From positions 3,030,384 to 3,094,383 of the forward strand of contig NC_014219.1 in assembly GCF_000093085.1 (NCBI RefSeq): DNA of 64,000 nucleotides, written 5' to 3'. Within the stretch, counting starts at the first letter, position 1; each line of letters starts with the position of its first letter. Both the position numbers and the translations under genes were made by a program. Shown piece by piece: positions 1 through 64,000 of this stretch. The DNA comes from [Bacillus] selenitireducens MLS10 (lineage in GTDB: Bacteria > Bacillota > Bacilli > Bacillales > Salisediminibacteriaceae). The notes under the pieces are model-generated. The model was not told where the DNA came from. It made no database searches and was given only the letters and a program-made list of their open reading frames with translations.

Positions 1-18
1 TGATTCCTGTCAATCTGG

Positions 19-1752
19 TCATACTTTACAATGGGTTCCCGTTTCACTGTCAAAATATCCAAGATCCGTCAGCTTCAGCGCCGGGATCACCGGCAGACAC
101 ATAAAGGACAGTGCGGAGAACGGATGAAAGGCACCGGTGTAGCCGATTTCCGCAAGGGCACGATCCACCTCTCTGATGCCGGTAAAGACTTCCTGAACCG
201 GCCTGGATGACATCAGCCCGGCAATATCGAGAGAAAGGCTGCCGATAAGCGTCCCGTCCTTCACAACAGCGAGGTCGCCGCCCATCTCTTCCACCGACCG
301 GATCGCAAGAAGCATATCCGCATCAGCGTCCCCTGCCGCAACGAGGTTGTGCGAATCATGGGCAATTGTGCCGGCGATCGCACCACCCTTCAGACCGAGA
401 TTTTTTATGAAGCCGAGTCCGATATTTCCCGTTGCACGGTGCCTTTCGATCACGGCCATTTTCCAGATGTCCTGAGACGGATCCGCCTGAAAACGCCCCT
501 CCTGGACAGGGAGTGTTGCAAATCCTTTCGCCGTGACAAGGCTGTGCGGTGTGAGTTCGATGACCATCGCAGACCCTGACTCATTCACGGGAATATGCAG
601 GTCTTTCTCCGTAACGGCAGGAATCTGTACGGTGTTTTGAACGGCTTTTGGGTAACCGGTCTCTGTCCGTTCATCACCCGTCAGCATCTTGCCTTTTCTT
701 GCCACCATCTCGCCATCCTTCCAAACCGCATCGATCTCAAAGCGTTCAAGATCGTCAAGAAGGATGAAATCGGCTCGATAACCCGGGGAAATCGCCCCTT
801 TATCCGTGAATCCGTAGCATTCAGCCGCATTCAAAGACGCGATCTGAACCGCCTGAACCGCATCCATGCCCCGATCAACGGCCAGGCGGATATGGTCATC
901 AATCGAACCCCGTTCGAGGAGTTCATCAATATGCTTGTCATCGGTGCAGAACATGAATTTACGCGCATTCCGGTCATTGACGGCAGGAAGCAATGCCGGG
1001 AGATCCTTCGCGGCAGAGCCCTGTCTGATCATGACATAAAAGCCTGAACGGATCCGGGCCAGCGCCTCTTCAGCCGTGGTGCATTCATGATCGGTTTTGA
1101 CGCCGGCACTGCGGTAGACGTTCAAACTCGCATCCGGCAAGCCGGCACCGTGACCATCGATGTGCCCGGTATGCGCACTGGCATCACTAAGCTTTGTCAG
1201 CATATCCTCATCGGTCTGTTCGACGGACGGGTAGTCCATGACCTCTGCCAATCCGAGCACCCTCGGGTGTTGGTAAAACGGCTTCAGATCCCCTGCGGTC
1301 AGTCTCGCACCGGCGTTCTCAAAAGGCGTCGCCGGTACACAGCTCGGCAGCATAAACGCCACGTCGAGAGGGATATTCTCTGAATCATCAATCATAAACT
1401 GCACGCCTTCACTGCCACTGACGTTGGCAATTTCATGAGGGTCCGTCACAATCGTCGTCACCCCGTGGGGAACGACCACTTCAGAGAACCGCCGCGGCTG
1501 GACCATGGAAGACTCAATATGCACATGCCCGTCGATCAGGCCCGGCACCATATATTGCCCCTGCACATCGATTTCCGTCTTTCCTTCATACATGCCAGTC
1601 CCGGCAATGATGCCGTCCTGAACTGCCACGTCGCATCGTTCAACCTCGAGGGAGAACACATTGACGACATTGGCATTTTTGATTACCAGGTCGGCCTTTT
1701 CCCTGCCCGATGCCACGTCGATCCGTCTTTTCAGGTTGTCCTGCTCATTCAT
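19..1752 (-). CDS. ade: Adenine deaminase
   Basis: This enzyme hydrolyses adenine to hypoxanthine and ammonia in purine salvage. The 577-aa product is full length for the bacterial AdeC family. It carries the amidohydrolase metal motif HVHIESSM at about residues 76-83, a DPHE motif near 104-107, and a C-terminal domain with GTIAHDSHN that is typical of adenine deaminases. I chose the ATG at 1752 because GAGGAG lies eight bases upstream; the GTG at 1761 would overlap that ribosome site. The stop is complete at 19-21. It is a lone minus-strand gene next to an ABC exporter with no obvious link. The identification is firm at family level. Confidence 0.93.
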   Translation of the reverse strand: MNEQDNLKRRIDVASGREKADLVIKNANVVNVFSLEVERCDVAVQDGIIAGTGMYEGKTEIDVQGQYMVPGLIDGHVHIESSMVQPRRFSEVVVPHGVTTIVTDPHEIANVSGSEGVQFMIDDSENIPLDVAFMLPSCVPATPFENAGARLTAGDLKPFYQHPRVLGLAEVMDYPSVEQTDEDMLTKLSDASAHTGHIDGHGAGLPDASLNVYRSAGVKTDHECTTAEEALARIRSGFYVMIRQGSAAKDLPALLPAVNDRNARKFMFCTDDKHIDELLERGSIDDHIRLAVDRGMDAVQAVQIASLNAAECYGFTDKGAISPGYRADFILLDDLERFEIDAVWKDGEMVARKGKMLTGDERTETGYPKAVQNTVQIPAVTEKDLHIPVNESGSAMVIELTPHSLVTAKGFATLPVQEGRFQADPSQDIWKMAVIERHRATGNIGLGFIKNLGLKGGAIAGTIAHDSHNLVAAGDADADMLLAIRSVEEMGGDLAVVKDGTLIGSLSLDIAGLMSSRPVQEVFTGIREVDRALAEIGYTGAFHPFSALSFMCLPVIPALKLTDLGYFDSETGTHCKV

Positions 1753-1826
1753 ATCGATCACTCCTCTTCGAATTCAAGGTAATTTACTCTAATTGATTCA
1801 TTCCATTCAGTATAATGGAGCGTGAC

Positions 1827-1875
1827 CGAAAAAAGAAGAGGTCTGACCTATTTTGTCAGCAAATATCCCCTTCTT
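1827..1875 (-). terminator. Probable rho-independent terminator after the ABC exporter operon
   Basis: On the minus strand an AAGAAGGGG arm pairs with CCTCTTCTT (one mismatch), enclosing an inner CTGAC/GTCAG stem, and is followed by a run of six T. It lies just beyond the stop codon of the exporter gene that ends at 1890, and separates it from the ade promoter region. Confidence 0.5.
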
Positions 1876-1889
1876 TTTTTGAACCTGAA

Positions 1890-3722
1890 TCAGACGATCT
1901 GTTTTTCACGCTGCGCCCGGACGAGGTCCGCATAGAAACCGTCCTGACGCAGAAGCATTTGGTGGGACCCCTGCTCAATCAGGGACCCTTCATTCAGGAC
2001 AAGAATCTGATCTGCCTGACGGATCGTATTCAGGCGGTGGGCAATCACAAAGCTCGTTCTTCCTTCCATGAGTCTTCCGAGGGCTTCCTGAATATGAATT
2101 TCCGTCACCGTATCAATACTGCTTGTGGCCTCATCGAGAATCAGGATCGCCGGATCACGGAGGAGCGCTCTCGCGATGGACAACAGCTGCTTTTGACCCT
2201 GGCTGATCCCGCCCCCGTCGGGAGCGATCATTGTCTCATACCCGTCTGGAAACGCCGTTATGAAACCGTCGGCATTCGCCGCTTTGGCCGCCTGAACGAC
2301 GTCCTGATCCGTCGCATCAAGCTCGCCGTAACGGATATTCTCCATAATGGTTCCTTCAAACAAAAACGAATCCTGCAGAACAAAGGCCATCTCTTCGCGG
2401 AGAGATTCTTTTCTGATGGTGTCGACGTCCCTGCCGTCGACGAGAATCCGGCCCTTGACCGGGCTGTAAAAGCGTGACAGAAGACTGATCAGCGTCGTCT
2501 TTCCGGCCCCTGTCGGACCGACGATAGCGACGGTTTCGCCCGGTTGGGCCGTGAATGTGATGTCCTGAAGGGTGTCTTCATCATCGCCATATTCAAAAGA
2601 GACCGATTCAAACGTCACCTCGCCGCGGATCTCCCCTGCCGTCTGTTTGTCCCTGTCATCAGAGACCTCATCTTCCTCATCCATGATTTTAAACACCCGT
2701 TCAGCGCCTGCGATGGCCGAGAGTACCGTATTAAACTGATTGGCCAGATCATTGAGCGGTCTCGTAAACTGCCGGATGTATTCGGCGAAGATCACGATTA
2801 CTCCGATCGTAATCATGTTTTGCAGGGCAAGGATGCCCCCGACACCTGCGACGATGGCAAAACTGAAATTGTTGAGCATGTTCATCAGTTTCGGAATAAA
2901 GCCGGATATCGTTTGTGCCCAAAAACCCGCATGCCGGAGCGTCCGGTTCCGCGCCATAAAGCCCCGGGTCACCTGTTCTTCCTGAGAAAAGCTCTTGATC
3001 ATCTTCTGGCCGGACATGCTCTCCTGGATGTAGCCGTTCAGCTCACCGAGGTTACGCTGTTGGAGCTTAAAAAGCTTCCCGGTCCGTTTCGTAATCCACT
3101 TCATCCCGATATACATCATCGGCACGATCACGAGGGATATTGCAGTCAAAAGGGGACTCAGATAGAGCATGACGATCAGTGTGCCGCTCAAAGTCAATAC
3201 GCTGGCAAAGATCTGAATGACCGAGCTGTTCAGGGTGTTGCTGACGTTGTCCATGTCATTGGTCACCCGGCTCATCAGTTCCCCGTGCCGGCGTCGGTCA
3301 AAGAACGTCAGTGGCAATTTGTGCAAATGAGCAAACAGATCCGTCCGCATCCGGTAGACGGTCTTCTGGGCCACTTTGACCATCACGAAGTGCTGAAGGA
3401 AGACCGAAAGCGAATGAAACAGATAAATCACCGAGAGCAACACGAGTACCGGCACGAGGCCGCTCATATCCCCGTCATAGACGACGTTGTCAATGGTCAT
3501 CCCCACGACAAAAGGACCTGCAAGGGCGAGGGCAGAGCTTGCCATAATCATGACGATGACAAAATAAAGGGCCCGTTTCCCTTCTGAGAGGTAGGCCCAC
3601 ACCCGCCGGATCGTGCCTTTCCAATCCTCCGCGCGCTTCACTTGTCCGACATCGGCATCGTTCTCCATCTCCTGGTCAAGATCGATCCGTTCCTGGCGAA
3701 ACGGATCCGTCAGTTGCCCCAT
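1890..3722 (-). CDS. ABC exporter half-transporter, subunit 2 (YfiC-like)
   Basis: This is a fused membrane plus ATPase half-transporter of 610 aa. The N-terminal part has about six hydrophobic segments (first near residues 52-72). The C-terminal nucleotide-binding domain shows Walker A GPTGAGKTT, a signature motif reading ISQGQKQ in place of LSGGQ, Walker B ILILDEATSSID and the switch His in IAHRL. Its start overlaps the end of the upstream half-transporter by 13 bp, so the two are translationally coupled and probably form a heterodimer. Size and order resemble B. subtilis YfiB/YfiC. The substrate is not visible from sequence; drug or lipid export is typical for this class. Confidence 0.85.
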   Translation of the reverse strand: MGQLTDPFRQERIDLDQEMENDADVGQVKRAEDWKGTIRRVWAYLSEGKRALYFVIVMIMASSALALAGPFVVGMTIDNVVYDGDMSGLVPVLVLLSVIYLFHSLSVFLQHFVMVKVAQKTVYRMRTDLFAHLHKLPLTFFDRRRHGELMSRVTNDMDNVSNTLNSSVIQIFASVLTLSGTLIVMLYLSPLLTAISLVIVPMMYIGMKWITKRTGKLFKLQQRNLGELNGYIQESMSGQKMIKSFSQEEQVTRGFMARNRTLRHAGFWAQTISGFIPKLMNMLNNFSFAIVAGVGGILALQNMITIGVIVIFAEYIRQFTRPLNDLANQFNTVLSAIAGAERVFKIMDEEDEVSDDRDKQTAGEIRGEVTFESVSFEYGDDEDTLQDITFTAQPGETVAIVGPTGAGKTTLISLLSRFYSPVKGRILVDGRDVDTIRKESLREEMAFVLQDSFLFEGTIMENIRYGELDATDQDVVQAAKAANADGFITAFPDGYETMIAPDGGGISQGQKQLLSIARALLRDPAILILDEATSSIDTVTEIHIQEALGRLMEGRTSFVIAHRLNTIRQADQILVLNEGSLIEQGSHQMLLRQDGFYADLVRAQREKQIV

Positions 3723-5443
3723 GATTCATGCACCTCTTCTCCGTATTGCGATTCATACATTTTCCGGTACAGCGGTGATGACTGTAACAGTTCGTCATGC
3801 GTGCCGCTCGCATGGAGCACCCCGTTCTCCATCAAAAGCACTTCATCCATGCGCTTCGTCGAGCTGATCTTCTGGGTGATCATGAGCGTCGTGCACGGAT
3901 AGTCGCTGAGAGCGTCCAACAAATTACGTTCTGTCCGGGCATCGAGGGCACTGGTGCAGTCATCAAGGAGGAGGATCTGCGGCTTTCGTAAAAGGGCTCT
4001 GGCAATGGAAAGCCGCTGCTTCTGTCCGCCTGAGAGGTTGACCCCTTTCTGGCCGATCCGCGTTTTCAGCCCTTCCGGGAGTGCCTCGATATGTGCCCAG
4101 ATCTGGGCATCCTTCAAAGCCTGAATCATTTCACGTTCCGTCGCGTTCTCACGTCCCCAGCGCAAATTGTCACTGATCGTGCCGGTAAAGAGCATGACTT
4201 CCTGCGGGACATAGCCGATCCGCTGCCTGAGTTCCTTTGACGAGAGTTTGCGAATGTCCTGACCATCGATCCGGACCGATCCCCGGTCTGCCTCATAGAG
4301 CCTCGGAATCAGCTGAAACAGCGACGTCTTCCCTGAGCCCGTCGCTCCCATGACAGCAATCCGGCTTCTGCCGGGAATGACTTTGTCCCAGTCCCTGATC
4401 ACCGGAAGCCGGGTTCCGGGGTAGCTGAACGTAACACCTTCAAACGTGATGGTGCCGTCTCCCTGTTTCATGGAAACCGCTTCCTCCGGCTCAAGAATAT
4501 CCGCGTTTGCATCGAGGACCTCACCTGTCCGTTCCACCGAAGCCTTCGCCCTCGAGAAAATCATGATGATCATCGAAAAAATGGAGAGGGCCCCGGTCAT
4601 CCGGGTGACGTAGTTGATAATCGCGACCACTTCGCCGACGCTCGCGCCGTTCGTACCGACCCCGATCGTGCCAAACCAAAGAACGGCCATGATCGAGGCA
4701 TTCATGACGAGAAGGATCACCGGCATCGTGATTTCAATGAGACGCATCGTTTTCACCGTGCGGTTTTTCAGCTCGTCCGCCGCACCGTCAAAACGTTCCC
4801 CCTCATATTCTCTACGTGTAAAGGACTTCACGAGCCGGATCGCCGTCAGGTTTTCCTGCACGACACTGTTCACCTGATCCACGCTTCGTTGCACCCGTTT
4901 AAAAAGTTCGCCGGCTTTTCGCATCAGAAACAGAAGAAAGGCGACCAGAACAGGGATGGTCACCACAAGAATCAGGGCAAGCTGCCAATTGACAACCAGC
5001 GCCATTATCACGGAGCCGATCACGAGGAGCGGTGCCCTCAGCATAATCCTCAGGCTCATAAAGATCGTATTCTGCAGCTGATTGACGTCGTTTGTCATCC
5101 GGGTCATTAATGATGACGTCGGAAACTGACTGAAATTCGAAAAGGCAAAAGACTGTACCTTGTCAAAGAGTGAGCTTCTCAGATCATAACCGGTATGCTG
5201 GGAGGCATACGACGCGTAAAAGGAATTGATTATGCCTGCGGCAAAAGAAACAAAGGAGAGCCCGATCATGATGCTTCCCCAAAACACCACCGTGGACAAA
5301 TCCTGTTCGATGATCCCGTGATCGATAATCCGTGCCATCAGGAGCGGCTGAATGAGCTCCACGCCAAGCTCAATGAGTGTGAGCGTGAGCGCAACGCCGA
5401 CCGCCAGTTTATACGTAAATAAATGCGTGAACACATGCTTCAT
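3710..5443 (-). CDS. ABC exporter half-transporter, subunit 1 (YfiB-like)
   Basis: This 577-aa half-transporter has an N-terminal membrane domain and a C-terminal ATPase with Walker A GATGSGKTS, canonical signature LSGGQKQR and Walker B ILLLDDCTSALD. The catalytic Glu after Walker B is replaced by Asp, and the switch His position reads ITQKI instead of IAHR. These changes mark the degenerate ATP site typical of heterodimeric exporters, with the partner gene at 1890-3722 carrying the competent Walker B Glu. The ribosome site before the ATG is weak (AAAGAAG). The gene is first of a two-gene operon on the minus strand, 58 bp after glycerate kinase. Confidence 0.85.
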   Translation of the reverse strand: MKHVFTHLFTYKLAVGVALTLTLIELGVELIQPLLMARIIDHGIIEQDLSTVVFWGSIMIGLSFVSFAAGIINSFYASYASQHTGYDLRSSLFDKVQSFAFSNFSQFPTSSLMTRMTNDVNQLQNTIFMSLRIMLRAPLLVIGSVIMALVVNWQLALILVVTIPVLVAFLLFLMRKAGELFKRVQRSVDQVNSVVQENLTAIRLVKSFTRREYEGERFDGAADELKNRTVKTMRLIEITMPVILLVMNASIMAVLWFGTIGVGTNGASVGEVVAIINYVTRMTGALSIFSMIIMIFSRAKASVERTGEVLDANADILEPEEAVSMKQGDGTITFEGVTFSYPGTRLPVIRDWDKVIPGRSRIAVMGATGSGKTSLFQLIPRLYEADRGSVRIDGQDIRKLSSKELRQRIGYVPQEVMLFTGTISDNLRWGRENATEREMIQALKDAQIWAHIEALPEGLKTRIGQKGVNLSGGQKQRLSIARALLRKPQILLLDDCTSALDARTERNLLDALSDYPCTTLMITQKISSTKRMDEVLLMENGVLHASGTHDELLQSSPLYRKMYESQYGEEVHESWGN

Positions 5444-5501
5444 GAGAAATCGCTTCTTTCTGTAATGGATCGTTCAGTATTGGATAAAGCAGTCTGAGTG
5501 C

Positions 5502-6650
5502 TCAGGAGCCCCAGCCTCTGCCGATGTCGATCGTCTTCATAACCCGGTACACTTCATCTTCGAGGCGGGCAGCCCCTTCTGCCATCAGCTCCGTAACGTT
5601 GCCGTTTTCACTGATAAGCGAGTAGGACACAACATGGTCCCAATCGCGGATCTTCTCGTCAAAGCTGCGGGTCCGCATGCCGCCGAACAGGAGAACGGGT
5701 TTTCCTGCATCTGCGGCAATCGTCGCGACCCCGATCGGCCCCTTGCCAAAGAGCGTTTGTTCATCGAGTTTCCCCTCACCGCTCATAATCAGATCGGCAT
5801 TGTGAATGGCTTCAATGATGCCAACGGATTCGGCAATCATATCGAACCCCCGGCGCAGTTCAGCCCCGAGAAAGGCCTGCAGGGCAAACCCGAGTCCCCC
5901 TGCAGCCCCGCTTCCGGGGCTTTCCCGGTGATCGGTGCCGAGGGTCTTCGCCGCGAGGTCGGCAAAACCTGCCATCCCCGCCTCAAATTCAGGAAGCTCG
6001 TCCTGCTCAAGTCCTTTTTGCGGACCAAACACATACACGGCCCCTTCTTTGCCAAGAAGGCGGTTCGTCACATCAGATGCCACCTTGACGGTAAGCCCTT
6101 CAGGGAGCGGAATCATGCCTGACAGATCCATCCGGCGGATCCGGTTCAACTGACCGCCTACCCGGTGCAAAAGCTGATCGTTTTCATCATAGAACCGGAT
6201 CCCGATCCCCTGTAAAAAACCGGTTCCGCCGTCAACGGTGGCGCTTCCGCCGATCCCGATGACAATCTCTGTCGCGCCCCGTTCCACGGCGTCTTTAAAC
6301 AGGATGCCCGTTCCTTCCGTGGATGCGAGCAGCGGATTTCGTTCTTCTTCCTCAAGGAGGGTCAGCCCCGAGGCAATTGCTGTTTCGATAACGGCAAGGC
6401 TGCGGTCAGCGTCGTAGGCATACCAGCCTGTCATCGGCCGTCCGAGCGGATCGATGGTATCCGCCTCGACCTTCTTCATTTCCGTGCCGTACGTCAGGGC
6501 TTCGAGTGTTCCTTCTCCCCCGTCTGCGAGCGGGAAGGAGACAACCTCAATCAGTTCATCATAGCGGTGAATGCCTTTTCGCATCGCCTCCGCCGCTTCT
6601 ATACTGGTCATGGACCCTTTGAATGAATCAGGGGCAAGCATGATTTTCAT
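5502..6650 (-). CDS. glxK: Glycerate kinase
   Basis: This enzyme phosphorylates D-glycerate with ATP. The 382-aa protein has the family N-terminus MKIMLAPDSFKGSMTS, GGSATVDGGTG near residue 130, SDVTNRL, and GSGAAGGLG near residue 250, all typical of the GlxK/GarK family. I chose the ATG at 6650, preceded by GGAGG with seven spacing bases; the longer reading frame begins at 6668 inside the leader. It lies upstream of the ABC exporter on the same strand. No glyoxylate or glycerate pathway partner is adjacent, so its role here is inferred only from family. Confidence 0.92.
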   Translation of the reverse strand: MKIMLAPDSFKGSMTSIEAAEAMRKGIHRYDELIEVVSFPLADGGEGTLEALTYGTEMKKVEADTIDPLGRPMTGWYAYDADRSLAVIETAIASGLTLLEEEERNPLLASTEGTGILFKDAVERGATEIVIGIGGSATVDGGTGFLQGIGIRFYDENDQLLHRVGGQLNRIRRMDLSGMIPLPEGLTVKVASDVTNRLLGKEGAVYVFGPQKGLEQDELPEFEAGMAGFADLAAKTLGTDHRESPGSGAAGGLGFALQAFLGAELRRGFDMIAESVGIIEAIHNADLIMSGEGKLDEQTLFGKGPIGVATIAADAGKPVLLFGGMRTRSFDEKIRDWDHVVSYSLISENGNVTELMAEGAARLEDEVYRVMKTIDIGRGWGS

Positions 6651-6780
6651 GGGAATTCCTCCATTCAAAACGGATTCTCACTCTCATTATCCACGTTCCT
6701 TCGAACCACCTCAAGTATTGTTGCTTTTTTCGGGAGCCCTCTTTTTTTCTGACTGATGGTTGCTGACGAAAAATACAGGA

Positions 6781-6809
6781 TTGAAACTTCCCCGCTGATT
6801 CGGTATGAT
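6781..6809 (+). promoter_or_regulatory. Sigma-A promoter for the alpha-glucosidase gene
   Basis: A TTGAAA -35 box (6781-6786) and a TATGAT -10 box (6804-6809) are separated by exactly 17 bases, each five of six to consensus. Transcription would begin near 6816, about 90 bases before the GH13 start codon. Confidence 0.75.
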
Positions 6810-6823
6810 GATAAAGATGAAAA

Positions 6824-6840
6824 ACGCAACCGTTTGCACT
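6824..6840. promoter_or_regulatory. LacI-type operator overlapping the early transcribed region
   Basis: The core GCAACCGTTTGC is an imperfect palindrome around a central CG, the hallmark of LacI/GalR-family operators. It lies roughly 8-24 bases downstream of the inferred transcription start, a position suited to repression by roadblock. Its core resembles but does not equal the perfect operator at 17421-17442, so it may serve another LacI-family regulator. Confidence 0.5.
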
Positions 6841-6906
6841 TCCTTCCTGATCTGACAGGGAACGGTGAATCGGTGGGCTTTATTTTGAAAATATGAGGTG
6901 ACGATA

Positions 6907-8577
6907 ATGACAAACGCATGGTGGAAAGAAGCCATCGGCTATCAAATATATCCGAGAAGTTTTCAGGACAGTAACGGAGACGGGATTGGTGATCTGCAGG
7001 GGATCCTTGCACGACTGGATTACCTGAAGGATCTCGGGATTGATTTTATCTGGATCTGCCCGATGTACAAATCCCCGCTCGATGACAACGGTTATGACAT
7101 TTCCGACTATCAGGATATTCTCGAGGACTTCGGCAATATGGACGACTTTAACGACCTGCTGAATGGCGTTCACGAACGGGGAATGAAGCTGATCATCGAC
7201 CTCGTGCCAAACCATACGAGTGACGAGCACCCGTGGTTTGTGGAATCACGGAAATCGAAAACCTCCTCCAAGCGCGACTGGTATATCTGGCGAGACGGGA
7301 AAGACGGCAAGGAGCCGAACAACTGGGAGAGTATTTTCGGCGGAAGCGCCTGGGAGTATGACGAGGCGACGGATCAGTATTTCCTGCACGTCTTCTCCAG
7401 ACGGCAGCCGGACTTAAACTGGGAGAATCCCGACGTCCGAGAAGCGCTGTACGACATGATTAACTGGTGGCTCGAAAAAGGCGTTGACGGCTTTCGCATC
7501 GATGCCCTCTCGCATATCAAAAAACGCCCCGGATTCCCGGATATGCCCAATCCGGATCACAAAACGTATGTCCCATCCTTTGATATGCACATGAACCAGG
7601 ACGGTATACACGACTTCCTTACAGAGCTGAAAAACAAGACGTACGGCCGTTATCCGGATGCCATGACCGTCGGCGAAGCGAACGGTGTGAGCATTGAGCA
7701 GGCTCACGATTGGGTCGGCAAAAACGGCAAGATGGACATGGTCTTTCAGTTTGAACACCTCGATCTCTGGGATTATGAAGTGGACACAGAGCTGGATGTG
7801 GTGAACCTGAAAAAGATCCTCACTCGCTGGCAAAAAGGGCTCGAACACGACGGCTGGAACGCCCTCTTTATCGAAAATCACGACAAGGCCCGGGTTGTCT
7901 CAACGTGGGGCAACGACGGCGAGCTATGGAAAGAAAGTGCCACGGCACTCGCAGCCATGTACTTCCTGATGAAGGGCACGCCCTATATTTATCAGGGACA
8001 GGAAATCGGCATGACAAACATCTACTTTGATGACATCGCCGACTATGACGATGTGGCGGCAAAGAATCTCTACAACGGCGCATTGGCTGACGGGAAGGAC
8101 CCTGAGACCGTCATGGACATGCTCGCACACACGTCCAGAGACAACAGCCGGACACCGATGCAGTGGGACGCGGGTCATCAGGCGGGATTCACGAGCGGCA
8201 CACCCTGGATGAAGGTGAATCCGAATCACAAAACGATCAACGTCGACACGCAGGAACAGGATCCGACATCCATCCTGCAGTTTTACAAAGCGCTGATCCG
8301 CCTGAAGAAAGATCATCCGGTCTTTACGTACGGTTCCTACGACCTTCTTCTGCCCGAGGACGAGAGTCTGTTTGTCTATGAACGTGCAGACGAAACAGAG
8401 CGGGCCGTTGTGGTCTCCAATCTGAAACCCGACGCAGCGCAGCTGAACATGAAGGACATTGGGATCCATGAAGAGACACCGGTGCTTACGAACGGCACCG
8501 ATGCAAACATGCAGGAAAGCGGCACGATCATTACCCTGGCACCCTACGAGGCCCGCGTCTACCTCCTGGCCAAATAA
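6907..8577 (+). CDS. GH13 alpha-glucosidase (oligo-1,6-/alpha-1,4-glucosidase family)
   Basis: This cytoplasmic-looking enzyme (556 aa, no signal peptide) hydrolyses terminal alpha-glucosyl residues of short oligosaccharides. Conserved GH13 regions are visible: DLVPNHTSDEH (about 99-108), GFRIDA with catalytic Asp199, VGEANG with acid/base Glu257, and ENHD with Asp326. A calcium loop DSNGDGIGD sits at 21-29. The residue after Asp199 is Ala200; from memory oligo-1,6-glucosidases carry Val here and alpha-1,4-specific enzymes carry Ala or Thr, so maltose-type substrates are favoured. I chose the ATG at 6907 because GAGGTG lies six bases upstream. The gene is monocistronic, with its own promoter and terminator. 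Confidence 0.9.
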   Translation: MTNAWWKEAIGYQIYPRSFQDSNGDGIGDLQGILARLDYLKDLGIDFIWICPMYKSPLDDNGYDISDYQDILEDFGNMDDFNDLLNGVHERGMKLIIDLVPNHTSDEHPWFVESRKSKTSSKRDWYIWRDGKDGKEPNNWESIFGGSAWEYDEATDQYFLHVFSRRQPDLNWENPDVREALYDMINWWLEKGVDGFRIDALSHIKKRPGFPDMPNPDHKTYVPSFDMHMNQDGIHDFLTELKNKTYGRYPDAMTVGEANGVSIEQAHDWVGKNGKMDMVFQFEHLDLWDYEVDTELDVVNLKKILTRWQKGLEHDGWNALFIENHDKARVVSTWGNDGELWKESATALAAMYFLMKGTPYIYQGQEIGMTNIYFDDIADYDDVAAKNLYNGALADGKDPETVMDMLAHTSRDNSRTPMQWDAGHQAGFTSGTPWMKVNPNHKTINVDTQEQDPTSILQFYKALIRLKKDHPVFTYGSYDLLLPEDESLFVYERADETERAVVVSNLKPDAAQLNMKDIGIHEETPVLTNGTDANMQESGTIITLAPYEARVYLLAK

Positions 8578-8586
8578 CAGTCATCC

Positions 8587-8615
8587 CCTGCGGCACGCAT
8601 GCCGCAGGTTTTTTT
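8587..8615 (+). terminator. Rho-independent terminator after the alpha-glucosidase
   Basis: A perfect 9-bp stem CCTGCGGCA / TGCCGCAGG with loop CGCA is followed directly by seven T, ten bases after the stop codon. Confidence 0.92.
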
Positions 8616-8687
8616 CTGTTTACTTTTTTCGGGCCCCGAAGTAAAATAAAAGAATTGAGCTGTTCAGGAAACGGAAGGTGAATTGAC

Positions 8688-9617
8688 ATGACGCATGTAC
8701 CTGATTTCAAAAAAGGGGTAATGGCCGGGATCGGCGCCTATTTATTATGGGGATTCCTCCCAATCTATTGGAAGACCGTTGATCATATCCCCGCTACGGA
8801 AATCCTGGCTCACCGGATTGTCTGGTCGTTTTTCTTTCTTCTGATTCTGTTCGTTGCCACAAGGAAACTCCCGTACCTCCTTGAAGATCTCCGCTACTTA
8901 AAGACGCATCCGAAAATCATCGTCAATATTCTGCTCTCCTCGATCCTGATCAGCGCCAACTGGATCCTCTTTATTTGGGCCGTTGCCAATGAACGGATTG
9001 TCGAGGTGAGCCTCGGCTATTATATCAACCCGCTCATCAACGTCATTCTCGGTGTCATCTTCTTCAAAGAGACGCTCAGTACGAAGCAGCGTTCCGCAGT
9101 GGGACTCGCGTTTATCGGGGTCCTGATCATGACCCTTTCCTTCGGTCAGGTCCCTTATATCGCATTGACGCTCGCCTTCAGCTTCGGCCTTTACGGTCTA
9201 GTGAAAAAACAGACCCAGGTCGGGTCGATGACCGGGCTGTCCATTGAGACTCTGATGATGTTCCCGATCGCCGTCGCCTTTTTGTTTTACACCCACGGGA
9301 ACGTAAGCGGCATCCTGCATACCGGATCCGACGTCGCCTTTACCCCGCTTCTGCTGATCGGCACCGGGGCTGCGACAGCCGTGCCTCTCTTGCTCTTTGG
9401 CTTTGGCGCGCGGAATATCTCCCTTTCTTTAATCGGGTTCCTGCAGTATATCGCACCGACATCAATGCTTCTCCTCGGGGTTCTCTTATACGGCGAAGCG
9501 TTTACGGTCTACCACGCCTTCTCCTTCGTCTTCATCTGGACCGGGCTGATTCTCTACAGCATTTCGAAATTCAAAGCCTATCAGGCAGAGAAACGGCTGT
9601 TGCAACAGGCCAAGTAA
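8688..9617 (+). CDS. rarD: RarD-type EamA/DMT-superfamily permease
   Basis: This 309-aa integral membrane protein has about ten hydrophobic segments and the RarD signature YLLWGFLPIYWK close to the N-terminus, followed by HRIVWS and NWILFIWAV. RarD proteins belong to the drug/metabolite transporter superfamily; the transported solute is generally not known, although chloramphenicol sensitivity gave the family its name. The ATG at 8688 is preceded by GGAAGGTG. It is a single-gene unit closed by a very strong hairpin. Confidence 0.88.
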   Translation: MTHVPDFKKGVMAGIGAYLLWGFLPIYWKTVDHIPATEILAHRIVWSFFFLLILFVATRKLPYLLEDLRYLKTHPKIIVNILLSSILISANWILFIWAVANERIVEVSLGYYINPLINVILGVIFFKETLSTKQRSAVGLAFIGVLIMTLSFGQVPYIALTLAFSFGLYGLVKKQTQVGSMTGLSIETLMMFPIAVAFLFYTHGNVSGILHTGSDVAFTPLLLIGTGAATAVPLLLFGFGARNISLSLIGFLQYIAPTSMLLLGVLLYGEAFTVYHAFSFVFIWTGLILYSISKFKAYQAEKRLLQQAK

Positions 9618-9655
9618 AGCCATGGCAGTACGTTTTGAAGATACGGAAAAAAATA

Positions 9656-9705
9656 CAGGGTAAAGGTTCAAATCCGATGTGATTTGAACCTTTACCCTGT
9701 TTGTT
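9656..9705. terminator. Very long perfect hairpin, bidirectional terminator
   Basis: A perfect 20-bp stem begins ACAGGGTAAAGG and ends with its exact complement CCTTTACCCTGT, with a six-base loop at 9676-9681. T-rich sequence follows on the plus strand and A-rich sequence (T-rich on minus) precedes it. It sits between the convergent rarD and SDR genes. Confidence 0.85.
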
Positions 9706-9783
9706 GTTCATTGGCCATCTGAATCGGAACCAGTCCGTGTTCAGCCCTTTCGCCCTGTTGAATGATGTCTGATGCATGCGCCG

Positions 9784-10572
9784 TTAATAGGCGCTTGTCA
9801 GTGCTCCATCCGCAAGGAAATGCTGGCCCGTGATATAGGAATTCAGCCCGGAGCCCAAAAAGAGCACTGCGTTGCCGAATTCATGGGGTTCGCCGTAGCG
9901 GCCCATCGGAATCATCGCTTCACTTGCCGCTTTCATCTCTTCCGGCGATTTGTCCTGCTTCTCCGCCTTGATGGCGTCAAGGGTTCTTACTCGCTCCGTA
10001 TCAATACGCCCGGGGCCAATGGCGTTGATCAGAATGCCGTCCGGCGCGAACTCCTTGGCAAGAGTCTTATTCAGCCCGACAAGGCCCATCCGGTAAATAT
10101 TGGACAGTAACAGGCCATCCACCGGCTCTTTCATCGAAGAGGAAGTAATGAGGACAACCTTGCCTTTTGACGCTTTCAAATGCGGATGTGCGGCCTTGAT
10201 CGACCGGACGACACTCATCAGAGTTAGCTGATACGCCCACTCAAAATCCTCTTCCGTGACGGTCTCAAACGTTCCCGGTGGCGGGCCGCCGGCATTGGAG
10301 ACGAGGACGTCGATCCCCCCGAACTGCTCAACCGTCTCCTTGACGGCAGCCTCGATCTGCTCTTTTTTCGATACATCACAGATCGTAAAGAGCACCTTCC
10401 CCTCCGCATCCTTTTGCAGTTCCTTCGCCGCTTCTTTCACGTTCTCCAGAGAGCGGCTTGTGAGCATCACATTGGCCCCTGCCTGCGCATAGGCCTGTGC
10501 GGCAGCTTTCCCCAATCCTTTACTGGATGCAAACACGAGTACATTCTTTCCTCTTAATCCGAGATCGATCAT
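9784..10572 (-). CDS. Short-chain dehydrogenase/reductase
   Basis: This 262-aa protein is an NAD(P)-dependent oxidoreductase of the classical SDR fold. The cofactor loop reads SSKGLGKA near residues 15-22, NAGG lies near 88, the catalytic Ser is in ITSSS, and the expected YxxxK is represented by YRMGLVGLNKT, where the Tyr is present but the Lys four residues later is replaced by Gly-Leu. This suggests an atypical active site, as in YkvO-like SDRs. I prefer the ATG at 10572 because AAAGGATGG precedes it. It is 24 bp downstream of elaA on the same strand. Confidence 0.82.
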   Translation of the reverse strand: MIDLGLRGKNVLVFASSKGLGKAAAQAYAQAGANVMLTSRSLENVKEAAKELQKDAEGKVLFTICDVSKKEQIEAAVKETVEQFGGIDVLVSNAGGPPPGTFETVTEEDFEWAYQLTLMSVVRSIKAAHPHLKASKGKVVLITSSSMKEPVDGLLLSNIYRMGLVGLNKTLAKEFAPDGILINAIGPGRIDTERVRTLDAIKAEKQDKSPEEMKAASEAMIPMGRYGEPHEFGNAVLFLGSGLNSYITGQHFLADGALTSAY

Positions 10573-10596
10573 TGGTACATCCATCCTTTCAGCTGA

Positions 10597-11043
10597 TTAT
10601 TGACGGTGCCAGAGCATGTCCACATGCGGAATCCCGTCTTCGGGGTACACGTCAGAAATCGGTTCAAAACCAAATGATGCATAAAACGGCCTTGCATAGT
10701 CCTGCGCCTGAATCTTAATCACATCCACTTCCCAAAGCTCTTGCATGGACGCCATGCTTCTGTTCATCAAGGTCTTCCCAAGCCCGGTTTTCCTGAGCTC
10801 CTCTTTTACAAGAACGCGGCCGATGGACGGTTCCGTGTAGCTCAAGCCGGCAGGAAGAAGCCTTGCATAAGCGACGACTTCCCCGTTCTCCGTTGCATAG
10901 AGGTGAACGGATTCGGGGTCTTTTCCGTCAATTTCCGGATATGGACAGTTCTGTTCAACCACAAAGACCTGAACCCTTGCGTCAAGGATCCGGTAAAGCT
11001 CCGCAGCTGATAAATCCTGAAACGCTTTACAGTGCCACTCCAA
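10597..11043 (-). CDS. elaA: ElaA-type GNAT acetyltransferase, TTG start
   Basis: This small GNAT-fold protein (148 aa) has the ElaA hallmarks LYRILDARVQVFVVEQ and CPYPEIDGKD, then the acetyl-CoA loop region GRVLVKEELRKTGLGKTLM. Substrate is unknown for the family. The start is decided by the ribosome site: AAAGGAGG lies eight bases before a TTG at 11043, whereas the longer frame from 11064 would translate the ribosome site itself. It is probably co-transcribed with the following SDR gene. Confidence 0.85.
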   Translation of the reverse strand: MEWHCKAFQDLSAAELYRILDARVQVFVVEQNCPYPEIDGKDPESVHLYATENGEVVAYARLLPAGLSYTEPSIGRVLVKEELRKTGLGKTLMNRSMASMQELWEVDVIKIQAQDYARPFYASFGFEPISDVYPEDGIPHVDMLWHRQ

Positions 11044-11127
11044 TCCGCAGTCCTCCTTTGCCACTTTTCATTATGTAAGAACGTTTTCATTTTAGCATAA
11101 TCCGTCGACGTTCACCATCAAACAGCG

Positions 11128-11161
11128 ATGCCCCCGCAGCCAAAAAGGCAAACAGGGGCAT
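11128..11161 (-). terminator. Hairpin after the AspT/YidE-type transporter gene
   Basis: ATGCCCC and GGGGCAT form a 7-bp stem around a G/C-rich loop, directly after the stop codon at 11165. The following sequence is only weakly T-rich, so termination efficiency is uncertain. Confidence 0.5.
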
Positions 11162-11164
11162 TCA

Positions 11165-12751
11165 TCAGAGAAACAGGACGATGAGCTGGGACATCAGCGC
11201 AACGAATATCAGGGCAAAAGGATAGGCCGCTGCATAGGCAATGGCGGGATCGTCGGTCTCCACGAGGCTGTTCAAAGCCCCGAGTCCCGGCGTACTGGTC
11301 ATCCCGCCGCAAAGGGCCCCGAGGGAATGGACCATGCTGAGGTGAAAGAGCTTCTTGGCAATGAAAAAGCCGCCAATGAGCGGAACGGCGGTGATGATCG
11401 CTCCTGCGAGAAGGATGCGGGCCCCTTCCTGCTGGATAATCTCCACAATGCCGGCGCCGGCAGTCGTACCGGCACCGGCGAGAAACAGTGCCAGACCAAT
11501 GTCGCCGATCACCTGATTGGACGGCTGGAAGAACCGGGCCCTGATCGGGCCAAGCTTGCCGTAATGACCGATAACAAGGGCAACGAGCAGCGGCCCGCCT
11601 GCGATCCCGAGCGTAATGGTACCGAGCCACGGAATATAGAGCGGGATCATCCCGATGAGAATCCCGATTAACAGAATGAGCGCGAGGCTGAAGAGGTGGA
11701 TGTTTGTCACCTCAAGCTTCTTTGTACTGAGGAGGCTTTCGAGCTCGTCGAGGCGCCCTTCACTGCTGACGACGGTCAGGATATCCCCCTGCTCGAGACG
11801 CCAGCCCGGGTTCTGATTAAATTCAAAGCCAACCCGTTCAATCCGGGTCACAGTGACGCCGTATGTCCTGCGAAGGGCGAGCTCACGGAGACTCTTCCCG
11901 ACAACGGCCTCGGATTCAACCGTCACTTTTCTCAGTTTGATGTTGTCATGATTACTGAAATTTGTCGGCACCTCTTTACCCACTTCATCACGAAGATGAG
12001 CGAGATCCCGTTTGTTGCCGACGGCCACAAGCCGGTCTCCTTTCATAATCACCGTATCACTGAGGCTGATGATCGTCCGGTCCCCGCGGATGACCCGGCT
12101 GATGACGGCGGAAGTCCCTTCGGCAAGGCGGAGTTCTTTCAAGGTTCGTTTATGTACCGCATCATTCGTCACTTCAATCGTCATGACGTCAGGGGATGAG
12201 GTTCTGCGGATCGGACTGGATTTACGGTTTAAATCCTTCATCAGATCGACCTTCAGCACTTTTGGAAACAGCTGAACAAAGAGGACAACAGCAAGAACAC
12301 CGAAGGGATAGGCAATCCCGTACCCGACAGAGGCAATCGGGTCACCCGTCGCTTCAAGAGCCGCGGCGAGACCCGGGGTACTCGTCATCGCACCTGTCAT
12401 GATCCCGGCACTGAGGGCCGGGGAGAGGTCCATGACAGACGCGACAATCAGTGTCGTAAATCCCGCTAAAGCCACGATCACAACCCCGATGATCCCGAAT
12501 ATGATCCCCGAGGTTTTGATCATTTTAAAGAAACGGGGCCCGGCCTGCAGACCGACAGCAACAATAAATAGGCTGAGGCCGAGGTTCTGCACAACCGAAG
12601 AGATTTCATATCCGTAATGGCCGAATACCATCGCCACAAACAGGACCGCACTGGATCCGAGGCCAACGCCCTTGATGGACCACTGACCGATCAGCATACC
12701 GAGAGCGATAATGACGAATAGCAGCACGAGTGGTTCATCGAGAATAAACAC
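11165..12751 (-). CDS. AspT/YidE-type transporter with two central TrkA-C domains
   Basis: This 528-aa membrane protein has two homologous membrane halves, each containing the repeated motif GAMTSTPGL or GGMTSTPGL (about residues 140-148 and 483-491). Between them lie two cytosolic RCK_C (TrkA-C) domains at about 185-265 and 275-350. The architecture is that of the aspartate:alanine exchanger (AAE) family, which includes AspT and the E. coli YidE/YbjL proteins. The substrate here is unknown. The start is a GTG at 12751 with GGGAG upstream. It is monocistronic. Confidence 0.85.
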   Translation of the reverse strand: MFILDEPLVLLFVIIALGMLIGQWSIKGVGLGSSAVLFVAMVFGHYGYEISSVVQNLGLSLFIVAVGLQAGPRFFKMIKTSGIIFGIIGVVIVALAGFTTLIVASVMDLSPALSAGIMTGAMTSTPGLAAALEATGDPIASVGYGIAYPFGVLAVVLFVQLFPKVLKVDLMKDLNRKSSPIRRTSSPDVMTIEVTNDAVHKRTLKELRLAEGTSAVISRVIRGDRTIISLSDTVIMKGDRLVAVGNKRDLAHLRDEVGKEVPTNFSNHDNIKLRKVTVESEAVVGKSLRELALRRTYGVTVTRIERVGFEFNQNPGWRLEQGDILTVVSSEGRLDELESLLSTKKLEVTNIHLFSLALILLIGILIGMIPLYIPWLGTITLGIAGGPLLVALVIGHYGKLGPIRARFFQPSNQVIGDIGLALFLAGAGTTAGAGIVEIIQQEGARILLAGAIITAVPLIGGFFIAKKLFHLSMVHSLGALCGGMTSTPGLGALNSLVETDDPAIAYAAAYPFALIFVALMSQLIVLFL

Positions 12752-12809
12752 AGCAGCATCGCTCCCTTTTTTAAAATCACTCTTTATATTATACCGTGAA
12801 TACCCATCG

Positions 12810-12846
12810 AAAAAAGCACATTCACAAAGGAATGCGCCTTTTTTTC
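12810..12846. terminator. Bidirectional terminator between two minus-strand genes
   Basis: GCACATTC pairs with GAATGCGC (one mismatch) around a six-base loop and is flanked by A6 on the left and T7 on the right. On the minus strand it ends the GNAT gene at 12869-13426. Confidence 0.8.
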
Positions 12847-12868
12847 CGACAATTCTGTTACATCAGCC

Positions 12869-13426
12869 TCAACGGCTCGCGGTATCCGTAAGCTTCTCAA
12901 TCAGGCTGTCGAGATCTTCAAACCCGAAGGCCAGATTCTCAAAAGCCGCCCCGCCGATCTCAACGGATTTGTTATACATCTGTTCGGCACCGAGGTTCAG
13001 AAAGAATGGATGATACGGGTTCTCCTTTAAGACCCACAGCCCCATACGCTCGTGGTGCAATGACCGCATATACGATGCCGATGCGGCCAAGAGAGCTTTG
13101 CCGACGCCCTGTCCCTGATACACGGGATGGACGTAAAGCCCGTATAGTTCACTCGTATACCGCATTCTGAGGGTCGCATCACGCATTGTCCCGGCAAGGG
13201 AGAACCCGATGATCTCGTCAGAACCGTTCACGGCAACATGCGTCATCGAGCCGCCTTCAATGGCTTTCTGAAAGGTCAGTTCCCAGCGTTCAAGTCTTGA
13301 TTTATACGTAAACGTATCAAGAAAATCCTGCGGGAATATCCCCTCATACGTGTGTTTCCAGTTTTCGACCTGCACTTTTGTCACGCCGGACACATCTGTC
13401 ATTTTTGCCTGTCTGATTGTAAACAA
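12869..13426 (-). CDS. GNAT family N-acetyltransferase
   Basis: This 185-aa protein shows the GNAT acetyl-CoA binding segment LYGLYVHPVYQGQGVGKALL at about residues 93-112 and an N-terminal VENWKHTYEGIFPQDFLD segment seen in many Bacillus GNATs. Substrate is unknown. The start codon is a TTG at 13426 with AGGGGA upstream. The gene is 15 bp downstream of ywbE and may be part of the same minus-strand transcript as the cyclic-di-GMP protein. Confidence 0.85.
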   Translation of the reverse strand: MFTIRQAKMTDVSGVTKVQVENWKHTYEGIFPQDFLDTFTYKSRLERWELTFQKAIEGGSMTHVAVNGSDEIIGFSLAGTMRDATLRMRYTSELYGLYVHPVYQGQGVGKALLAASASYMRSLHHERMGLWVLKENPYHPFFLNLGAEQMYNKSVEIGGAAFENLAFGFEDLDSLIEKLTDTASR

Positions 13427-13441
13427 TCTGCACGTCCCCTT

Positions 13442-13642
13442 TTACTCGTCAAGAATGTCTTTCACCCTGCCAACCGTCCCGTCCGTCAGCTTCACTTTGA
13501 TGCCGTGCGGGTGAGTGGCGGATTTCGTCAGAAGACTCATCACCGTGCCTTCTGTCAACTGACCGGTTCGTTGATGCGGCTTCTGAACAACGCGCACCTT
13601 CGTTCCGGGTTGAATGGCACTTCTTTTCGTTCCATTATTCAT
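13442..13642 (-). CDS. ywbE: YwbE family protein (DUF2196)
   Basis: This 66-aa protein matches the YwbE pattern: IQPGTKVRVVQKPHQRTGQLTEG, then SATHPHGIKVKLTDGTVGRV. The function is unknown; the fold is expected to be a small beta barrel. Its ATG overlaps the last 8 bp of the preceding PAS-GGDEF-HD-GYP gene, so translation is probably coupled. Confidence 0.9.
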   Translation of the reverse strand: MNNGTKRSAIQPGTKVRVVQKPHQRTGQLTEGTVMSLLTKSATHPHGIKVKLTDGTVGRVKDILDE

Positions 13643-15953
13643 AGGTTTTTTCCTCCATCATAATCGCCGTCAGTTTTTTCACGATCCTCGGATCAAACTG
13701 TTCACCGGCATGCCGCTTGATTTCTTCGAGTGCTTCCTCACGGGTCCGCTGTTCCCGGTACGAGACATGCCTCATCAGTTCATCCATCACTTCCGCAGCC
13801 TGCAAAATCCGTGCACGGAGCGGGATATCGTGGGCTTTCAGCCCATTTGGATACCCGTTCCCGTCCCACCGTTCATGATGTGCAAGGACGTCTTCCGCGA
13901 TGGGGGCATATTCCGAGGCGGCACTGAGTATACTGTACCCGATTTCCGGATGACGCTCAACTTCTTCGCGTTCCTGGGGCGTAAACAGTCCCTCTTTCTT
14001 CATGATCGCTTCATTGATGGCAACCTTCCCGATGTCATGAAAGATCGCCGCTTTATAAATCGTCTGCCGCTCCTCATAGGAGAGCCCAAGGAGCTCACCA
14101 ATTTCAACAGCCAGTTTCCCGACGGCAGTCGCATGATCTTTCTCATCCGGATACCTGTCGAAAAAGTGGTCGAGGAGCTGTTCGATCATCTCTTTTCGGA
14201 TCACCGGACGATTGGACACCTTGTCCTGATACATTTGGTGATCCGCTTTTCGAAGAATCTCATAAATATCCTCTGTTTCATTCTGCTTTGTCGCAAAACC
14301 GGTGGAGATGGAAACATTCACACCCTTGATCATCTTCATGGCAAGATCATTCTTTAACCGGTTCAGTCGATTTTCCGCAACTTCAGGCGAAATTCCGGGT
14401 AACAGCACCGCAAACTCATCACCGCCGATTCTCGCAATCACATCGTGATCACGGAAAGTGTTCTTCAACGCTTCCGTCGCCTTCAGTAACAGGGCATCCC
14501 CGGCATGATGACCAAAGGCGTCATTAATCAGCTTCAACCCGTTTACATCAAGCATGACGATGGTAAAAGGCAAATTCCGATGCGAATCAGTCCTTATGAG
14601 TTCCTCTTCAAAAAAGCGCCGGTTGTAGAGCCCGGTCAGCTGATCGTGGTAGCTTAAATACTCGATCTCAAGATTGCGTCTCTTCTGTTCAGAAAAATCC
14701 CTGAAGACAATCACAACACCGGAAGGGATACCTCTCCGGTTTCGGATCGGCGTTACCTGATCTTCAATCGGATATTCCGTCCCGTTTCTTGAGCGGAGGG
14801 TTTTTCCCCCGCTCATCTCAAGGGTTTCGCCGCTTGAAATAACCCGGTCCGCAAGGTCGGTTACAGGCTCTCCCGTCAATTCGTCTTTGATGACATAGAC
14901 TTGGGCAAGGGAGCGGCCCTTCGCTTCCTCCTGCGTCCAGCCCGTCAGCTCTTCCGCCACCTGATTCATGACTTCGATCTCACCGGATTTATTCGTCGAG
15001 ATCACGCCTTCCCCAATCGAGAGGAGCGTGGTTTTGAACTGTTCTTTCTCAAGGTACAGCGCTGACTCGAGTTTCTTCATCTCCGTAATATCAATGTGCA
15101 AACCGATAATCATCCCTGAAGGTCGGCCGTCTGTATCCCGGAGCATCTTGCCTCTCGACCAGATCCACGAATAGGTGCCGCCCTTTCGCTTCATGCGGAA
15201 GACGTTCTCATACAGACTCTCTGTATCTGAATGGAAATAATCGCTGAACTGTTGCCTTGCAACAGCCTGATCCTCCGGACAGATCAGATCGCCCCAGGCT
15301 TCTTCAAGATTTCCGGGAACGTCATTTCGAAACGCCGTTGTATCATAACCGAGCATGGAGAAGTACTCTTCACTGCACCAGAGCTTTTCAGACCGGTGAT
15401 CATATTCCCACACCCCGGTGTTGGAGATTTTCATGATCGAGTGATAACGTTCTTTGATCGCCCTGGACGAAAATTCCGCATGCTTTCGTTCCGTTATATC
15501 GATATCAAGCCCCCGAAAGCCGGTTCGGTTACCCGCCTGATCATATGTGGGCCGTCCGTTGATGAGCACCCAGATGACCCGTCCGTCTTTGGCCGCCTGC
15601 CGCATCTCCATATTCCCGATCTCCCTGCCCTCTGCAAGAAGTTCTGTGGTGAACGCCTTTGCCTCATCCCTTTCATTTTCAACGCACATGTCGTAGATCA
15701 TTTTCTTTCCGATAATCTCTTCCGGCTCATAGCCGAGTACGTTTTTGACACTCTGGCTGATATACGTATGCATACCGTCCAGGTTCATTTCCCATATATA
15801 GGAACGACTGTTGGCCGCCATATCCATAAACCGTTCCCGGTCCTGTTCATAGGAATCCAGGGTCGCACGCAGCGCACGGCGATTCAGCCATCCGTGGAGG
15901 ATGACTGTTAACAGGAGCACAGACATCACTGACAATAAGACCCATTCAGTCAT
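13635..15953 (-). CDS. PAS-PAS-PAS-GGDEF-HD-GYP cyclic-di-GMP signalling protein
   Basis: This 772-aa protein has an N-terminal membrane segment (residues 3-22), three PAS/PAC modules (about 40-155, 165-285 and 290-410), a GGDEF domain and a C-terminal HD-GYP domain. The GGDEF active site is intact (RIGGDEF) and an inhibitory RxxD site (RDHD) lies five residues before it. The phosphodiesterase site is also intact: HDIGK, then HHERWDGNGYP. The protein could therefore both make and degrade cyclic-di-GMP, with PAS sensing deciding the balance. The ATG is preceded by GAGGGG. It heads a transcript with ywbE and a GNAT. Confidence 0.9.
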   Translation of the reverse strand: MTEWVLLSVMSVLLLTVILHGWLNRRALRATLDSYEQDRERFMDMAANSRSYIWEMNLDGMHTYISQSVKNVLGYEPEEIIGKKMIYDMCVENERDEAKAFTTELLAEGREIGNMEMRQAAKDGRVIWVLINGRPTYDQAGNRTGFRGLDIDITERKHAEFSSRAIKERYHSIMKISNTGVWEYDHRSEKLWCSEEYFSMLGYDTTAFRNDVPGNLEEAWGDLICPEDQAVARQQFSDYFHSDTESLYENVFRMKRKGGTYSWIWSRGKMLRDTDGRPSGMIIGLHIDITEMKKLESALYLEKEQFKTTLLSIGEGVISTNKSGEIEVMNQVAEELTGWTQEEAKGRSLAQVYVIKDELTGEPVTDLADRVISSGETLEMSGGKTLRSRNGTEYPIEDQVTPIRNRRGIPSGVVIVFRDFSEQKRRNLEIEYLSYHDQLTGLYNRRFFEEELIRTDSHRNLPFTIVMLDVNGLKLINDAFGHHAGDALLLKATEALKNTFRDHDVIARIGGDEFAVLLPGISPEVAENRLNRLKNDLAMKMIKGVNVSISTGFATKQNETEDIYEILRKADHQMYQDKVSNRPVIRKEMIEQLLDHFFDRYPDEKDHATAVGKLAVEIGELLGLSYEERQTIYKAAIFHDIGKVAINEAIMKKEGLFTPQEREEVERHPEIGYSILSAASEYAPIAEDVLAHHERWDGNGYPNGLKAHDIPLRARILQAAEVMDELMRHVSYREQRTREEALEEIKRHAGEQFDPRIVKKLTAIMMEEKTYE

Positions 15954-16019
15954 CGCTCATCCCCTCTTCCGTCTGCTGATTACGCATATTGTATCATTTT
16001 CTGAAGATTTTGAAAGCAA

Positions 16020-17276
16020 TCATTCCTCTTTGACAGGTTTACGGGCCAAAAGACTTGCAATCAAACCAAGGACAGGAAACAGATACATCAGCAAGATGAT
16101 CTCCGTGTACCCGCCAAACAGATCATACGCAAATCCAAACGGCAGAGGCCCGAAGGCAGAACCGATGACCGTCATCGTCTGTGCAATCCCTTTGATGCTG
16201 CCGATATGTCCGCGTCCAAAGTAGTCAGGGAAGATATAGGAGATGACAATCCGTTCAATGCCGCCGACCATGCCCCAGATAACCCCGAACACCACCGCCA
16301 TCAGCAGGGAATCGGTAAGGAGCAGAACCGTCAGAAACAGGACCTGTCCGGCAAAAACAAAGGCGAACACGACATTTGCCCGCATCTTCTCCAGAACAAA
16401 ACCGGCAGCCATTGTCACAGGAAAGCCGACTGCGGCCATCAGACTGAGAATAAATGCCCCCTGCGTCGGAGTAAGACCGCTGCCTCCGAGAATGGAGATG
16501 AGGTGAAAGGTCAGCCCCGTGTTCAGCATCGATGGAATCCCGACACAGAGGAGCAACAGCCAAAAGGCCCTTGTTTTCTTCGCCTCCTGCAAGGTCCAGG
16601 AAATATCCGATACGGCCTTCTTCCCCGGTTCAGGGGTCGAGAGTTCCGCCACAGAGGCGCGATTATCCGGTAAGAGTCCGATGTCTTCAGGCTTATCCTT
16701 CATAAAGAAATACACAATCGGCACAAAAATAACGAGAATCATCAGGCCGAGAACCCGCCAGGCCCACTCCCAGCCAAACCCTTCAATCAGCCAGGCCACC
16801 ATGGGCGGGAACAGGGTCGAACCGGCAAAACCACCGATCATCATCAGACTGAGCGCACGGCCTCTCTTTTGAATGAACCACTGTGGAACGAGCGTGTTTC
16901 CAACGAGTGTCATCGATCCCTGACCCAAGAGCCGGATCAGAAAAAAACCGATAAAGAGCATCCAGGGAGCCACGACAAAACTGTTCCAAAAGGCGGCCAG
17001 TGCCAGCAAAATACTCACAGCAAGGGATACGTTCCGGGTTCCGTATTTATCGATACTTGCCCCGACTTTATAAAGCAGCATCCCGGCAAAAAACGTCGCT
17101 GTCGAATAAATCCCCGAGACAAGCGAGCGTCCCCAGTTAAAGTCTTCTATGTAATAATCAATAAAGATTGCATTGGAATACGTCTGTCCTGCCCCGGAAA
17201 AAAAGAGACTCAGGCCGCCGATCACAACGATATACCAGCCGTAAAAAAAGACCGGCTTTTCTCCTTGCACGTTCAT
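16020..17276 (-). CDS. MFS transporter next to the glucosylglycerol locus
   Basis: This 418-aa protein has about twelve membrane segments and begins FYGWYIVVIGGLSLFFSGAGQ, a start typical of the MFS oxalate/formate and monocarboxylate branch. The substrate is not visible. An open frame continues 131 codons upstream to 17669, but that part is antisense to the lacI gene and lacks transporter features. I therefore start at the ATG 17276, with GAGG five bases upstream. It is divergent from the LacI regulator, and a perfect operator lies between them. This suggests it imports the inducer or substrate handled by the GH65 enzyme, or a product of it. Confidence 0.85.
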   Translation of the reverse strand: MNVQGEKPVFFYGWYIVVIGGLSLFFSGAGQTYSNAIFIDYYIEDFNWGRSLVSGIYSTATFFAGMLLYKVGASIDKYGTRNVSLAVSILLALAAFWNSFVVAPWMLFIGFFLIRLLGQGSMTLVGNTLVPQWFIQKRGRALSLMMIGGFAGSTLFPPMVAWLIEGFGWEWAWRVLGLMILVIFVPIVYFFMKDKPEDIGLLPDNRASVAELSTPEPGKKAVSDISWTLQEAKKTRAFWLLLLCVGIPSMLNTGLTFHLISILGGSGLTPTQGAFILSLMAAVGFPVTMAAGFVLEKMRANVVFAFVFAGQVLFLTVLLLTDSLLMAVVFGVIWGMVGGIERIVISYIFPDYFGRGHIGSIKGIAQTMTVIGSAFGPLPFGFAYDLFGGYTEIILLMYLFPVLGLIASLLARKPVKEE

Positions 17277-17420
17277 GTACGCCTCAACTCCGTTTCCTTG
17301 ATTTCTCACACTCAGCGTTCTTTCAGATCGCCCGTTTGATCGTAGCATACATTTCACCGGATCGGGTAACCGTTTGAGCTTGACTTTCATTTTCTTCGTA
17401 TGATATCGTTTACATAAATC

Positions 17421-17442
17421 GTTTTGCACACGTGTGCAAAAC
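17421..17442. promoter_or_regulatory. Perfect 22-bp LacI-type operator
   Basis: The arm GTTTTGCACAC is followed directly by its exact reverse complement GTGTGCAAAAC, with the central CG step typical of LacI/GalR operators. It lies 31-52 bases before the TTG of the LacI gene and about 145 bases before the divergent MFS start. Autoregulation and control of the MFS gene are inferred. Confidence 0.85.
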
Positions 17443-17472
17443 CCGTAATCGCAGATAAATGGAGGTGATCCG

Positions 17473-18489
17473 TTGGCGACAATCAAAGAAATTGCCCGGG
17501 CTGCAGGCGTCAGCCATTCCACCGTATCGAGGGCGTTGAATGATTCACCGCTCATCGCTGAAGGAACGAAAGAAAAAATCCGCCAGTTGGCTTCGGAAAT
17601 GGATTTTGAAGTGAACCATGCCGCACGTTCTCTGAACAGACGGGTCAGTAACGTCATCGGCATTGTCACACCTCCCTTCTTCGGTGATATGAAGAGCGAG
17701 CTTTTTTTCGCATCTTTAACCGATCAGCTGATCCGCGCCCTGCAGGATGAGGGGTATCTGATCAAAATGGAGTACGGCGGTGCTGAAAACGGCCGTGTAA
17801 GAAAGCTCTCCCGAGGCAGGAATGTCGACGGGCTCATCATCATCGACAAGGATCTTCCAAAATCGGATGCAGCGTTTCTCAAGTTTGAACAGATGCCGGT
17901 TGTCTTCTTGCACTACGAACCGGAACAGTTCACCCCCGATGAAGTGTATCTCGTCAAGACAGATCATCATACGGGTGGCTTTCTTGCAGGGGAACATCTC
18001 CTGGAAAATAACCGGAGGCGGCTCATGTCCCTCACCGCCAAAGACGGCGTCAGCATCGAGTACACGGAGCGGACCGACGGTTTTTTGCACGCACTCAAGA
18101 CGCATCGGGCGCCGGATCCTGTTGTCCTCAAAACAGCTCTCTCATTCCATGCGGCTTATGAGACCGTCTCAATGACGCCTGCAATCGCAAAACGGGAGAT
18201 CGACGGCCTGTTCGCACAGACGGATATCATTGCCCTTGCAGCCATTGAGGCCATGAAGGATATGGGGGTCCGTGTTCCTGAAGAGATCGCCGTCGTCGGT
18301 TACGACAATATTGAGATCGGCAGCTATTTCAAACCCCATCTCACCACGATTGAACAGCCTGTAAGACCGATGGTCGAAACCGCCTGCAGGCTTCTTTTGG
18401 AACAGATGTCCGGCAAAAATCCGCCTTTTCAGCATGTGCGGATCAAACCGACGCTCATCAAACGGGATTCGGTTGTGGCATCATCTTAA
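17473..18489 (+). CDS. LacI/GalR family transcriptional regulator
   Basis: This 338-aa repressor has the N-terminal helix-turn-helix ATIKEIARAAGVSHSTVSRALN and hinge helix region NHAARSLNRRVSNVIG, followed by a periplasmic-binding-like sensor domain ending with the dimer motif VPEEIAVVGYDNIEIGSYF. The start is a TTG with GGAGGTGAT directly upstream. It forms an operon with the GH65 phosphorylase 31 bp downstream, so the ligand is probably glucosylglycerol or a derivative. The perfect palindrome at 17421-17442 is its most likely binding site. Confidence 0.92.
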   Translation: MATIKEIARAAGVSHSTVSRALNDSPLIAEGTKEKIRQLASEMDFEVNHAARSLNRRVSNVIGIVTPPFFGDMKSELFFASLTDQLIRALQDEGYLIKMEYGGAENGRVRKLSRGRNVDGLIIIDKDLPKSDAAFLKFEQMPVVFLHYEPEQFTPDEVYLVKTDHHTGGFLAGEHLLENNRRRLMSLTAKDGVSIEYTERTDGFLHALKTHRAPDPVVLKTALSFHAAYETVSMTPAIAKREIDGLFAQTDIIALAAIEAMKDMGVRVPEEIAVVGYDNIEIGSYFKPHLTTIEQPVRPMVETACRLLLEQMSGKNPPFQHVRIKPTLIKRDSVVASS

Positions 18490-18520
18490 AATACCGACAC
18501 TACATGAAGGAGGCAATACC

Positions 18521-20806
18521 ATGCATGAAATTGGAGAACATCTGACGACGAACACTGGCTGGGACATTATCAAGAACCGCTATGAGGCAGCGCAAGCCAT
18601 CACAGAAGGCAGTAATTTTATGATCGGAAACGGCTTTATGGGTTACCGGGGCACGTTTGCCGAGGACGGGAAAGATGCCTACGCCGCCTGTATCGTCACC
18701 GATACGTGGGATAAAGCCGACGGCAAATGGGAAGAGCTGAGTACCGTGCCTAATGCCCTTTTGACATTGCTTCACGTTGACGGCGAACCTTTCATCATGT
18801 CTGAAGAGGCGGCATCCTTTGAGCGGACACTCGACCTCTCGCAGGGCGTCACGTCCCGCAAGGTTTCCCAGAGGATGAAAAACGGGGCCACCATCACCAT
18901 TCATGAAGAGAAATTCGCGAGCTACAGGAAAAAGCATGCCGTACTCATGAAATACACCGTTGAGAGCGATCAGGATACCGATGCTGTGCTCGATACAGGC
19001 ATTGACTACGACGTCTGGAGCATTAACGGGGATCATCTGCAGGGGCATCATTACTTCTCGCATCCAACAGGTGACGGTGTCACGGCCAAAACGGTCTCCT
19101 ATGAAGATACGGTTACCGTTGTGGAAACGTGCAGCCTTGATGCGGACGCCTCTGAGGAAGACTATCAGAACCCGGACGGATCCGGGAGAACCTTCTCATT
19201 AAGCCTGGAAGCCGGAAAACCGGTCACCCTTGAGAAGGCCATGATTATTTATTCATCCAATGACGTGGACAATCCGCAGGATGAAGCGCTCCTGGAAGCC
19301 AAACATATGCAAAGCTATGAGGAGGAGAAAGCGGCAAATCGATTGGAATGGGACAACCTCTGGTCGCATTACGATGTAACGATCCAAAACAATATCATCG
19401 ATCAGGTGGCACTCCGCTTCAACATTTATCATGCCATTATCGCGACGCCTGTTCACAAGAGCCTGCCAATCGGAGCCCGCGGCCTCAGCTGTCAGGCCTA
19501 TCAGGGCGCAGCGTTCTGGGATCAGGAAATCTATAATATGCCCATGTATCTCTACAGTAACCCGGAGATTGCCCGGAACATTCTCAAGTACCGTCACCGC
19601 ACCCTCGACGGCGCAAGGAGAAAGGCGAAGCGCCTTGGCTATGAAGGTGCCTATTATGCATGGATCAGCGGCAAGACCGGTGATGAACTCTGTCCGGACT
19701 TCTTCTTTAAAGACGTCTTAAGCGGCCGTGACATCCGTAATCATTTCAACGACTGGCAGATTCATATTTCTCCAGACATCGCCTATGCCGTGAAGAAATA
19801 CCATCAGGTGACCGGGGACGATGCCTTCATCCGTGATTACGGAGCCGAGATGATTTTTGAAATTGCCCGCTTCCTCGCTTCCCATGCCGTCTACAAGCCG
19901 ATGCGCGGACGCTATGAGTTTATGCGGGTTCAGGGTCCTGATGAATACCATGAGAACGTCGATAACAACGCCTTTACGAACCATCAGGCCATGTTCACTC
20001 TGCAGGCGGCGGACGAGCTTCTTCAGACCCTCGATGAGAAAACGCTCAGCGCTGTCAAAGAGAAGATCGGGCTCTCGGACGACGAGATCAGTCTCTGGCG
20101 GGACATGCTTGCCAACACGTATGTGCCAAAACCGGACAAGCACGGCATCATTGAACAGTTTGACGGCTACTACGATCTCGAAACGATCATTCCGGCCAAA
20201 AAAGTCACCGAACGTCTCATCAAAGAAGACGAGTATTACGGCTATCCAAACGGTGTCACCGTCAGAACGCAGTGCATCAAACAGGCGGATGTCATTCAGC
20301 TGTTCGTCCTGCATCCGCATCTGTACGACCGAAAGACGGTTGAACTGAACTATGAGTTCTACGAGCCGCGGACGCTTCACTTTTCTTCTCTCAGTCCGTC
20401 AAGCTACGCCATCGTCGCAGCTCAGATTGACAAAGTGGAAGAAGCCTACCGCAATTTCCGCAAGTCCGTCATGATCGATCTGTTAAACACGAACGAGGCC
20501 GTCAGTGGCGGCACGTTCATCGGCGGCATCCACACCGCCGCAAACGGCGCCTCCTGGCAGATGGTCGTCAACGGCTTTGGCGGTCTGTCTGTCCACGGTG
20601 ATGACATTCACCTGAGTCCCCGTCTTCCTGACGCATGGGACGGTTACACGTTTAAAGCCATCGTCAAAGGACAGACCCTGGAAGTGGACGTAACGAAAGA
20701 ACAGATCACGATCACAAACAAAAGCGAGGACCGCAAGCCGCTTACGCTGCATATATTCGGCGAAAAATCTGTCCTCGATTCCGAGCGCATCACCAAGTCC
20801 CGCTAA
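18521..20806 (+). CDS. 2-O-alpha-glucosylglycerol phosphorylase (GH65)
   Basis: This enzyme reversibly phosphorolyses 2-O-alpha-D-glucosylglycerol to beta-glucose 1-phosphate and glycerol. The 761-aa protein has the GH65 layout: an N-terminal beta-sandwich, a linker, an (alpha/alpha)6 barrel with the FWDQEI motif near 332-337, the general acid Glu475 in GPDEYHENVDN, and a C-terminal jelly roll. The sequence matches my memory of the crystallised B. selenitireducens enzyme, including Tyr572 and Lys587, recalled as acceptor-site residues. By family alone maltose phosphorylase would be the alternative. AAGGAGG lies seven bases before the ATG at 18521. No beta-phosphoglucomutase gene is nearby to use the product. 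Confidence 0.88.
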   Translation: MHEIGEHLTTNTGWDIIKNRYEAAQAITEGSNFMIGNGFMGYRGTFAEDGKDAYAACIVTDTWDKADGKWEELSTVPNALLTLLHVDGEPFIMSEEAASFERTLDLSQGVTSRKVSQRMKNGATITIHEEKFASYRKKHAVLMKYTVESDQDTDAVLDTGIDYDVWSINGDHLQGHHYFSHPTGDGVTAKTVSYEDTVTVVETCSLDADASEEDYQNPDGSGRTFSLSLEAGKPVTLEKAMIIYSSNDVDNPQDEALLEAKHMQSYEEEKAANRLEWDNLWSHYDVTIQNNIIDQVALRFNIYHAIIATPVHKSLPIGARGLSCQAYQGAAFWDQEIYNMPMYLYSNPEIARNILKYRHRTLDGARRKAKRLGYEGAYYAWISGKTGDELCPDFFFKDVLSGRDIRNHFNDWQIHISPDIAYAVKKYHQVTGDDAFIRDYGAEMIFEIARFLASHAVYKPMRGRYEFMRVQGPDEYHENVDNNAFTNHQAMFTLQAADELLQTLDEKTLSAVKEKIGLSDDEISLWRDMLANTYVPKPDKHGIIEQFDGYYDLETIIPAKKVTERLIKEDEYYGYPNGVTVRTQCIKQADVIQLFVLHPHLYDRKTVELNYEFYEPRTLHFSSLSPSSYAIVAAQIDKVEEAYRNFRKSVMIDLLNTNEAVSGGTFIGGIHTAANGASWQMVVNGFGGLSVHGDDIHLSPRLPDAWDGYTFKAIVKGQTLEVDVTKEQITITNKSEDRKPLTLHIFGEKSVLDSERITKSR

Positions 20807-20833
20807 ACCGCAAGACCCTATAAATTCGTGCCT

Positions 20834-20869
20834 GAAAGACCCGGTTCCCTCACCGGGTCTTTCATTTTT
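20834..20869 (+). terminator. Terminator of the lacI-phosphorylase operon
   Basis: An 11-bp perfect stem GAAAGACCCGG / CCGGGTCTTTC with an eight-base loop is followed by ATTTTTG, 28 bases after the stop codon. Confidence 0.88.
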
Positions 20870-20900
20870 GGGGTATACTGAGACAAAGGGGTGATTGTTT

Positions 20901-21713
20901 ATGAGAGATGACATATACCGGGATCCTCTCCCACTGAAAGGCCGGCGCTACATCATCACCGGCGTCAGCCGGAGGATTGGCATAGGGGCAGCAATTGCAA
21001 GGCAAATTGCCGCTTGGGGCGGCTCTGTGATTCTGCACCACTATGGCACCCACGATGAAGAGCAGCCCTGGGGCGGAGACGACATTGACGCTGTAAAAAA
21101 AGACATCCGGGGCTATTTGACAGAAAACGCAACCCTGCATGACTCATTCGGCGACCTTCAGGATCCCTCAGAGCCTGATCGCTTCTTTGACACCATACTG
21201 TCCCTCGGTGTTCATGTGGACGGGATCATTCTGAACCATGCCCTGAGCGGATCTGACGGCGCCATTGGCGATCTCACGGCAGAGATGCTCGACAGGCATT
21301 ACGCGATCAATACCCGGGCGACGATGCTGTTAATTCAACACTACGTCAGGCATTTCGGTCAGAGCGGCAACGGCCGTGTTGTGATGATGACATCGGGCCA
21401 GGGAATGGGACCGATGCCTGGTGAAGTTGCCTACAGTCTGTCGAAAGGGGCACTCGCAGGCATCACCCTCACACTCTCTGATCAGCTCAGTCGTCAAGGG
21501 ATCACCGTCAATACCGTGAATCCGGGTCCTGTCGACACCGGATACCTCTCTGAGGAGGACTGGCAAACAGTCAGACGCAAATTCCCTTTCGGGCGTTTTG
21601 GAGAACCCAAAGACCCTGCACGCCTCATCGCATGGCTCGTCACCGATGAAGCTCACTGGATCACCGGACAGGTGATCCATTCCGAAGGCGGCTTTGCCAG
21701 ATGGCGCGATTGA
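20901..21713 (+). CDS. Short-chain dehydrogenase/reductase (3-oxoacyl reductase-like)
   Basis: This 270-aa SDR carries an N-terminal cofactor segment GVSRRIGIGAAIA (a variant of the TGxxxGxG loop), NHALSG in the NNAG position, catalytic Ser in MMTSGQG and the YSLSKGA active-site YxxxK. The ending ITGQVIHSEGG is typical of FabG-like SDRs. Substrate is unknown. I chose the ATG at 20901 over the TTG at 20895 because AAAGGGGTG is well placed for the ATG. A TATACT box at 20874-20879 could be its -10 element, giving a very short leader. Confidence 0.85.
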   Translation: MRDDIYRDPLPLKGRRYIITGVSRRIGIGAAIARQIAAWGGSVILHHYGTHDEEQPWGGDDIDAVKKDIRGYLTENATLHDSFGDLQDPSEPDRFFDTILSLGVHVDGIILNHALSGSDGAIGDLTAEMLDRHYAINTRATMLLIQHYVRHFGQSGNGRVVMMTSGQGMGPMPGEVAYSLSKGALAGITLTLSDQLSRQGITVNTVNPGPVDTGYLSEEDWQTVRRKFPFGRFGEPKDPARLIAWLVTDEAHWITGQVIHSEGGFARWRD

Positions 21714-21754
21714 GTTTTTTTTGATTCCCATTCTCCATCGAAACCGAATGACAC

Positions 21755-21787
21755 AAAACCGGCTCCCTAACGGGCCGGTTTTTTTCG
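21755..21787 (+). terminator. Terminator after the SDR gene
   Basis: A 9-bp perfect stem AAAACCGGC / GCCGGTTTT with a ten-base loop runs into seven T. Confidence 0.88.
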
Positions 21788-21985
21788 CGTTGACTCGGAT
21801 ATCGATCATTGATGATTTCATGCACGTTTGATTGACATTTGCCCCATTGGGACCGATTAAAGGGTTTGTCCCTCGAATCGCACCTTTCATTATGACAACT
21901 TTTTGAACATTTTTGTTTTTATACATATTTGTTTCAAAACCACTTGCAATTCATTTTTAAAATGATAGTATGAATATCAAGACGT

Positions 21986-22016
21986 CTAATTGATAATGAA
22001 TCTCATTATCAATTAG
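21986..22016. promoter_or_regulatory. Fur box 1: 31-bp perfect inverted repeat
   Basis: The 14-base arm CTAATTGATAATGA and its exact complement TCATTATCAATTAG are separated by three bases. They contain overlapping copies of the Fur 7-1-7 motif TGATAATnATTATCA. A possible promoter, TTGCAA (21944-21949) with TAGTAT (21966-21971) at 16-base spacing, ends just upstream, so Fur would cover the transcription start. The rest of the 374-base gap (21788-21940) shows nothing I can name. Confidence 0.9.
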
Positions 22017-22034
22017 TAAGAATCGATTCTATAT

Positions 22035-22049
22035 GAGAATCATTATCAT
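22035..22049. promoter_or_regulatory. Fur box 2
   Basis: TGAGAATCATTATCA matches the 15-base Fur 7-1-7 consensus at all but one defined position. It lies 19 bases after Fur box 1 and 39 bases before the yclN start, giving a tandem operator for iron repression. Confidence 0.85.
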
Positions 22050-22087
22050 CTTCACCGCGCGGTACCATTTCAATCTGGGGGAGCATC

Positions 22088-23041
22088 ATGCGATCACTTT
22101 TTCTTTCCCTGATCCTGATCGGACTGGCTTTCACCTCCCTTTTCATCGGGGTTGGCAGTCTGTCCATTACGGATCTTTTCACCATGTCCGAGCAACAGGC
22201 CCAGATTTTCTGGACCAGCCGTGTGCCCCGCATGCTCAGCATCCTTCTTGCTGGCGCAGGCATGGCCATCGGCGGATTAATCATGCAACAGCTGACACAG
22301 AACAAGTTCGTCTCACCGACAACGGCAGGCACGATGGATGCGGCCCGGTTTGGGATCCTGGTCGCCATCCTTTACTTCAACAGCCATTCACCTTTGATTC
22401 AGATGGGTGTTGCCGTGACCTTTGCCATTATCGGTACGCTTCTGTTTATGCAGATCCTGAAGCGTGTGAAACAGAAAGATCCGATATTCATTCCCCTTGT
22501 CGGGTTAATGTTTGGCAATATCATCGGATCGATCACGACCTTTATCGCCTACAGCAATGACCTGATTCAGAATATGACCTCCTGGCTTCAGGGGAACTTC
22601 GCCACGATGATGACCGGCTCCTATGAGCTTCTGTTTCTCGTCGCGCCCCTCGTCGCCTTTGCCTATTTCTTCGCGAACCGGTTTACCGTCGCAGGCATGG
22701 GCGAAGACTTCTCACGGAATCTCGGAGTGAATCACGGGTTCATCGTGAACACGGGTCTCATCACAGTCGCTGTCATTACGTCCGTCGTTGTCGTAACCGT
22801 CGGGATGATTCCGTTTCTCGGTCTTGTTGTACCGAATATCATAGCCATTTTCATGGGCGATCACGTTCGCCGTACATTACCCGTCACCGCGATGGCGGGT
22901 GCCATCTTCGTCTTAATCTGTGACATGATCGGACGGCTGATTATTTATCCCTATGAGATTCCCATCGGCCTTACAGTAGGCGTCATCGGCAGCGGGCTCT
23001 TCCTGTTTTTGTTGATAAGGAGGGCTCACTATGGGAACTAA
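22088..23041 (+). CDS. yclN: Siderophore ABC importer permease (YclN-like)
   Basis: This 317-aa FecCD/BtuC-type permease has 8-10 membrane segments, the early motif RVPRMLSILLAGAGMAIGG and the NKFVSPTTAGTMD segment that I recognise from B. subtilis YclN. YclNOPQ imports petrobactin and related catecholates in that species; the ligand here is inferred. The loop VGMIPFLGLVVPN contacts the ATPase. The start has GGGGGAG upstream, and two Fur boxes precede it. It overlaps the next permease gene by 11 bp. Confidence 0.92.
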   Translation: MRSLFLSLILIGLAFTSLFIGVGSLSITDLFTMSEQQAQIFWTSRVPRMLSILLAGAGMAIGGLIMQQLTQNKFVSPTTAGTMDAARFGILVAILYFNSHSPLIQMGVAVTFAIIGTLLFMQILKRVKQKDPIFIPLVGLMFGNIIGSITTFIAYSNDLIQNMTSWLQGNFATMMTGSYELLFLVAPLVAFAYFFANRFTVAGMGEDFSRNLGVNHGFIVNTGLITVAVITSVVVVTVGMIPFLGLVVPNIIAIFMGDHVRRTLPVTAMAGAIFVLICDMIGRLIIYPYEIPIGLTVGVIGSGLFLFLLIRRAHYGN

Positions 23042-23975
23042 AACAAAATTCATTCTTCTGATCGTGTCCGTCACGGTGCTGTCTGTTCTCTTTATGACGA
23101 TTTCATCCGGCGGGCATTGGGAATACATCCTGCCAAGACGCGGAAGGTCCCTTCTCGCCATGATCCTGACCGGATCTGCCATTGCTTATGCAACGGTGAT
23201 CTTCCAGACGATTACGAACAATAAGATTCTGACGCCGTCCATCATCGGCCTCGATTCATTGTATATGCTGATTCAGACGTTTATGATCTTCACCTTTGGT
23301 TCCATGAGTGTCTTCATGACAACGGCGTCTGTCAATTTTGGCCTGTCTGCCGGGATCATGGTCGCCTTTTCTTTCGTCTTCTACCGCCTCTTATTCAGAG
23401 GGGAAGGCAACAAACTGTATTTTCTGCTTCTGATCGGCCTCGTGCTCGGTACGTTCTTTTCGAGCCTGACGACCTTCATGCAGGTGATGATTGACCCGAA
23501 TGAGTTCCAGGCGATTCAGGGTCAGATGTTTGCAAGCTTTAACAATATCAACCGGGATCTTCTCGGGCTGTCGGCGGTTCTGTTTCTCGTACTGCTTCTG
23601 CCCATCCGAAAGGAAATGAAGACCCTCGACGTCCTTTTACTCGGGAAAGATCATGCCGTGAATCTCGGCGTATCCTATAACCGTGTTGTAAAACGGCTGT
23701 TGGTCCTTGTTGCTGTCCTGATCTCCCTCGCCACCGCTCTCGTCGGACCGATTACCTTTCTCGGACTGCTTGTGGCCAACGTGACCTATCAGATGTTTCA
23801 GACGTTCGAGCACCGGATTCTCCTGCCGGCGAGTATGCTCGTCGGTGTGCTTTCACTCGTGCTAGACCAGCTGATCGTGCAGCATGTCTTCACGTTCAAT
23901 ACGACACTCAGTGTCATTATCAACTTCATCGGCGGCGTTTATTTTCTATACCTGTTACTAAAGGAGCGAACGTAA
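23031..23975 (+). CDS. yclO: Siderophore ABC importer permease (YclO-like)
   Basis: This is the second FecCD-type permease (314 aa) of a heterodimeric importer. It shows NNKILTPSIIGLDSLYMLIQT and the ATPase-coupling segment ALVGPITFLGLLVANVTY. Its ATG lies inside the end of yclN with GGAGGG upstream, indicating translational coupling. It is followed without any gap by the ATPase gene. Size and order agree with B. subtilis yclO. Confidence 0.92.
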   Translation: MGTKTKFILLIVSVTVLSVLFMTISSGGHWEYILPRRGRSLLAMILTGSAIAYATVIFQTITNNKILTPSIIGLDSLYMLIQTFMIFTFGSMSVFMTTASVNFGLSAGIMVAFSFVFYRLLFRGEGNKLYFLLLIGLVLGTFFSSLTTFMQVMIDPNEFQAIQGQMFASFNNINRDLLGLSAVLFLVLLLPIRKEMKTLDVLLLGKDHAVNLGVSYNRVVKRLLVLVAVLISLATALVGPITFLGLLVANVTYQMFQTFEHRILLPASMLVGVLSLVLDQLIVQHVFTFNTTLSVIINFIGGVYFLYLLLKERT

Positions 23976-24734
23976 ATGATGCAAGCAATGAATCTCTTCA
24001 AGCGTTACCGGAACAAAGAAGTCGTGAAAGACGTATCCGTTTCGATTCAAAAAGGGACCATCACCACCTTCATCGGCCCAAACGGAGCAGGGAAAAGTAC
24101 GCTGTTGTCCATGGTCAGCCGGCTCATCACCTCTGACGCCGGTCAGGTGTCCATCGACGGCACCTCCAGCTCATCCTATAAAGACCGGGACTTCGCCAAA
24201 AAGGTTGCCATTTTAAAGCAGTCGAACTTCATGAATGTCCGGCTTTCCGTCCGGGATCTCGTCTCCTTCGGCCGCTTTCCCTACTCACAGGGCTATTTAA
24301 ACGATCAGGACTGGCAGAAGGTCGACGAAGCCATTCATTATCTCGAACTTGAAGACCTTGAGGATCAGTATCTCGATGAACTGAGCGGCGGACAGCGGCA
24401 GCGTGCGTTCATTGCCATGGTCCTCGCCCAGGATACGGACTATATCCTCCTCGATGAACCGCTGAACAATCTCGATATGAAGCATTCGGTGCAAATCATG
24501 AAGGTTCTTCGGAAAATGGTCGACGAACTGGGAAAAACCGTCGTCATGGTCATCCATGACATCAACTTTGCCTCCTGCTATTCGGATTACATCGTCGCGA
24601 TGAAAGACGGAGAAGTGATGAAGGAAGGCTATAAATGCGATGTGATTCAAAGCGGAATACTAAAGCGAATCTATGATCTCGATTTTCACGTCCAGGAAAT
24701 CAATAACCAGCAAATCTGCGTCTATTTTTCATAA
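23976..24734 (+). CDS. yclP: Siderophore ABC importer ATPase (YclP-like)
   Basis: This 252-aa ATPase energises uptake through YclNO. Walker A reads GPNGAGKST, the signature LSGGQRQRAF, Walker B YILLDEPLNNLD and the switch His lies in VIHDINF. The ATG follows the yclO stop directly, and AAAGGAG lies within the end of yclO. A second in-frame ATG is adjacent and could equally serve. Length equals that of B. subtilis YclP (252 aa, from memory). Confidence 0.93.
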   Translation: MMQAMNLFKRYRNKEVVKDVSVSIQKGTITTFIGPNGAGKSTLLSMVSRLITSDAGQVSIDGTSSSSYKDRDFAKKVAILKQSNFMNVRLSVRDLVSFGRFPYSQGYLNDQDWQKVDEAIHYLELEDLEDQYLDELSGGQRQRAFIAMVLAQDTDYILLDEPLNNLDMKHSVQIMKVLRKMVDELGKTVVMVIHDINFASCYSDYIVAMKDGEVMKEGYKCDVIQSGILKRIYDLDFHVQEINNQQICVYFS

Positions 24735-24780
24735 TACTGCTCATCAACCATAAACCATCAAACCTTTGGAGGGATTTACA

Positions 24781-25782
24781 ATGAAACAAACGAAATTGCT
24801 TAAAGCCATTCTCGGCGGTCTGACGATCACCATGATGGGATGCGCCAATGACGAACAGGCTGCCGATGCCGGAAACAGTGAAGAAACGAATACATCAAAC
24901 GAAGAAAACGTCCAAAACGACGAAGAATCCGGATCCGCCTACCCGATGACTATCACCCACGAGCTCGGGGAAACCGTGATCGGGGAACGCCCTGAAGCGG
25001 TTGTTGTCTTTGACTACGGTGTCGCGGATATCATGCTTGAAATCGGCGTGATGCCAACCGGTGTGCCACAGGGCAATATCCCGTCGTATCTCGATGCCCT
25101 TGAAGGCGACGACATTGAAGATGCCGGAACACTTTTCGAGCCGGACTTTGAGGCGATTTACGGCATGGATCCGGATCTGATCATTATTTCCGGCCGTGCG
25201 GCTGATGCGTATGATGATCTGTCCGAGATTGCCCCGACCCTGTTTGTCTCCGTCGATACGTCGGATTACATGAACAGCTTTGAAGAAAACGCCCGCCTGA
25301 TCGGTGACGTGTTCAACGAAACGGAAACCGTCAGCGATCGGCTTCAGGACATTCAGATGGCCCTTGAAGACGTCAAGGCATTAACAGACGGCATGGAAGA
25401 ACAGGCCCTGATTCTGATGACCTCTGAAGGTCAGCTGAGCGCCTACGGACCCGGCTCTCGATTCGGTATTATCCATGACGATTTCGGCATCCCCGCCGCG
25501 GATCCGGGCATCGATGAAGCGAATCACGGAATGAATGTTTCCTTCGAGTATGTGCTCGAGACCAATCCGGACTATATCTTTGTCATGGACCGCGGTGCCG
25601 TGGTCGCACCGGGGGAAGGCGAGACCGCCCAGGAGACCCTGGCCAATGATCTCGTGATGAACACGACCGCTTATCAAAAGGATCAGGTTATCGAACTTCA
25701 TCCGGAATACTGGTATATCTCTGCCGGTGGCCTGACATCGGTATCGGAAATGATCAATCAGGTAAAAGACGGTCTGAAATGA
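24781..25782 (+). CDS. yclQ: Siderophore-binding lipoprotein (YclQ-like)
   Basis: This 333-aa protein captures the ferric siderophore outside the membrane and delivers it to YclNO. It has a short positively charged N-terminus, a hydrophobic stretch and a lipobox-like TMMGC, so Cys21 would be lipidated. A low-complexity Asn/Glu-rich linker (residues 24-55) precedes the FepB/TroA-type fold, recognised by RPEAVVVFDYG and MDPDLIIISGR. I chose the ATG at 24781, with GGAGGG seven bases upstream. It is the last gene of the Fur-regulated operon. Confidence 0.9.
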   Translation: MKQTKLLKAILGGLTITMMGCANDEQAADAGNSEETNTSNEENVQNDEESGSAYPMTITHELGETVIGERPEAVVVFDYGVADIMLEIGVMPTGVPQGNIPSYLDALEGDDIEDAGTLFEPDFEAIYGMDPDLIIISGRAADAYDDLSEIAPTLFVSVDTSDYMNSFEENARLIGDVFNETETVSDRLQDIQMALEDVKALTDGMEEQALILMTSEGQLSAYGPGSRFGIIHDDFGIPAADPGIDEANHGMNVSFEYVLETNPDYIFVMDRGAVVAPGEGETAQETLANDLVMNTTAYQKDQVIELHPEYWYISAGGLTSVSEMINQVKDGLK

Positions 25783-25787
25783 GAAAA

Positions 25788-25812
25788 TCCCGGTGGCCAA
25801 TGGCCACCGGGA
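25788..25812. terminator. Hairpin between convergent yclQ and the guanylate kinase-like gene
   Basis: The 11-bp stem TCCCGGTGGCC / GGCCACCGGGA with an AAT loop lies six bases after the yclQ stop. T-rich flanks are short on both sides, so it may end transcripts from both directions with moderate efficiency. Confidence 0.65.
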
Positions 25813-25817
25813 ATGTT

Positions 25818-26387
25818 TCAGTTTAAGTAGGATTCCACAGCCTGTGTTACTTCGTAGGCGGTGTGATCGAGCTTAGAATTTTCGAATGCATGCTCACATT
25901 TGGCTTTATACGCCATGTCCTCATCATAGTGAGCCAGGTGTTTGGCGATGACGGAAGAAGCATCTCCCCGCTCAACCTGCCGTTCTCTCAGCGTTTGACG
26001 GTCTGCATAAATAAACAGCCGCACAACTTTACTGCCGTAGAGGTCCTTCAGAATCTGGGCTCCTTCGGTATTTAATACAAGATAAATACAGCCCTTCTCC
26101 TGGAAACGTTTTTTGACTTCCATTTCTTTAATGCCATACTGATATCCGTTGATCCGCACGCTCTCAAGGAATTCCCCTTCCTCTTTGGCCGCACGAAATT
26201 CGTCATCGGTGATGAAGTAATAATCTCTTCCCTCCACTTCATATGAACGCTTTGGTCTCGTTGTATAAGAGATAACGCCTTTCATTTGAAGTGTGCTTTG
26301 AGCCACGAGGTTCGCAATTGTCTTTCGCCCTGAACCATCGGGACCTGTGAAGACAAAAATCATCTCCTGATCTTTTAAATCATACAT
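25818..26387 (-). CDS. Guanylate kinase-like protein with altered P-loop
   Basis: This 189-aa protein has the guanylate kinase fold: an N-terminal P-loop, the GMP-binding segment SYTTRPKRSYEVEGRDYYFI (about 41-60) and a lid region near RERQVERG. The P-loop reads GPDGSGRKT, so the Lys normally placed after the last Gly is Arg and the Lys is shifted by one. I recall similar GRKT paralogues in other Bacilli, so this is probably a distinct subfamily rather than the essential Gmk. GGGGAGG precedes the ATG. Confidence 0.8.
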   Translation of the reverse strand: MYDLKDQEMIFVFTGPDGSGRKTIANLVAQSTLQMKGVISYTTRPKRSYEVEGRDYYFITDDEFRAAKEEGEFLESVRINGYQYGIKEMEVKKRFQEKGCIYLVLNTEGAQILKDLYGSKVVRLFIYADRQTLRERQVERGDASSVIAKHLAHYDEDMAYKAKCEHAFENSKLDHTAYEVTQAVESYLN

Positions 26388-26540
26388 AATATCTGATCCT
26401 CCCCATTACGATTTTCAGCCGAGCATATAAAGCTCACGTTCACCATTATACGCGAGGAGGCATGATAAATCTTGTATTTTGCGATATTTTCATAAAAAAC
26501 TTCTTATTTAAAAGGCCCGGATTCGTCTGCGGACGTCACC

Positions 26541-27053
26541 TCATACAGACAATGCAAGATGCATCAGAAGCGCGTCCTCATAAACGCCATTAATCAAAAA
26601 GAAGTCAGGATAACGGCCCGTTTCCACAAATCCGAGCTTCCTGTAGAGGCTGATCGCCCGCTCATTATCGGCCTTTACCTTCAGATGAAGATGCCGAATC
26701 TGACCGGACTCCTTCGCTTCACTGATCAAAGCCTCGATCATCGCGTTCCCGACACCCTTGCCCCAGCAGGCCTTCTTCACCGATACCGCAAGCTCGGCAT
26801 GATGCGCGATCCGCTGATTGTCCGAGGCCTGATAGCTCGCCACCGCCACCAGCTCTTCCCCCAGAAAACCGGCAAGCATGCACGCACCGGGGTCTGCCTT
26901 GATCCTCGACAGAAAAGTCGCTTCCTCATTCTCCGTCATCGGCACACCGTTTCCGTCGATGAGGAGATGATCCGTTTCCGAGCCGACCTGCTTCAAGTAG
27001 GCAAGCAGCATCCCTGCATCTTCAGGTTCCGTTTCTCTGATCTTCACAGACAT
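26541..27053 (-). CDS. GNAT family N-acetyltransferase
   Basis: This 170-aa protein has the GNAT acetyl-CoA motif VKKACWGKGVGNAMIEAL at about residues 92-109 and the C-terminal segment NERAISLYRKLGFVETGR, typical of ribosomal-protein or small-molecule acetyltransferases. Substrate is unknown. AGGAGGG lies upstream of the ATG. It is 17 bp downstream of the aldose epimerase gene and probably belongs to the xylose transcript. Confidence 0.87.
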   Translation of the reverse strand: MSVKIRETEPEDAGMLLAYLKQVGSETDHLLIDGNGVPMTENEEATFLSRIKADPGACMLAGFLGEELVAVASYQASDNQRIAHHAELAVSVKKACWGKGVGNAMIEALISEAKESGQIRHLHLKVKADNERAISLYRKLGFVETGRYPDFFLINGVYEDALLMHLALSV

Positions 27054-27070
27054 GCTGCATTCCCTCCTGT

Positions 27071-28039
27071 TTATACGGTTTTGAACTGAAAGACCGTTTC
27101 TTTCTGATAGATATCGCCTTTTCGCAAGATCGCATCACCAAGGGCATTCGGACGGTACTGGGTCTCGATGCAGATGCCCTGGTACTTCACATACTCTTCT
27201 CTGTCAAATTTGTTCCCCGTATAAATGACAACGGCCTCGTCATCGGTCGTGACCTCAAGCCGAAGGTCAGGAGACTCAAGCACAATCTCCGGTGTGACGG
27301 CTTTATTGAGGAGGAACGGATGATCCACGCCCCCGCCAACCTGCGTCATCTGCGGATGTGCGGCCTCCGGTAAAAACGACAGGTCTCTCTTTGAGCGAAA
27401 GTCGAAATCCGGTTCATCGTCCACCTGAACAATCCGCTCCGGAATATCCTCCTCATCGAGAAACAGCACCCGATCGGCGTCAATGCTGAGCCTGTGGTCT
27501 GTCACTGGCCGCGGCGCTCCGGACAGATTGAAATACGTATGCTGCGTGAGATTCAGCGGTGTATCGGCACTAGACTCGGCCGAATAGCTGATGATCCAGC
27601 GGTTCTCATCGGTCACCTCATACGTCACGGACACTCTTACATCCCCTGGATACCCGCCATCACCGTCCGGACTCAGGATCGTGCAGACGACTTTGTCCGG
27701 AGCTGACTGATGCAGCGTCCATTCCTGCTTGGATAAACCGGCTTCGCCGCCGTGCAAATGATGCTTTCCTTCATTCGCCGGCACCGTGATCACCGATCCG
27801 TCCGGCATTGTAATGATCCCTTCTTTCTGCCTGCCCGCTGAGCGCCCGACAGCCGCACCGAGATAGTACGGATTCGTTTTATACCGTTCCTCATCTTCAT
27901 AGGATACGACGACGTTTCGCTTTTTGCCGTTGCCGTCGGTCAGCCAGAGATCCGTGACACAGGCCCCTGTCGGAATCACCCGCATCTTCATCGTTCCACT
28001 CTTGTTTTCAATGATTACGCTGTTGTCTGATGCATGCAT
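27071..28039 (-). CDS. galM: Aldose 1-epimerase
   Basis: This enzyme interconverts alpha and beta anomers of aldoses, here probably xylose for XylA. The 322-aa protein shows the family motifs YYLGAAVGRSAGRQ, HHLHGGEAGLSK with the catalytic His pair, NLTQHTYFNLSG (second catalytic His) and the catalytic Glu in GICIETQYRPNA. GGAGGTGG precedes the ATG. It lies 19 bp downstream of xylB on the same strand, which supports a role in xylose catabolism. Confidence 0.92.
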   Translation of the reverse strand: MHASDNSVIIENKSGTMKMRVIPTGACVTDLWLTDGNGKKRNVVVSYEDEERYKTNPYYLGAAVGRSAGRQKEGIITMPDGSVITVPANEGKHHLHGGEAGLSKQEWTLHQSAPDKVVCTILSPDGDGGYPGDVRVSVTYEVTDENRWIISYSAESSADTPLNLTQHTYFNLSGAPRPVTDHRLSIDADRVLFLDEEDIPERIVQVDDEPDFDFRSKRDLSFLPEAAHPQMTQVGGGVDHPFLLNKAVTPEIVLESPDLRLEVTTDDEAVVIYTGNKFDREEYVKYQGICIETQYRPNALGDAILRKGDIYQKETVFQFKTV

Positions 28040-28058
28040 AGAACCACCTCCGGATTAT

Positions 28059-29555
28059 TCAGGCGCGGAAAGGTTTCAGGCTGTGATTGATCGCCTTCGT
28101 TGCCCCGTACACCTGCTGATACTGCGTGAACAGGTCACGGTAGAGCGCCCGGTTTTCTGCGACCGGTTGATAGTGGTCCTGTTCGTCCACAAACACCGCC
28201 GCGCAGTCCTTCAGATTCTCAAACCAGCCGACGCCGTATGCGGCAAGCATGGCTGCTCCCATTCCCGGGCCTTGTTCACTCTTTAATGTTACCACTTCCG
28301 CGTCGAAAATGTCTGCCTGAATTTGCAGCCAAAGCGCGCTCTTTGCCCCACCGCCAATCGAGATGATCTTTGAGATGACCTTGCCCTTCTCGCGGAACGT
28401 CTCAACGGTTTCATTCAGTGAAAAGGTAATGCCCTCGATCACGGCTCTTGTGAAATCACCGCGGGTATGGCTCGCCTGAATGCCTGTGAACGTGCCGCGG
28501 ATTTCACTGTCCGGATGCGGGGTGCGTTCCCCGACAATATACGGGGTGAACAATAGTCCTTTCGCTCCTGCAGGAGACGAGACCGCTTCTTCAATCAGTG
28601 CCCCAAACGGCGTATCCGGACTGAATGTGTCCTTGTACCAGCTGAGGCTGTAACCGGCGGCAAGTGTCACACCCATGGTATAAAACACATCCGGCGCCCC
28701 GTGATTGAAATAATGCACACTGCCGGCGAAATCTTTGTCACCGGACGCTTCATAGGACAGGACAACCCCGCTCGTTCCCGTTGAACAGAGGGTGACCCCC
28801 TCTTCGAGAATACCGGATCCGATTGCCCCGCAGGCATTATCGGCACCCCCGGCAAAGACCCTGCACGTAACGGGCAGTCCGGTTTCTTTTGCGGTCTGTT
28901 CGGTGACCGTGCCCGTCTGACCATGAGAAGCAATCAGCGGAGGCAAAAGTGACAGCGGTATCCCGTTTTTCTCTGCCATTTCCGTGCTCCACTCTTTTTT
29001 GGCCACATCCAACAAAAGCGTGCCTGCGGCATCTGAATAATCCATATGCAGCTCACCTGTGAGCTGCAGGCGGACGTAATCTTTCGGCAGGACAAACACC
29101 GCCGCCTCTTTGAAATGCGACGGTTCATGCTTCTTGACCCACATCAGTTTCGGGAGGGTGAAGCCCTCAAGGGCTGGATTCTTCGTAATGGCGTGAAGAC
29201 GGTCGAGTCCCACATTGGCTTCGATCTCCCGGCACTCTGCCGTCGTTCTCGTGTCATTCCAGAGAATGGCCCGTCTGATTGGACGGTGCTCGTTATCGAG
29301 GAGCACGAGGCCGTGCATCTGACCTGAAAAGCTGATCCCCTCAACCGTATCCCCTTCAGGAAGACGGTCCATCACCGTCTTGATTGCTTCTTTTGATGCG
29401 TTCACCCAATCATCCGGGTCCTGTTCACTGTAGCCGGGGCTGTCGTGATAAATTGGATAAGACACCGACGCCTCGTCTCTTACCGTACCGTCTTTTGCGA
29501 CAAGCAGCACTTTGACCGCGCTTGTTCCTAAATCCACACCTAAAACACTGTTCAT
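28059..29555 (-). CDS. xylB: Xylulokinase
   Basis: This enzyme phosphorylates D-xylulose to xylulose 5-phosphate. The 498-aa FGGY-family kinase begins SVLGVDLGTSAVKVLL, has the xylulokinase segment SFSGQMHGLVLLD, the catalytic DAAGT near residue 230 and GGGAKSALWLQIQADIF near the C-terminus. I chose the ATG at 29555 with AAGGAG upstream; the frame is open 17 codons further. A strong hairpin separates it from xylA, which may lower its expression relative to the isomerase. Confidence 0.94.
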   Translation of the reverse strand: MNSVLGVDLGTSAVKVLLVAKDGTVRDEASVSYPIYHDSPGYSEQDPDDWVNASKEAIKTVMDRLPEGDTVEGISFSGQMHGLVLLDNEHRPIRRAILWNDTRTTAECREIEANVGLDRLHAITKNPALEGFTLPKLMWVKKHEPSHFKEAAVFVLPKDYVRLQLTGELHMDYSDAAGTLLLDVAKKEWSTEMAEKNGIPLSLLPPLIASHGQTGTVTEQTAKETGLPVTCRVFAGGADNACGAIGSGILEEGVTLCSTGTSGVVLSYEASGDKDFAGSVHYFNHGAPDVFYTMGVTLAAGYSLSWYKDTFSPDTPFGALIEEAVSSPAGAKGLLFTPYIVGERTPHPDSEIRGTFTGIQASHTRGDFTRAVIEGITFSLNETVETFREKGKVISKIISIGGGAKSALWLQIQADIFDAEVVTLKSEQGPGMGAAMLAAYGVGWFENLKDCAAVFVDEQDHYQPVAENRALYRDLFTQYQQVYGATKAINHSLKPFRA

Positions 29556-29625
29556 CTGATCCACGCTCCTTATTATAAATTTTGCATAACCATGTCTTCT
29601 TTTCATTGCCCTGATCTGTCAGAAA

Positions 29626-29660
29626 AACATGCGGACAGTGTATACACGGATCCGCATGTT
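29626..29660 (-). terminator. Intercistronic hairpin between xylA and xylB
   Basis: A 10-bp perfect stem AACATGCGGA / TCCGCATGTT encloses a 15-base loop that itself contains GTGTATACAC. On the minus strand it is followed by TTTTTC, so it looks like a partial terminator or RNA-stabilising structure inside the operon. Confidence 0.6.
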
Positions 29661-29683
29661 CAAAAGGGGGTTACTATTAAATC

Positions 29684-30997
29684 TTACACGGACAGGAGAT
29701 ACTGATTCATGCGGGCTTTGATCTTCTCAAGCTGCCCGGACTGAAGATCGACGTTGTCGATATCGAGGGCATGGGCTTCAAGCTCTTTCAGGCTCGTCTT
29801 CCCTGATACGATTTTTTCACCGATTCCGGTTGTGAACGTCTCATAGCGCTTGTCGACAATCGATTCAAAGAACTTGTCATCGATCATTTTCTGAGCGACC
29901 TTAAGGCCTACGGCAAAGGCATCCATGCCGGCAATATGCGCGTGGAAGAGGTCGTCGGTTTCAAACGAACCGCGTCGGACCTTCGCGTCAAAGTTCAGTC
30001 CGCCGCGACCGAGTCCGCCGTTCTTCAGAATCTCATACATCGCGAGGGTCGTCGCGTACAGATCCGTCGGGAACTCATCGGTATCCCAGCCGAGAAGAAG
30101 GTCACCCTGATTCGCGTCGACGGATCCGAGCATGCCGGACTCGCGGGCGGTACGGAGTTCATGTTCAAACGAATGACCGGCAAGGGTCGCATGATTCGCT
30201 TCAATGTTAAACTTAAAGTGATCCTGAAGGCCGTACTGATAAAGGAATGACGTCGCCGTCGCCACATCGAAATCATACTGGTGTGTCGTCGGTTCTTTCG
30301 GCTTTGGCTCAATCAGGAACTGGGCATCAAAGCCGATTTCCCTGGCGTAATCGATCGCCATATGATAAAGGCGGGCCAGGTTATCGAGTTCAAGCTTCAT
30401 ATTCGTGTTCAGGAGGGTTTCATAGCCTTCCCGTCCACCCCAAAAGACGTAGTTCTCGGCACCGAGCTCTTTTCCGATTTCAAGACCTTTCTTGATCTTC
30501 GCCGCTGCAATCGCATACACATCCGCGTGACTTGAAGTGCCGGCTCCGTGAGTAAAGCGCGGGTTTGTAAAGTTATTCGCCGTGTTCCAGAGAAGCTTCG
30601 TCTTGCTCGTCTTCATGTAAGACTGGATCATCGCCGTGATTTCATCAAGGTTCTTATTCGTCTCGCGCATCGTAGTGCCTTCAGGGGCGATGTCGATGTC
30701 GTGGAAACAGAAGAACGGAGCATCGATTTTCTCAAAGAATTCAAATGCGGCCTCCACTCTCGCTTTCGCCTGATCCATCCCGGTGAGATGATCCCAAGGG
30801 CGTTTCGCCGTTCCTGCACCGAACGGATCACTGCCGTCTCCGGTGAAAGTGTGCCAGTAGGCAACACCGTAACGGAGGATATCTTCCATCGTCTTGCCGC
30901 CGATTTTCTCTTCCGGATTATAAAATTTAAACGCGTACGGATTGTTCGATTCTCTGCCTTCGTACGTTACTTTTGAAACCTGATCAAAATAGCTCAT
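29684..30997 (-). CDS. xylA: Xylose isomerase
   Basis: This enzyme converts D-xylose to D-xylulose. The 437-aa protein is full length for the class II bacterial isomerases. It contains [12 protein letters not shown] with the catalytic His, the metal-binding [10 protein letters not shown] and [16 protein letters not shown] segments, [13 protein letters not shown], and [20 protein letters not shown] chose the ATG at 30997, preceded by GGAGGG with nine spacing bases. It is first of the xylA-xylB-galM-GNAT transcript and divergent from xylR across the operator at 31052-31080. Confidence 0.96.
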
Positions 30998-31025
30998 GTG
31001 TGTATTCCCTCCATAAAACAAGTAT

Positions 31026-31054
31026 TTGATAAACCCAGTCTAACAGGTTATACT
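31026..31054 (+). promoter_or_regulatory. Candidate xylR promoter P1
   Basis: TTGATA (31026-31031) and TATACT (31049-31054) are spaced by 17 bases and point toward xylR. The -10 box abuts the XylR operator, so this promoter would be autoregulated. Confidence 0.6.
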
Positions 31055-31065
31055 TAGTTTGTCTA
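31037..31065 (-). promoter_or_regulatory. Candidate xylA promoter
   Basis: Reading the minus strand, TAGACA (31065-31060) and TAGACT (31042-31037) are 17 bases apart, five and four matches of six to consensus. The -35 box lies inside the XylR operator, which explains xylose-dependent control. Confidence 0.6.
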
Positions 31066-31080
31066 TTGAATTAACTAAGT
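31052..31080. promoter_or_regulatory. XylR operator between xylA and xylR
   Basis: The arms ACTTAGTT and AACTAAGT are separated by 13 bases. The core, TTAGTTTG at the left and AACTAA at the right over 25 bp, has the same half-sites and overall length as the known B. subtilis xyl operator. It overlaps both divergent promoters. Confidence 0.88.
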
Positions 31081-31093
31081 TTACCGAAAAAAG

Positions 31094-31107
31094 TTGAAAC
31101 GCTTTCA
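31094..31107. promoter_or_regulatory. cre-like site (CcpA)
   Basis: TTGAAACGCTTTCA matches the catabolite-responsive element consensus TGnnARCGnWWWCA at all defined positions but one. It lies upstream of the xylA -35 box and before the second xylR promoter. Confidence 0.55.
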
Positions 31108-31130
31108 TGTTTACCTGTCTGCCGGTGAAA

Positions 31131-31159
31131 TTGCCATTTTCCGCCGTGACAGGTACAAT
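31131..31159 (+). promoter_or_regulatory. Candidate xylR promoter P2
   Basis: TTGCCA (31131-31136) and TACAAT (31154-31159) are spaced by 17 bases, each five of six to consensus. It lies outside the XylR operator and could supply a basal level of repressor. Confidence 0.6.
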
Positions 31160-31206
31160 AGATGCTGATTCAGAAATGGAACGTTCAGAAAAAGGGAGAC
31201 ATCGAC

Positions 31207-32370
31207 ATGGCCTCATATCAATTGGAAGTGAAACAGCAAAATAAAAAGCTCATCCTGAAAACCGTCTATCAGCTTGAACCGATCTCACGGGCAGACTTAG
31301 CAAAAGTCCTCTCATTAACGAAAGCCACGGTCTCCAATCTCGTTGATGAACTCGTGCAGGAGCATTACCTCGAACAGGTCGGACTCGGAAAATCGAGCGG
31401 CGGGAGAAGACCGCTCATGCTGAAGATCAATGAAAAGGCCGGTTACACGATCAGCGTGGACATCGGCGTCAACTATATCCGCTCCATTTTAACCGACCTG
31501 AAGGGCGGCATTATGAAGAAAGCCGTGGAGACGACGGATACAAATGTGTATGAGGACACGATGCGCTACATTGAAACAATGGTCAACAACCTCATCAATG
31601 ACATGGATGACGCACCGTTCGGACTCGTCGGCATCGGGTTTGGTGTCCCGGGGCTTGTCGATTCCGACGGGACCGTTATCTCCACACCGAATCTGGACTG
31701 GCAGGAATCCGATATCCGAAAACGGTTTGAAGCAGCCTTTGACGTGCACGTCATTGTCGAAAATGAAGCCAATGCCGGCGCTTTTGGAGAGAAGTCATTC
31801 GGTGAAGGGATCTCATCAGACCACTTCATCTATATTTCCGGCGGAATCGGCATCGGCGTCGGTCTGATTTTTGACGGGGTTCTCTACAGAGGACGGAACG
31901 GCTTTACAGGGGAACTCGGCCACACGATTATTCAAATGGACGGCCTGACATGCAGCTGTGGAAAAAAAGGATGCTGGGAGCGGTATGCGTCTGAACTCTA
32001 TATTCTCAAAGAGTATGAGAAGCTGAAAGGGATGCCGTGGCATCAGCTCACCCTTGAAGAGGCTGTAACAGAAGCCGCTGCAGATGAAGACGTCCGGGCC
32101 ATTTTTCACCGTGCGGCAAGGCACTTCGCCATCGGTCTGACGAACATCATCAACAGCTTCAACCCGGAAAAAATCATCGTCGGCAACCGCCTCACCCAGG
32201 CAGAGCAGTATATGCTGCCGGTGATTGAAGAGGTGATCGCCGAAACAGCGATCTCCCCGATTGCAAAGGGCGTCGGGATCCATTTTAACAACACCGATCA
32301 GCTCGCAACGGTACTCGGTCTGTCTGCGTTCTCCATCGAACGCTTCTTTGACCGCGAGTTCAGCACCTGA
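31207..32370 (+). CDS. xylR: Xylose operon repressor XylR (ROK family)
   Basis: This 387-aa repressor releases its operator when xylose binds. It has an N-terminal winged helix (ISRADLAKVLSLTKATVSNLVDEL), the ROK sugar-binding fold with VDIGVNYIRSILTDL, GELGHTIIQMDG, and the zinc motif CSCGKKGCWE. I chose the ATG at 31207 with AAAGGGAG upstream; the frame is open 15 codons further. The gene is divergent from xylA. Its stop codon lies only five bases before the predicted omega RNA scaffold of an IscB element, and no terminator separates them. Confidence 0.93.
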   Translation: MASYQLEVKQQNKKLILKTVYQLEPISRADLAKVLSLTKATVSNLVDELVQEHYLEQVGLGKSSGGRRPLMLKINEKAGYTISVDIGVNYIRSILTDLKGGIMKKAVETTDTNVYEDTMRYIETMVNNLINDMDDAPFGLVGIGFGVPGLVDSDGTVISTPNLDWQESDIRKRFEAAFDVHVIVENEANAGAFGEKSFGEGISSDHFIYISGGIGIGVGLIFDGVLYRGRNGFTGELGHTIIQMDGLTCSCGKKGCWERYASELYILKEYEKLKGMPWHQLTLEEAVTEAAADEDVRAIFHRAARHFAIGLTNIINSFNPEKIIVGNRLTQAEQYMLPVIEEVIAETAISPIAKGVGIHFNNTDQLATVLGLSAFSIERFFDREFST

Positions 32371-32375
32371 TTATC
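32360..32375 (+). other. Predicted natural guide segment of the omega RNA
   Basis: In IscB systems the 5' end of the omega RNA, about 16 bases flanking the left end of the element, acts as the guide. Here those bases cover the last two xylR codons, its TGA stop (32368-32370) and five following bases. The exact boundary is inferred from the first scaffold helix beginning at 32376. Confidence 0.5.
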
Positions 32376-32590
32376 GTCAACAACCCAACGACTAAAGTCG
32401 TGGGCTTGTAAAAGCCCCTGTTGACTAGCCTAAGTCTTTCGAGGACTACGTTGGATTGGTCACGACACCTTACGGTGCGGATTCTAGCTGTAAGCCCTGT
32501 CGCTTGTGATTAAAAGCCCGAACGGGTTGTGGGCGGTGTTGCAAGCGTAAAAGCCTTTCCAACATTGGCGAAGAATACCTGACTCCTGAA
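32376..32590 (+). ncRNA. Omega RNA (HEARO-type) upstream of iscB
   Basis: Several helices can be drawn. GTCAACA (32376-32382) pairs perfectly with TGTTGAC (32419-32425). GGGCTT-GTAA-AAGCCC forms a GNRA-capped hairpin (32402-32417). AGTCTT pairs with AGGACT (32433-32447), CACC with GGTG (32466-32477), CGCTTG (32501-32506) with CAAGCG (32542-32547), and CCC-GAAC-GGG closes at 32517-32526. A long-range helix GTTGGA (32450-32455) with TCCAAC (32558-32563) encloses the multibranched core. Position directly upstream of iscB and size of about 200 bases fit the HEARO/omega RNA class, which guides IscB to DNA. Confidence 0.82.
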
Positions 32591-32604
32591 AGGAGGTACA
32601 CGTT

Positions 32605-33858
32605 ATGTTCGTGTACGTATTAAACAAAAACGGCCAACCTTTAATGCCGTGCAAACCGAGAAAAGCACGATTATTGTTGAACGAAAAGAAAGCAAAAGTT
32701 GTGAAGCAAACCCCTTTTACGATCCAACTGCTTTACGGTTCAAGTGGCTACAAACAGCCTGTTTCATTGGGTGTGGATGCCGGAACCAAGCACATCGGAT
32801 TCAGCGCACCGACGGAGAAAGACGTGTTATTTGAAGGTGACGTTCAACTGAGAACGGACATTCAGGATAAACTGGCAACAAGACGGCAGTACCGACGATC
32901 AAGAAGAAGCCGAAAAACAAGGTACAGACAACCGAGATTCGACAATCGAAAGAAAGAAAAAGGATGGCTTGCCCCTTCCGTGCAACATAAAGTGGATTCG
33001 CATATCCGTTTTGTTGAAAAAGTCCATGCGTTGTTGCCGATCACAACAATAACAGTTGAAGTGGCACAGTTTGATATTCAGAAAATCAAAAAGCCTGAAA
33101 TCGAAGGGGAAGGCTATCAACAAGGCGATCAGTTTGGGTTTTGGAACGTCAGGGAGTACGTGTTTTTCAGAGACAACCATCGTTGTCAGCACTGCAAAGG
33201 GAAGTCGAAAGACAAGATACTGAATGTTCATCACATCGAAAGCCGTAAGACAGGCGGTGACAGCCCTGACAACCTCTTAACGTTATGCGAAACGTGCCAC
33301 AAGAAGATTCACCGTGAAGGATTGGAACACCTCTTTCAGCGAAAGAAAAAACCCTTTCGTGATGCTTCGCAGATGGCGGTCATGCGTTGGTTTATCTACA
33401 ACGGGCTGAAAGCCCGCTATCCTGATGCGAAGCTGACGTATGGTTATCTGACGAAGAATACCCGCATAGAACACAGCTTAGAGAAATCTCATGCTGTCGA
33501 TGCCCGTTGTATCAGTGGTCATCCGACGGCAAAACCAAGCGAAGCCACGTATCAGTACAAGCAGGTTCGCAAGAACAACCGGCAATTACACAAGACGACG
33601 ATTTTAAAAGGCGGGATTCGCAAGGCAAACAAAGCGGAACGTTTCGTGAAAGGTTTCCAATTATTCGATAAGGTGCTTTGCGAAGGGCAACCCTGCTTCA
33701 TTTTCGGGCGACGAAAAACAGGGTCGTTTGATTTGCGATTGCTCGATGGCACAGTTATCAGCAGGGGGAAAAGTTATAAAAAAATAGCGTTAAAAGAAAA
33801 AGCCACGTCGTGGCTTGTTGAAAGGAGTGAAACCGTCCACATTCCTCCCCATGAATGA
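32605..33858 (+). CDS. iscB: RNA-guided endonuclease IscB
   Basis: This 417-aa nuclease uses the omega RNA to find and cut DNA and belongs to the ancestral group of Cas9. It has the PLMP motif at residues 12-15, RuvC-I with Asp58 in LGVDAGTKHIG, an arginine-rich bridge helix at about 93-115, RuvC-II with Glu152 in VEVAQFD, an HNH domain at about 185-240 with CxxC pairs (194/197 and 228/231) and His209-His210, and RuvC-III with His296 and Asp299 in HAVDA. The remaining 115 residues would contact the target-adjacent motif and RNA. AAAGGAGG lies eight bases before the ATG. All catalytic residues are intact and the frame is unbroken, so it is probably active. Confidence 0.93.
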   Translation: MFVYVLNKNGQPLMPCKPRKARLLLNEKKAKVVKQTPFTIQLLYGSSGYKQPVSLGVDAGTKHIGFSAPTEKDVLFEGDVQLRTDIQDKLATRRQYRRSRRSRKTRYRQPRFDNRKKEKGWLAPSVQHKVDSHIRFVEKVHALLPITTITVEVAQFDIQKIKKPEIEGEGYQQGDQFGFWNVREYVFFRDNHRCQHCKGKSKDKILNVHHIESRKTGGDSPDNLLTLCETCHKKIHREGLEHLFQRKKKPFRDASQMAVMRWFIYNGLKARYPDAKLTYGYLTKNTRIEHSLEKSHAVDARCISGHPTAKPSEATYQYKQVRKNNRQLHKTTILKGGIRKANKAERFVKGFQLFDKVLCEGQPCFIFGRRKTGSFDLRLLDGTVISRGKSYKKIALKEKATSWLVERSETVHIPPHE

Positions 33859-33880
33859 ATTCGGGGGTTTCCGGTGGACG
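33834..33880 (+). repeat. Right-end hairpin of the IscB element
   Basis: CGTCCAC pairs perfectly with GTGGACG around an inner CTCCCC / GGGGG helix. The iscB stop codon (33856-33858) lies inside the loop region. This is typical of the imperfect palindromes that Y1 transposases recognise at IS200/IS605 right ends. Confidence 0.7.
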
Positions 33881-33905
33881 TATCTCATGAAATGACAGAA
33901 TACGA

Positions 33906-33946
33906 AAGCCGGACGCCTTCCATGATCGGAGGTGCCCGGCTTTTTT
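33906..33946 (+). terminator. Terminator, probably the original one of xylR
   Basis: AAGCCGG and CCGGCTT form the base of an imperfect long hairpin followed by six T. It lies 26 bases beyond the right end of the IscB element. With the element removed it would stand directly after the xylR stop, so the insertion seems to have separated gene and terminator. Confidence 0.8.
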
Positions 33947-33969
33947 GTTAATGATTGTCTCCTCCGTTC

Positions 33970-34659
33970 TCAGCCCGTCCTTTCCCGGAACTGCTTTCGG
34001 TAGCGGGCAGGCGTCATGCCCGTTACCTTGTCAAAACGCTCAGTGAAATACTCCGGACTGCCAAAACCCGTTCGTTCGGCAATCTCCTCAATCCTGCAGT
34101 CGGTCTGACTGAGCAATCTTCTGGCATGTTGCACCCGGACCGTCACCAGATAATCTTTGTAAAGGACCCCGAACGTGTCTTTAAACAGCTGACCCAGGTA
34201 AACGTGATTGAGGTAGAAACGGCCGGCGATGGCCTTCAGTGTCAGGGGCTGATCATAGTGCTCGTCAATATACGTCTTAATCTGATGAATCGTCCCCGGA
34301 GTTTTTAGGGGATCAAGTGCTTTTCGTACGTCGCGAACGTCGATCGGTGTCCGAATGACAGCCGAGGCGCCCTCTGCCAATCCTTCCCGGATCAGGTCCT
34401 CTCTCTTTTGATCCGCCACCAGTACGATTCTGAATGACGGACAGGCCGAAGCCTCCAGCACCGTCCGCACCTGTCCTTCTTTCACCAGATTTGTTCCTGT
34501 AATCAACACATGCACTTCTGCGGATTTCAGGGTGTCGATGATTTCTTTACCACTGCCCGATTGAAGAAACCGGTACCCGTTCACCCCTGCGTCTGACAAA
34601 AAATCGCCGAGTTTTCGTGCATCGGGCTGTTCGATGTGTGCGATGATCACTTGTGACAT
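33970..34659 (-). CDS. AraC-family regulator with degenerate receiver domain
   Basis: This 229-aa protein has a receiver-like N-terminal half (residues 1-115) and a C-terminal AraC DNA-binding domain ending IEEIAERTGFGSPEYFTERFDKVTGMTPARYRKQF. The segment VHVLITGTN aligns with VDLVITDIR of the neighbouring true response regulator, so the phospho-acceptor Asp is Gly55, and the acidic pair near the N-terminus is also missing. It is therefore a pseudo-response regulator. I chose the ATG at 34659 with AGGAGA upstream. It is divergent from the YesMN-type operon and probably helps control it. Confidence 0.85.
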   Translation of the reverse strand: MSQVIIAHIEQPDARKLGDFLSDAGVNGYRFLQSGSGKEIIDTLKSAEVHVLITGTNLVKEGQVRTVLEASACPSFRIVLVADQKREDLIREGLAEGASAVIRTPIDVRDVRKALDPLKTPGTIHQIKTYIDEHYDQPLTLKAIAGRFYLNHVYLGQLFKDTFGVLYKDYLVTVRVQHARRLLSQTDCRIEEIAERTGFGSPEYFTERFDKVTGMTPARYRKQFRERTG

Positions 34660-34694
34660 ATCATTCTCCTCTCTCAGACCGGTGTTGCTCCGCA

Positions 34695-34723
34695 TTGACG
34701 TAAACGCTTACAGACTGTATGAT
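34695..34723 (+). promoter_or_regulatory. Strong sigma-A promoter toward the sensor kinase operon
   Basis: TTGACG (34695-34700) and TATGAT (34718-34723) are 17 bases apart. The start would be near 34730, leaving a leader of about 208 bases before the histidine kinase. Confidence 0.72.
34699..34712. promoter_or_regulatory. cre-like site inside the promoter spacer
   Basis: CGTAAACGCTTACA matches the CcpA consensus TGnnARCGnWWWCA at all but the first position. It lies between the -35 and -10 boxes of the plus-strand promoter, an arrangement that gives direct catabolite repression. Confidence 0.65.
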
Positions 34724-34731
34724 GAAATCAC

Positions 34732-34754
34732 CTTAATTTAATCATTAAACTAAG
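34732..34754. promoter_or_regulatory. Palindromic operator in the divergent 34.7-kb region
   Basis: CTTAATTTAAT and ATTAAACTAAG form an 11-bp inverted repeat with one mismatch around a single base. The right half AAACTAAG equals the half-site of the XylR operator, but the spacing is four bases shorter. It lies just after the plus-strand start and within the spacer of the minus-strand promoter. XylR or the AraC-type regulator are the likely ligands. Confidence 0.6.
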
Positions 34755-34764
34755 AAGGCGTCAA
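34736..34764 (-). promoter_or_regulatory. Candidate promoter of the AraC-type regulator
   Basis: On the minus strand TTGACG (34764-34759) and TTAAAT (34741-34736) are 17 bases apart. The palindrome at 34732-34754 covers the spacer and the -10 box. Confidence 0.55.
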
Positions 34765-34937
34765 CCGCTTCCTCCATTCCCTTCCCGCGTCGACAAACAA
34801 AGCCATTCGTGGTTTACTGATACTGATAACATTGTTCTAAAAGAAAACTTGGCATGTCGTAAAGCCTTCGTTGCACGTATACGATCATTCTGTAACGGAG
34901 TGAATCATTCCTATGGCAGTAAAAAGGAGAAAAGCCG

Positions 34938-36704
34938 ATGAGAGGACCGCTGAAAATACCAAACACGCTCCGCAACCAGATCTTGATCCTCTTTTCGTCG
35001 GTGATGGTCGTGGTGCTTCTGACCGCAGGACTTCTGACGTATAATCTCGTGACGGATATTTTAAAGGAGAATGCTGAAAACCAGCTCGAGCAGACGGCGC
35101 AGGAACAGCTGAACAGGATTGATTCCCAGTTCGAGACCATCGACCTGATCACCACGCAGATCGCTACCAACCCTTCCGTCCAATCGATCCTTACGAGCCG
35201 GCAGGACGGCCTGATCCCGACGTTCACACAAAGGCAGTCCATGCAGGAAATCGTCAACAACTACCAGGCCTATACATCCGGCATGCCTTCCTTTGAAATG
35301 TATTTCCCGAATTATGCCCGGCTCTATCCGTTGAATGAGCTGCAGCTTCCGATCCGGATGGACAGCACGTGGGTCGAGTTGGCGGAGGAAGAAAACGGAC
35401 GGATTATCTGGGCCGGCTCCGACCCCCTCGACGAAAACGCCTACCTCACGATCCGGCAAATTAACCTGATCGACCGCGATTTCTCGAGAGGCGGGTACCT
35501 TGTTACGAAAATTGACCGGAATTATTTCAACCTCGAAAGCCGCCTTCAGGCCTATGAAGAGACGGACAACCTGGCGATTCTCTTTGATCAGACAGGCAGC
35601 TACATCACATCGAACCTCGAAGAAGACGTCCTCGCCGGTCTGAACGTCGCCGAATCCGAGCGGACGGTCCAAATCGAAGGTGCTGAATATTTGCAGGTAC
35701 AGGTCGAGAGCGCACAGACCGGCTTTATGCTGTCTCTTTACACACCGTTGAACAACCTGCTTGCCGGCATCACCGGTATCGGTACGGCCATTCTCATCGC
35801 AGGTTCCGTCGGGCTGATGGTATTCACTGTCACCAGTTTTCATATTTCCCAGATCATCACCGCCCCGTTGGAGAGACTCACCGCAGCAATGAAGCGGGCC
35901 CGTCAGGGCGAGCTCGAGACAACACCCGACATCTCTTCCACGACGGAGATGAATGAACTGAACCATTCCTATAATGACATGGTCGAACGGACGAACCATC
36001 TCATCCGTGAAGTGTACGAGAAAGAACTGATGCAAAATCAGGCCGAACTGAAAGCCCTTCAGGCTCAGATCAATCCTCATTTTCTCTTTAATACACTCGA
36101 AGCCCTCTACTGGTCCATTGATGAAAAAGACCCGGAGAGTGCGGAAATGATCATTACGATGTCCGATTTATTCCGCTACACCATCAGTGACTCCGCTTCC
36201 TCAACGGACTGGGTGACGTTGGAAGAGGAAGCTGCACATATTGAAGACTACCTCCGGATTATGCAGCTGCGCTTCGGCGATGAGATGACGTGGACCATCG
36301 ATCTGCCAACAGAATTGGCACACCTCCCGGTTCCGAAACTCTTGATTCAGCCCATCGTCGAGAATGCGGTGCTTCACGGTATCAGTCAAAAATCCGAGCG
36401 CGGTCACATTGCCATTACCGTGCAGCGGATGAATGAATCACCAAAACGGATTGCCGTCACCGTCACCGATGACGGCGTCGGAATGACTGAAGCGACGAAG
36501 GAAGCACTCTTTCATGAAAACCGGCATACAAACAGTCATGTCGGCCAGACGGGTAAACGGATCGCGATGATCAACTGTCTCGAGCGTCTCATCCGTAATT
36601 ACCCGGATCACGAGATGGGCGACGCCATTCAAGTCGTCAGTGAACCGGGTCAAGGAACGACTGTGACCCTCTGTATCCCGGAGAAAGGAGGCACCGCCTC
36701 ATGA
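34938..36704 (+). CDS. Sensor histidine kinase, YesM-like
   Basis: This 588-aa membrane kinase probably senses extracellular xylo-oligosaccharides or their binding protein. It has a membrane segment at about 15-38, an extracytoplasmic sensor to about residue 275, a second segment, a HAMP domain (ITAPLERLTAAMKRARQGEL) and a LytS/YesM-type kinase core with the phospho-acceptor His in QAQINPHFLFNTLEALYW and the ATP-binding segments PKLLIQPIVENAVLHG and DDGVGMT. AAGGAGA precedes the ATG. Its stop overlaps the start of the response regulator by 4 bp (ATGA). Confidence 0.92.
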   Translation: MRGPLKIPNTLRNQILILFSSVMVVVLLTAGLLTYNLVTDILKENAENQLEQTAQEQLNRIDSQFETIDLITTQIATNPSVQSILTSRQDGLIPTFTQRQSMQEIVNNYQAYTSGMPSFEMYFPNYARLYPLNELQLPIRMDSTWVELAEEENGRIIWAGSDPLDENAYLTIRQINLIDRDFSRGGYLVTKIDRNYFNLESRLQAYEETDNLAILFDQTGSYITSNLEEDVLAGLNVAESERTVQIEGAEYLQVQVESAQTGFMLSLYTPLNNLLAGITGIGTAILIAGSVGLMVFTVTSFHISQIITAPLERLTAAMKRARQGELETTPDISSTTEMNELNHSYNDMVERTNHLIREVYEKELMQNQAELKALQAQINPHFLFNTLEALYWSIDEKDPESAEMIITMSDLFRYTISDSASSTDWVTLEEEAAHIEDYLRIMQLRFGDEMTWTIDLPTELAHLPVPKLLIQPIVENAVLHGISQKSERGHIAITVQRMNESPKRIAVTVTDDGVGMTEATKEALFHENRHTNSHVGQTGKRIAMINCLERLIRNYPDHEMGDAIQVVSEPGQGTTVTLCIPEKGGTAS

Positions 36705-37489
36705 CCGCAAAACCGCTCTCGATTCTGATTGTCGATGATGAACCCCGTTCACGAAACGGTGTCAAACGGACCCTTGAAGCCAATCTCATGGAACTCTCCG
36801 AAATCCGGACCGCTGCAAACCCTCACGACGCCATGGACCACATTCGCACGAGTCACGTGGATCTCGTCATCACCGATATCCGGATGCCCGTCATGACAGG
36901 ACTCGAACTGATCGATGCCCTTCAGGAACAGTCCGGCGAGCTCTTGTTCATTGTCATATCCGCCTACTCGGAATTCGACTATGCCCAGCGTGCCCTCGAA
37001 CTCGGTGTCATCCAGTATTTACTGAAGCCCGTCCAAAAGCAAAAGCTGCTCGACGCCGTTCAGAAAGCCGCGAAGAAAATCCAGGATCACAGGCAAATGG
37101 GTCGGGTCACGAAGATGATCGATCCCTCGCTCCCCTCTTTTCGTGAGAATCCCGATACCTATTCTGAACCGATCCTCGAAGCGCTGCACTTTATCGACGA
37201 TCACCTTTCGGACAAGATCGGCATAAAAGACGTTGCGGCAACGGTTCACCTGAACCCGAACTATTTAAGCGCCCATTTCAAAGAACAGGTCGGCATGACC
37301 TTCTCTGAGTACCTGACCCGAAAGCGGCTCCAGTACGCCAAATCGCTGCTTTTGAACTCGTCTTCGACCGTGGCGGATATCGCAGACAAGTCGGGCTACC
37401 AGACAGCCAAGTATTTCGTCAAGATCTTCAAAGAATACGAGAAGATGACACCGAGCCAGTTCAGAAAAGCCAACCGGTCATCGTCATAA
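36701..37489 (+). CDS. Response regulator with AraC output, YesN-like
   Basis: This 262-aa regulator is the partner of the adjacent kinase. The receiver has the acidic pair Asp12-Asp13, the phospho-acceptor Asp59 in LVITDIRMP and the Lys in LLKPVQ. The C-terminal AraC domain (about 160-262) has VAATVHLNPNYLSAHFKEQVG and IADKSGYQTAKYFVKIFKEYEKMTPSQFR. The ATGA overlap with the kinase gene indicates translational coupling. It probably activates the sugar ABC importer operon 110 bp downstream. Confidence 0.93.
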   Translation: MTAKPLSILIVDDEPRSRNGVKRTLEANLMELSEIRTAANPHDAMDHIRTSHVDLVITDIRMPVMTGLELIDALQEQSGELLFIVISAYSEFDYAQRALELGVIQYLLKPVQKQKLLDAVQKAAKKIQDHRQMGRVTKMIDPSLPSFRENPDTYSEPILEALHFIDDHLSDKIGIKDVAATVHLNPNYLSAHFKEQVGMTFSEYLTRKRLQYAKSLLLNSSSTVADIADKSGYQTAKYFVKIFKEYEKMTPSQFRKANRSSS

Positions 37490-37529
37490 CCTGATAAAAG
37501 TGGTATTTCATGTGATGATCATGACCTTA

Positions 37530-37555
37530 TGACAGCGCTTTCTTCACGGTATACT
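37530..37555 (+). promoter_or_regulatory. Promoter region of the sugar importer with cre-like site
   Basis: TGACAGCGCTTTCT (37530-37543) matches the cre consensus at all defined positions but the last. TATACT (37550-37555) is a likely -10 box; no good -35 box is present at 17 bases, which fits a promoter that needs the AraC-type activator. Confidence 0.6.
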
Positions 37556-37574
37556 TACCGTAGATTCACTCAAT

Positions 37575-37582
37575 AAACTAAG
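37575..37582. promoter_or_regulatory. XylR-like half-site in the importer leader
   Basis: AAACTAAG repeats the right half of the xylA operator, and ACTTA at 37553-37557 gives a degenerate left half. The surrounding TATACTTA and ACTAAGT also match the xylA region. It may be a weak XylR site; the spacing is two bases longer than in the xylA operator. Confidence 0.35.
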
Positions 37583-37599
37583 TCAAGGGGGATTCATCA

Positions 37600-38964
37600 A
37601 TGGAAAAGAAAGCGCTTAAAGGATTAACGGCACTGTCAATGGCTTCACTGGTTACGCTCGCTGCATGCGGCACGGACAACACCTCGGAAGATGCAGGCGC
37701 AGCCGGCGTAAATGACGCAGGAAACACAGACACCGCTGAAAACGGCGACGCCGATAAAGAGGATGTGACGCTCGATTTCATGCACCTCTGGCCACAGGGC
37801 AGCTCACCGGACCACTACAGAATCGTCAGTCAGATCATTGAAGAATTCGAAGACATGCACCCTCACGTGACCGTTGAACTCGAAGTTCTGGAAAATGAGC
37901 AGTATAAAAACAAGATGCAGGTCATTTCATCGTCCAATCAGCTTCCTGACGTGGGCATGACCTGGCCGGCCGGTTACATGGAGCCTTACGTAAACGGCAA
38001 CATGTTCGCGCCTCTTGATGACATTCTTGATGAAGACGGACTCCGGGACGATTTCGTCGCAGGTACCCTCGAAGCTTATGAAATGAACGGCGATTCCTAC
38101 GCACTACCATTGGAACTGAACATCGCACCGGTTTTCTACAACAAAGCGATTTTTGACGAATACGGCGTGGACGTACCGGAAACCTTTGATGACTTTATGG
38201 ATGCCATTGATACCTTCGTTGAAAACGATATGGCACCGATCGCACTCGGTAACCGCGACCGCTGGACAGGATCGCTCTGGTACATGTATCTCGCAGACCG
38301 CATCGGTGGACCGGATGCACTGAATGCAGCCATTGACCGAAGCGGCTCCTTCGAAGACGAGCGACTCATTGAAGCGGCAGAACGTACCGTCGACATGGTC
38401 CAGAGTGATGCCTTTATCCGCGGATTTAACGGTCTGTCCGACCAGGAAGCGAAATCCGAATTTATGAACAGCAATGCAGCCATGTACCTGATCGGATCAT
38501 GGGATCTGCCGAACTACACAACCAATGAAGAAGTGCCACAGGAATTCCGCGACAACATCGGCTTCTTTAAGTTCCCTGAAGTTGACGGCGGAGATGGCGA
38601 CATCAACAGCTGGGTTGGCGGACCGGGTGTAGGCCTGTTCGTGGCAGAGAACTCCGACATTCAGGAAGAAGCCAAAGCGTTCGTCAAGTACTTTGCTGAA
38701 GAGTGGGGCAAGTATTCCGTTGAAGATGCAGGGGTGATCCCGGGCACGCAGGTGGATACCGATGCAGTTGACCTCCCGGATCTGTTCGTGGAAGTCCTCG
38801 ATGAACTGAACAATGCGTCGAACATCACCCTGTTTGCTGACGTGCAGATGAGCGCAGGCGTTGCTGAGACACACCTGAATCAGATTCAGGCACTGTTTGG
38901 TGAAGCTGTGACACCGGAAGATTTTGCCCGGGAACACGAAGAAGCTTTGTCTGACGAAGACTGA
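37600..38964 (+). CDS. Sugar ABC transporter substrate-binding lipoprotein
   Basis: This 454-aa extracellular solute-binding protein (family 1, MalE-like) captures an oligosaccharide, probably xylo-oligosaccharides given the GH43 gene downstream. The signal sequence ends in lipobox LAAC (Cys24) and is followed by an Asp/Ala/Asn-rich linker of about 35 residues. Recognisable segments are NKMQVISSSNQLPDVGMTWPAGYMEPY and SEFMNSNAAMYLIGSWDLPNY. AGGGGG precedes the ATG. A hairpin after the gene probably makes its message more abundant than that of the permeases. Confidence 0.92.
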   Translation: MEKKALKGLTALSMASLVTLAACGTDNTSEDAGAAGVNDAGNTDTAENGDADKEDVTLDFMHLWPQGSSPDHYRIVSQIIEEFEDMHPHVTVELEVLENEQYKNKMQVISSSNQLPDVGMTWPAGYMEPYVNGNMFAPLDDILDEDGLRDDFVAGTLEAYEMNGDSYALPLELNIAPVFYNKAIFDEYGVDVPETFDDFMDAIDTFVENDMAPIALGNRDRWTGSLWYMYLADRIGGPDALNAAIDRSGSFEDERLIEAAERTVDMVQSDAFIRGFNGLSDQEAKSEFMNSNAAMYLIGSWDLPNYTTNEEVPQEFRDNIGFFKFPEVDGGDGDINSWVGGPGVGLFVAENSDIQEEAKAFVKYFAEEWGKYSVEDAGVIPGTQVDTDAVDLPDLFVEVLDELNNASNITLFADVQMSAGVAETHLNQIQALFGEAVTPEDFAREHEEALSDED

Positions 38965-39000
38965 TCACGTCAACGGCTGACCAGTCAATCCGGATTCTAG

Positions 39001-39031
39001 GGGCATGACGCCGCACATGCGGCGTATGCCC
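39001..39031 (+). terminator. Intercistronic hairpin after the binding-protein gene
   Basis: GGGCAT-G-ACGCCGC pairs with GCGGCGT-ATGCCC around an ACAT loop, with one bulge. The T-run is weak (CTTTCTTC), so it is more likely an mRNA-stabilising or partial termination structure, as is common after binding-protein genes. Confidence 0.7.
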
Positions 39032-39060
39032 TTTCTTCATCAAAGGAAGGAGAGCTTAAC

Positions 39061-39942
39061 ATGAATCGAATCATGTCCGATAAACGCATCATCGCCATGT
39101 ACACGCTCCCGGCCCTGCTGTTGATCATCGTCCTGATCTATGTCCCGATCGTCCTCACCGGCTATTACGGCCTGATGGACTGGGACGGCATCGGTGCCAT
39201 GACCTTCATCGGCCTGGAGAACTACCAGACCCTCATTTCCGATTCGTTATTCTGGCAGAGTGCCTGGCATTCCCTGTTGCTCGCAGTCTTTTCTGTAGCG
39301 AGTCTCGTCATTTATCTCGCCATTTCCGTTGTTTTGTCATCCAATATTAAGGGAGCTGACTTCTTCAGGAAAGTCTATCTGATCCCGATGCTCCTGTCTT
39401 CCGTTGCCATCGCTCAGCTCTGGATGCGGATCTATCATCCGTCCAACGGGGTTATGAACCGGTTTCTTGCATGGATTGGAATGGAAAATCCGCCCCTTTG
39501 GCTCTCGGATACGAACATCGTCCTGTTCGCGATCTTTATCCCGATCCTGTGGCAGTATGCCGGCTTTTATATCATCATTTATTATGCGGCCCTCCGAAAC
39601 ATTCCGAATGAGCTGATGGAAGCCGCCAGAATTGACGGGGCAACACCTTTTCAAATTGCCTACAAGATCAAAATTCCACTGATCTCAGGCATCATCAAAG
39701 TCACAATCGTCCTCGCTGTCATCGGGTCCCTCAAGTACTTCGACCTGATTTACGTCATGACGGACGGTGGTCCGAACGGAGCCAGTGAAGTGATGGCGTC
39801 CTATATGTACAAGCTCGCTTTTCGGACTAACGACTTCGGATACGGCAGTGCCATCGGCTTCTTCCTGCTCGTTCTGATTATGGTTGTGACGTATTTCATC
39901 CGAAAACTCACCGCGTCCAAAGACGACGAGGTTCAATACTGA
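39061..39942 (+). CDS. Sugar ABC transporter permease (MalF/UgpA-like)
   Basis: This 293-aa permease has six membrane segments, the first near residues 16-37, and the EAA loop ELMEAARIDGATPFQIAYKIKIPLI at about residues 183-207, which contacts the ATPase. It pairs with the next gene to form the membrane channel. AAGGAGAG precedes the ATG. No ATPase gene occurs in the operon; such importers in Bacilli usually share an MsmX-type ATPase encoded elsewhere. Confidence 0.93.
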   Translation: MNRIMSDKRIIAMYTLPALLLIIVLIYVPIVLTGYYGLMDWDGIGAMTFIGLENYQTLISDSLFWQSAWHSLLLAVFSVASLVIYLAISVVLSSNIKGADFFRKVYLIPMLLSSVAIAQLWMRIYHPSNGVMNRFLAWIGMENPPLWLSDTNIVLFAIFIPILWQYAGFYIIIYYAALRNIPNELMEAARIDGATPFQIAYKIKIPLISGIIKVTIVLAVIGSLKYFDLIYVMTDGGPNGASEVMASYMYKLAFRTNDFGYGSAIGFFLLVLIMVVTYFIRKLTASKDDEVQY

Positions 39943-39961
39943 TACAGAGGAGGTTATCTAA

Positions 39962-40849
39962 ATGGCTACAACAACAACTGCCGCTGAACCTGCAGCCGAA
40001 ACGATGTCTGCTGCAGGCAAACTGAAAGGCAAGCTGCTGAAGAGCATCTTGTACGTCATACTCGGCCTGATCGCCGTGGTGCAGATTCTTCCTCTGATCT
40101 GGCTTGTTCTCTTCTCACTCAAGGACAATCAGGAAGTGTTCAATCTGCCGCCTCTCGCGCTTCCGCAAGATCCAAACTGGGGGAACTATCTGCGTGTGTG
40201 GACAGATGGCAATATCGGGCTTTACTTCTTTAACAGCATTATCGTGACAGGCTCTGCCGTGATTCTGACGATTCTGCTTGCAAGCTTCGTCACCTTTGCC
40301 ATCACACGGATGAACTGGAAACTGAATAAAATCGTGCTTGCGCTCTTTATGATCGGGCTGATGATTCCTGTACACTCCACGCTTATCCCGCTCTTCAGCT
40401 TCTTTTTGAATATCGGGCTCATGAACACCCATCCGGCCATCATTCTCACCTACACGGCCTTTAACCTGCCGTTGACCATCATGATCCTGCTTGGCTTTTA
40501 TTACACCATTCCGCGCGAGCTTGAGGAAGCGGCGATTGTGGATGGCTGTTCGATTCACAGAATGTTTTTCCAGATCATCCTGCCGCTCACGGCACCTGTC
40601 GTCGCAACAACTGCCATCATCAACATGATCTACAACTGGAATGAGTTCGTCTTTGTGAACACGTTTATCAGTTCGGATTCCCTGAAAACCCTGACCGTCG
40701 GCATTCAGAACTTTATCGGCCAATACTCGACAGACTGGGGTGCCATCGGGGCGACACTTGTCATCAGTGTGCTTCCCCTGTTAATCGCATTCGTCTTCCT
40801 CAGTAACCGGATCGTCGAAGGCATTACCGCAGGATCTGTCAAAGGCTGA
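39962..40849 (+). CDS. Sugar ABC transporter permease (MalG/UgpE-like)
   Basis: This 295-aa protein is the second permease of the importer. It has an Ala/Thr-rich N-terminal tail, six membrane segments and the EAA loop ELEEAAIVDGCSIHRMFFQIILPLT near residues 188-212. The C-terminal GIQNFIGQYSTDWGAIGAT and ITAGSVKG are typical of the MalG branch. The start is 20 bp after the first permease gene, with GAGGAGG upstream. Confidence 0.93.
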   Translation: MATTTTAAEPAAETMSAAGKLKGKLLKSILYVILGLIAVVQILPLIWLVLFSLKDNQEVFNLPPLALPQDPNWGNYLRVWTDGNIGLYFFNSIIVTGSAVILTILLASFVTFAITRMNWKLNKIVLALFMIGLMIPVHSTLIPLFSFFLNIGLMNTHPAIILTYTAFNLPLTIMILLGFYYTIPRELEEAAIVDGCSIHRMFFQIILPLTAPVVATTAIINMIYNWNEFVFVNTFISSDSLKTLTVGIQNFIGQYSTDWGAIGATLVISVLPLLIAFVFLSNRIVEGITAGSVKG

Positions 40850-40877
40850 TCCCAATTGATTGAAGGAGCTGATTTTC

Positions 40878-42458
40878 ATGACCATGATTACAAATCCGAT
40901 TTTACCAGGCTTTCATGCCGATCCATCCATTTGCCGGGTTGGCGATGATTTTTACATTGCCACCTCCACCTTCGACTGGTTCCCGGGCGTGAGAATTCAT
41001 CACTCCCGTGACTTAAAGCACTGGCGGCACATTGCGAGTCCGCTCGACCGCGTGTCCTTGCTCGATCTGAAAGGAAACATGAACTCCGGCGGGGTCTGGG
41101 CACCTTGCCTGAGCTACAGCGACGGGCTCTTTTACCTCATTTATACCGACGTCAAACAGTGGCACGGTGCGTTTAAAGACACGCATAACTACCTGGTCAC
41201 GGCCCCGTCCATCGAGGGCCCGTGGTCTGAACCGATTTACCTGAACTCAAACGGCTTTGATCCGTCTCTGTTCCACGATGATGACGGACGCAAATGGCTC
41301 GTGAACATGCTCTGGGATTTCCGTAAAGACCGCCACCCGTTCGCCGGGATCGTGCTTCAGGAATACAGCCCTCTCGAACAGAAACTGACCGGTCCTGTCA
41401 AGATGATCTACGAAGGAACGGAGATCAAACTGACGGAAGGGCCTCACCTGTACAAGCGAAACGGCTATTACTACCTGTTTGTCGCAGAAGGCGGAACCCA
41501 GTATGAGCACGCTGAGACCGTCGCCAGATCCAAAGCGATCGACGGCCCTTACGAGACGGATCCGCACTACCCGTTTATCACCGCCTGGAAAAAGCCGCAT
41601 CTGCCGATTCAAAAAAGCGGTCACGGCAGTCTCGTCGATACACCGGAGGGCGAATGGTATTTCGTCCATCTCGGGGGACGCCCGGTCAATGGCAAGTACT
41701 GCACCCTGGGCAGAGAAACGTTTATCCAGAAAGCCGTTTGGACAGACGATGACTGGATCCGCCTCGCCGACGGCAGCCAGTCACCGTCTCTCGAAGTTGA
41801 AGGCCCGACGCTGCCTGATCACCCTTTTGAAGCGGAACCTGTGATTGATGATTTTGATGACGACAGCCTCTTTCCGGGTTGGTGGAATTCTTTACGGATC
41901 CCGATGACTCCGGATTGGGTCAGTCTCACAGAGCGGCCCGGCCATCTCCGTCTCAAGGGCATGGAATCAATGACCTCGCTTCACAGCCAGGCTTTGATTG
42001 CCAGACGACAGACGGATTTTCAGTGCACCATTGAAACAGCCCTTGATTATCAGCCTGAGCACTTTCAGCACATGGGCGGCATGACGGTCTTTTATGACAC
42101 GACGGACTTTCTGTATCTGCACATTACCGCACACCCCGTCAAGGGACGGGTTTTGCAGATCATGCAAATGACTGACGGTGAGTACGATGAAGTCCTTCTC
42201 TCGCCACAAACGATTACCCCGAGTGGCACGGTGAAGCTGAAAGGCATCATCGACATCGACCACGTGCAGTTCTATTACATGGATCAGGATACCCCTGACT
42301 GGGTCGCCATCGGCCCGGCACTTGACGTCACACATATGTCCGACGACAGTGCCCCTGATGTCCGCTTTACCGGCACCTTTGTCGGCATGGCCACACAGGA
42401 CTTGAGCGGCACACGAAAGCCGTGTGATTTTGATTATTTCAAATACGAAAAAAAGTAA
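40878..42458 (+). CDS. GH43 beta-xylosidase
   Basis: This cytoplasmic 526-aa enzyme (no signal peptide) releases xylose from imported xylo-oligosaccharides. It has the five-bladed propeller with the general base Asp15 in GFHADPSICR, the pKa-modulating Asp in NGFDPSLF near residue 127 and the general acid Glu in KLTEGPHLY near residue 187, followed by a C-terminal beta-sandwich domain typical of XynB-type enzymes. I chose the ATG at 40878 with GAAGGAG upstream. Alpha-arabinofuranosidase side activity is common in this group and cannot be excluded. Confidence 0.9.
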   Translation: MTMITNPILPGFHADPSICRVGDDFYIATSTFDWFPGVRIHHSRDLKHWRHIASPLDRVSLLDLKGNMNSGGVWAPCLSYSDGLFYLIYTDVKQWHGAFKDTHNYLVTAPSIEGPWSEPIYLNSNGFDPSLFHDDDGRKWLVNMLWDFRKDRHPFAGIVLQEYSPLEQKLTGPVKMIYEGTEIKLTEGPHLYKRNGYYYLFVAEGGTQYEHAETVARSKAIDGPYETDPHYPFITAWKKPHLPIQKSGHGSLVDTPEGEWYFVHLGGRPVNGKYCTLGRETFIQKAVWTDDDWIRLADGSQSPSLEVEGPTLPDHPFEAEPVIDDFDDDSLFPGWWNSLRIPMTPDWVSLTERPGHLRLKGMESMTSLHSQALIARRQTDFQCTIETALDYQPEHFQHMGGMTVFYDTTDFLYLHITAHPVKGRVLQIMQMTDGEYDEVLLSPQTITPSGTVKLKGIIDIDHVQFYYMDQDTPDWVAIGPALDVTHMSDDSAPDVRFTGTFVGMATQDLSGTRKPCDFDYFKYEKK

Positions 42459-42479
42459 CGTGAAAAGGAGGCCCACGCC

Positions 42480-43112
42480 ATGAAAATGCGCTGGCTGTCG
42501 AACCCGCTGTACCTGGCTGCCGATCTGTTTACGAAACTCGTGCTCCTGAACTTTCTCTGGGCAGTCTTTACCCTTCTGGGACTGATTGTCTTCGGCCTCG
42601 CTCCTGCAACGGTGGCATTGTTTACCCAGTTGAGACGGATGACCTGGAAACAGGACGAAAGTGTTCAGCTGTACGGCCTGATGTCGTCCTTTTACCGGAC
42701 ATGGAAAGCTGAATTTGTCAGAGCAAACCTCTTTGCAACGGGCTTTTATTCGCTCCTCCTCATCTGGGGCATCAACCTCATGATTATGCCCGTTACAGAG
42801 GGCGGTATGCAGCTTGCGATGATGGTCTCAAACAGTCTCTTCGGTGCGGTGCTCCTCCTTTTGCTTTTGTTTTGGTTTCCGGTTTATGTACACTTCGATC
42901 TCAAATGGAGCGATGCCCTGAAGGTTACGGCGATGATTCCGTTTCGGAACCTGTGGACCACCGCTTTGACGGTGACGGCAGTGGCGGGATTTCTCACCGT
43001 TCTCTATCTGTTTCCGCCGCTCATCAGCTTCGTCGGGATCAGTGGCCTCGCCTGGCTTGTGATGATCGCTTCAAAGAAGAGCTTTCTCCATGTTCAGCCT
43101 GTCCAATCATAA
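42480..43112 (+). CDS. YesL-like DUF624 membrane protein
   Basis: This 210-aa membrane protein has about five hydrophobic segments and the DUF624 start LYLAADLFTKLVLLNFLWAVFTLLGL. Proteins of this family regularly accompany YesMN kinases and sugar ABC importers in Bacilli, but their role is not known. It is last in the plus-strand operon, 21 bp after the GH43 gene, with AAAGGAGG upstream, and is closed by a terminator. Confidence 0.88.
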   Translation: MKMRWLSNPLYLAADLFTKLVLLNFLWAVFTLLGLIVFGLAPATVALFTQLRRMTWKQDESVQLYGLMSSFYRTWKAEFVRANLFATGFYSLLLIWGINLMIMPVTEGGMQLAMMVSNSLFGAVLLLLLLFWFPVYVHFDLKWSDALKVTAMIPFRNLWTTALTVTAVAGFLTVLYLFPPLISFVGISGLAWLVMIASKKSFLHVQPVQS

Positions 43113-43117
43113 AAAGG

Positions 43118-43147
43118 AAAGGTCCCCCTGATGGAGGACCTTTTTTT
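43118..43147. terminator. Bidirectional terminator between the xylo-oligosaccharide operon and acyl-CoA ligase
   Basis: AAAGGTCCCCC and GGAGGACCTTT form an 11-bp stem with one mismatch around TGAT, followed by a T run on the plus strand and, on the minus strand, TTCCTTTTT. Confidence 0.85.
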
Positions 43148-43149
43148 GA

Positions 43150-44757
43150 TTACTGCTTTTCGTAATGGGCTTTCACCTGATCGCGAAGGGCCCGTTTTAG
43201 GAATTTCCCGACAGACGTTTTCGGAATCTCTTCCATAAAGATCACATCATCAGGCAGCCACCATTTGGCAAACTGCGGTCTGAGAAAGTCAAGGATCTCC
43301 TCTTTTGTCGACATCTTTCCTTCATGAAGGACGACGCAGGCAACCGGACGCTCCTGCCATTCCGGATCGGGAATTGACACGACGGAGGCCTCAAAGACGG
43401 CTTCATGGGCCATCAGTGCATTCTCAAGGTCGACGGATGAGATCCATTCACCGCCGCTCTTGATGAGATCCTTCGTGCGGTCCACGATCTTGATGACCCC
43501 TTCTTCATCCACGGTACAAACATCACCGGTATGAAGCCAGCCATCGACGAATGCTTCCTCTCCCCGGTCATCCTTATAATAATCATCGGCAATCCACGGT
43601 CCCCTTAACAGAAGTTCGCCCATATCTTCATCATTCCAGGCCACCTCCCCGCCACCGCCGACGACTTTCATTTCGAGGCCCGGTACGAGGATCCCCTGCT
43701 TCGCCCGTTTTTTAAAGCGCTCTTCTTCAGGGAGGTCGAGTTCATAGCTCTTCAGTCTCGACACCGTCGCAAGCGGCGACGTTTCTGTCATGCCGTATGC
43801 GTGGAGGAACGGGACGTTGTACGTTTGTTCAAAGGTCTTGATCATCCCCATCGGTGCCGCAGATCCGCCGCATACCACGGCACGGAGGCTCGAGACATCG
43901 TAGGACTTCGCTTCGAGTTCCTTAAGCAGCGCCATCCAAATCGTCGGCACACCCGCCGTGATCGTGACCTTCTCGGATTCAATGAATCCGGCGAGTATTT
44001 CCGGAGTAAAACGCGGCCCCGGCATGACCTGGTTCGTCCCAAGCATCGTGGAGGCGTATGGCATGCCCCAGGCATTGACATGAAACATCGGCACTACCGG
44101 CATGATCGTATCATATTCGCTTAAAGCCACGCTGTCCGCCATACTGAGTCCCATGCTGTGAAGCACCGTGGACCGATGCGTGTAGACAACGCCTTTCGGA
44201 TTGCCCGTTGTCGCGGATGTAAAGCACATCCCGGCAGGCATATCTTCCGTCAGATCATCCGGATACTGAAAGGACGGATCTCCGTCTTTGATCCACTCTT
44301 CATACGAGTACACATTCGGCACCTTCGTGTCCGGCAGTTCCCCGTCGGTCATCACGACGAACGCCTTCACCGTCTTCAGTTTGTCATACACGGCCTCGAC
44401 GAGGGGAAACACATCCTCATCGACAAAGATCATCTCGTCCTCTGCGTGATTAATGATGTAGACGATATGCTCCGGGGAGAGACGGATATTGATCGTATGC
44501 ACGACCGCACCGATACCAGGGAGAGCGAAATACAGTTCCAGATGCCGGTGATGGTTCCAGGCAAGAGTCCCGACTCTGCCCCCTCTCGGAATACCGAACT
44601 GCGTCAGCTTGTCTGCGAGTTGCCTTGTCCGTCTGCCGATCTCTCCATACGTGAACCGTTGTACACCGGAGCCGGTTCGGGAAATGACCTCTTTTTTCGG
44701 AAAGAATTTCTCCGCCCGTTCAATCAGCGACGGGATTAACAAATCACCTTTCATCAT
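43150..44757 (-). CDS. Long- or medium-chain fatty acyl-CoA ligase
   Basis: This 535-aa adenylate-forming enzyme activates fatty acids to acyl-CoA. The P-loop reads TSATTGNPKGVVYTH, the A5 motif is YGMTETSP, the A7 motif WLHTGDVCTVDEEG, the A8 hinge DRTKDLIKSGGEWIS, and the catalytic Lys lies in KTSVGKFLKR near the C-terminus. These features fit the AlkK/FadD group. The start has two adjacent ATG codons (44757 and 44754) with GGTGGAG upstream. A TetR regulator with a clear operator follows divergently spaced on the same strand, typical of fatty-acid control. Confidence 0.9.
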   Translation of the reverse strand: MMKGDLLIPSLIERAEKFFPKKEVISRTGSGVQRFTYGEIGRRTRQLADKLTQFGIPRGGRVGTLAWNHHRHLELYFALPGIGAVVHTINIRLSPEHIVYIINHAEDEMIFVDEDVFPLVEAVYDKLKTVKAFVVMTDGELPDTKVPNVYSYEEWIKDGDPSFQYPDDLTEDMPAGMCFTSATTGNPKGVVYTHRSTVLHSMGLSMADSVALSEYDTIMPVVPMFHVNAWGMPYASTMLGTNQVMPGPRFTPEILAGFIESEKVTITAGVPTIWMALLKELEAKSYDVSSLRAVVCGGSAAPMGMIKTFEQTYNVPFLHAYGMTETSPLATVSRLKSYELDLPEEERFKKRAKQGILVPGLEMKVVGGGGEVAWNDEDMGELLLRGPWIADDYYKDDRGEEAFVDGWLHTGDVCTVDEEGVIKIVDRTKDLIKSGGEWISSVDLENALMAHEAVFEASVVSIPDPEWQERPVACVVLHEGKMSTKEEILDFLRPQFAKWWLPDDVIFMEEIPKTSVGKFLKRALRDQVKAHYEKQ

Positions 44758-44832
44758 CTTGCATCTCCACCTTCCATCATAGTGTGATCACGCCTGATCC
44801 TGTCTGTAAGTCCTGATGTATAGTGCATGAAG

Positions 44833-45399
44833 TTAACCGTTCTTCAGACCGTGCACAAACAAATCATAAAAGGACGCTGTGACGGCATGCGCCGGAATCG
44901 GACCATCAGGGCGAAACCATTGATAGCTCCAGTTACACGCCCCGATAATTGCAAGGGCCTGAAGTTCCGTGTTCATGCCGCTGCGAAACACCCCGCGCCT
45001 GACCCCTTCATCCAGCACTTCGTGAAGCTGCTTTAAAAACTGATCCCGCTTCGGAATAATCGCCGCGAGATGATCTTCGGACAAATGACGCATCTCCCTG
45101 AAAAACACCCGGGCATTTGCCCCGTTCGGCTCAATATTCCGAATCAGCAGATCGATAATCCGCCTCAGCTTCTCTTCACTCGACAGTGATGCATCCCGGA
45201 GCGTGTCTGCCTGTTCCTTGACGAGGGTATCAATATAAGCCATGTGAAGATGACTGAGAATCTCATCTTTCGCTGCAAAATAGTGATAGAAAGCGCCTTT
45301 GGAAATGCCGAGTGCATCCACGATCTCGCGGATCGACGTTTCAGCAAATCCTTTTTGTTCGAACAGTTCGAGAGCCTTTGCTGTAATCCTTTCCTTCAT
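44833..45399 (-). CDS. TetR-family regulator (FadR-like)
   Basis: This 188-aa regulator has the TetR helix-turn-helix ERITAKALELFEQKGFAETSIREIVDALGISKGAFYHYFAAKDE at the N-terminus and a divergent ligand-binding domain. I chose the ATG at 45399, preceded by AAGGGGAG; a GTG at 45420 would include the ribosome site. It is upstream of the acyl-CoA ligase on the same strand, so the ligand is probably an acyl-CoA. The perfect palindrome at 45426-45443 lies directly before it and implies autoregulation. Confidence 0.88.
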   Translation of the reverse strand: MKERITAKALELFEQKGFAETSIREIVDALGISKGAFYHYFAAKDEILSHLHMAYIDTLVKEQADTLRDASLSSEEKLRRIIDLLIRNIEPNGANARVFFREMRHLSEDHLAAIIPKRDQFLKQLHEVLDEGVRRGVFRSGMNTELQALAIIGACNWSYQWFRPDGPIPAHAVTASFYDLFVHGLKNG

Positions 45400-45425
45400 C
45401 GCAACACTCCCCTTGATCACCGGAC

Positions 45426-45443
45426 ATACCGACCGGTCGGTAT
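45426..45443. promoter_or_regulatory. TetR operator, perfect 18-bp palindrome
   Basis: ATACCGACC is followed by its exact complement GGTCGGTAT. It lies immediately downstream of the -10 box of the tetR promoter, covering the transcription start, so binding would block initiation. Confidence 0.85.
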
Positions 45444-45450
45444 TTCATTC

Positions 45451-45480
45451 AGTATAGCGCTTACATTTTTACTCTGTCAA
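45451..45480 (-). promoter_or_regulatory. Promoter of the tetR gene
   Basis: On the minus strand a consensus TTGACA (45480-45475) and TATACT (45456-45451) are 18 bases apart. The operator follows seven bases after the -10 box. Confidence 0.8.
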
Positions 45481-45544
45481 TATTGATTGAATATTCACAT
45501 AATAGTTGCCGGCCGAAGACATCTTGCTGTTCGTTTCTTTAACC

Positions 45545-45574
45545 ATACAAAAACCGCCCGAAAACCGGGCGGTT
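45545..45574 (-). terminator. Terminator after the endonuclease III-like gene
   Basis: On the minus strand AACCGCCCG and CGGGCGGTT form a perfect 9-bp stem around GTTTT, followed by TTTG. Confidence 0.88.
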
Positions 45575-45580
45575 GGCAGA

Positions 45581-46213
45581 TCATATCTGTTTTTCACATT
45601 CCGGCTCCAGCGGGCATCCCTCGCAAACCGGTTTCTTCTTACAGTGTTCTTTCGCATGCCGGACAAACTGGGCATGAAAATCATTGTAAAGGGCTTCATC
45701 TTTTGGCAAAGCCTCTTCAAAAAAGGCCTGAGCCTGATTATATTTCTTCGGGAACTGATATCCGATCCGATTCATAATCCGGTGTGTGTAGGCATCAATG
45801 ACAAAAACCGGTCTGTAAAGCGCATAGAGAAGGATCGAGTCGGCGGTTTCAGCCCCGATCCCCTTTACTTGAAGGAGTTCCTCTCTTAGGACATCCGTCT
45901 CCACTTGCTGCAGGGCCCGAACGTCATCCCCGTGGCTTTCAAACCACTCAAGGAAAGCACGGAGTCGCTGCGCTTTCATGCGGAAGAACCCTGACGGCCG
46001 AATCCGCTCCTCAAGTTCCTCATCCGTCATTGCTCTGATCCGTTCGGGACTCAGGTCCGGCTGAAGACGCGCGAGGGCTTTCCCGACATTGTTCCAATTC
46101 GTATTCTGAACCAAAATCGCCCCGGCCATCATTTCAAACGGGGAGTCGGCAGGCCACCAGTTCTGATGGCCATAAGTTTCCTTTAACCGTTCATATAAAG
46201 ACATCACTGGCAT
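45581..46213 (-). CDS. Endonuclease III-like DNA glycosylase
   Basis: This 210-aa protein has the helix-hairpin-helix glycosylase fold: FEMMAGAILVQNTNWNNVGKAL, the HhH segment LLQVKGIGAETADSILLYAL with the Lys used for lyase chemistry in VKGIGAETAD, the catalytic Asp in FVIDAYTHRIM and a C-terminal iron-sulphur motif with spacing C-x5-C-x2-C-x5-C. The first spacing is one shorter than in classic Nth, which fits the Nth-related subgroup rather than Nth itself. The frame is open for another 99 codons upstream, but AGGAGG lies before this point, so I place the start at ATG 46213; GTG at 46216 is an alternative. Confidence 0.82.
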   Translation of the reverse strand: MPVMSLYERLKETYGHQNWWPADSPFEMMAGAILVQNTNWNNVGKALARLQPDLSPERIRAMTDEELEERIRPSGFFRMKAQRLRAFLEWFESHGDDVRALQQVETDVLREELLQVKGIGAETADSILLYALYRPVFVIDAYTHRIMNRIGYQFPKKYNQAQAFFEEALPKDEALYNDFHAQFVRHAKEHCKKKPVCEGCPLEPECEKQI

Positions 46214-46314
46214 CACAATGAAAAACACCTCCTGATGATGATACAGATCACTGTGCGAACAGCTGTAATCCCCTATACTGAAGTCAGAATCACTCAGAAA
46301 GGAGCATGATCCAC

Positions 46315-46578
46315 ATGGAAAAAATGCTGACGAGCTGGTCTGCAAGTCTTGAGCACGGCGAGTACGCCGAAGACCGGGATCTCGTGATCCGGCACGCCAT
46401 TGAAGCCGTTGATGAGACGTCCGAAGGGATTTACGTAAACATCGTAACGCCTCACGAATTCGGCAATCCGGATGAGTATCTGACCGCTGTTCTTCACGAC
46501 CATTTTCCAAACAGCCTGATTATCGATTACATCGATCAGTGCGGGTGCGGCGGACACGTCCTGAGGGTATACAGATAA
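46315..46578 (+). CDS. CGCGG-motif small protein (putative RiPP precursor family)
   Basis: This 87-aa acidic protein ends in IDYIDQCGCGGHVLRVYR. The CGCGG motif near the C-terminus is, from memory, the hallmark of a family named CGCGG rSAM-modified RiPP protein in public annotation. No signal peptide or membrane segment is present, and no radical SAM gene occurs in this window. I chose the ATG at 46315, ten bases after AAAGGAG; the ATG at 46306 is too close. TATACT at 46274-46279 may be the -10 box. The function is unknown. Confidence 0.7.
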   Translation: MEKMLTSWSASLEHGEYAEDRDLVIRHAIEAVDETSEGIYVNIVTPHEFGNPDEYLTAVLHDHFPNSLIIDYIDQCGCGGHVLRVYR

Positions 46579-46582
46579 TCCA

Positions 46583-46611
46583 AGCCGGGTAGAGTCATGA
46601 TCTCCCCGGCT
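46583..46611. terminator. Hairpin between convergent small genes
   Basis: AGCCGGG and CCCGGCT form a 7-bp stem around a 15-base loop, four bases after the CGCGG gene stop. It is followed by CTTTAC on the plus strand, so it is a modest terminator for both converging genes. Confidence 0.6.
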
Positions 46612-46623
46612 CTTTACGGTCTC

Positions 46624-46950
46624 TTACTGTCGAATCAGTCTGAAAATCCCCGGTACCCGGTAATACTCGCCGAAAAACGCTTTGACTGCGGCAATGATCA
46701 CAAGGGCGAGCGAGATGAGCGGCACGATGGCAATGAGCAGAAAGCCAATGCCGACGATCATCAGGATATAGCTGATGATCATATAAAACGTAAACGAGAT
46801 CAGCAGGTTTAAATACTGCCTCCCGTGAAAGTCCACAAAATCCGATTTCCCCTTAAATAGGACCCACAACACCAGCGGTCCCACAAATGCCGTAAAATAA
46901 CTGATCGCATATATCAGCATGGCAACGATTCGATCTTCACTCTTCACCAT
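46624..46950 (-). CDS. DUF4870-type membrane protein
   Basis: This 108-aa protein has three or four hydrophobic segments and the family features MLIYAISYFTAFVGPLVLW, VDFHGRQYLNLLISF (the conserved HxRQxLN) and a glycine-poor C-terminal membrane helix. The function is unknown. I chose the ATG at 46950 because AAGGAGG lies eight bases upstream; the longer frame to 47004 reads through it. Confidence 0.85.
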   Translation of the reverse strand: MVKSEDRIVAMLIYAISYFTAFVGPLVLWVLFKGKSDFVDFHGRQYLNLLISFTFYMIISYILMIVGIGFLLIAIVPLISLALVIIAAVKAFFGEYYRVPGIFRLIRQ

Positions 46951-47118
46951 AGATTTATCCTCCTTTTTTCTTATCACAGAACTTCTTTTTTCAGAACAAT
47001 TCAAAATAAAACAGGACTAAATTCCTTACATTGCTAAAAATGTTTTCACTGCAGCCGACTTGGGTACTTAATGAATTATAACCGATTCATAAACCAGGTT
47101 ATCGAAAGGAGGCTTCCC

Positions 47119-47274
47119 ATGCTCGGCTGGGCACTCATTTTTCTTGTTGTCGGCATCGTGGCTGCCATTTTTGGATTCAGCGGCATCGCCAACGCAGCAG
47201 CAGGAATTGCCAAAACGATCTTTTTCATTTTTATCATCCTGTTTTTAGGTTCACTGCTATTATCCATCCTCTAG
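47119..47274 (+). CDS. DUF1328 small membrane protein, copy 1
   Basis: This 51-aa protein consists of two membrane helices: [32 protein letters not shown], then a hydrophobic end. It matches the DUF1328 (YtjA-like) family, often stress induced. GAAAGGAGG lies before the ATG at 47119; the longer frame from 47071 includes this ribosome site. A second copy follows 43 bases later. Confidence 0.87.
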
Positions 47275-47317
47275 TCCATCTTTACAATAACGAATTGAAA
47301 AAGGAGGCCCTTACATT

Positions 47318-47494
47318 ATGCTGAGTTGGGCACTTGGATTCTTCATTGTCGCGATCATCGCCGCCCTGTTCGGTTTTGGCGGGATTGCCGATGCTGCTGC
47401 CGGCATTGCACAGTTTCTGTTTTGGATTTTTGTCATTCTCTTTGTCGGTTCCCTGATTATCGGGATTTTAACCGGCCGAAAAGTGTTCAAATAA
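47318..47494 (+). CDS. DUF1328 small membrane protein, copy 2
   Basis: This 58-aa protein, [20 protein letters not shown] and so on, is about 60 percent identical by eye to the gene before it and ends with an additional basic tail, TGRKVFK. AAAAAGGAGG precedes the ATG. The pair is a tandem duplication in one transcript, closed by a terminator. Confidence 0.85.
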
Positions 47495-47505
47495 CGCACA
47501 GTCAA

Positions 47506-47540
47506 ACAGAACCGGTCCCTAAGCGGCCGGTTCTGTTTTT
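47506..47540 (+). terminator. Terminator after the DUF1328 pair
   Basis: ACAGAACCGG and CCGGTTCTGT form a perfect 10-bp stem with an 11-base loop and are followed by a run of five T. Confidence 0.88.
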
Positions 47541-47716
47541 GTTTTCTCACAAAAAAGACACCGTCCGTCAAGCATCTTTCAAAAAAGATGTCTAAAATGT
47601 GAACAAATCTATTGTGTTTTTTTGCCCCTTCGTGTACCGTAGGGGGTATAAGATCATACTTACTGTAGCTATGTTGTTAACTGAATCCGGCTGACAACGT
47701 GAAAGGGGACATACTC

Positions 47717-49507
47717 ATGACAGTCGAAATCCTACTCACCTACGGGGTGCTGCTTTTGGCCATCACCCTGTTTGTAACTGAAAAACTGCGCACGGACCTG
47801 GTTGCCGTGCTCATCATGGTCATCCTGCCCTGGACCGGGGTTATTTCCGTGGACCAGGCCTTCTCAGGCTTCGCCTCCAATGCGGTCATCTCCGTTATGG
47901 CAGTCATGCTGATCGGATACGGTGTTGACCGTGCCGGTGTCATGACCATCGTCGCCAAATTCATTATGGAGAAAGTCGGGCGAAAGGAACAGAATATCCG
48001 CGCCGCCACATCCGGTGCCGTCGGGGTCATCTCCTCCTTCATGCAAAACATCGGGGCAGCCGCCCTGTTCCTGCCTGCCCTTCGAAACATCGGAAAACGG
48101 GCGAACATACCGGCCTCCAAGCTCTTCATGCCGATGGGTTTTGCAGCCATTCTCGGGGGAACCCTGACAATGGTCGCATCCGGGCCGCTCATTATCTTAA
48201 ATGACCTTCTTGTTGACAGTGGCGCGGAAGCCTTTCATCTGTTCAGTGTCACACCGATCGGGCTCGCGCTCCTCGCTACAGGGATTCTCTATTTCTATTT
48301 CTTCGGACGATTCGTGCTTCCAAAAGCAAAAGGTACAGAAAGCCTGTCTCCTTCGCAGGAAGTCAAAGCAACTTATGAACTGACCGGGGACATGACGGAA
48401 GTGTCCGTCCCTGAAGGGAGCCCGTTAATCGGAAAATCCATTGAAGAGGCGGATCTGTGGAAACAGTTTGATCTGAACGTGCTTGCCCTTGAAGAAGATG
48501 GAAGCAAGATTTACAGTCCGTGGCGTAAGACGCAGTTTCGGGCCGGACAGTCTGTGGCGATCCTGGGCAGTGACGATCAGGTCAAGGCCTTTACGGAAGC
48601 GTATCAACTTCAGGAAAAAGGGGGACTCGACCGGTTTGCCAATCTCGAAAATGAGGAACTCGCGGGCTTTGCAGAACTGATTATTCCGCCGAAGTCGCCC
48701 CTGATCGGGAAAGCACTGAGAGACATCGGCTTTCGTAAAACATACAAAATTGAACCCGTCTCCTTCGTGTCTCCTGACGGGGACCGGGAAGATGTCAATG
48801 AAGATCCGCTTGAGGCCGGTACAACCATGATCGTCTTCGGTCGGTGGGAAGATATTGAACGCCTGAAAGCCTCAAGAGAGTTTGCTGTTGTCACAGAAGT
48901 GGTGCCGCCACTTCCGGATCACCAGAAAGACAAGAAATTGCCGGCACTCTTTTCACTTGCCGTCTCATTGACTCTCGTCTTGCTCGGTTTTCAGCTCTCC
49001 CTCAGTTTCTTCACCGGGGCGATGCTGATGATTTTACTCGGCGTCATTCCAAAGAAGGAAATCTATCCGGCCATCGACTGGAAAACGGTCTTCCTCCTTG
49101 CCGGTCTGATTCCGATGGGGGCCGCTTTTGAACAGAGCGGCGCCGCGGAACTGACGGCCAATGCCATCATCGGCGTTGCCGGGGACTGGGGAACGATCGC
49201 CATTCTCTTTATTATCGGTATCATTACGATGCTGTTCTCGCTCTTTATGTCGAACGTCGCAGCCACAGTCCTGCTCGTTCCGCTCGTCATTATGATGGGT
49301 GAGAGCTTCGGGATCGACCCGCGCGGCCTTGCCATGCTCGTCGCCGTATCTGCATCCAACTCATTCCTGCTTCCGACGCACCAGGTGAACGCCTTTATTA
49401 TGGGACCCGGCGGGTACCGCAATGCGGATTATCTCAAGGCAGGAAGCATCATGAGTATTCTGTTCCTGATCGTATCGGTCTTCATGACCTATCTGTTATT
49501 TGTTTAA
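47717..49507 (+). CDS. SLC13-type permease with two RCK_C domains
   Basis: This 596-aa transporter has an N-terminal membrane half, two cytosolic TrkA-C domains (about residues 215-300 and 310-390) and a C-terminal membrane half. The motif SFMQNIGAAALFLPAL and its repeat LFMSNVAATVLLVPLV correspond to the paired SNT-type motifs of the DASS/SLC13 family, although here read QN and SN followed by A or V. Anion substrates such as sulphate or dicarboxylates are typical, so the substrate is open. I chose the ATG at 47717, with AAAGGGG upstream. It is monocistronic. Confidence 0.87.
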   Translation: MTVEILLTYGVLLLAITLFVTEKLRTDLVAVLIMVILPWTGVISVDQAFSGFASNAVISVMAVMLIGYGVDRAGVMTIVAKFIMEKVGRKEQNIRAATSGAVGVISSFMQNIGAAALFLPALRNIGKRANIPASKLFMPMGFAAILGGTLTMVASGPLIILNDLLVDSGAEAFHLFSVTPIGLALLATGILYFYFFGRFVLPKAKGTESLSPSQEVKATYELTGDMTEVSVPEGSPLIGKSIEEADLWKQFDLNVLALEEDGSKIYSPWRKTQFRAGQSVAILGSDDQVKAFTEAYQLQEKGGLDRFANLENEELAGFAELIIPPKSPLIGKALRDIGFRKTYKIEPVSFVSPDGDREDVNEDPLEAGTTMIVFGRWEDIERLKASREFAVVTEVVPPLPDHQKDKKLPALFSLAVSLTLVLLGFQLSLSFFTGAMLMILLGVIPKKEIYPAIDWKTVFLLAGLIPMGAAFEQSGAAELTANAIIGVAGDWGTIAILFIIGIITMLFSLFMSNVAATVLLVPLVIMMGESFGIDPRGLAMLVAVSASNSFLLPTHQVNAFIMGPGGYRNADYLKAGSIMSILFLIVSVFMTYLLFV

Positions 49508-49519
49508 TACAGAAAGACA

Positions 49520-49558
49520 AACGACCACCCTCCCGTACACAGGAGGGTGGTCGTTTTT
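49520..49558. terminator. Bidirectional terminator, 14-bp perfect stem
   Basis: AACGACCACCCTCC and GGAGGGTGGTCGTT enclose an eight-base loop, with a T run on the plus strand and TTTGTCTTT on the minus strand. It separates the SLC13 gene from the convergent sirtuin gene. Confidence 0.9.
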
Positions 49559-50264
49559 ATGCTTCCATCAGTCTGTCCAGTTCCTCTAAGATCTCACCTG
49601 CACTGCCCTGATGGACTGCATCAAAGGCGTGGATTGACTGATCAATGTCGCGATTGATGTAGACGGTTTTACCGCCGGTTACCGAGGGCAGCTGATTGAC
49701 CGGATACACATCAAGGCTCGTTCCAATGACAAGAACAACGTCTGCTTTTTCGATGGCTTTCAATGCACGCTGCCAGGCATCCTGCGGCAGCATCTCGCCA
49801 AACAGGACGACGCCGGGTCTTAGGACACCGCCGCATGACACGCATGCTTCGTCCCTGAGAAAAGCATCCAACTCATGAGGCCTGTCGCAGCGATGGCAGC
49901 GAATCGCATGAATCGTCCCGTGCAGCGCATCCACGTTCCTGCTTCCCGCTCTCTGATGAAGGCCGTCGACATTTTGTGTGGCAACCCGGTCGACAAGCCC
50001 GCGCTCTTCCCAGCGGGCGATGATTTGATGCCCGCGATTCGGTTCTGCTTCTTCGAGTGCCTCAAGTCTCGCTTTATAAAACGCCTTGAACTGTTCCGGA
50101 TTTCCCTCGAGCGCTTCCGGTGTCGCGATCGTCATCGGATCCACCTGTTGCCACCAGCCGGACCGTGAACGGAAATCCGGAATATTGCTTTCTGTGGACA
50201 TCCCGGCGCCGGTCAATACGACGACAGAGTCCGCTGTCTTCAACCACGTCGCTGTCTGTTTCAT
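49557..50264 (-). CDS. NAD-dependent protein deacylase (sirtuin)
   Basis: This 235-aa Sir2-family enzyme removes acyl groups from lysine using NAD. It has GAGMSTESNIPDFR at the NAD site, QNVDGLHQRAG, the catalytic His in ALHGTIHAI and two CxxC zinc motifs. Tyr63 and Arg66 in FYKAR form the Y-x-x-R signature that, in E. coli CobB and SIRT5, recognises succinyl and malonyl lysine. Two start codons are adjacent (GTG 50267 and ATG 50264); GGAG lies at the stop of the upstream gene, so translation is coupled. Confidence 0.9.
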   Translation of the reverse strand: MKQTATWLKTADSVVVLTGAGMSTESNIPDFRSRSGWWQQVDPMTIATPEALEGNPEQFKAFYKARLEALEEAEPNRGHQIIARWEERGLVDRVATQNVDGLHQRAGSRNVDALHGTIHAIRCHRCDRPHELDAFLRDEACVSCGGVLRPGVVLFGEMLPQDAWQRALKAIEKADVVLVIGTSLDVYPVNQLPSVTGGKTVYINRDIDQSIHAFDAVHQGSAGEILEELDRLMEA

Positions 50265-50271
50265 CACACGA

Positions 50272-51492
50272 TCACTCCAATACCCGTATCTCTACCGTTT
50301 GTCGGCCAAACCGCAGGACATCATCACGGCTTGGCATAAAGATATCAATCTTCTCGCCCTGGATCGCACCGCCAATATCCGCTGCGGTGAACGTGCCAAA
50401 GCCTCTGACCTCAACCCTCGAGCCAAGCGGGATGACAGAAGGATCAACGGCGATCACTTTTGCGTTTGGATTCGCTCTAAGGTCGACACCTGTATAGGTG
50501 ACACCGGAGCATCCCGCGCAGTAAGCCGTATAAGCCGTTGCCCGGAACGGTTGCCAATCGCCTGAAGAGGTCGCACCGTCTCCTGACGATTCAGAAGGTG
50601 AAGAAGCTTCTGCGTGCTCATCAGAGGCATTTGCGCCGCCTGTGGCCGCCTGACTGTCATTACGCGCCTCTTCAGCGGCACGACGTTCCTCTTCCGCCCT
50701 TGCCTCTTCGGCCTGTTCCTCGGCCCTGCGCTGTTCTTCAAGACGCTCCTGTTCACGCTCTTCTGCTATCTGAGCTCTAAGGGCCGCTTCCTGATCGGCA
50801 AGGTCACTCTTCTCCTCTTCAAGCCGGCTGATCATGGCCTGCAGCTGTTGTTCCTGACTTTCGATATAGCGTGTCAGACTGGCCAGCTCCTGTTTGCGCC
50901 CCTCGAGCTCATCGGCTTCTCTCGCCCTGGATGCCTGTGCCTCCTCAAGGCTCACGAGGCTTGCCTCTACCTCCGCCTCGGCATCCGCGAGATTCCTCTG
51001 GCTCTCTTCAAGCTGATCAATGACATGATAATCGGCCTGGACGATCTGTGAAAGGGCCACGACCCTCGACACGAGATCCCCGAAATCCTCTGCACCGAAA
51101 ATCACCTCAAGAAATGAGGTTGTGGTTCCCCCGTTTCGTTGAAAGGAAGCCGCCCGCTCTCCAAGCAGTGCAATCCGCTCTTCGATATCAAGCTCAAGGC
51201 GGGTGATCTGTTCATCAAGCTCATCCTGCCGCTCCTCTTCACGATCGATGTCTTCTTCGATACTATGTAAAACGCGCTCGTTCTCTTCAATATGGTTCTC
51301 CAAGGCTTCCATCTCGCTCTCCACCTCGATCAGTTCATCAAGCAGGGCCAGAAAATCATCTTCAAGGATCGCAATCTCCGTTGCAAGATCATCCTGCTGT
51401 TCTTCAAGTTCGGCGGTCCCTGCATGCATGACCGCAGGCAAAACCAGCAGAATACTCAGTAATAATAAGGTTTGACAGGCCATTTTTCGCAT
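50272..51492 (-). CDS. Exported coiled-coil protein with C-terminal 3D domain
   Basis: This 406-aa protein has a signal peptide (residues 1-25), a long Glu-rich coiled coil (about 26-265) similar to PcsB/CwlO-type cell-wall hydrolase regulators, a charged Ala/Glu repeat and Ser-rich linker, and a C-terminal 3D domain (about 312-406) with the three Asp of GVDLRANP, AVDPSVIP and DIFMPS. The 3D domain is a double-psi barrel related to MltA lytic transglycosylases, so it probably cleaves peptidoglycan. GGAGGGGA precedes the ATG. It is cotranscribed with the sirtuin. Confidence 0.87.
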   Translation of the reverse strand: MRKMACQTLLLLSILLVLPAVMHAGTAELEEQQDDLATEIAILEDDFLALLDELIEVESEMEALENHIEENERVLHSIEEDIDREEERQDELDEQITRLELDIEERIALLGERAASFQRNGGTTTSFLEVIFGAEDFGDLVSRVVALSQIVQADYHVIDQLEESQRNLADAEAEVEASLVSLEEAQASRAREADELEGRKQELASLTRYIESQEQQLQAMISRLEEEKSDLADQEAALRAQIAEEREQERLEEQRRAEEQAEEARAEEERRAAEEARNDSQAATGGANASDEHAEASSPSESSGDGATSSGDWQPFRATAYTAYCAGCSGVTYTGVDLRANPNAKVIAVDPSVIPLGSRVEVRGFGTFTAADIGGAIQGEKIDIFMPSRDDVLRFGRQTVEIRVLE

Positions 51493-51573
51493 AAGATCCC
51501 CTCCGTCCCCACAGTATAACAGACAAAAATGACAGGAAGGTTACAGGATCAAGGCAAAATGATGGACGCTTCC

Positions 51574-51960
51574 TTATTGCCGCTTGCGCCAATCGTTCCC
51601 GGGAATCGGCACCATGCCACGGTCGGTCTGAAAGACGTACACAATCGCGGCATATTCCCTCCCCGACTCTCCTTTGACAAGCTGTACCTTGCGCTCATAT
51701 AGGTTTGTCAAATTGCCGGGGCCGGAATACCCTTCAAGCTGATCCAGGCTCGGGAGATCAGATTCCTCAATCTGATAGACTTCCCCGTATGTGGCCGTTT
51801 CACCGGTCTCCACCAAAGCCGGATAACCGTTTCCCGTATCGACGAGAAATCCGTTTGTCGCCGCCCGCTTCTCGGTTTTCTTTGCATGAGCAAGGAGATG
51901 GTGATTACTCTCCCCTTCCATTAATGTGCCATAAACAAAGACATATAATTCGTTCATCAT
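51574..51960 (-). CDS. Gamma-glutamylcyclotransferase-like protein
   Basis: This 128-aa protein has the family signature VFVYGTLMEGESNHHLL near the N-terminus and the catalytic Glu region LVETGETATYGEVYQI, followed by LDQLEGYSGPGNLTNLYER. It belongs to the AIG2/GGCT fold, which removes 5-oxoproline from gamma-glutamyl amines. GAGG lies before the paired ATG codons at 51960 and 51957, and the GTG at 51966 is less well placed. Confidence 0.85.
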   Translation of the reverse strand: MMNELYVFVYGTLMEGESNHHLLAHAKKTEKRAATNGFLVDTGNGYPALVETGETATYGEVYQIEESDLPSLDQLEGYSGPGNLTNLYERKVQLVKGESGREYAAIVYVFQTDRGMVPIPGNDWRKRQ

Positions 51961-51979
51961 CGTCACCTCAACAAAAAAA

Positions 51980-52726
51980 TTACTCCCCGCTCAGCCTGTA
52001 TTCGGATCCGTCACGGCTTCTCGTCATCAGTCCGTACTCAATCATGTACCGTCTGATCGTGACGAAATCATCATGTGCCTCACGAAGGATATCATTCACT
52101 TCCCGTTCAGTATACACACGATCGGGGTCAAAACGCATCAGAAGAGTTTGTAAAATAATGATTTTCCGTTTCTCTTTCGAAGGAAATTGACGAAGAGATC
52201 CTTCTTTCCCACCAATAAAATAAGTCTCCACTGCCTTCTCACGTTCTTCTTCCGTGATCGCATACCGCTCATCCATCATTTTCGCCCCCTTGTGAACCGG
52301 AATCAGCTTATCTGGTCCTTCTTTCGGTATCTTCAGATTCGCCATCAAAGCCAAAAACAGTTTCGCCTGTTTCTCCTTTTCCCGGAGCTTAAATCGATGA
52401 TTACGCACCGTCGATGGCGTAATGCCTATTTCCCGGGAAATATCCTTGTCCGACTTTCCTTCGCTCATCTTTCGCAAAATCTCCTTTTGACTGTCGGAAA
52501 GACCGGTTTCCTTTTTATCCTCCTGTAACAATACGTCAAGCACCGACCCATGCTTCTCTATGATATGTTCCTTTACGGCTCTTTTCGCATCCATTTGACG
52601 ACCGCTGACGGTATAAATCATGCCTTCTTCAAAACCGGCCGGACAAAAAGCACAGTGAAACACATCCTCTCGTTCTTCATAGCCCCGGATCAGATCACTG
52701 ATTCCAATATGCATATAGTCTTTCAT
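51980..52726 (-). CDS. LuxR-type regulator with C-terminal DUF2087
   Basis: This 248-aa protein has a central LuxR/GerE-like helix-turn-helix (SDSQKEILRKMSEGKSDKDISREIGITPSTVRNHRFKLREK at about 74-116) and a C-terminal DUF2087 domain (KRKIIILQTLLMRFDPDRVYTEREVNDILREAHDDFVTIRRYMIEYGLMTR). The N-terminal part contains a single CxxC-like FHCAFCPAGFEEG, which may bind a metal. The effector is unknown. AGAGGTGG precedes the ATG. It is the first gene of a minus-strand run ending in the sirtuin. Confidence 0.85.
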   Translation of the reverse strand: MKDYMHIGISDLIRGYEEREDVFHCAFCPAGFEEGMIYTVSGRQMDAKRAVKEHIIEKHGSVLDVLLQEDKKETGLSDSQKEILRKMSEGKSDKDISREIGITPSTVRNHRFKLREKEKQAKLFLALMANLKIPKEGPDKLIPVHKGAKMMDERYAITEEEREKAVETYFIGGKEGSLRQFPSKEKRKIIILQTLLMRFDPDRVYTEREVNDILREAHDDFVTIRRYMIEYGLMTRSRDGSEYRLSGE

Positions 52727-52886
52727 ACAGCCACCTCTTTTTTTATAAACAATATATCATATCGTTTGCATATTTACAAACGGATGAGGTGTAGTGAACA
52801 AACTCATGATAAAATCGTTTTTTTCTTTCGAGTTCCACTGCGTTTTTTCACATCTTTTTCATATACTGATAACAGAGGTGATCATC

Positions 52887-53567
52887 ATGAAGGATTCAGA
52901 ATACAGCAAGGCTACAGAACAATTCCCTTTTTTCACCGGCCTGTCTCAAGAAGCGCAAACGGCTTCGAAGCAGGAACTGACAACCGTATCGTACGAACCG
53001 GGCATCATTCTGCTTGAAGAAGGGCATGTTTGCCGCAACCTGTTTTTCATTCTCGAAGGGACGATCCGTGTGTATAAACTGTCACCTGACGGCCGGGAGG
53101 TTACCCTGTACCGGATGACGCGAGGCGAGACCTGCCTCATCACTGCATCCTGTATGCTGCATGGCCAGCCATTTAATGCCGTTGCCGAGACAGAGACCGC
53201 CGTCAGGGCCCTCTCTGTTCCGCACCGCTTTTTGCAGACCCATCTGTTTCAGGATTTTTCGTTTATGCAGTTTCTCTTTGGCAATACGTTCAGCCGCTTT
53301 CAGGATGTGATGGATGCCTTCAGCCGGATCACGTTCGATTCCCTTCATCAGCGGATTGCGACTGCCGTTTATCAGCGTGCGTCAGAAACAGGGTTCCCTC
53401 CGACGGTCTATTTCACCCACGAACAGCTCGCAGTCGAGATCGGCAGTTCAAGGGAAGTCGTCTCCAGAGCTCTGAAAAAGCCTCTTTTTGCATCCATTCT
53501 GACAGGCGGGAGAGGCAAAATCCGCATTCATGATTACGAAAAACTGCGCCGGCTTTCAGGTTCGTGA
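52887..53567 (+). CDS. Crp/Fnr-family transcriptional regulator
   Basis: This 226-aa regulator has a cyclic nucleotide-binding-like sensor domain (about 15-135), a dimerisation helix and a C-terminal winged helix (HEQLAVEIGSSREVVSRALKK). Cysteines 49, 83 and 89, two of them in GETCLITASCML, may sense redox or metal state; the N-terminal cluster cysteines of Fnr are absent. I chose the ATG at 52887 with AGAGGTGAT upstream, although the frame is open 31 codons further. A palindrome at its 3' end lies before the DUF302 gene, its probable target. Confidence 0.88.
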   Translation: MKDSEYSKATEQFPFFTGLSQEAQTASKQELTTVSYEPGIILLEEGHVCRNLFFILEGTIRVYKLSPDGREVTLYRMTRGETCLITASCMLHGQPFNAVAETETAVRALSVPHRFLQTHLFQDFSFMQFLFGNTFSRFQDVMDAFSRITFDSLHQRIATAVYQRASETGFPPTVYFTHEQLAVEIGSSREVVSRALKKPLFASILTGGRGKIRIHDYEKLRRLSGS

Positions 53568-53604
53568 CTTAGTCACAGAAGTTTCGCCTTTGCCCTTGTA
53601 TAAT
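53564..53604 (+). promoter_or_regulatory. Palindrome plus -10 box before the DUF302 gene
   Basis: GTGAC-TTA-GTCAC (53564-53576) is a perfect 13-base inverted repeat that overlaps the stop codon of the regulator gene. TATAAT at 53599-53604 gives a start near 53611, placing the palindrome centre at about -41. No good -35 box is present, as expected for a class II activated promoter. Confidence 0.65.
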
Positions 53605-53645
53605 CAGTTTATAAGCAACACCAACACACAAGGGGGTTACATCGA

Positions 53646-54125
53646 ATGAAGAAGAATTTAATCATTGGCATCGTAATCGGTGCCGTATTGTCTGCAGGAT
53701 TGTTTTTGTTAGTGGCATTTCAGGCTGGTCCGGGAATGATGATGCACGAGGATCAGAGTAAATATGATTTTGATGAGACGATCGAAGTCTTTGAACAGCA
53801 GGTTGCCGAAGCCGGCTGGAGCGTCGCAGGCATGCATGACATGAAAGAAATTCTCGACGGTCATGGTCATGATGTGATCGACATCAAAATTTACGAACTG
53901 TGTTCTTCCAAGTATTCAGCGGAAATCCTGAAGCTTGATGACGAGCGGTTCGTATCCCCGCTTATGCCATGCCGGATTTCATTTTATGAAAAAAGTGACG
54001 GGAATACCTATATCTCACGTATGAACTCCTCGTTAATGGCAAAGCCGTTTGGCGGCGTCATTGATGAAGTAATGCAGCAGGCAGCCGCAGAAACCGAAGC
54101 GATCCTCGATCACCTGATCGACTGA
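53646..54125 (+). CDS. Membrane-anchored DUF302 protein
   Basis: This 159-aa protein has an N-terminal membrane anchor (residues 4-27), then a DUF302 domain: DFDETIEVFEQQVAEAGWSVAGMHDMKEIL, KIYELCSSKYS and LMPCRISFYEKSDGNTYISRMN. DUF302 folds bind small ligands in a dimer, but the function is not known. Two conserved cysteines (in ELCSSK and MPCRI) are visible. Its promoter is probably controlled by the Crp/Fnr protein just upstream. Confidence 0.87.
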   Translation: MKKNLIIGIVIGAVLSAGLFLLVAFQAGPGMMMHEDQSKYDFDETIEVFEQQVAEAGWSVAGMHDMKEILDGHGHDVIDIKIYELCSSKYSAEILKLDDERFVSPLMPCRISFYEKSDGNTYISRMNSSLMAKPFGGVIDEVMQQAAAETEAILDHLID

Positions 54126-54142
54126 TTTAATTGACCAAACGA

Positions 54143-54180
54143 AAAACGGATCATATGCCATAAGGCATATGATCCGTTTT
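54143..54180. terminator. Bidirectional terminator, 17-bp perfect stem
   Basis: AAAACGGATCATATGCC and its exact complement enclose the loop ATAA, with T runs at both ends. It separates DUF302 from the convergent korB gene. Confidence 0.9.
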
Positions 54181-54198
54181 GTTATGATCAGACAAGAT

Positions 54199-55044
54199 CT
54201 ATTCGAATTTCTTCTGGACTTTCTTCAGAAGCTCTTCGTCCATCGGGCCGGACTCAAGGGACTGCATGTCAAACTTGGTTCCGAGCTTCGTCTGGAAATC
54301 GTCACGGGACTCTTCATAGAGGATCCCTGTGACGAGTCCGTTATTCTCCCGGATCGCCGAGATGGCTTCGTCACGGGTTTCAAACGGGGCTTCAATGGAA
54401 ACCAGGTTCTCTTTGTAGTAATCGTACGTGTTGATTTTATTGAACGTGACACAAGGGCTGTAGATGTTCACGTGAGAAAAACCGCGGTGCTCAATGGCAC
54501 GCTTTAAAATCGTGCTGAGCTCTTTGATGTTCCCGGAATAGCCCTGGGCGACAAATGTTGCACCGTTTACAATCGATGTCGTGATCGGATCAACAGGGTA
54601 TTCTTTGTTACTGGCTGCGGCACTCTTCGTCTCAAAACCGTGCATACTTCTCGGTGACGTCTGGCCTTTTGTGAGGCCGTAGATATTGTTATCCATTACG
54701 ATATAGGACATGTCAATATTCCGTCTTGATGCATGGACAAAGTGACCGAGTCCGATCCCGTACCCGTCACCGTCACCACCGGAGGCAATGACCTTCAGAT
54801 CCGGGTTCCCCATTTTCACACCCTGAGCTACCGGCAAAGAGCGCCCGTGAATGGTGTGAAAACCGTTACTGCGGATATATTCCGATACTTTACCGGAACA
54901 GCCGATCCCGGATATAATCGCAAATTCATGAGGCTCGTATCCGAGCTCAACGATTGCCTTCTGGATGCCGGCCATAACACTGAAGTGACCGCAACCCGGA
55001 CACCAGGTCGATACATCTCCTCGCAAATCCTTCATTGTTGCCAT
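54199..55044 (-). CDS. korB: 2-oxoacid:ferredoxin oxidoreductase beta subunit
   Basis: This 281-aa subunit binds thiamine diphosphate in the oxidative decarboxylation of a 2-oxoacid, probably 2-oxoglutarate, with ferredoxin as acceptor. It has CPGCGHF near residue 15, GIGCSGKVS, the ThDP-binding GDGDGYGIGLGHFVHA and the metal-binding DNNIYGLTKGQTSP. GGAGG lies before the ATG, which starts two bases after the korA stop. The operon continues from korA. Confidence 0.92.
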   Translation of the reverse strand: MATMKDLRGDVSTWCPGCGHFSVMAGIQKAIVELGYEPHEFAIISGIGCSGKVSEYIRSNGFHTIHGRSLPVAQGVKMGNPDLKVIASGGDGDGYGIGLGHFVHASRRNIDMSYIVMDNNIYGLTKGQTSPRSMHGFETKSAAASNKEYPVDPITTSIVNGATFVAQGYSGNIKELSTILKRAIEHRGFSHVNIYSPCVTFNKINTYDYYKENLVSIEAPFETRDEAISAIRENNGLVTGILYEESRDDFQTKLGTKFDMQSLESGPMDEELLKKVQKKFE

Positions 55045-55046
55045 CG

Positions 55047-56792
55047 TTATACGACCTCCTTCATTTGATTCAGAATCGAACGGACCATAAACGGATCCCC
55101 ATCATACTGCACGATGGATTCTATCTGATCGTGGACAGGCAGATACTGCTGCAGAAGCAGTCTCAGCTGACCTGTATAGTTATTCTCAATCGTAATGATT
55201 TTCTTGTTTGCAAACAGATCCTTCAGCTCATCAATCGGCAGTGGATAGAGCTGCTGAAGATGCAGATGCGCGTAAGTCTGAGTACCCTCATTGTTCAGTT
55301 CTGTCATCGCTTCTTCAATGGCGCCGTAAGTGGATCCCATTCCGAGAAGCAGGACATCCGTGGATTTCGGATCGATGTCTCCTGTGCTCTGCAGCTTATA
55401 CGGCTCCTGAATCATCGCTCCTTTGACCTTTTCAAGACGCTTTTTCATCATCTTGATCCGAACATCGGTATCTTCATTGATATAGCCGTCTTCACCGTGT
55501 TCATTGGAGCTCGTCAGATGAATACCATTCTTCATACCCGGCTTTGGTCGGGGTGAAATGCCGTCTTCCGTCACGCGGTAACGCTTGAAGAATGCTTCAT
55601 CGTATTCCCCGACCTGCTCTTCTGTGAGCAGCTTGCCTCGGTCAATGCCGACACGCTTCGAGTCAAACGACGGAATCGTCATTTTATTCATGGACAGACC
55701 AAGGTCAAGAGCCACGATGACCGGACATTGATAGATTTCAGCAAGGTTGAACGATTCAGCAGCAAGATAGAACGCATCTTCAATCGTTGATGGGTAGAGC
55801 ACAATTCGTGGAATTTCACCGTGTGTCGCATAGATCATATGCTGCAAATCACTTTGTTCATGCTTTGTCGGCAGTCCTGTTGAAGGGCCGCCACGCTGTG
55901 AGTTCACGATGACAATCGGCACTTCGGCCATACCCGCCATACCCAGTGCTTCTGTTTTTAAGCTGAGGCCTGGTCCTGATGTACTGGTCATGGCGCGCAC
56001 ACCACTGTAGTTGGCACCAATGGCAAAGGCAATACCCGCAATTTCGTCCTCAACCTGCATAACGGTTCCTCCGACTGCAGGGAGCTCTTTTGCGAGCCAC
56101 TCCATCACTTCACTCGCCGGTGTAATCGGATATGCACTAAGGTAACGGCACCCTGCCATCAGGCTTCCGAAACCGGTCGCTTCATTTCCTGAAATAAAGA
56201 GAAGATCCTCATTGCCCGTTCCTTCGAGAACTGCAACGTGTTCAGGCAAATATTCTTTCGTAATCGCATATCCTTTCTCTACGGCTTCGATATTCGCCTT
56301 CACGACGTCGTCGCCTTTTCTTGAGAAGATGTCTCCAATGATGTCACCGAGGATGTCCTGAGGCAAATCAAGGAGAGCTGAACTGATCCCAATCGCGATC
56401 ATGTTCTTATAGAGCGGATTCCCGAGATCCGTTGCGATCTTCTTTAACGGTACATAGAGAATGTTGTAGTTCTTCCCTTCCGGTCTCTCAACCGCCGTTT
56501 CTTTCCCCTCCATAATGACAATCGCGTTCTCGACGAGCTTATCCTCATTCTTTTCAAGAGATTCTTTATCCAAACAAAGCAGTATCTCGACATCGTCACC
56601 TGCATAGTAGTTCCGTTCTTTGGTCGCTTTCAGTTTGAAGTTGGAATGACCGCCTTTAATTCTCGACATGAACTGTTTGTACGTCGATACGGAATACCCG
56701 TGCTTGACAAGTGTTCTGGCAAACAGCTCACCGGTGGAATCAATCCCTTCCCCCTGCTGGCCGCCGACCATCCATTCAATTGATTTTCTCAT
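55047..56792 (-). CDS. korA: 2-oxoacid:ferredoxin oxidoreductase alpha subunit
   Basis: This 581-aa fused gamma-alpha subunit pairs with KorB. The N-terminal gamma domain has GGQQGEGIDSTGELFART, and the alpha domain has the YPITPASEVMEW motif, EDEIAGIAFAIGANYSG and GPGLSLKTEALGMAGMAE. The start is the ATG at 56792 with AGGAGG upstream, although the frame is open 52 codons further. In Bacilli this type of enzyme often replaces the 2-oxoglutarate dehydrogenase complex under low oxygen. It is the first gene of a two-gene operon, with a palindrome in its promoter. Confidence 0.92.
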   Translation of the reverse strand: MRKSIEWMVGGQQGEGIDSTGELFARTLVKHGYSVSTYKQFMSRIKGGHSNFKLKATKERNYYAGDDVEILLCLDKESLEKNEDKLVENAIVIMEGKETAVERPEGKNYNILYVPLKKIATDLGNPLYKNMIAIGISSALLDLPQDILGDIIGDIFSRKGDDVVKANIEAVEKGYAITKEYLPEHVAVLEGTGNEDLLFISGNEATGFGSLMAGCRYLSAYPITPASEVMEWLAKELPAVGGTVMQVEDEIAGIAFAIGANYSGVRAMTSTSGPGLSLKTEALGMAGMAEVPIVIVNSQRGGPSTGLPTKHEQSDLQHMIYATHGEIPRIVLYPSTIEDAFYLAAESFNLAEIYQCPVIVALDLGLSMNKMTIPSFDSKRVGIDRGKLLTEEQVGEYDEAFFKRYRVTEDGISPRPKPGMKNGIHLTSSNEHGEDGYINEDTDVRIKMMKKRLEKVKGAMIQEPYKLQSTGDIDPKSTDVLLLGMGSTYGAIEEAMTELNNEGTQTYAHLHLQQLYPLPIDELKDLFANKKIITIENNYTGQLRLLLQQYLPVHDQIESIVQYDGDPFMVRSILNQMKEVV

Positions 56793-57094
56793 CTGTTTGT
56801 CGTACCTCCTTTTAAAGAATAATAAAAAAATTCTTACTCCTTTAATTCTACCATATTCATTATGGTAATGCGAAATCCTGAGACTGTTTAATTTATATCT
56901 CTTGTTTTGTGAAACAGCAATCAAAATAGCAAAAGAACCCTCTCTCACGGCCCTTTTGTTACAATACAGATATCTTTTAACGAATAATACAGATTTATGA
57001 AACGCTTACACGACGACTCTTGTCACTTGGAACAAGCGCCCGGTCTTTATTAAGCCCGAACCGGTTGGCTGTTTCCGGATGACGTGGCTCTTGT
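56793..57094 (-). promoter_or_regulatory. korA upstream region with promoter and palindrome
   Basis: This 302-base gap holds a candidate minus-strand promoter, TTCGCA (56874-56869) and TAGAAT (56850-56845) at 18-base spacing with an extended TGG before the -10 box. The palindrome TACCATA-TTCAT-TATGGTA (56849-56867) fills the spacer, so a repressor may act there. The remaining sequence up to 57094 shows nothing I can name. Confidence 0.55.
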
Positions 57095-58321
57095 TTATTT
57101 CGAGACCCCTACGGCACTTTGCCTGCGGGCTTCGAGACGGGGAATGACTTTCGAATAGACGATCCACACGTTCAGCATCAATAGCACCCCTGAGAAGAGA
57201 AACAGACTCCGGATCCCAAAGACGCCTGATATCAAGCCGCCAAGGGCAGGACCAATCATCGAGCCAAGGTACATAAAGCTGTTTGAGAAGCCGTACGTCC
57301 TCGACTCCATCCCCACGGGTGCATGATTACGAAGAAGAGAATTGATCATGGGCAAAAGGCCGCCGAGACCGAGTCCCAGGAGAAACCGGAGAACGAGCAG
57401 CTGCCAATAGCTTGTGACAAACGCCTGTGGAAAGCTGACAAGGGCAACGAACAACAGCGAGAACAACAGGACATACTGATGCCCCTTCCTGTCACTGAAC
57501 CGTCCGAGTATCGGACTCGCCCCCATGTTGGCAAAACCCATCACCGACATCGCAAGGCCTGCAAAAAAGGCCACATTCCCGCCCGGTCTCAGCTCCTGCA
57601 CAAAAATCGACAGCAGGGGGTTGATGCCAATCAGTGCGGCCTGCACGATAAAAAAGACCATATAAAGAGCCATAATCGGCTTAATTGCTGTGATGGTCCT
57701 GAAATCATCGATCGTGCTTGTCTTCTCTTTTTGTTCCACAGGTTCAAATTGCTCTTTAACGAAAAACAGAACAACAAACGCCGCAACCAGAATACTGGCG
57801 CCGGTGATATAGAAAATCATTCTGAAACCCATAATATCGGCCATCACCCCGCCGAATAGCGGTCCGGAAATACTCCCTGCTACGGCCCCTGCCTGAAGCA
57901 TGCCAAGGGAATAGCCCATCTGCTTTTTCGGGGTGCTCATCGACATCAGCCCAATAGCGGCAGGAATAAACCCCGATATCATCCCATTCATCAGCCTTAA
58001 GAGCAAAAGCGTCCACGGCCCTGTGGCAAAGCCCGTCAACGTCAAGACGACGGCCATCCCGAAACCGGAACGGAGAATCATCGATTTTCTGCCGTATTTA
58101 TCCGCCAGCCTTCCCCAGATCGGGGCAAAAATAAACGCCGTCACAAAATTCGCTGCAAAAATCAGCCCCGACCAGACACTGACTGCATCAGGGTCTGTAA
58201 CCCCAAGTTCCTGCAGATACAGCGGCAAAAAGGGGATGATCATTGTCATCGCAGACATGACGAGAAATTGGCTGCCCATCAGTATATACAGATTACGTTT
58301 CCAGTTTGTCTGAGCTATCAT
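57095..58321 (-). CDS. MFS multidrug-efflux-type transporter
   Basis: This 408-aa protein has twelve predicted membrane helices, the MFS A-motif GRLADKYGRKSMI at about residues 74-86 and a degenerate repeat GRFSDRKGHQYV in the second half. The motif C-like segment GSISGPLFGGVMAD points to antiporters of the drug:proton type (TetA/NorA-like). The drug or solute is not known. The first ATG at 58321 is used; the upstream gene lies 131 bp away with a terminator between. Confidence 0.87.
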   Translation of the reverse strand: MIAQTNWKRNLYILMGSQFLVMSAMTMIIPFLPLYLQELGVTDPDAVSVWSGLIFAANFVTAFIFAPIWGRLADKYGRKSMILRSGFGMAVVLTLTGFATGPWTLLLLRLMNGMISGFIPAAIGLMSMSTPKKQMGYSLGMLQAGAVAGSISGPLFGGVMADIMGFRMIFYITGASILVAAFVVLFFVKEQFEPVEQKEKTSTIDDFRTITAIKPIMALYMVFFIVQAALIGINPLLSIFVQELRPGGNVAFFAGLAMSVMGFANMGASPILGRFSDRKGHQYVLLFSLLFVALVSFPQAFVTSYWQLLVLRFLLGLGLGGLLPMINSLLRNHAPVGMESRTYGFSNSFMYLGSMIGPALGGLISGVFGIRSLFLFSGVLLMLNVWIVYSKVIPRLEARRQSAVGVSK

Positions 58322-58413
58322 GCTTCTGATTCCTTTCTGTGCTTCGACGATATGCGTACGATTGATGCTTCAGTCTCTTATTATATATTTCGTCACACGA
58401 AGGAATCAAGCAC

Positions 58414-58447
58414 AAAAAAGCACTCTCCTCAAAAATGAGCAGAGTGC
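58414..58447 (-). terminator. Terminator after the 77-aa membrane protein gene
   Basis: On the minus strand GCACTCTGCTC and GAGGAGAGTGC form an 11-base stem with one mismatched pair, loop ATTTTT, then six T. Confidence 0.88.
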
Positions 58448-58452
58448 CTGTT

Positions 58453-58686
58453 TCAGGAACCTTTAGAAACGTTCTGCGGCTTCTGTTTCGGCGCCGACAC
58501 CACCCGGAGTTTAGGCTTCCGTCCAATTCTCTTTCTTGAAAAGAAGACAATTTCAAAAGCGATGAATCCCATGAACAGTGCTGCCATGAAGGGATTGATA
58601 AAACCGATTGCGTGACCGACAAGAAATGCGGCCATAAATACAGAAATCCCGACCGAACCAGGTACCAAATACGCTTCATTTAGCAT
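58453..58686 (-). CDS. Small membrane protein of unknown function
   Basis: This 77-aa protein has two hydrophobic segments (about residues 10-30 and 32-50) and a strongly basic C-terminal tail (RKRIGRKPKLRVVSAPKQKPQN), so the tail should face the cytoplasm. I do not recognise a family. GAGGGGG precedes the ATG and a clear terminator follows, which supports a real gene. The 128-aa frame overlapping it on the same strand is not convincing. Confidence 0.68.
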   Translation of the reverse strand: MLNEAYLVPGSVGISVFMAAFLVGHAIGFINPFMAALFMGFIAFEIVFFSRKRIGRKPKLRVVSAPKQKPQNVSKGS

Positions 58687-58944
58687 AGAAGCAGCCCCCT
58701 CTGATTCATTATTTGCATATAGTTTACCCTATCTCAACAGTATTAAACAATTCTCACCTATATTATAACAAATTAAACACGTCTTGTACCGGCTTTTAAT
58801 TCCATTAATGATATTAAATAGGAGTTTTTGAGGGGATTCACCGATAATTCGCAGTTATTTCACACAAATCGGTCCAAGGAAGCACACTCTTTTTGCTGCG
58901 AGAACAGTCCGGTTTCCTGTACGCCGTACCGAAACGGTCCTGAT

Positions 58945-60288
58945 TTACGAATCTTCCTCTTTCTTCTTCATTTCATACATCATTTCGTCCGCATCCCGAA
59001 TGGCATGCTTTAATTCCTCTTTCTTCCGGACTTCCGAAATCCCGTACGTAAAGCTGACAGGGTCTGAGACGATGCTGGTATTCTTAAGCTTTTCCTTGAT
59101 CCGCTCCATGATCATACCCGCGTGAATCTTCCTTGTATTCCGGAGAATCACAAGGAATTCATCGCCCCCGTACCGGATAACGAGATCATCATCCCTCACG
59201 GCCTCCATCATTGCTTCGGCCATTTCTTTCAACACACGGTCACCGACAATATGCCCGTATTCGTCATTAATGTCCTTAAATTTATTTGCATCCACCATGA
59301 CAAACGAGTAGTAATGATCCTGACCGGACGCCATTGCCTTGATTTCCTTATCGATCCAGCGATTAAGGTACGTTCTTGAACCCGCACCGGTCAATTCATC
59401 CGTATACGCCTTTTCCCTGTACTGATCTCTGCTCGTTTCCGCCTGATCCACCATCTGTTTCGCATTTCTCGAGATGAGATAGTTCAACACGATAAACAGA
59501 GCCGATATGCCGAGAAAGAACGCAATAAAGCTGATCCGGATCACACGGTCGACGGTCTCGAACAGCACGGATTTGGGCTTGGCCACATACATGGAATAGG
59601 ATGACTCCGGAAGATCGTAGAAGCGGTAAATCGTCTCATCCGACAGGTAAATACCGGCTGTCGTCTCGTGAGGAGTCAGCATGCTTTGAAGGCTGTGCGT
59701 CATCTCCGGCGTCAGCATCTCAATGGACAGATCCGAGTTTGCAATGGACGCCACATACTGACCGAGATTAAACCGGATGACATCATACCCCACTGTTTGT
59801 TGCTGCTCGATAATCGGCGATACGATCTGAAGCAATACCGGATCCAGGTTGAATAAAAACGAGATCTCCAACGTACCGGACTCCCTGAAGCTGAACGGGT
59901 CCGACCGATCCTGATTGGAGCCGGCAAGGACCTGCTGATCCATGACGCGCTGCGCCTCCACCATTCTGCTTACATGTGACAGACCTTCCAGGTAGCGGGG
60001 TTCCACGAACGACTGCACCTCAGCGAATGAATGAATGCCTGAATGATAGTCATACATCGCCTCACGGATCGCCGTTCGGCTCGTAATGCCTTCGGTCGTC
60101 TCGATACTCCGGTTGATAAATGCTTCCACAGCCGTGTAAGTTGTCTCTGCACTGTTGTCAAAATTGCTGATGTAACTCTGTTCGAGTTCACTTTTCATCG
60201 GGAAATAGAAACTGATGAAGGTGATCACCAGAATAATCATTACGAGCACCAGGCTGATCATTTTCGTTCTTCCGAGTATCAGCTCCAC
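58945..60288 (-). CDS. Membrane diguanylate cyclase (GGDEF), GTG start
   Basis: This 447-aa protein has an N-terminal membrane helix (about residues 9-30), an extracytoplasmic sensor domain to about residue 260, a second helix, and a GGDEF domain (about 295-440) with RYGGDEF and the inhibitory RxxD (RDDD) five residues before it. It makes cyclic-di-GMP. The start is GTG at 60288, with AGGAGGAGGGG just upstream; the ATG at 60315 would overlap the preceding stop (ATGA) but would translate that ribosome site as AGGGG. Confidence 0.87.
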   Translation of the reverse strand: MELILGRTKMISLVLVMIILVITFISFYFPMKSELEQSYISNFDNSAETTYTAVEAFINRSIETTEGITSRTAIREAMYDYHSGIHSFAEVQSFVEPRYLEGLSHVSRMVEAQRVMDQQVLAGSNQDRSDPFSFRESGTLEISFLFNLDPVLLQIVSPIIEQQQTVGYDVIRFNLGQYVASIANSDLSIEMLTPEMTHSLQSMLTPHETTAGIYLSDETIYRFYDLPESSYSMYVAKPKSVLFETVDRVIRISFIAFFLGISALFIVLNYLISRNAKQMVDQAETSRDQYREKAYTDELTGAGSRTYLNRWIDKEIKAMASGQDHYYSFVMVDANKFKDINDEYGHIVGDRVLKEMAEAMMEAVRDDDLVIRYGGDEFLVILRNTRKIHAGMIMERIKEKLKNTSIVSDPVSFTYGISEVRKKEELKHAIRDADEMMYEMKKKEEDS

Positions 60289-60311
60289 TGTTCCCCCTCC
60301 TCCTGCACTTG

Positions 60312-61115
60312 TCATTTCCGAAAGCGGTTGTCCTCCCGAATAGGATAATGATTCCGGTAATACGCGACGGTTTCTTTATGGACGTCGTAGATCCGGATCT
60401 GTTCGTCATTATTCATATAGATCGCCTGGCTTTTCGAATCAAGCCACGGGTAACTGAATAGGGATTCGCCAAACCCGTCACCTGCCTGATTCAGGCTCAG
60501 CAGGTAAAGCTGATTTTCGAGAGCCCTGGTAATGACAAAATGATGCCAACTCGGAAAGGTCTCATCCCGGTAAAAAGCCACAGGATGCAAGATCAGGTCC
60601 ACTTCATGGTCGTAATTGTACCGCTCGGCGAACTGCGGGAAACGAATGTCATAACAGATCATCAGCCCGATCTTGATATCTTTCACCTGAAAGGATAACG
60701 GTTCACGTCCTTCTTCAAAATACTCCCGCTCAAAAGACGAATCGAACTGCGCGATATGAATTTTATCATACCGCCCTTCGAGATCGCCGTCGGATCTGAT
60801 TACATACTGGGAGATCGCATAGCCCGACTCCTGTATGGACGCATGTCCATACACGATCCACATGCCGAGTTCTCTTGCGAGTTCGCTGAACTTGCTGAAA
60901 ATGGGGCCTGATTCATCTTCAGCAAATTCGTGAAGCTTGTCAAAACAGTCCCTGCTGTAAGTCATGGCCGACAGCTCAGGAAGCACAACCAGATCCCCAT
61001 CCTGACCCTTCAGTTCGTTCCGCAGTTTGCTGCAGAGTCTGTCCACATGCCTGATTTGTCCGTCTTTGTCCATCTGTTCCGGTATTTTGCATTGAAATCC
61101 TGCCACTCGTATCAT
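60312..61115 (-). CDS. Carbon-nitrogen hydrolase (nitrilase superfamily)
   Basis: This 267-aa enzyme has the Glu-Lys-Cys triad Glu47 in VVLPELSA, Lys118 in GRYDKIHIAQFD and Cys154 in GLMICYDIRFP. It fits the aliphatic amidase / omega-amidase branch of the superfamily; the substrate is not visible. The first ATG used is at 61115, with GCGGTGATG upstream. It lies 23 bp upstream of the GGDEF gene and is probably in the same transcript. Confidence 0.85.
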   Translation of the reverse strand: MIRVAGFQCKIPEQMDKDGQIRHVDRLCSKLRNELKGQDGDLVVLPELSAMTYSRDCFDKLHEFAEDESGPIFSKFSELARELGMWIVYGHASIQESGYAISQYVIRSDGDLEGRYDKIHIAQFDSSFEREYFEEGREPLSFQVKDIKIGLMICYDIRFPQFAERYNYDHEVDLILHPVAFYRDETFPSWHHFVITRALENQLYLLSLNQAGDGFGESLFSYPWLDSKSQAIYMNNDEQIRIYDVHKETVAYYRNHYPIREDNRFRK

Positions 61116-61310
61116 CTCATCACCGCACAATCTTTAAACATCGTTCTCTTACGCCTGCCACCGTTCACGGCATCTCCTTACCGGCAAGCATCTGATTGCA
61201 CTTATAATAGCACAAAATGCAGCCTCCGGCCGGTTATTCAGCAAAAATAATGTCTTCTCACTCCCACAGAAAAACCGGACCCGAGAGCCCGGCCATACTG
61301 TGTTTATCAT

Positions 61311-61922
61311 TCAACCAATCACCGCAGTTCCTTTTACTTCCCCGTCATAGATCAGTGACAGCTCATCGCCTTTACGGACCGCCCCGATCCCTTCAGGTGT
61401 TCCGGTAAATATCAGATCTCCCTTCCCCGTTCCGAAATGTTCAGAGAGGTATGGAAGCAGTTCACTCAAATGAAAGATCATGTCCGAAGGACTGCCGTGT
61501 TGCACCCGTTCACCGTTGATCTCAAGGGAAAAAGTCCGGTTGTTCACATCGTCCACGCTATCGAACGAAAAGAGCTGCGTCAACAGGGCCGAGCCGGGGA
61601 AACTCTTGGATTTCAGCCAAGGATCTCCCTTTTTTCTCGCTTCCGTCTGAACGTCCCGCAGGGTAAAATCAATACCAACTCCCATATACCCGATACAATC
61701 CTCAGGCTTCATGCCTTTCTCATAAGGCTGTCTGAGTTCGAACACAAGCTCCACTTCGTAATGGACGCTGCCTTTTTCCCACGGCATATTCAAAATGCTT
61801 CCGTCCGCAATCGCAAGGGCGTGTGTCGCTTTGCTAAAGATCATCGGTTCATCAGGGACCGCACTGTTCATCTCTTTTGCATGCAGGGCATAGTTCTTGC
61901 CGGCACAAAAAATATTCATCAT
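61311..61922 (-). CDS. Fumarylacetoacetate hydrolase-family protein
   Basis: This 203-aa protein has the FAH fold with the metal ligands Glu and Glu in VHYEVELVFE and Asp in GVGIDFTLRD, plus KSFPGSALLT and FTGTPEGIGAV. The length matches the short FAHD1-type group (acylpyruvate hydrolase, oxaloacetate decarboxylase or 2-hydroxyhepta-2,4-diene-dioate isomerase). GGATGTGATC, near the ideal ribosome site, precedes the adjacent ATG codons at 61922 and 61919. Confidence 0.85.
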   Translation of the reverse strand: MMNIFCAGKNYALHAKEMNSAVPDEPMIFSKATHALAIADGSILNMPWEKGSVHYEVELVFELRQPYEKGMKPEDCIGYMGVGIDFTLRDVQTEARKKGDPWLKSKSFPGSALLTQLFSFDSVDDVNNRTFSLEINGERVQHGSPSDMIFHLSELLPYLSEHFGTGKGDLIFTGTPEGIGAVRKGDELSLIYDGEVKGTAVIG

Positions 61923-61970
61923 GATCACATCCATTCTTCGGAATATACCTGTATTTTATCAGAAAATAGT

Positions 61971-63350
61971 CTACAGCAGGTGTTTAAATCGGTTTGACCA
62001 GGGAGAGAGTCGCTCCATGATCCGTTTTTTCATAACCGGCGTCTCTGCATCAAGCCAGTCATCCCCCTCTGGTGCCATGAGACTCTCATCTTTCAGGCTC
62101 TCAAGATGACGCCGGTGTTCATCGGCAAAAGCCTCCCCCTTAATCACGAGCACCGATTCCGTATTCAGATAGGCACTTCTCGGATCTGCATTAAATGAAC
62201 CGATAACGGAGACTTCATCATCAATCAGCACGCTTTTGGCGTGGATGGAACCCGTTCCTCTGTACTCATTCAGTTCAACATCCGCTTCAAGCCATGTATC
62301 ACGATCGTAAAGGTAAGCAGAGAAGGCCGGATAGTTCGGGGACGAATACACGCTGTTCGTCACGACACTCACTTCCTTGTCTGAGACATGGTGGATATCG
62401 ATCTTCGCCATCATCGCCTCATTTGGAATCAGGTAGGGCGTCTGAACCACAATCGAGGATCTTGCTTCATTGAGGAGGCCGGCAATCGTCGCCCAGACGA
62501 CCGGTTCCCGCTGAATCCCCTCAAGGGGGTTCGCGACAAACGCGACCTCCTCAACCGGAATCCATTCCGAAAGAGGATCACCTCTTTTTACACCGTCTCC
62601 TTCACTTTCTTTATCCAGCCGCTCCTTCAGCCGTTCCGCCTGCCTGTTTACATAGACGGACGACTCTCCTTCATAAGCGAAAGTACGCTCACCGTCCAGC
62701 AATGTGTCCACATATGCCGACGCCTCTTTGATAAACGGCGCCTCACCCGCTGCATCTCCTGTGGCTCTGACGAGCACATCCCGGTCCCTGACAGGCACCG
62801 CGTCATCTGCCGTCATGTATTTATCCCCGATGTTGCGTCCCCCATTCATGACGTAGCGCTCATCAACAATCATCAACTTGTCATGCAGCCTGTTATTCCA
62901 CCGCATTGGTGAAGAGGCCTCCGGCGGTTCATAAACATGCAGCGTCATCCGTTCATGACGGCCGATAAGAGCCGGAAGACCCCGCATGCTCCCGTTCATC
63001 TGATGCAGCATCCCGTCGACGACCAATGTCACCTCAACACCCCGATCCGCAGCACGGAAAAGCTCACGAAAAAATGACTCCATATAATCACCTTCATGAA
63101 ACGTGTGGTAGACAATCTGAATCTCAGATTCTGCTTCCTGAATAAGTGAAAGCCGGGTATCCGCGGCATCTTGAGCATCTTCAAGAATCCGAGCCTCAAT
63201 CAATATGTCATCAGATGTGCCCTCAAAGAGCGAAACCGCTTCTCCGGAAGGGGGATCCGCCGCATCAAACAACAGGCTGCCAAAGCTGATGATAAACACC
63301 ACAACCACCCACGCCGCACGTTTCACATTTTTTCTGTAATAGCCCTTCAT
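61971..63350 (-). CDS. Phospholipase D / cardiolipin synthase-like protein
   Basis: This 459-aa protein has an N-terminal membrane anchor (about residues 11-30) and two HKD motifs: HDKLMIVDERYVMNGGRN and HAKSVLIDDEVSVIGSFNADPRS. This is the catalytic arrangement of the phospholipase D superfamily. It probably acts on phospholipids outside the cytoplasmic membrane; the exact reaction (cardiolipin synthesis, phospholipid hydrolysis) is not clear. The ATG at 63350 is the first in frame. Confidence 0.87.
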   Translation of the reverse strand: MKGYYRKNVKRAAWVVVVFIISFGSLLFDAADPPSGEAVSLFEGTSDDILIEARILEDAQDAADTRLSLIQEAESEIQIVYHTFHEGDYMESFFRELFRAADRGVEVTLVVDGMLHQMNGSMRGLPALIGRHERMTLHVYEPPEASSPMRWNNRLHDKLMIVDERYVMNGGRNIGDKYMTADDAVPVRDRDVLVRATGDAAGEAPFIKEASAYVDTLLDGERTFAYEGESSVYVNRQAERLKERLDKESEGDGVKRGDPLSEWIPVEEVAFVANPLEGIQREPVVWATIAGLLNEARSSIVVQTPYLIPNEAMMAKIDIHHVSDKEVSVVTNSVYSSPNYPAFSAYLYDRDTWLEADVELNEYRGTGSIHAKSVLIDDEVSVIGSFNADPRSAYLNTESVLVIKGEAFADEHRRHLESLKDESLMAPEGDDWLDAETPVMKKRIMERLSPWSNRFKHLL

Positions 63351-63518
63351 TCTGTTTCACCACACCTGATCAATGTATTCTGTCTTGTCCTTACTGGGTT
63401 CTACGTTTGATCCGCTGATCATGTTCCAAATCGTTCATCGAACACTCATGACTATACCTGAACAAAATTATCTAGTATAATAGACTTGCTTTCAAGAAGT
63501 CTTCTAGGAGCTGAAACC

Positions 63519-64000
63519 ATGTTTAAGCCAAATAACGAACTTTCTAAAACCCAATTGAATACAGTTTTGAACATGATTTCCGACCCCGTGTTCATCACTG
63601 AAATAAATAAATCTTTTGAACCGCTAACCTTCATTTTCGTGAATGACGCAGCGACTTCCCATGTCGGATGGCCTAAAGAGGTCCTCCTGACCATGAATCC
63701 GTATGATTTGGTCGATCCAGGCTATCATGGAACCTACACCGAAGAGCTGATCCGTCTGCAGGATCACTCCACTCTTCTTCTTGAAAGTGTCCACCGGACG
63801 AAAGACGGCACAAAGATCCCTGTTGAAATCAACAGTTCTCTCGTCACCCTGACCGACGAGCACGGCAAGTCTTTTATTCTGAGCGTCGTCCGTGATCTTT
63901 CAGGCCGATCGTCAAACCAGATGCTTCATGAGCGGACGAGCAAAGAATTCGAGAGCCTGTATCTGCATAATCCGGATCTTATTTTTTCAACCGACCCGCT
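63519..64000 (+). CDS. PAS-domain sensor protein, 3' end outside the window
   Basis: The open frame starts at an ATG with AGGAG eight bases upstream and runs off the window. The first 160 residues contain a PAS domain (about 15-130: MISDPVFITEINKS, VNDAATSHVGW, VHRTKDGTKIPVEINSSLV, SVVRDLSGR) and the start of a second one (LYLHNPDLIFSTDP). A GGDEF, EAL or kinase output domain may follow. TATAAT at 63476-63481 is the likely -10 box. Confidence 0.75.
   Translation, partial: MFKPNNELSKTQLNTVLNMISDPVFITEINKSFEPLTFIFVNDAATSHVGWPKEVLLTMNPYDLVDPGYHGTYTEELIRLQDHSTLLLESVHRTKDGTKIPVEINSSLVTLTDEHGKSFILSVVRDLSGRSSNQMLHERTSKEFESLYLHNPDLIFSTDP

Follow-up and report, generated by a model that had tools for sequence, protein, structure and literature searches.

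Inserted between xylR and its terminator, within the 64,000-nucleotide stretch of DNA analysed here (the 'window'), lies an intact IscB/HEARO element: the nuclease frame is open and its catalytic positions are kept, both boundaries can be placed, the equivalent site is empty elsewhere in the genus, and the genome carries four copies. From this placement we predict that transcripts of xylR read through into the element, and that the nuclease cuts xylR wherever the element is missing; taken as a whole, we consider this account probable. The component parts of the element, numbered from the first base of the window, are:

32376-32583 (+): HEARO omega RNA; the element's left end is 32376 (RF02033; left junction common to copies L002 and L003)
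32590-32596 (+): Shine-Dalgarno sequence of iscB, AAGGAGG (sequence)
32605-33858 (+): iscB, RNA-guided endonuclease, 417 aa (ORF, Pfam, NCBIfam, structure alignment)
33834-33880 (+): terminal hairpin of the right end, a quasi-palindrome (comparison of copies, fold)
33887-33891 (+): ATGAA abutting the right end, predicted TAM/target motif and part of the empty site (three copies; G001 empty site)

The unbroken reading frame encodes a protein that scores 400.4 bits with the NCBIfam model NF040563 (guided_IscB; cut-off 175), with Pfam reporting both an RRXRR (3.1e-71) and an HNH domain (8.3e-9). In alignments to chains of solved structure the best partners are themselves IscB proteins, OgeuIscB (7xht) among them; the RuvC residues D58, E152, H296 and D299, plus H210 of the HNH domain, fall opposite D61, E193, H340, D343 and H247, the catalytic residues named for OgeuIscB in PMC9640706—D58 alone being matched to the OgeuIscB chain by script, with E152, H210, H296 and D299 read by eye from the printed alignment. 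The open frame, the model score and the five retained positions thus bear out the initial annotation, which had called an intact IscB with its RuvC and HNH catalytic residues. At 417 amino acids, the protein reaches only 24.7 bits with the Cas9d model (cut-off 375), and so does not score as a member of the Cas9 family. Fusion of IscB to other host proteins was also considered, and dropped: the Pfam column for the best 120 of 5541 matches contains no second host domain.

Upstream of the gene, the HEARO covariance model matches over its whole length (143.9 bits, E 5e-30), and so supplies the omega RNA that had been proposed 5' of iscB; nothing else in the 64 kb reaches an Rfam gathering threshold. 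The accompanying description of this RNA as 'strongly folded' is weak as a statement about energy, which is unremarkable (z -1.80; 13 of 200 shuffles equally good); the corresponding values for the right-end hairpin are z -1.04 and 32/200. The case for the element is therefore built on the covariance match and the comparison of copies, not on folding energy.

The genome (one contig of 3,592,487 bases) contains four copies, two of them full length and two partial, a multiplicity that the initial annotation did not mention. The second full-length copy, at tsaD (L002), is 98% identical to the window element; the partial copies comprise the first 712 bases only (L003) and the last 443 bases only (L004), the latter abutting a gene for a penicillin-binding protein (PBP). 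Three left ends start GTCAAC and three right ends finish GTGGACGTATCTyATGAA; the outer flanks differ. Because the copies have this terminal sequence in common, the right end, originally drawn at 33880, is better placed at 33886, giving an element of 1,511 bp (32376-33886). The site of each right end is empty in the genus: at xylR in G001, at tsaD in both G001 and G002 (directly before ATGAA), and at the PBP gene in G001. Thus ATGAA stands at 3/3 right ends with empty sites to match, the motif-bounded end by which an IscB/HEARO element is recognised, and since it is present once per insertion, no target duplication is seen. Judged by sequence, the junctions fit insertion beside an NTGA-type motif, which is the TAM given for the IsrB nickase (DtIsrB) in PMC9581776. 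The 712-bp left part has been cut off by what appears, by eye, to be an IS66-type element (L003:2212-3712). In the 443-bp right-end remnant (L004:1501-1943, minus strand) ATGAA forms the start of the PBP gene, whose native AGGAGG is found on the far side of the remnant; a short TGACGAA is shared at the deletion joint.

There is no Y1 transposase (TnpA) in the element, and the genome's sole match extends over 80 of the 121 Y1_Tnp positions: an N-terminal part that runs into the end of an apparent tnpB gene (L009:1501-2100; by eye). As this only match is a fragment, mobility in this genome has probably stalled; the mobilising enzyme may have been lost or may lie outside known models, and few HEARO nucleases are found near TnpA, according to PMC9755519. 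The want of an intact Y1 transposase, together with the reduction of two of the four copies to fragments, would suit a silent relic, whose frame and RNA stay intact only because the insertion is young and from which nothing is expressed or cut. Against this, the two full-length copies have open frames and keep their catalytic positions, and their iscB genes differ, across 405 codons, by 11 synonymous changes (about 260 sites) and 7 non-synonymous changes (about 955 sites), as if under constraint, although most of the differences cluster in a single patch (codons 240-255). We consider a silent relic unlikely.

The insertion site is framed by two host features:

31207-32370 (+): xylR-like ROK regulator, host gene (ORF; ROK and MarR-type HTH; divergent from xylA/xylB)
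33904-33944 (+): terminator hairpin of the xylR unit (fold -24.5 kcal/mol, T run; counterpart behind xylR in G001)

The start of xylR was picked by alignment with G001, the mechanical ORF running from 31162; as no xylR-specific NCBIfam model matches, the name rests on the ROK and HTH domains and on divergence from xylA and xylB. The element had been described as starting five nucleotides past the xylR stop (32370), with a terminator 3' of its right end, and both placements hold; the terminator is a hairpin followed by a run of T that a simple consensus scan did not list. An empty site is provided by G001, of the same genus, whose xylR is 72% identical at the amino acid level (G002, at 34%, lacks a close counterpart). 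In G001 the terminator hairpin comes directly after xylR, with the junction TATCATGAA intact and TATC joined to ATGAA; the sequence TGTATCATGAACC runs into the hairpin, where the window instead has GATTATC, the element, ATGAAATG and then the terminator. This supports the proposed insertion between xylR and its terminator, inside the transcription unit; to say that the element 'broke' that unit is too strong, because the terminator is kept downstream.

Two further features bear on how the element might be transcribed and guided:

31049-31083 (no strand): operator-like palindrome between xylA and xylR, of putative role (inverted repeat; conserved in G001)
32359-32375 (+): predicted guide, 17 nt of left flank made up of the xylR 3' end and the next 5 nt (by analogy with OgeuIscB, whose guide duplex is 17 bp)

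The guide of IscB is formed by the 5' portion of its omega RNA, and 17 nt pair with the target (PMC9640706). By analogy, the omega RNA here would have the end of xylR in its guide, placed in the roughly 17 nt to the left of 32376, and IscB would cut copies of xylR without the element, with RTGA as TAM; cutting of element-free sites would in turn favour retention or spread. Genome-wide, the guide followed by RTGA has no other perfect site: the element's own left junction comes with one mismatch, the best other place with two, and five places with three. With the guide taken from the left flank, a guided omega RNA would need a host promoter upstream, and a promoter inside the element would give no guided RNA. 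Read-through from xylR into the omega RNA and iscB fits the layout, and to this extent the first interpretation stands, given insertion within the xylR unit. Its further claim, that nuclease expression is thereby coupled to xylose, went beyond the evidence; we rate such coupling as plausible only, and have set it back from its place as the main story. Against read-through, a consensus scan places a terminator-like site within the end of xylR (32326-32343, 6 pairs), though at the rate of chance: six such sites were found in the scanned region, with 5.7 expected from shuffles.

A promoter-like site (9 of 12) straddles the left junction (32348-32377, + strand), and speaks for the element having a promoter of its own in the left end, which would make iscB independent of xylR and leave the omega RNA without a host guide. 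A transcript that starts inside the element cannot, however, include the left-flank guide, and the upstream co-orientation of plasmid-borne relatives (below) also tells against an internal promoter, which strikes us as distinctly improbable. Any influence of xylose would depend on how xylR is controlled: the palindrome at 31049-31083 sits between divergent promoter-like sites, that at 31026-31054 (10 of 12) facing xylR, but a second promoter-like site, 31131-31159, lies about 48 bases beyond the palindrome. Domesticated regulation, in which read-through from xylR would let the host hold the nuclease under the control of xylose, could draw on this conserved palindrome and its neighbouring promoter-like site, but is very improbable: the element is absent from G001, the sole relative in the genus with this xylR, the other copies in the genome are at unrelated genes, and there is no sign of selection for xylose control.

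Two sequences in the same part of the window, 31095-31107 near the xylA-xylR gap and 34700-34711 before a kinase gene, resemble cre sites of CcpA. A second operator-like palindrome (CTTAATTTAAT/ATTAAACTAAG) is found at 34732-34754, upstream of the sensor kinase gene, with a similar one at the same place in G001 (L014).

If the guide is indeed supplied from outside the element, then IscB elements would be kept mainly in host transcription units running the same way. We examined 25 plasmid regions with relatives of IscB (six from 12 records, and 19 from 60 listed of 70 records), taking one per organism, picked before the neighbours were seen, and excluding records from pathogens of humans or animals; L106 is without annotation, which leaves 24 loci, and L109 is without an upstream CDS, which leaves 23 for the upstream count. 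The gene iscB and the nearest CDS upstream of it run the same way in 22/23 (the opposite being seen in L110), and iscB and the downstream CDS in 20/24; where the two flanks agree, iscB runs the same way in 18/18, or in 12/12 when six captured start codons are subtracted by hand. As a control, 61 of 79 neighbouring CDSs other than iscB in these regions share a direction, a rate at which 22/23 would arise with a chance of 0.02. Intergenic RTGA in the tandem gaps of the window divide 64 to 34 between the coding and the other strand, so that about 65% co-orientation is to be expected from site choice alone; against that expectation, the chance of 18/18 becomes about 4e-4 (by hand) instead of 4e-6. 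In a noisier set of 40, based on our own ORF calls, the upstream gene is co-oriented in 29 and opposite in 9, the other 2 having no ORF; at 29/38 this set is no more co-oriented than ordinary neighbours. The plasmid set shows the tendency clearly; in the noisier one it is unproved. What it would mean is that expression of a nuclease of the kind ancestral to Cas9 is tied to whichever host gene happens to precede the element; stated as a rule, guided IscB RNA would exist only where the host transcribes the left flank.

At the other end of the element, start codons recur. In 7/24 annotated plasmid loci the RTG at the right end is also the annotated start of the next gene:

L101, L104, L105, L109, L116, L119, L120: right-end RTG is the start codon of the next gene (annotation)

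The same is true of the tsaD and PBP copies, in which the genes' own Shine-Dalgarno sequences lie to the left of the element. Bacterial start codons are often followed by A (PMC5850271), so that an RTGA motif will often meet them. By our own gene calls, 19 of the 98 RTGA sites lying between tandem genes of the window serve as starts; set beside 7/24 loci, this makes any special targeting of start codons an unneeded assumption, and the RTGA motif plus survival between genes may suffice.

In the tsaD copy, the gene concerned is one expected to be essential. In L002:1730-4042 (C1:589757-592069) iscB continues in frame into tsaD with no stop, a run of 771 codons with RRXRR, HNH and TsaD domains; this is the only place in the genome above the TsaD cut-off, a second, weak match being to a neighbouring gene that resembles tsaB. 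Its terminal hairpin is near perfect, matching at 22/23 positions where the other two right ends reach 13 and 15, and is shorter by one base; compared with those copies, the iscB stop is gone and the frame carries on. From the sequence, this stop loss looks like correction of an imperfect palindrome (quasi-palindrome correction), and TsaD would be made either as the fusion or by starting at the right-end ATG. An Anoxybacillus IscB of 419 aa (P0051) is named at its source as a YgjD/Kae1 (TsaD) family protein, a hint that an IscB element may adjoin tsaD there too.

Just 5' of the terminal hairpin many elements, mainly of Bacillota, carry AAGGAG or similar; in the window element the corresponding feature is:

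33820-33827 (+): Shine-Dalgarno-like GAAAGGAG before the terminal hairpin, of putative role (sequence; right-end comparison)

We compared 50 right ends chosen by eye, which tally as 42 ATGA and 8 GTGA, a count that depends on that manner of choosing. Automatic choice by stem score was rejected, having given false hairpins in many loci. L074, L076 and L077 were removed; L003, L035, L050, L065, L075, L078 and L084 were assigned no right end; the duplicates L042, L062, L067 and L080 were left out and L099, L100 and L106 not used; and the annotated plasmid loci L107, L108, L112, L115, L117, L122, L123, L124 and L125 lie outside the set. Shine-Dalgarno 6-mers occur at -75 to -45 in 29/50 right ends; windows clear of this interval have them in 0 to 3 of the 50. 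With a slightly wider window the motif is present in 30/50 right ends and 14/31 sequence clusters (0-4 of 31 in seven control windows), and is not at that place in 17/31. Along the sequence it stands 39-69 nt from RTGA (median 59); once the predicted hairpins are closed the median falls to 11 nt, with 10-13 nt in 21/30 and extremes of 1, 2 and 39.

We suggest that this Shine-Dalgarno sequence may drive translation of the abutting gene. Insertion between a gene's own Shine-Dalgarno sequence and its start codon would then see the displaced site replaced by the right end, whose terminal hairpin would bring the new site near RTGA and allow low-cost residence at start codons. An alternative, applicable to most of the 30, is that the motif is mere codon usage of iscB; it lies beyond the iscB stop in only 2/30 (L041, L114). 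A second alternative is that it pairs inside the right-end fold, being unpaired in only 16/30 predicted folds. It also counts against the proposal that the right-end fold in the window does no better than shuffles (z -1.04). At xylR itself the sequence has no visible use, since the ATG there opens only two codons. Our tentative proposal, to which we lend a little under even credence, is that the right end of IscB elements is a portable ribosome-binding site, bridged by its hairpin to RTGA, and that with the need for a host promoter at the left the whole would be built for operons; the ordinary orientation of the noisier set and the 17/31 clusters without the motif have lowered our estimate slightly. 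Should such a module be real, it would explain how start codons come to be occupied, even that of single-copy tsaD, without killing the host.

Among 398 genomes drawn from the class, 20 contain relatives at E 1e-50 or better, and at 1e-80 there are 4 in the 38 of the family of G205; HEARO is present in 43/47 and 9/10 of the IscB loci scanned. A few kb from one IscB element, in Eubacterium ruminantium, a Pistol ribozyme match was recorded (L039:379-454, minus strand; 65.6 bits). Within the titles and abstracts of the matches listed from the open literature, we found none on IscB elements at start codons, on their direction relative to host genes or on a ribosome-binding site at their right end. 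The 2009 HEARO paper reportedly noted ATGA or GTGA beside insertions, in which case that part, the motif, would be known already. A Shine-Dalgarno sequence has been noted at the opposite end, within the final hairpin of the omega RNA preceding isrB (PMC9581776).

Of characterised systems, the element belongs with the IscB/HEARO OMEGA systems of the IS200/IS605 superfamily (OgeuIscB; 7xht, 8csz, 7utn), having the same PLMP-RuvC-HNH protein, the same HEARO omega RNA 5' of the gene, a motif 3' of the target and the same catalytic positions. OgeuIscB differs in its length (496 aa, compared to 417 here) and in its NNRR motif (PMC9640706), where RTGA is predicted here from insertion sites. The NTGA TAM of DtIsrB (PMC9581776) more resembles the RTGA abutting our right ends, although IsrB is without the HNH domain found in this IscB. 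In IStrons, which combine a group I intron with IS605/IS607, an element end likewise makes insertion harmless (PMC4227781); they do so by splicing out of RNA, whereas the IscB counterpart, if real, would be a ribosome-binding sequence provided for the adjoining gene. For the hairpin itself, there is a parallel in T4 genes 38 and 25, where structure between the Shine-Dalgarno sequence and AUG shortens their spacing from 22 to 5 and from 27 to 11 nt, respectively (PMC3014915); those are fixed gene leaders, whereas the structure proposed here is the end of a mobile element and spans a longer gap.
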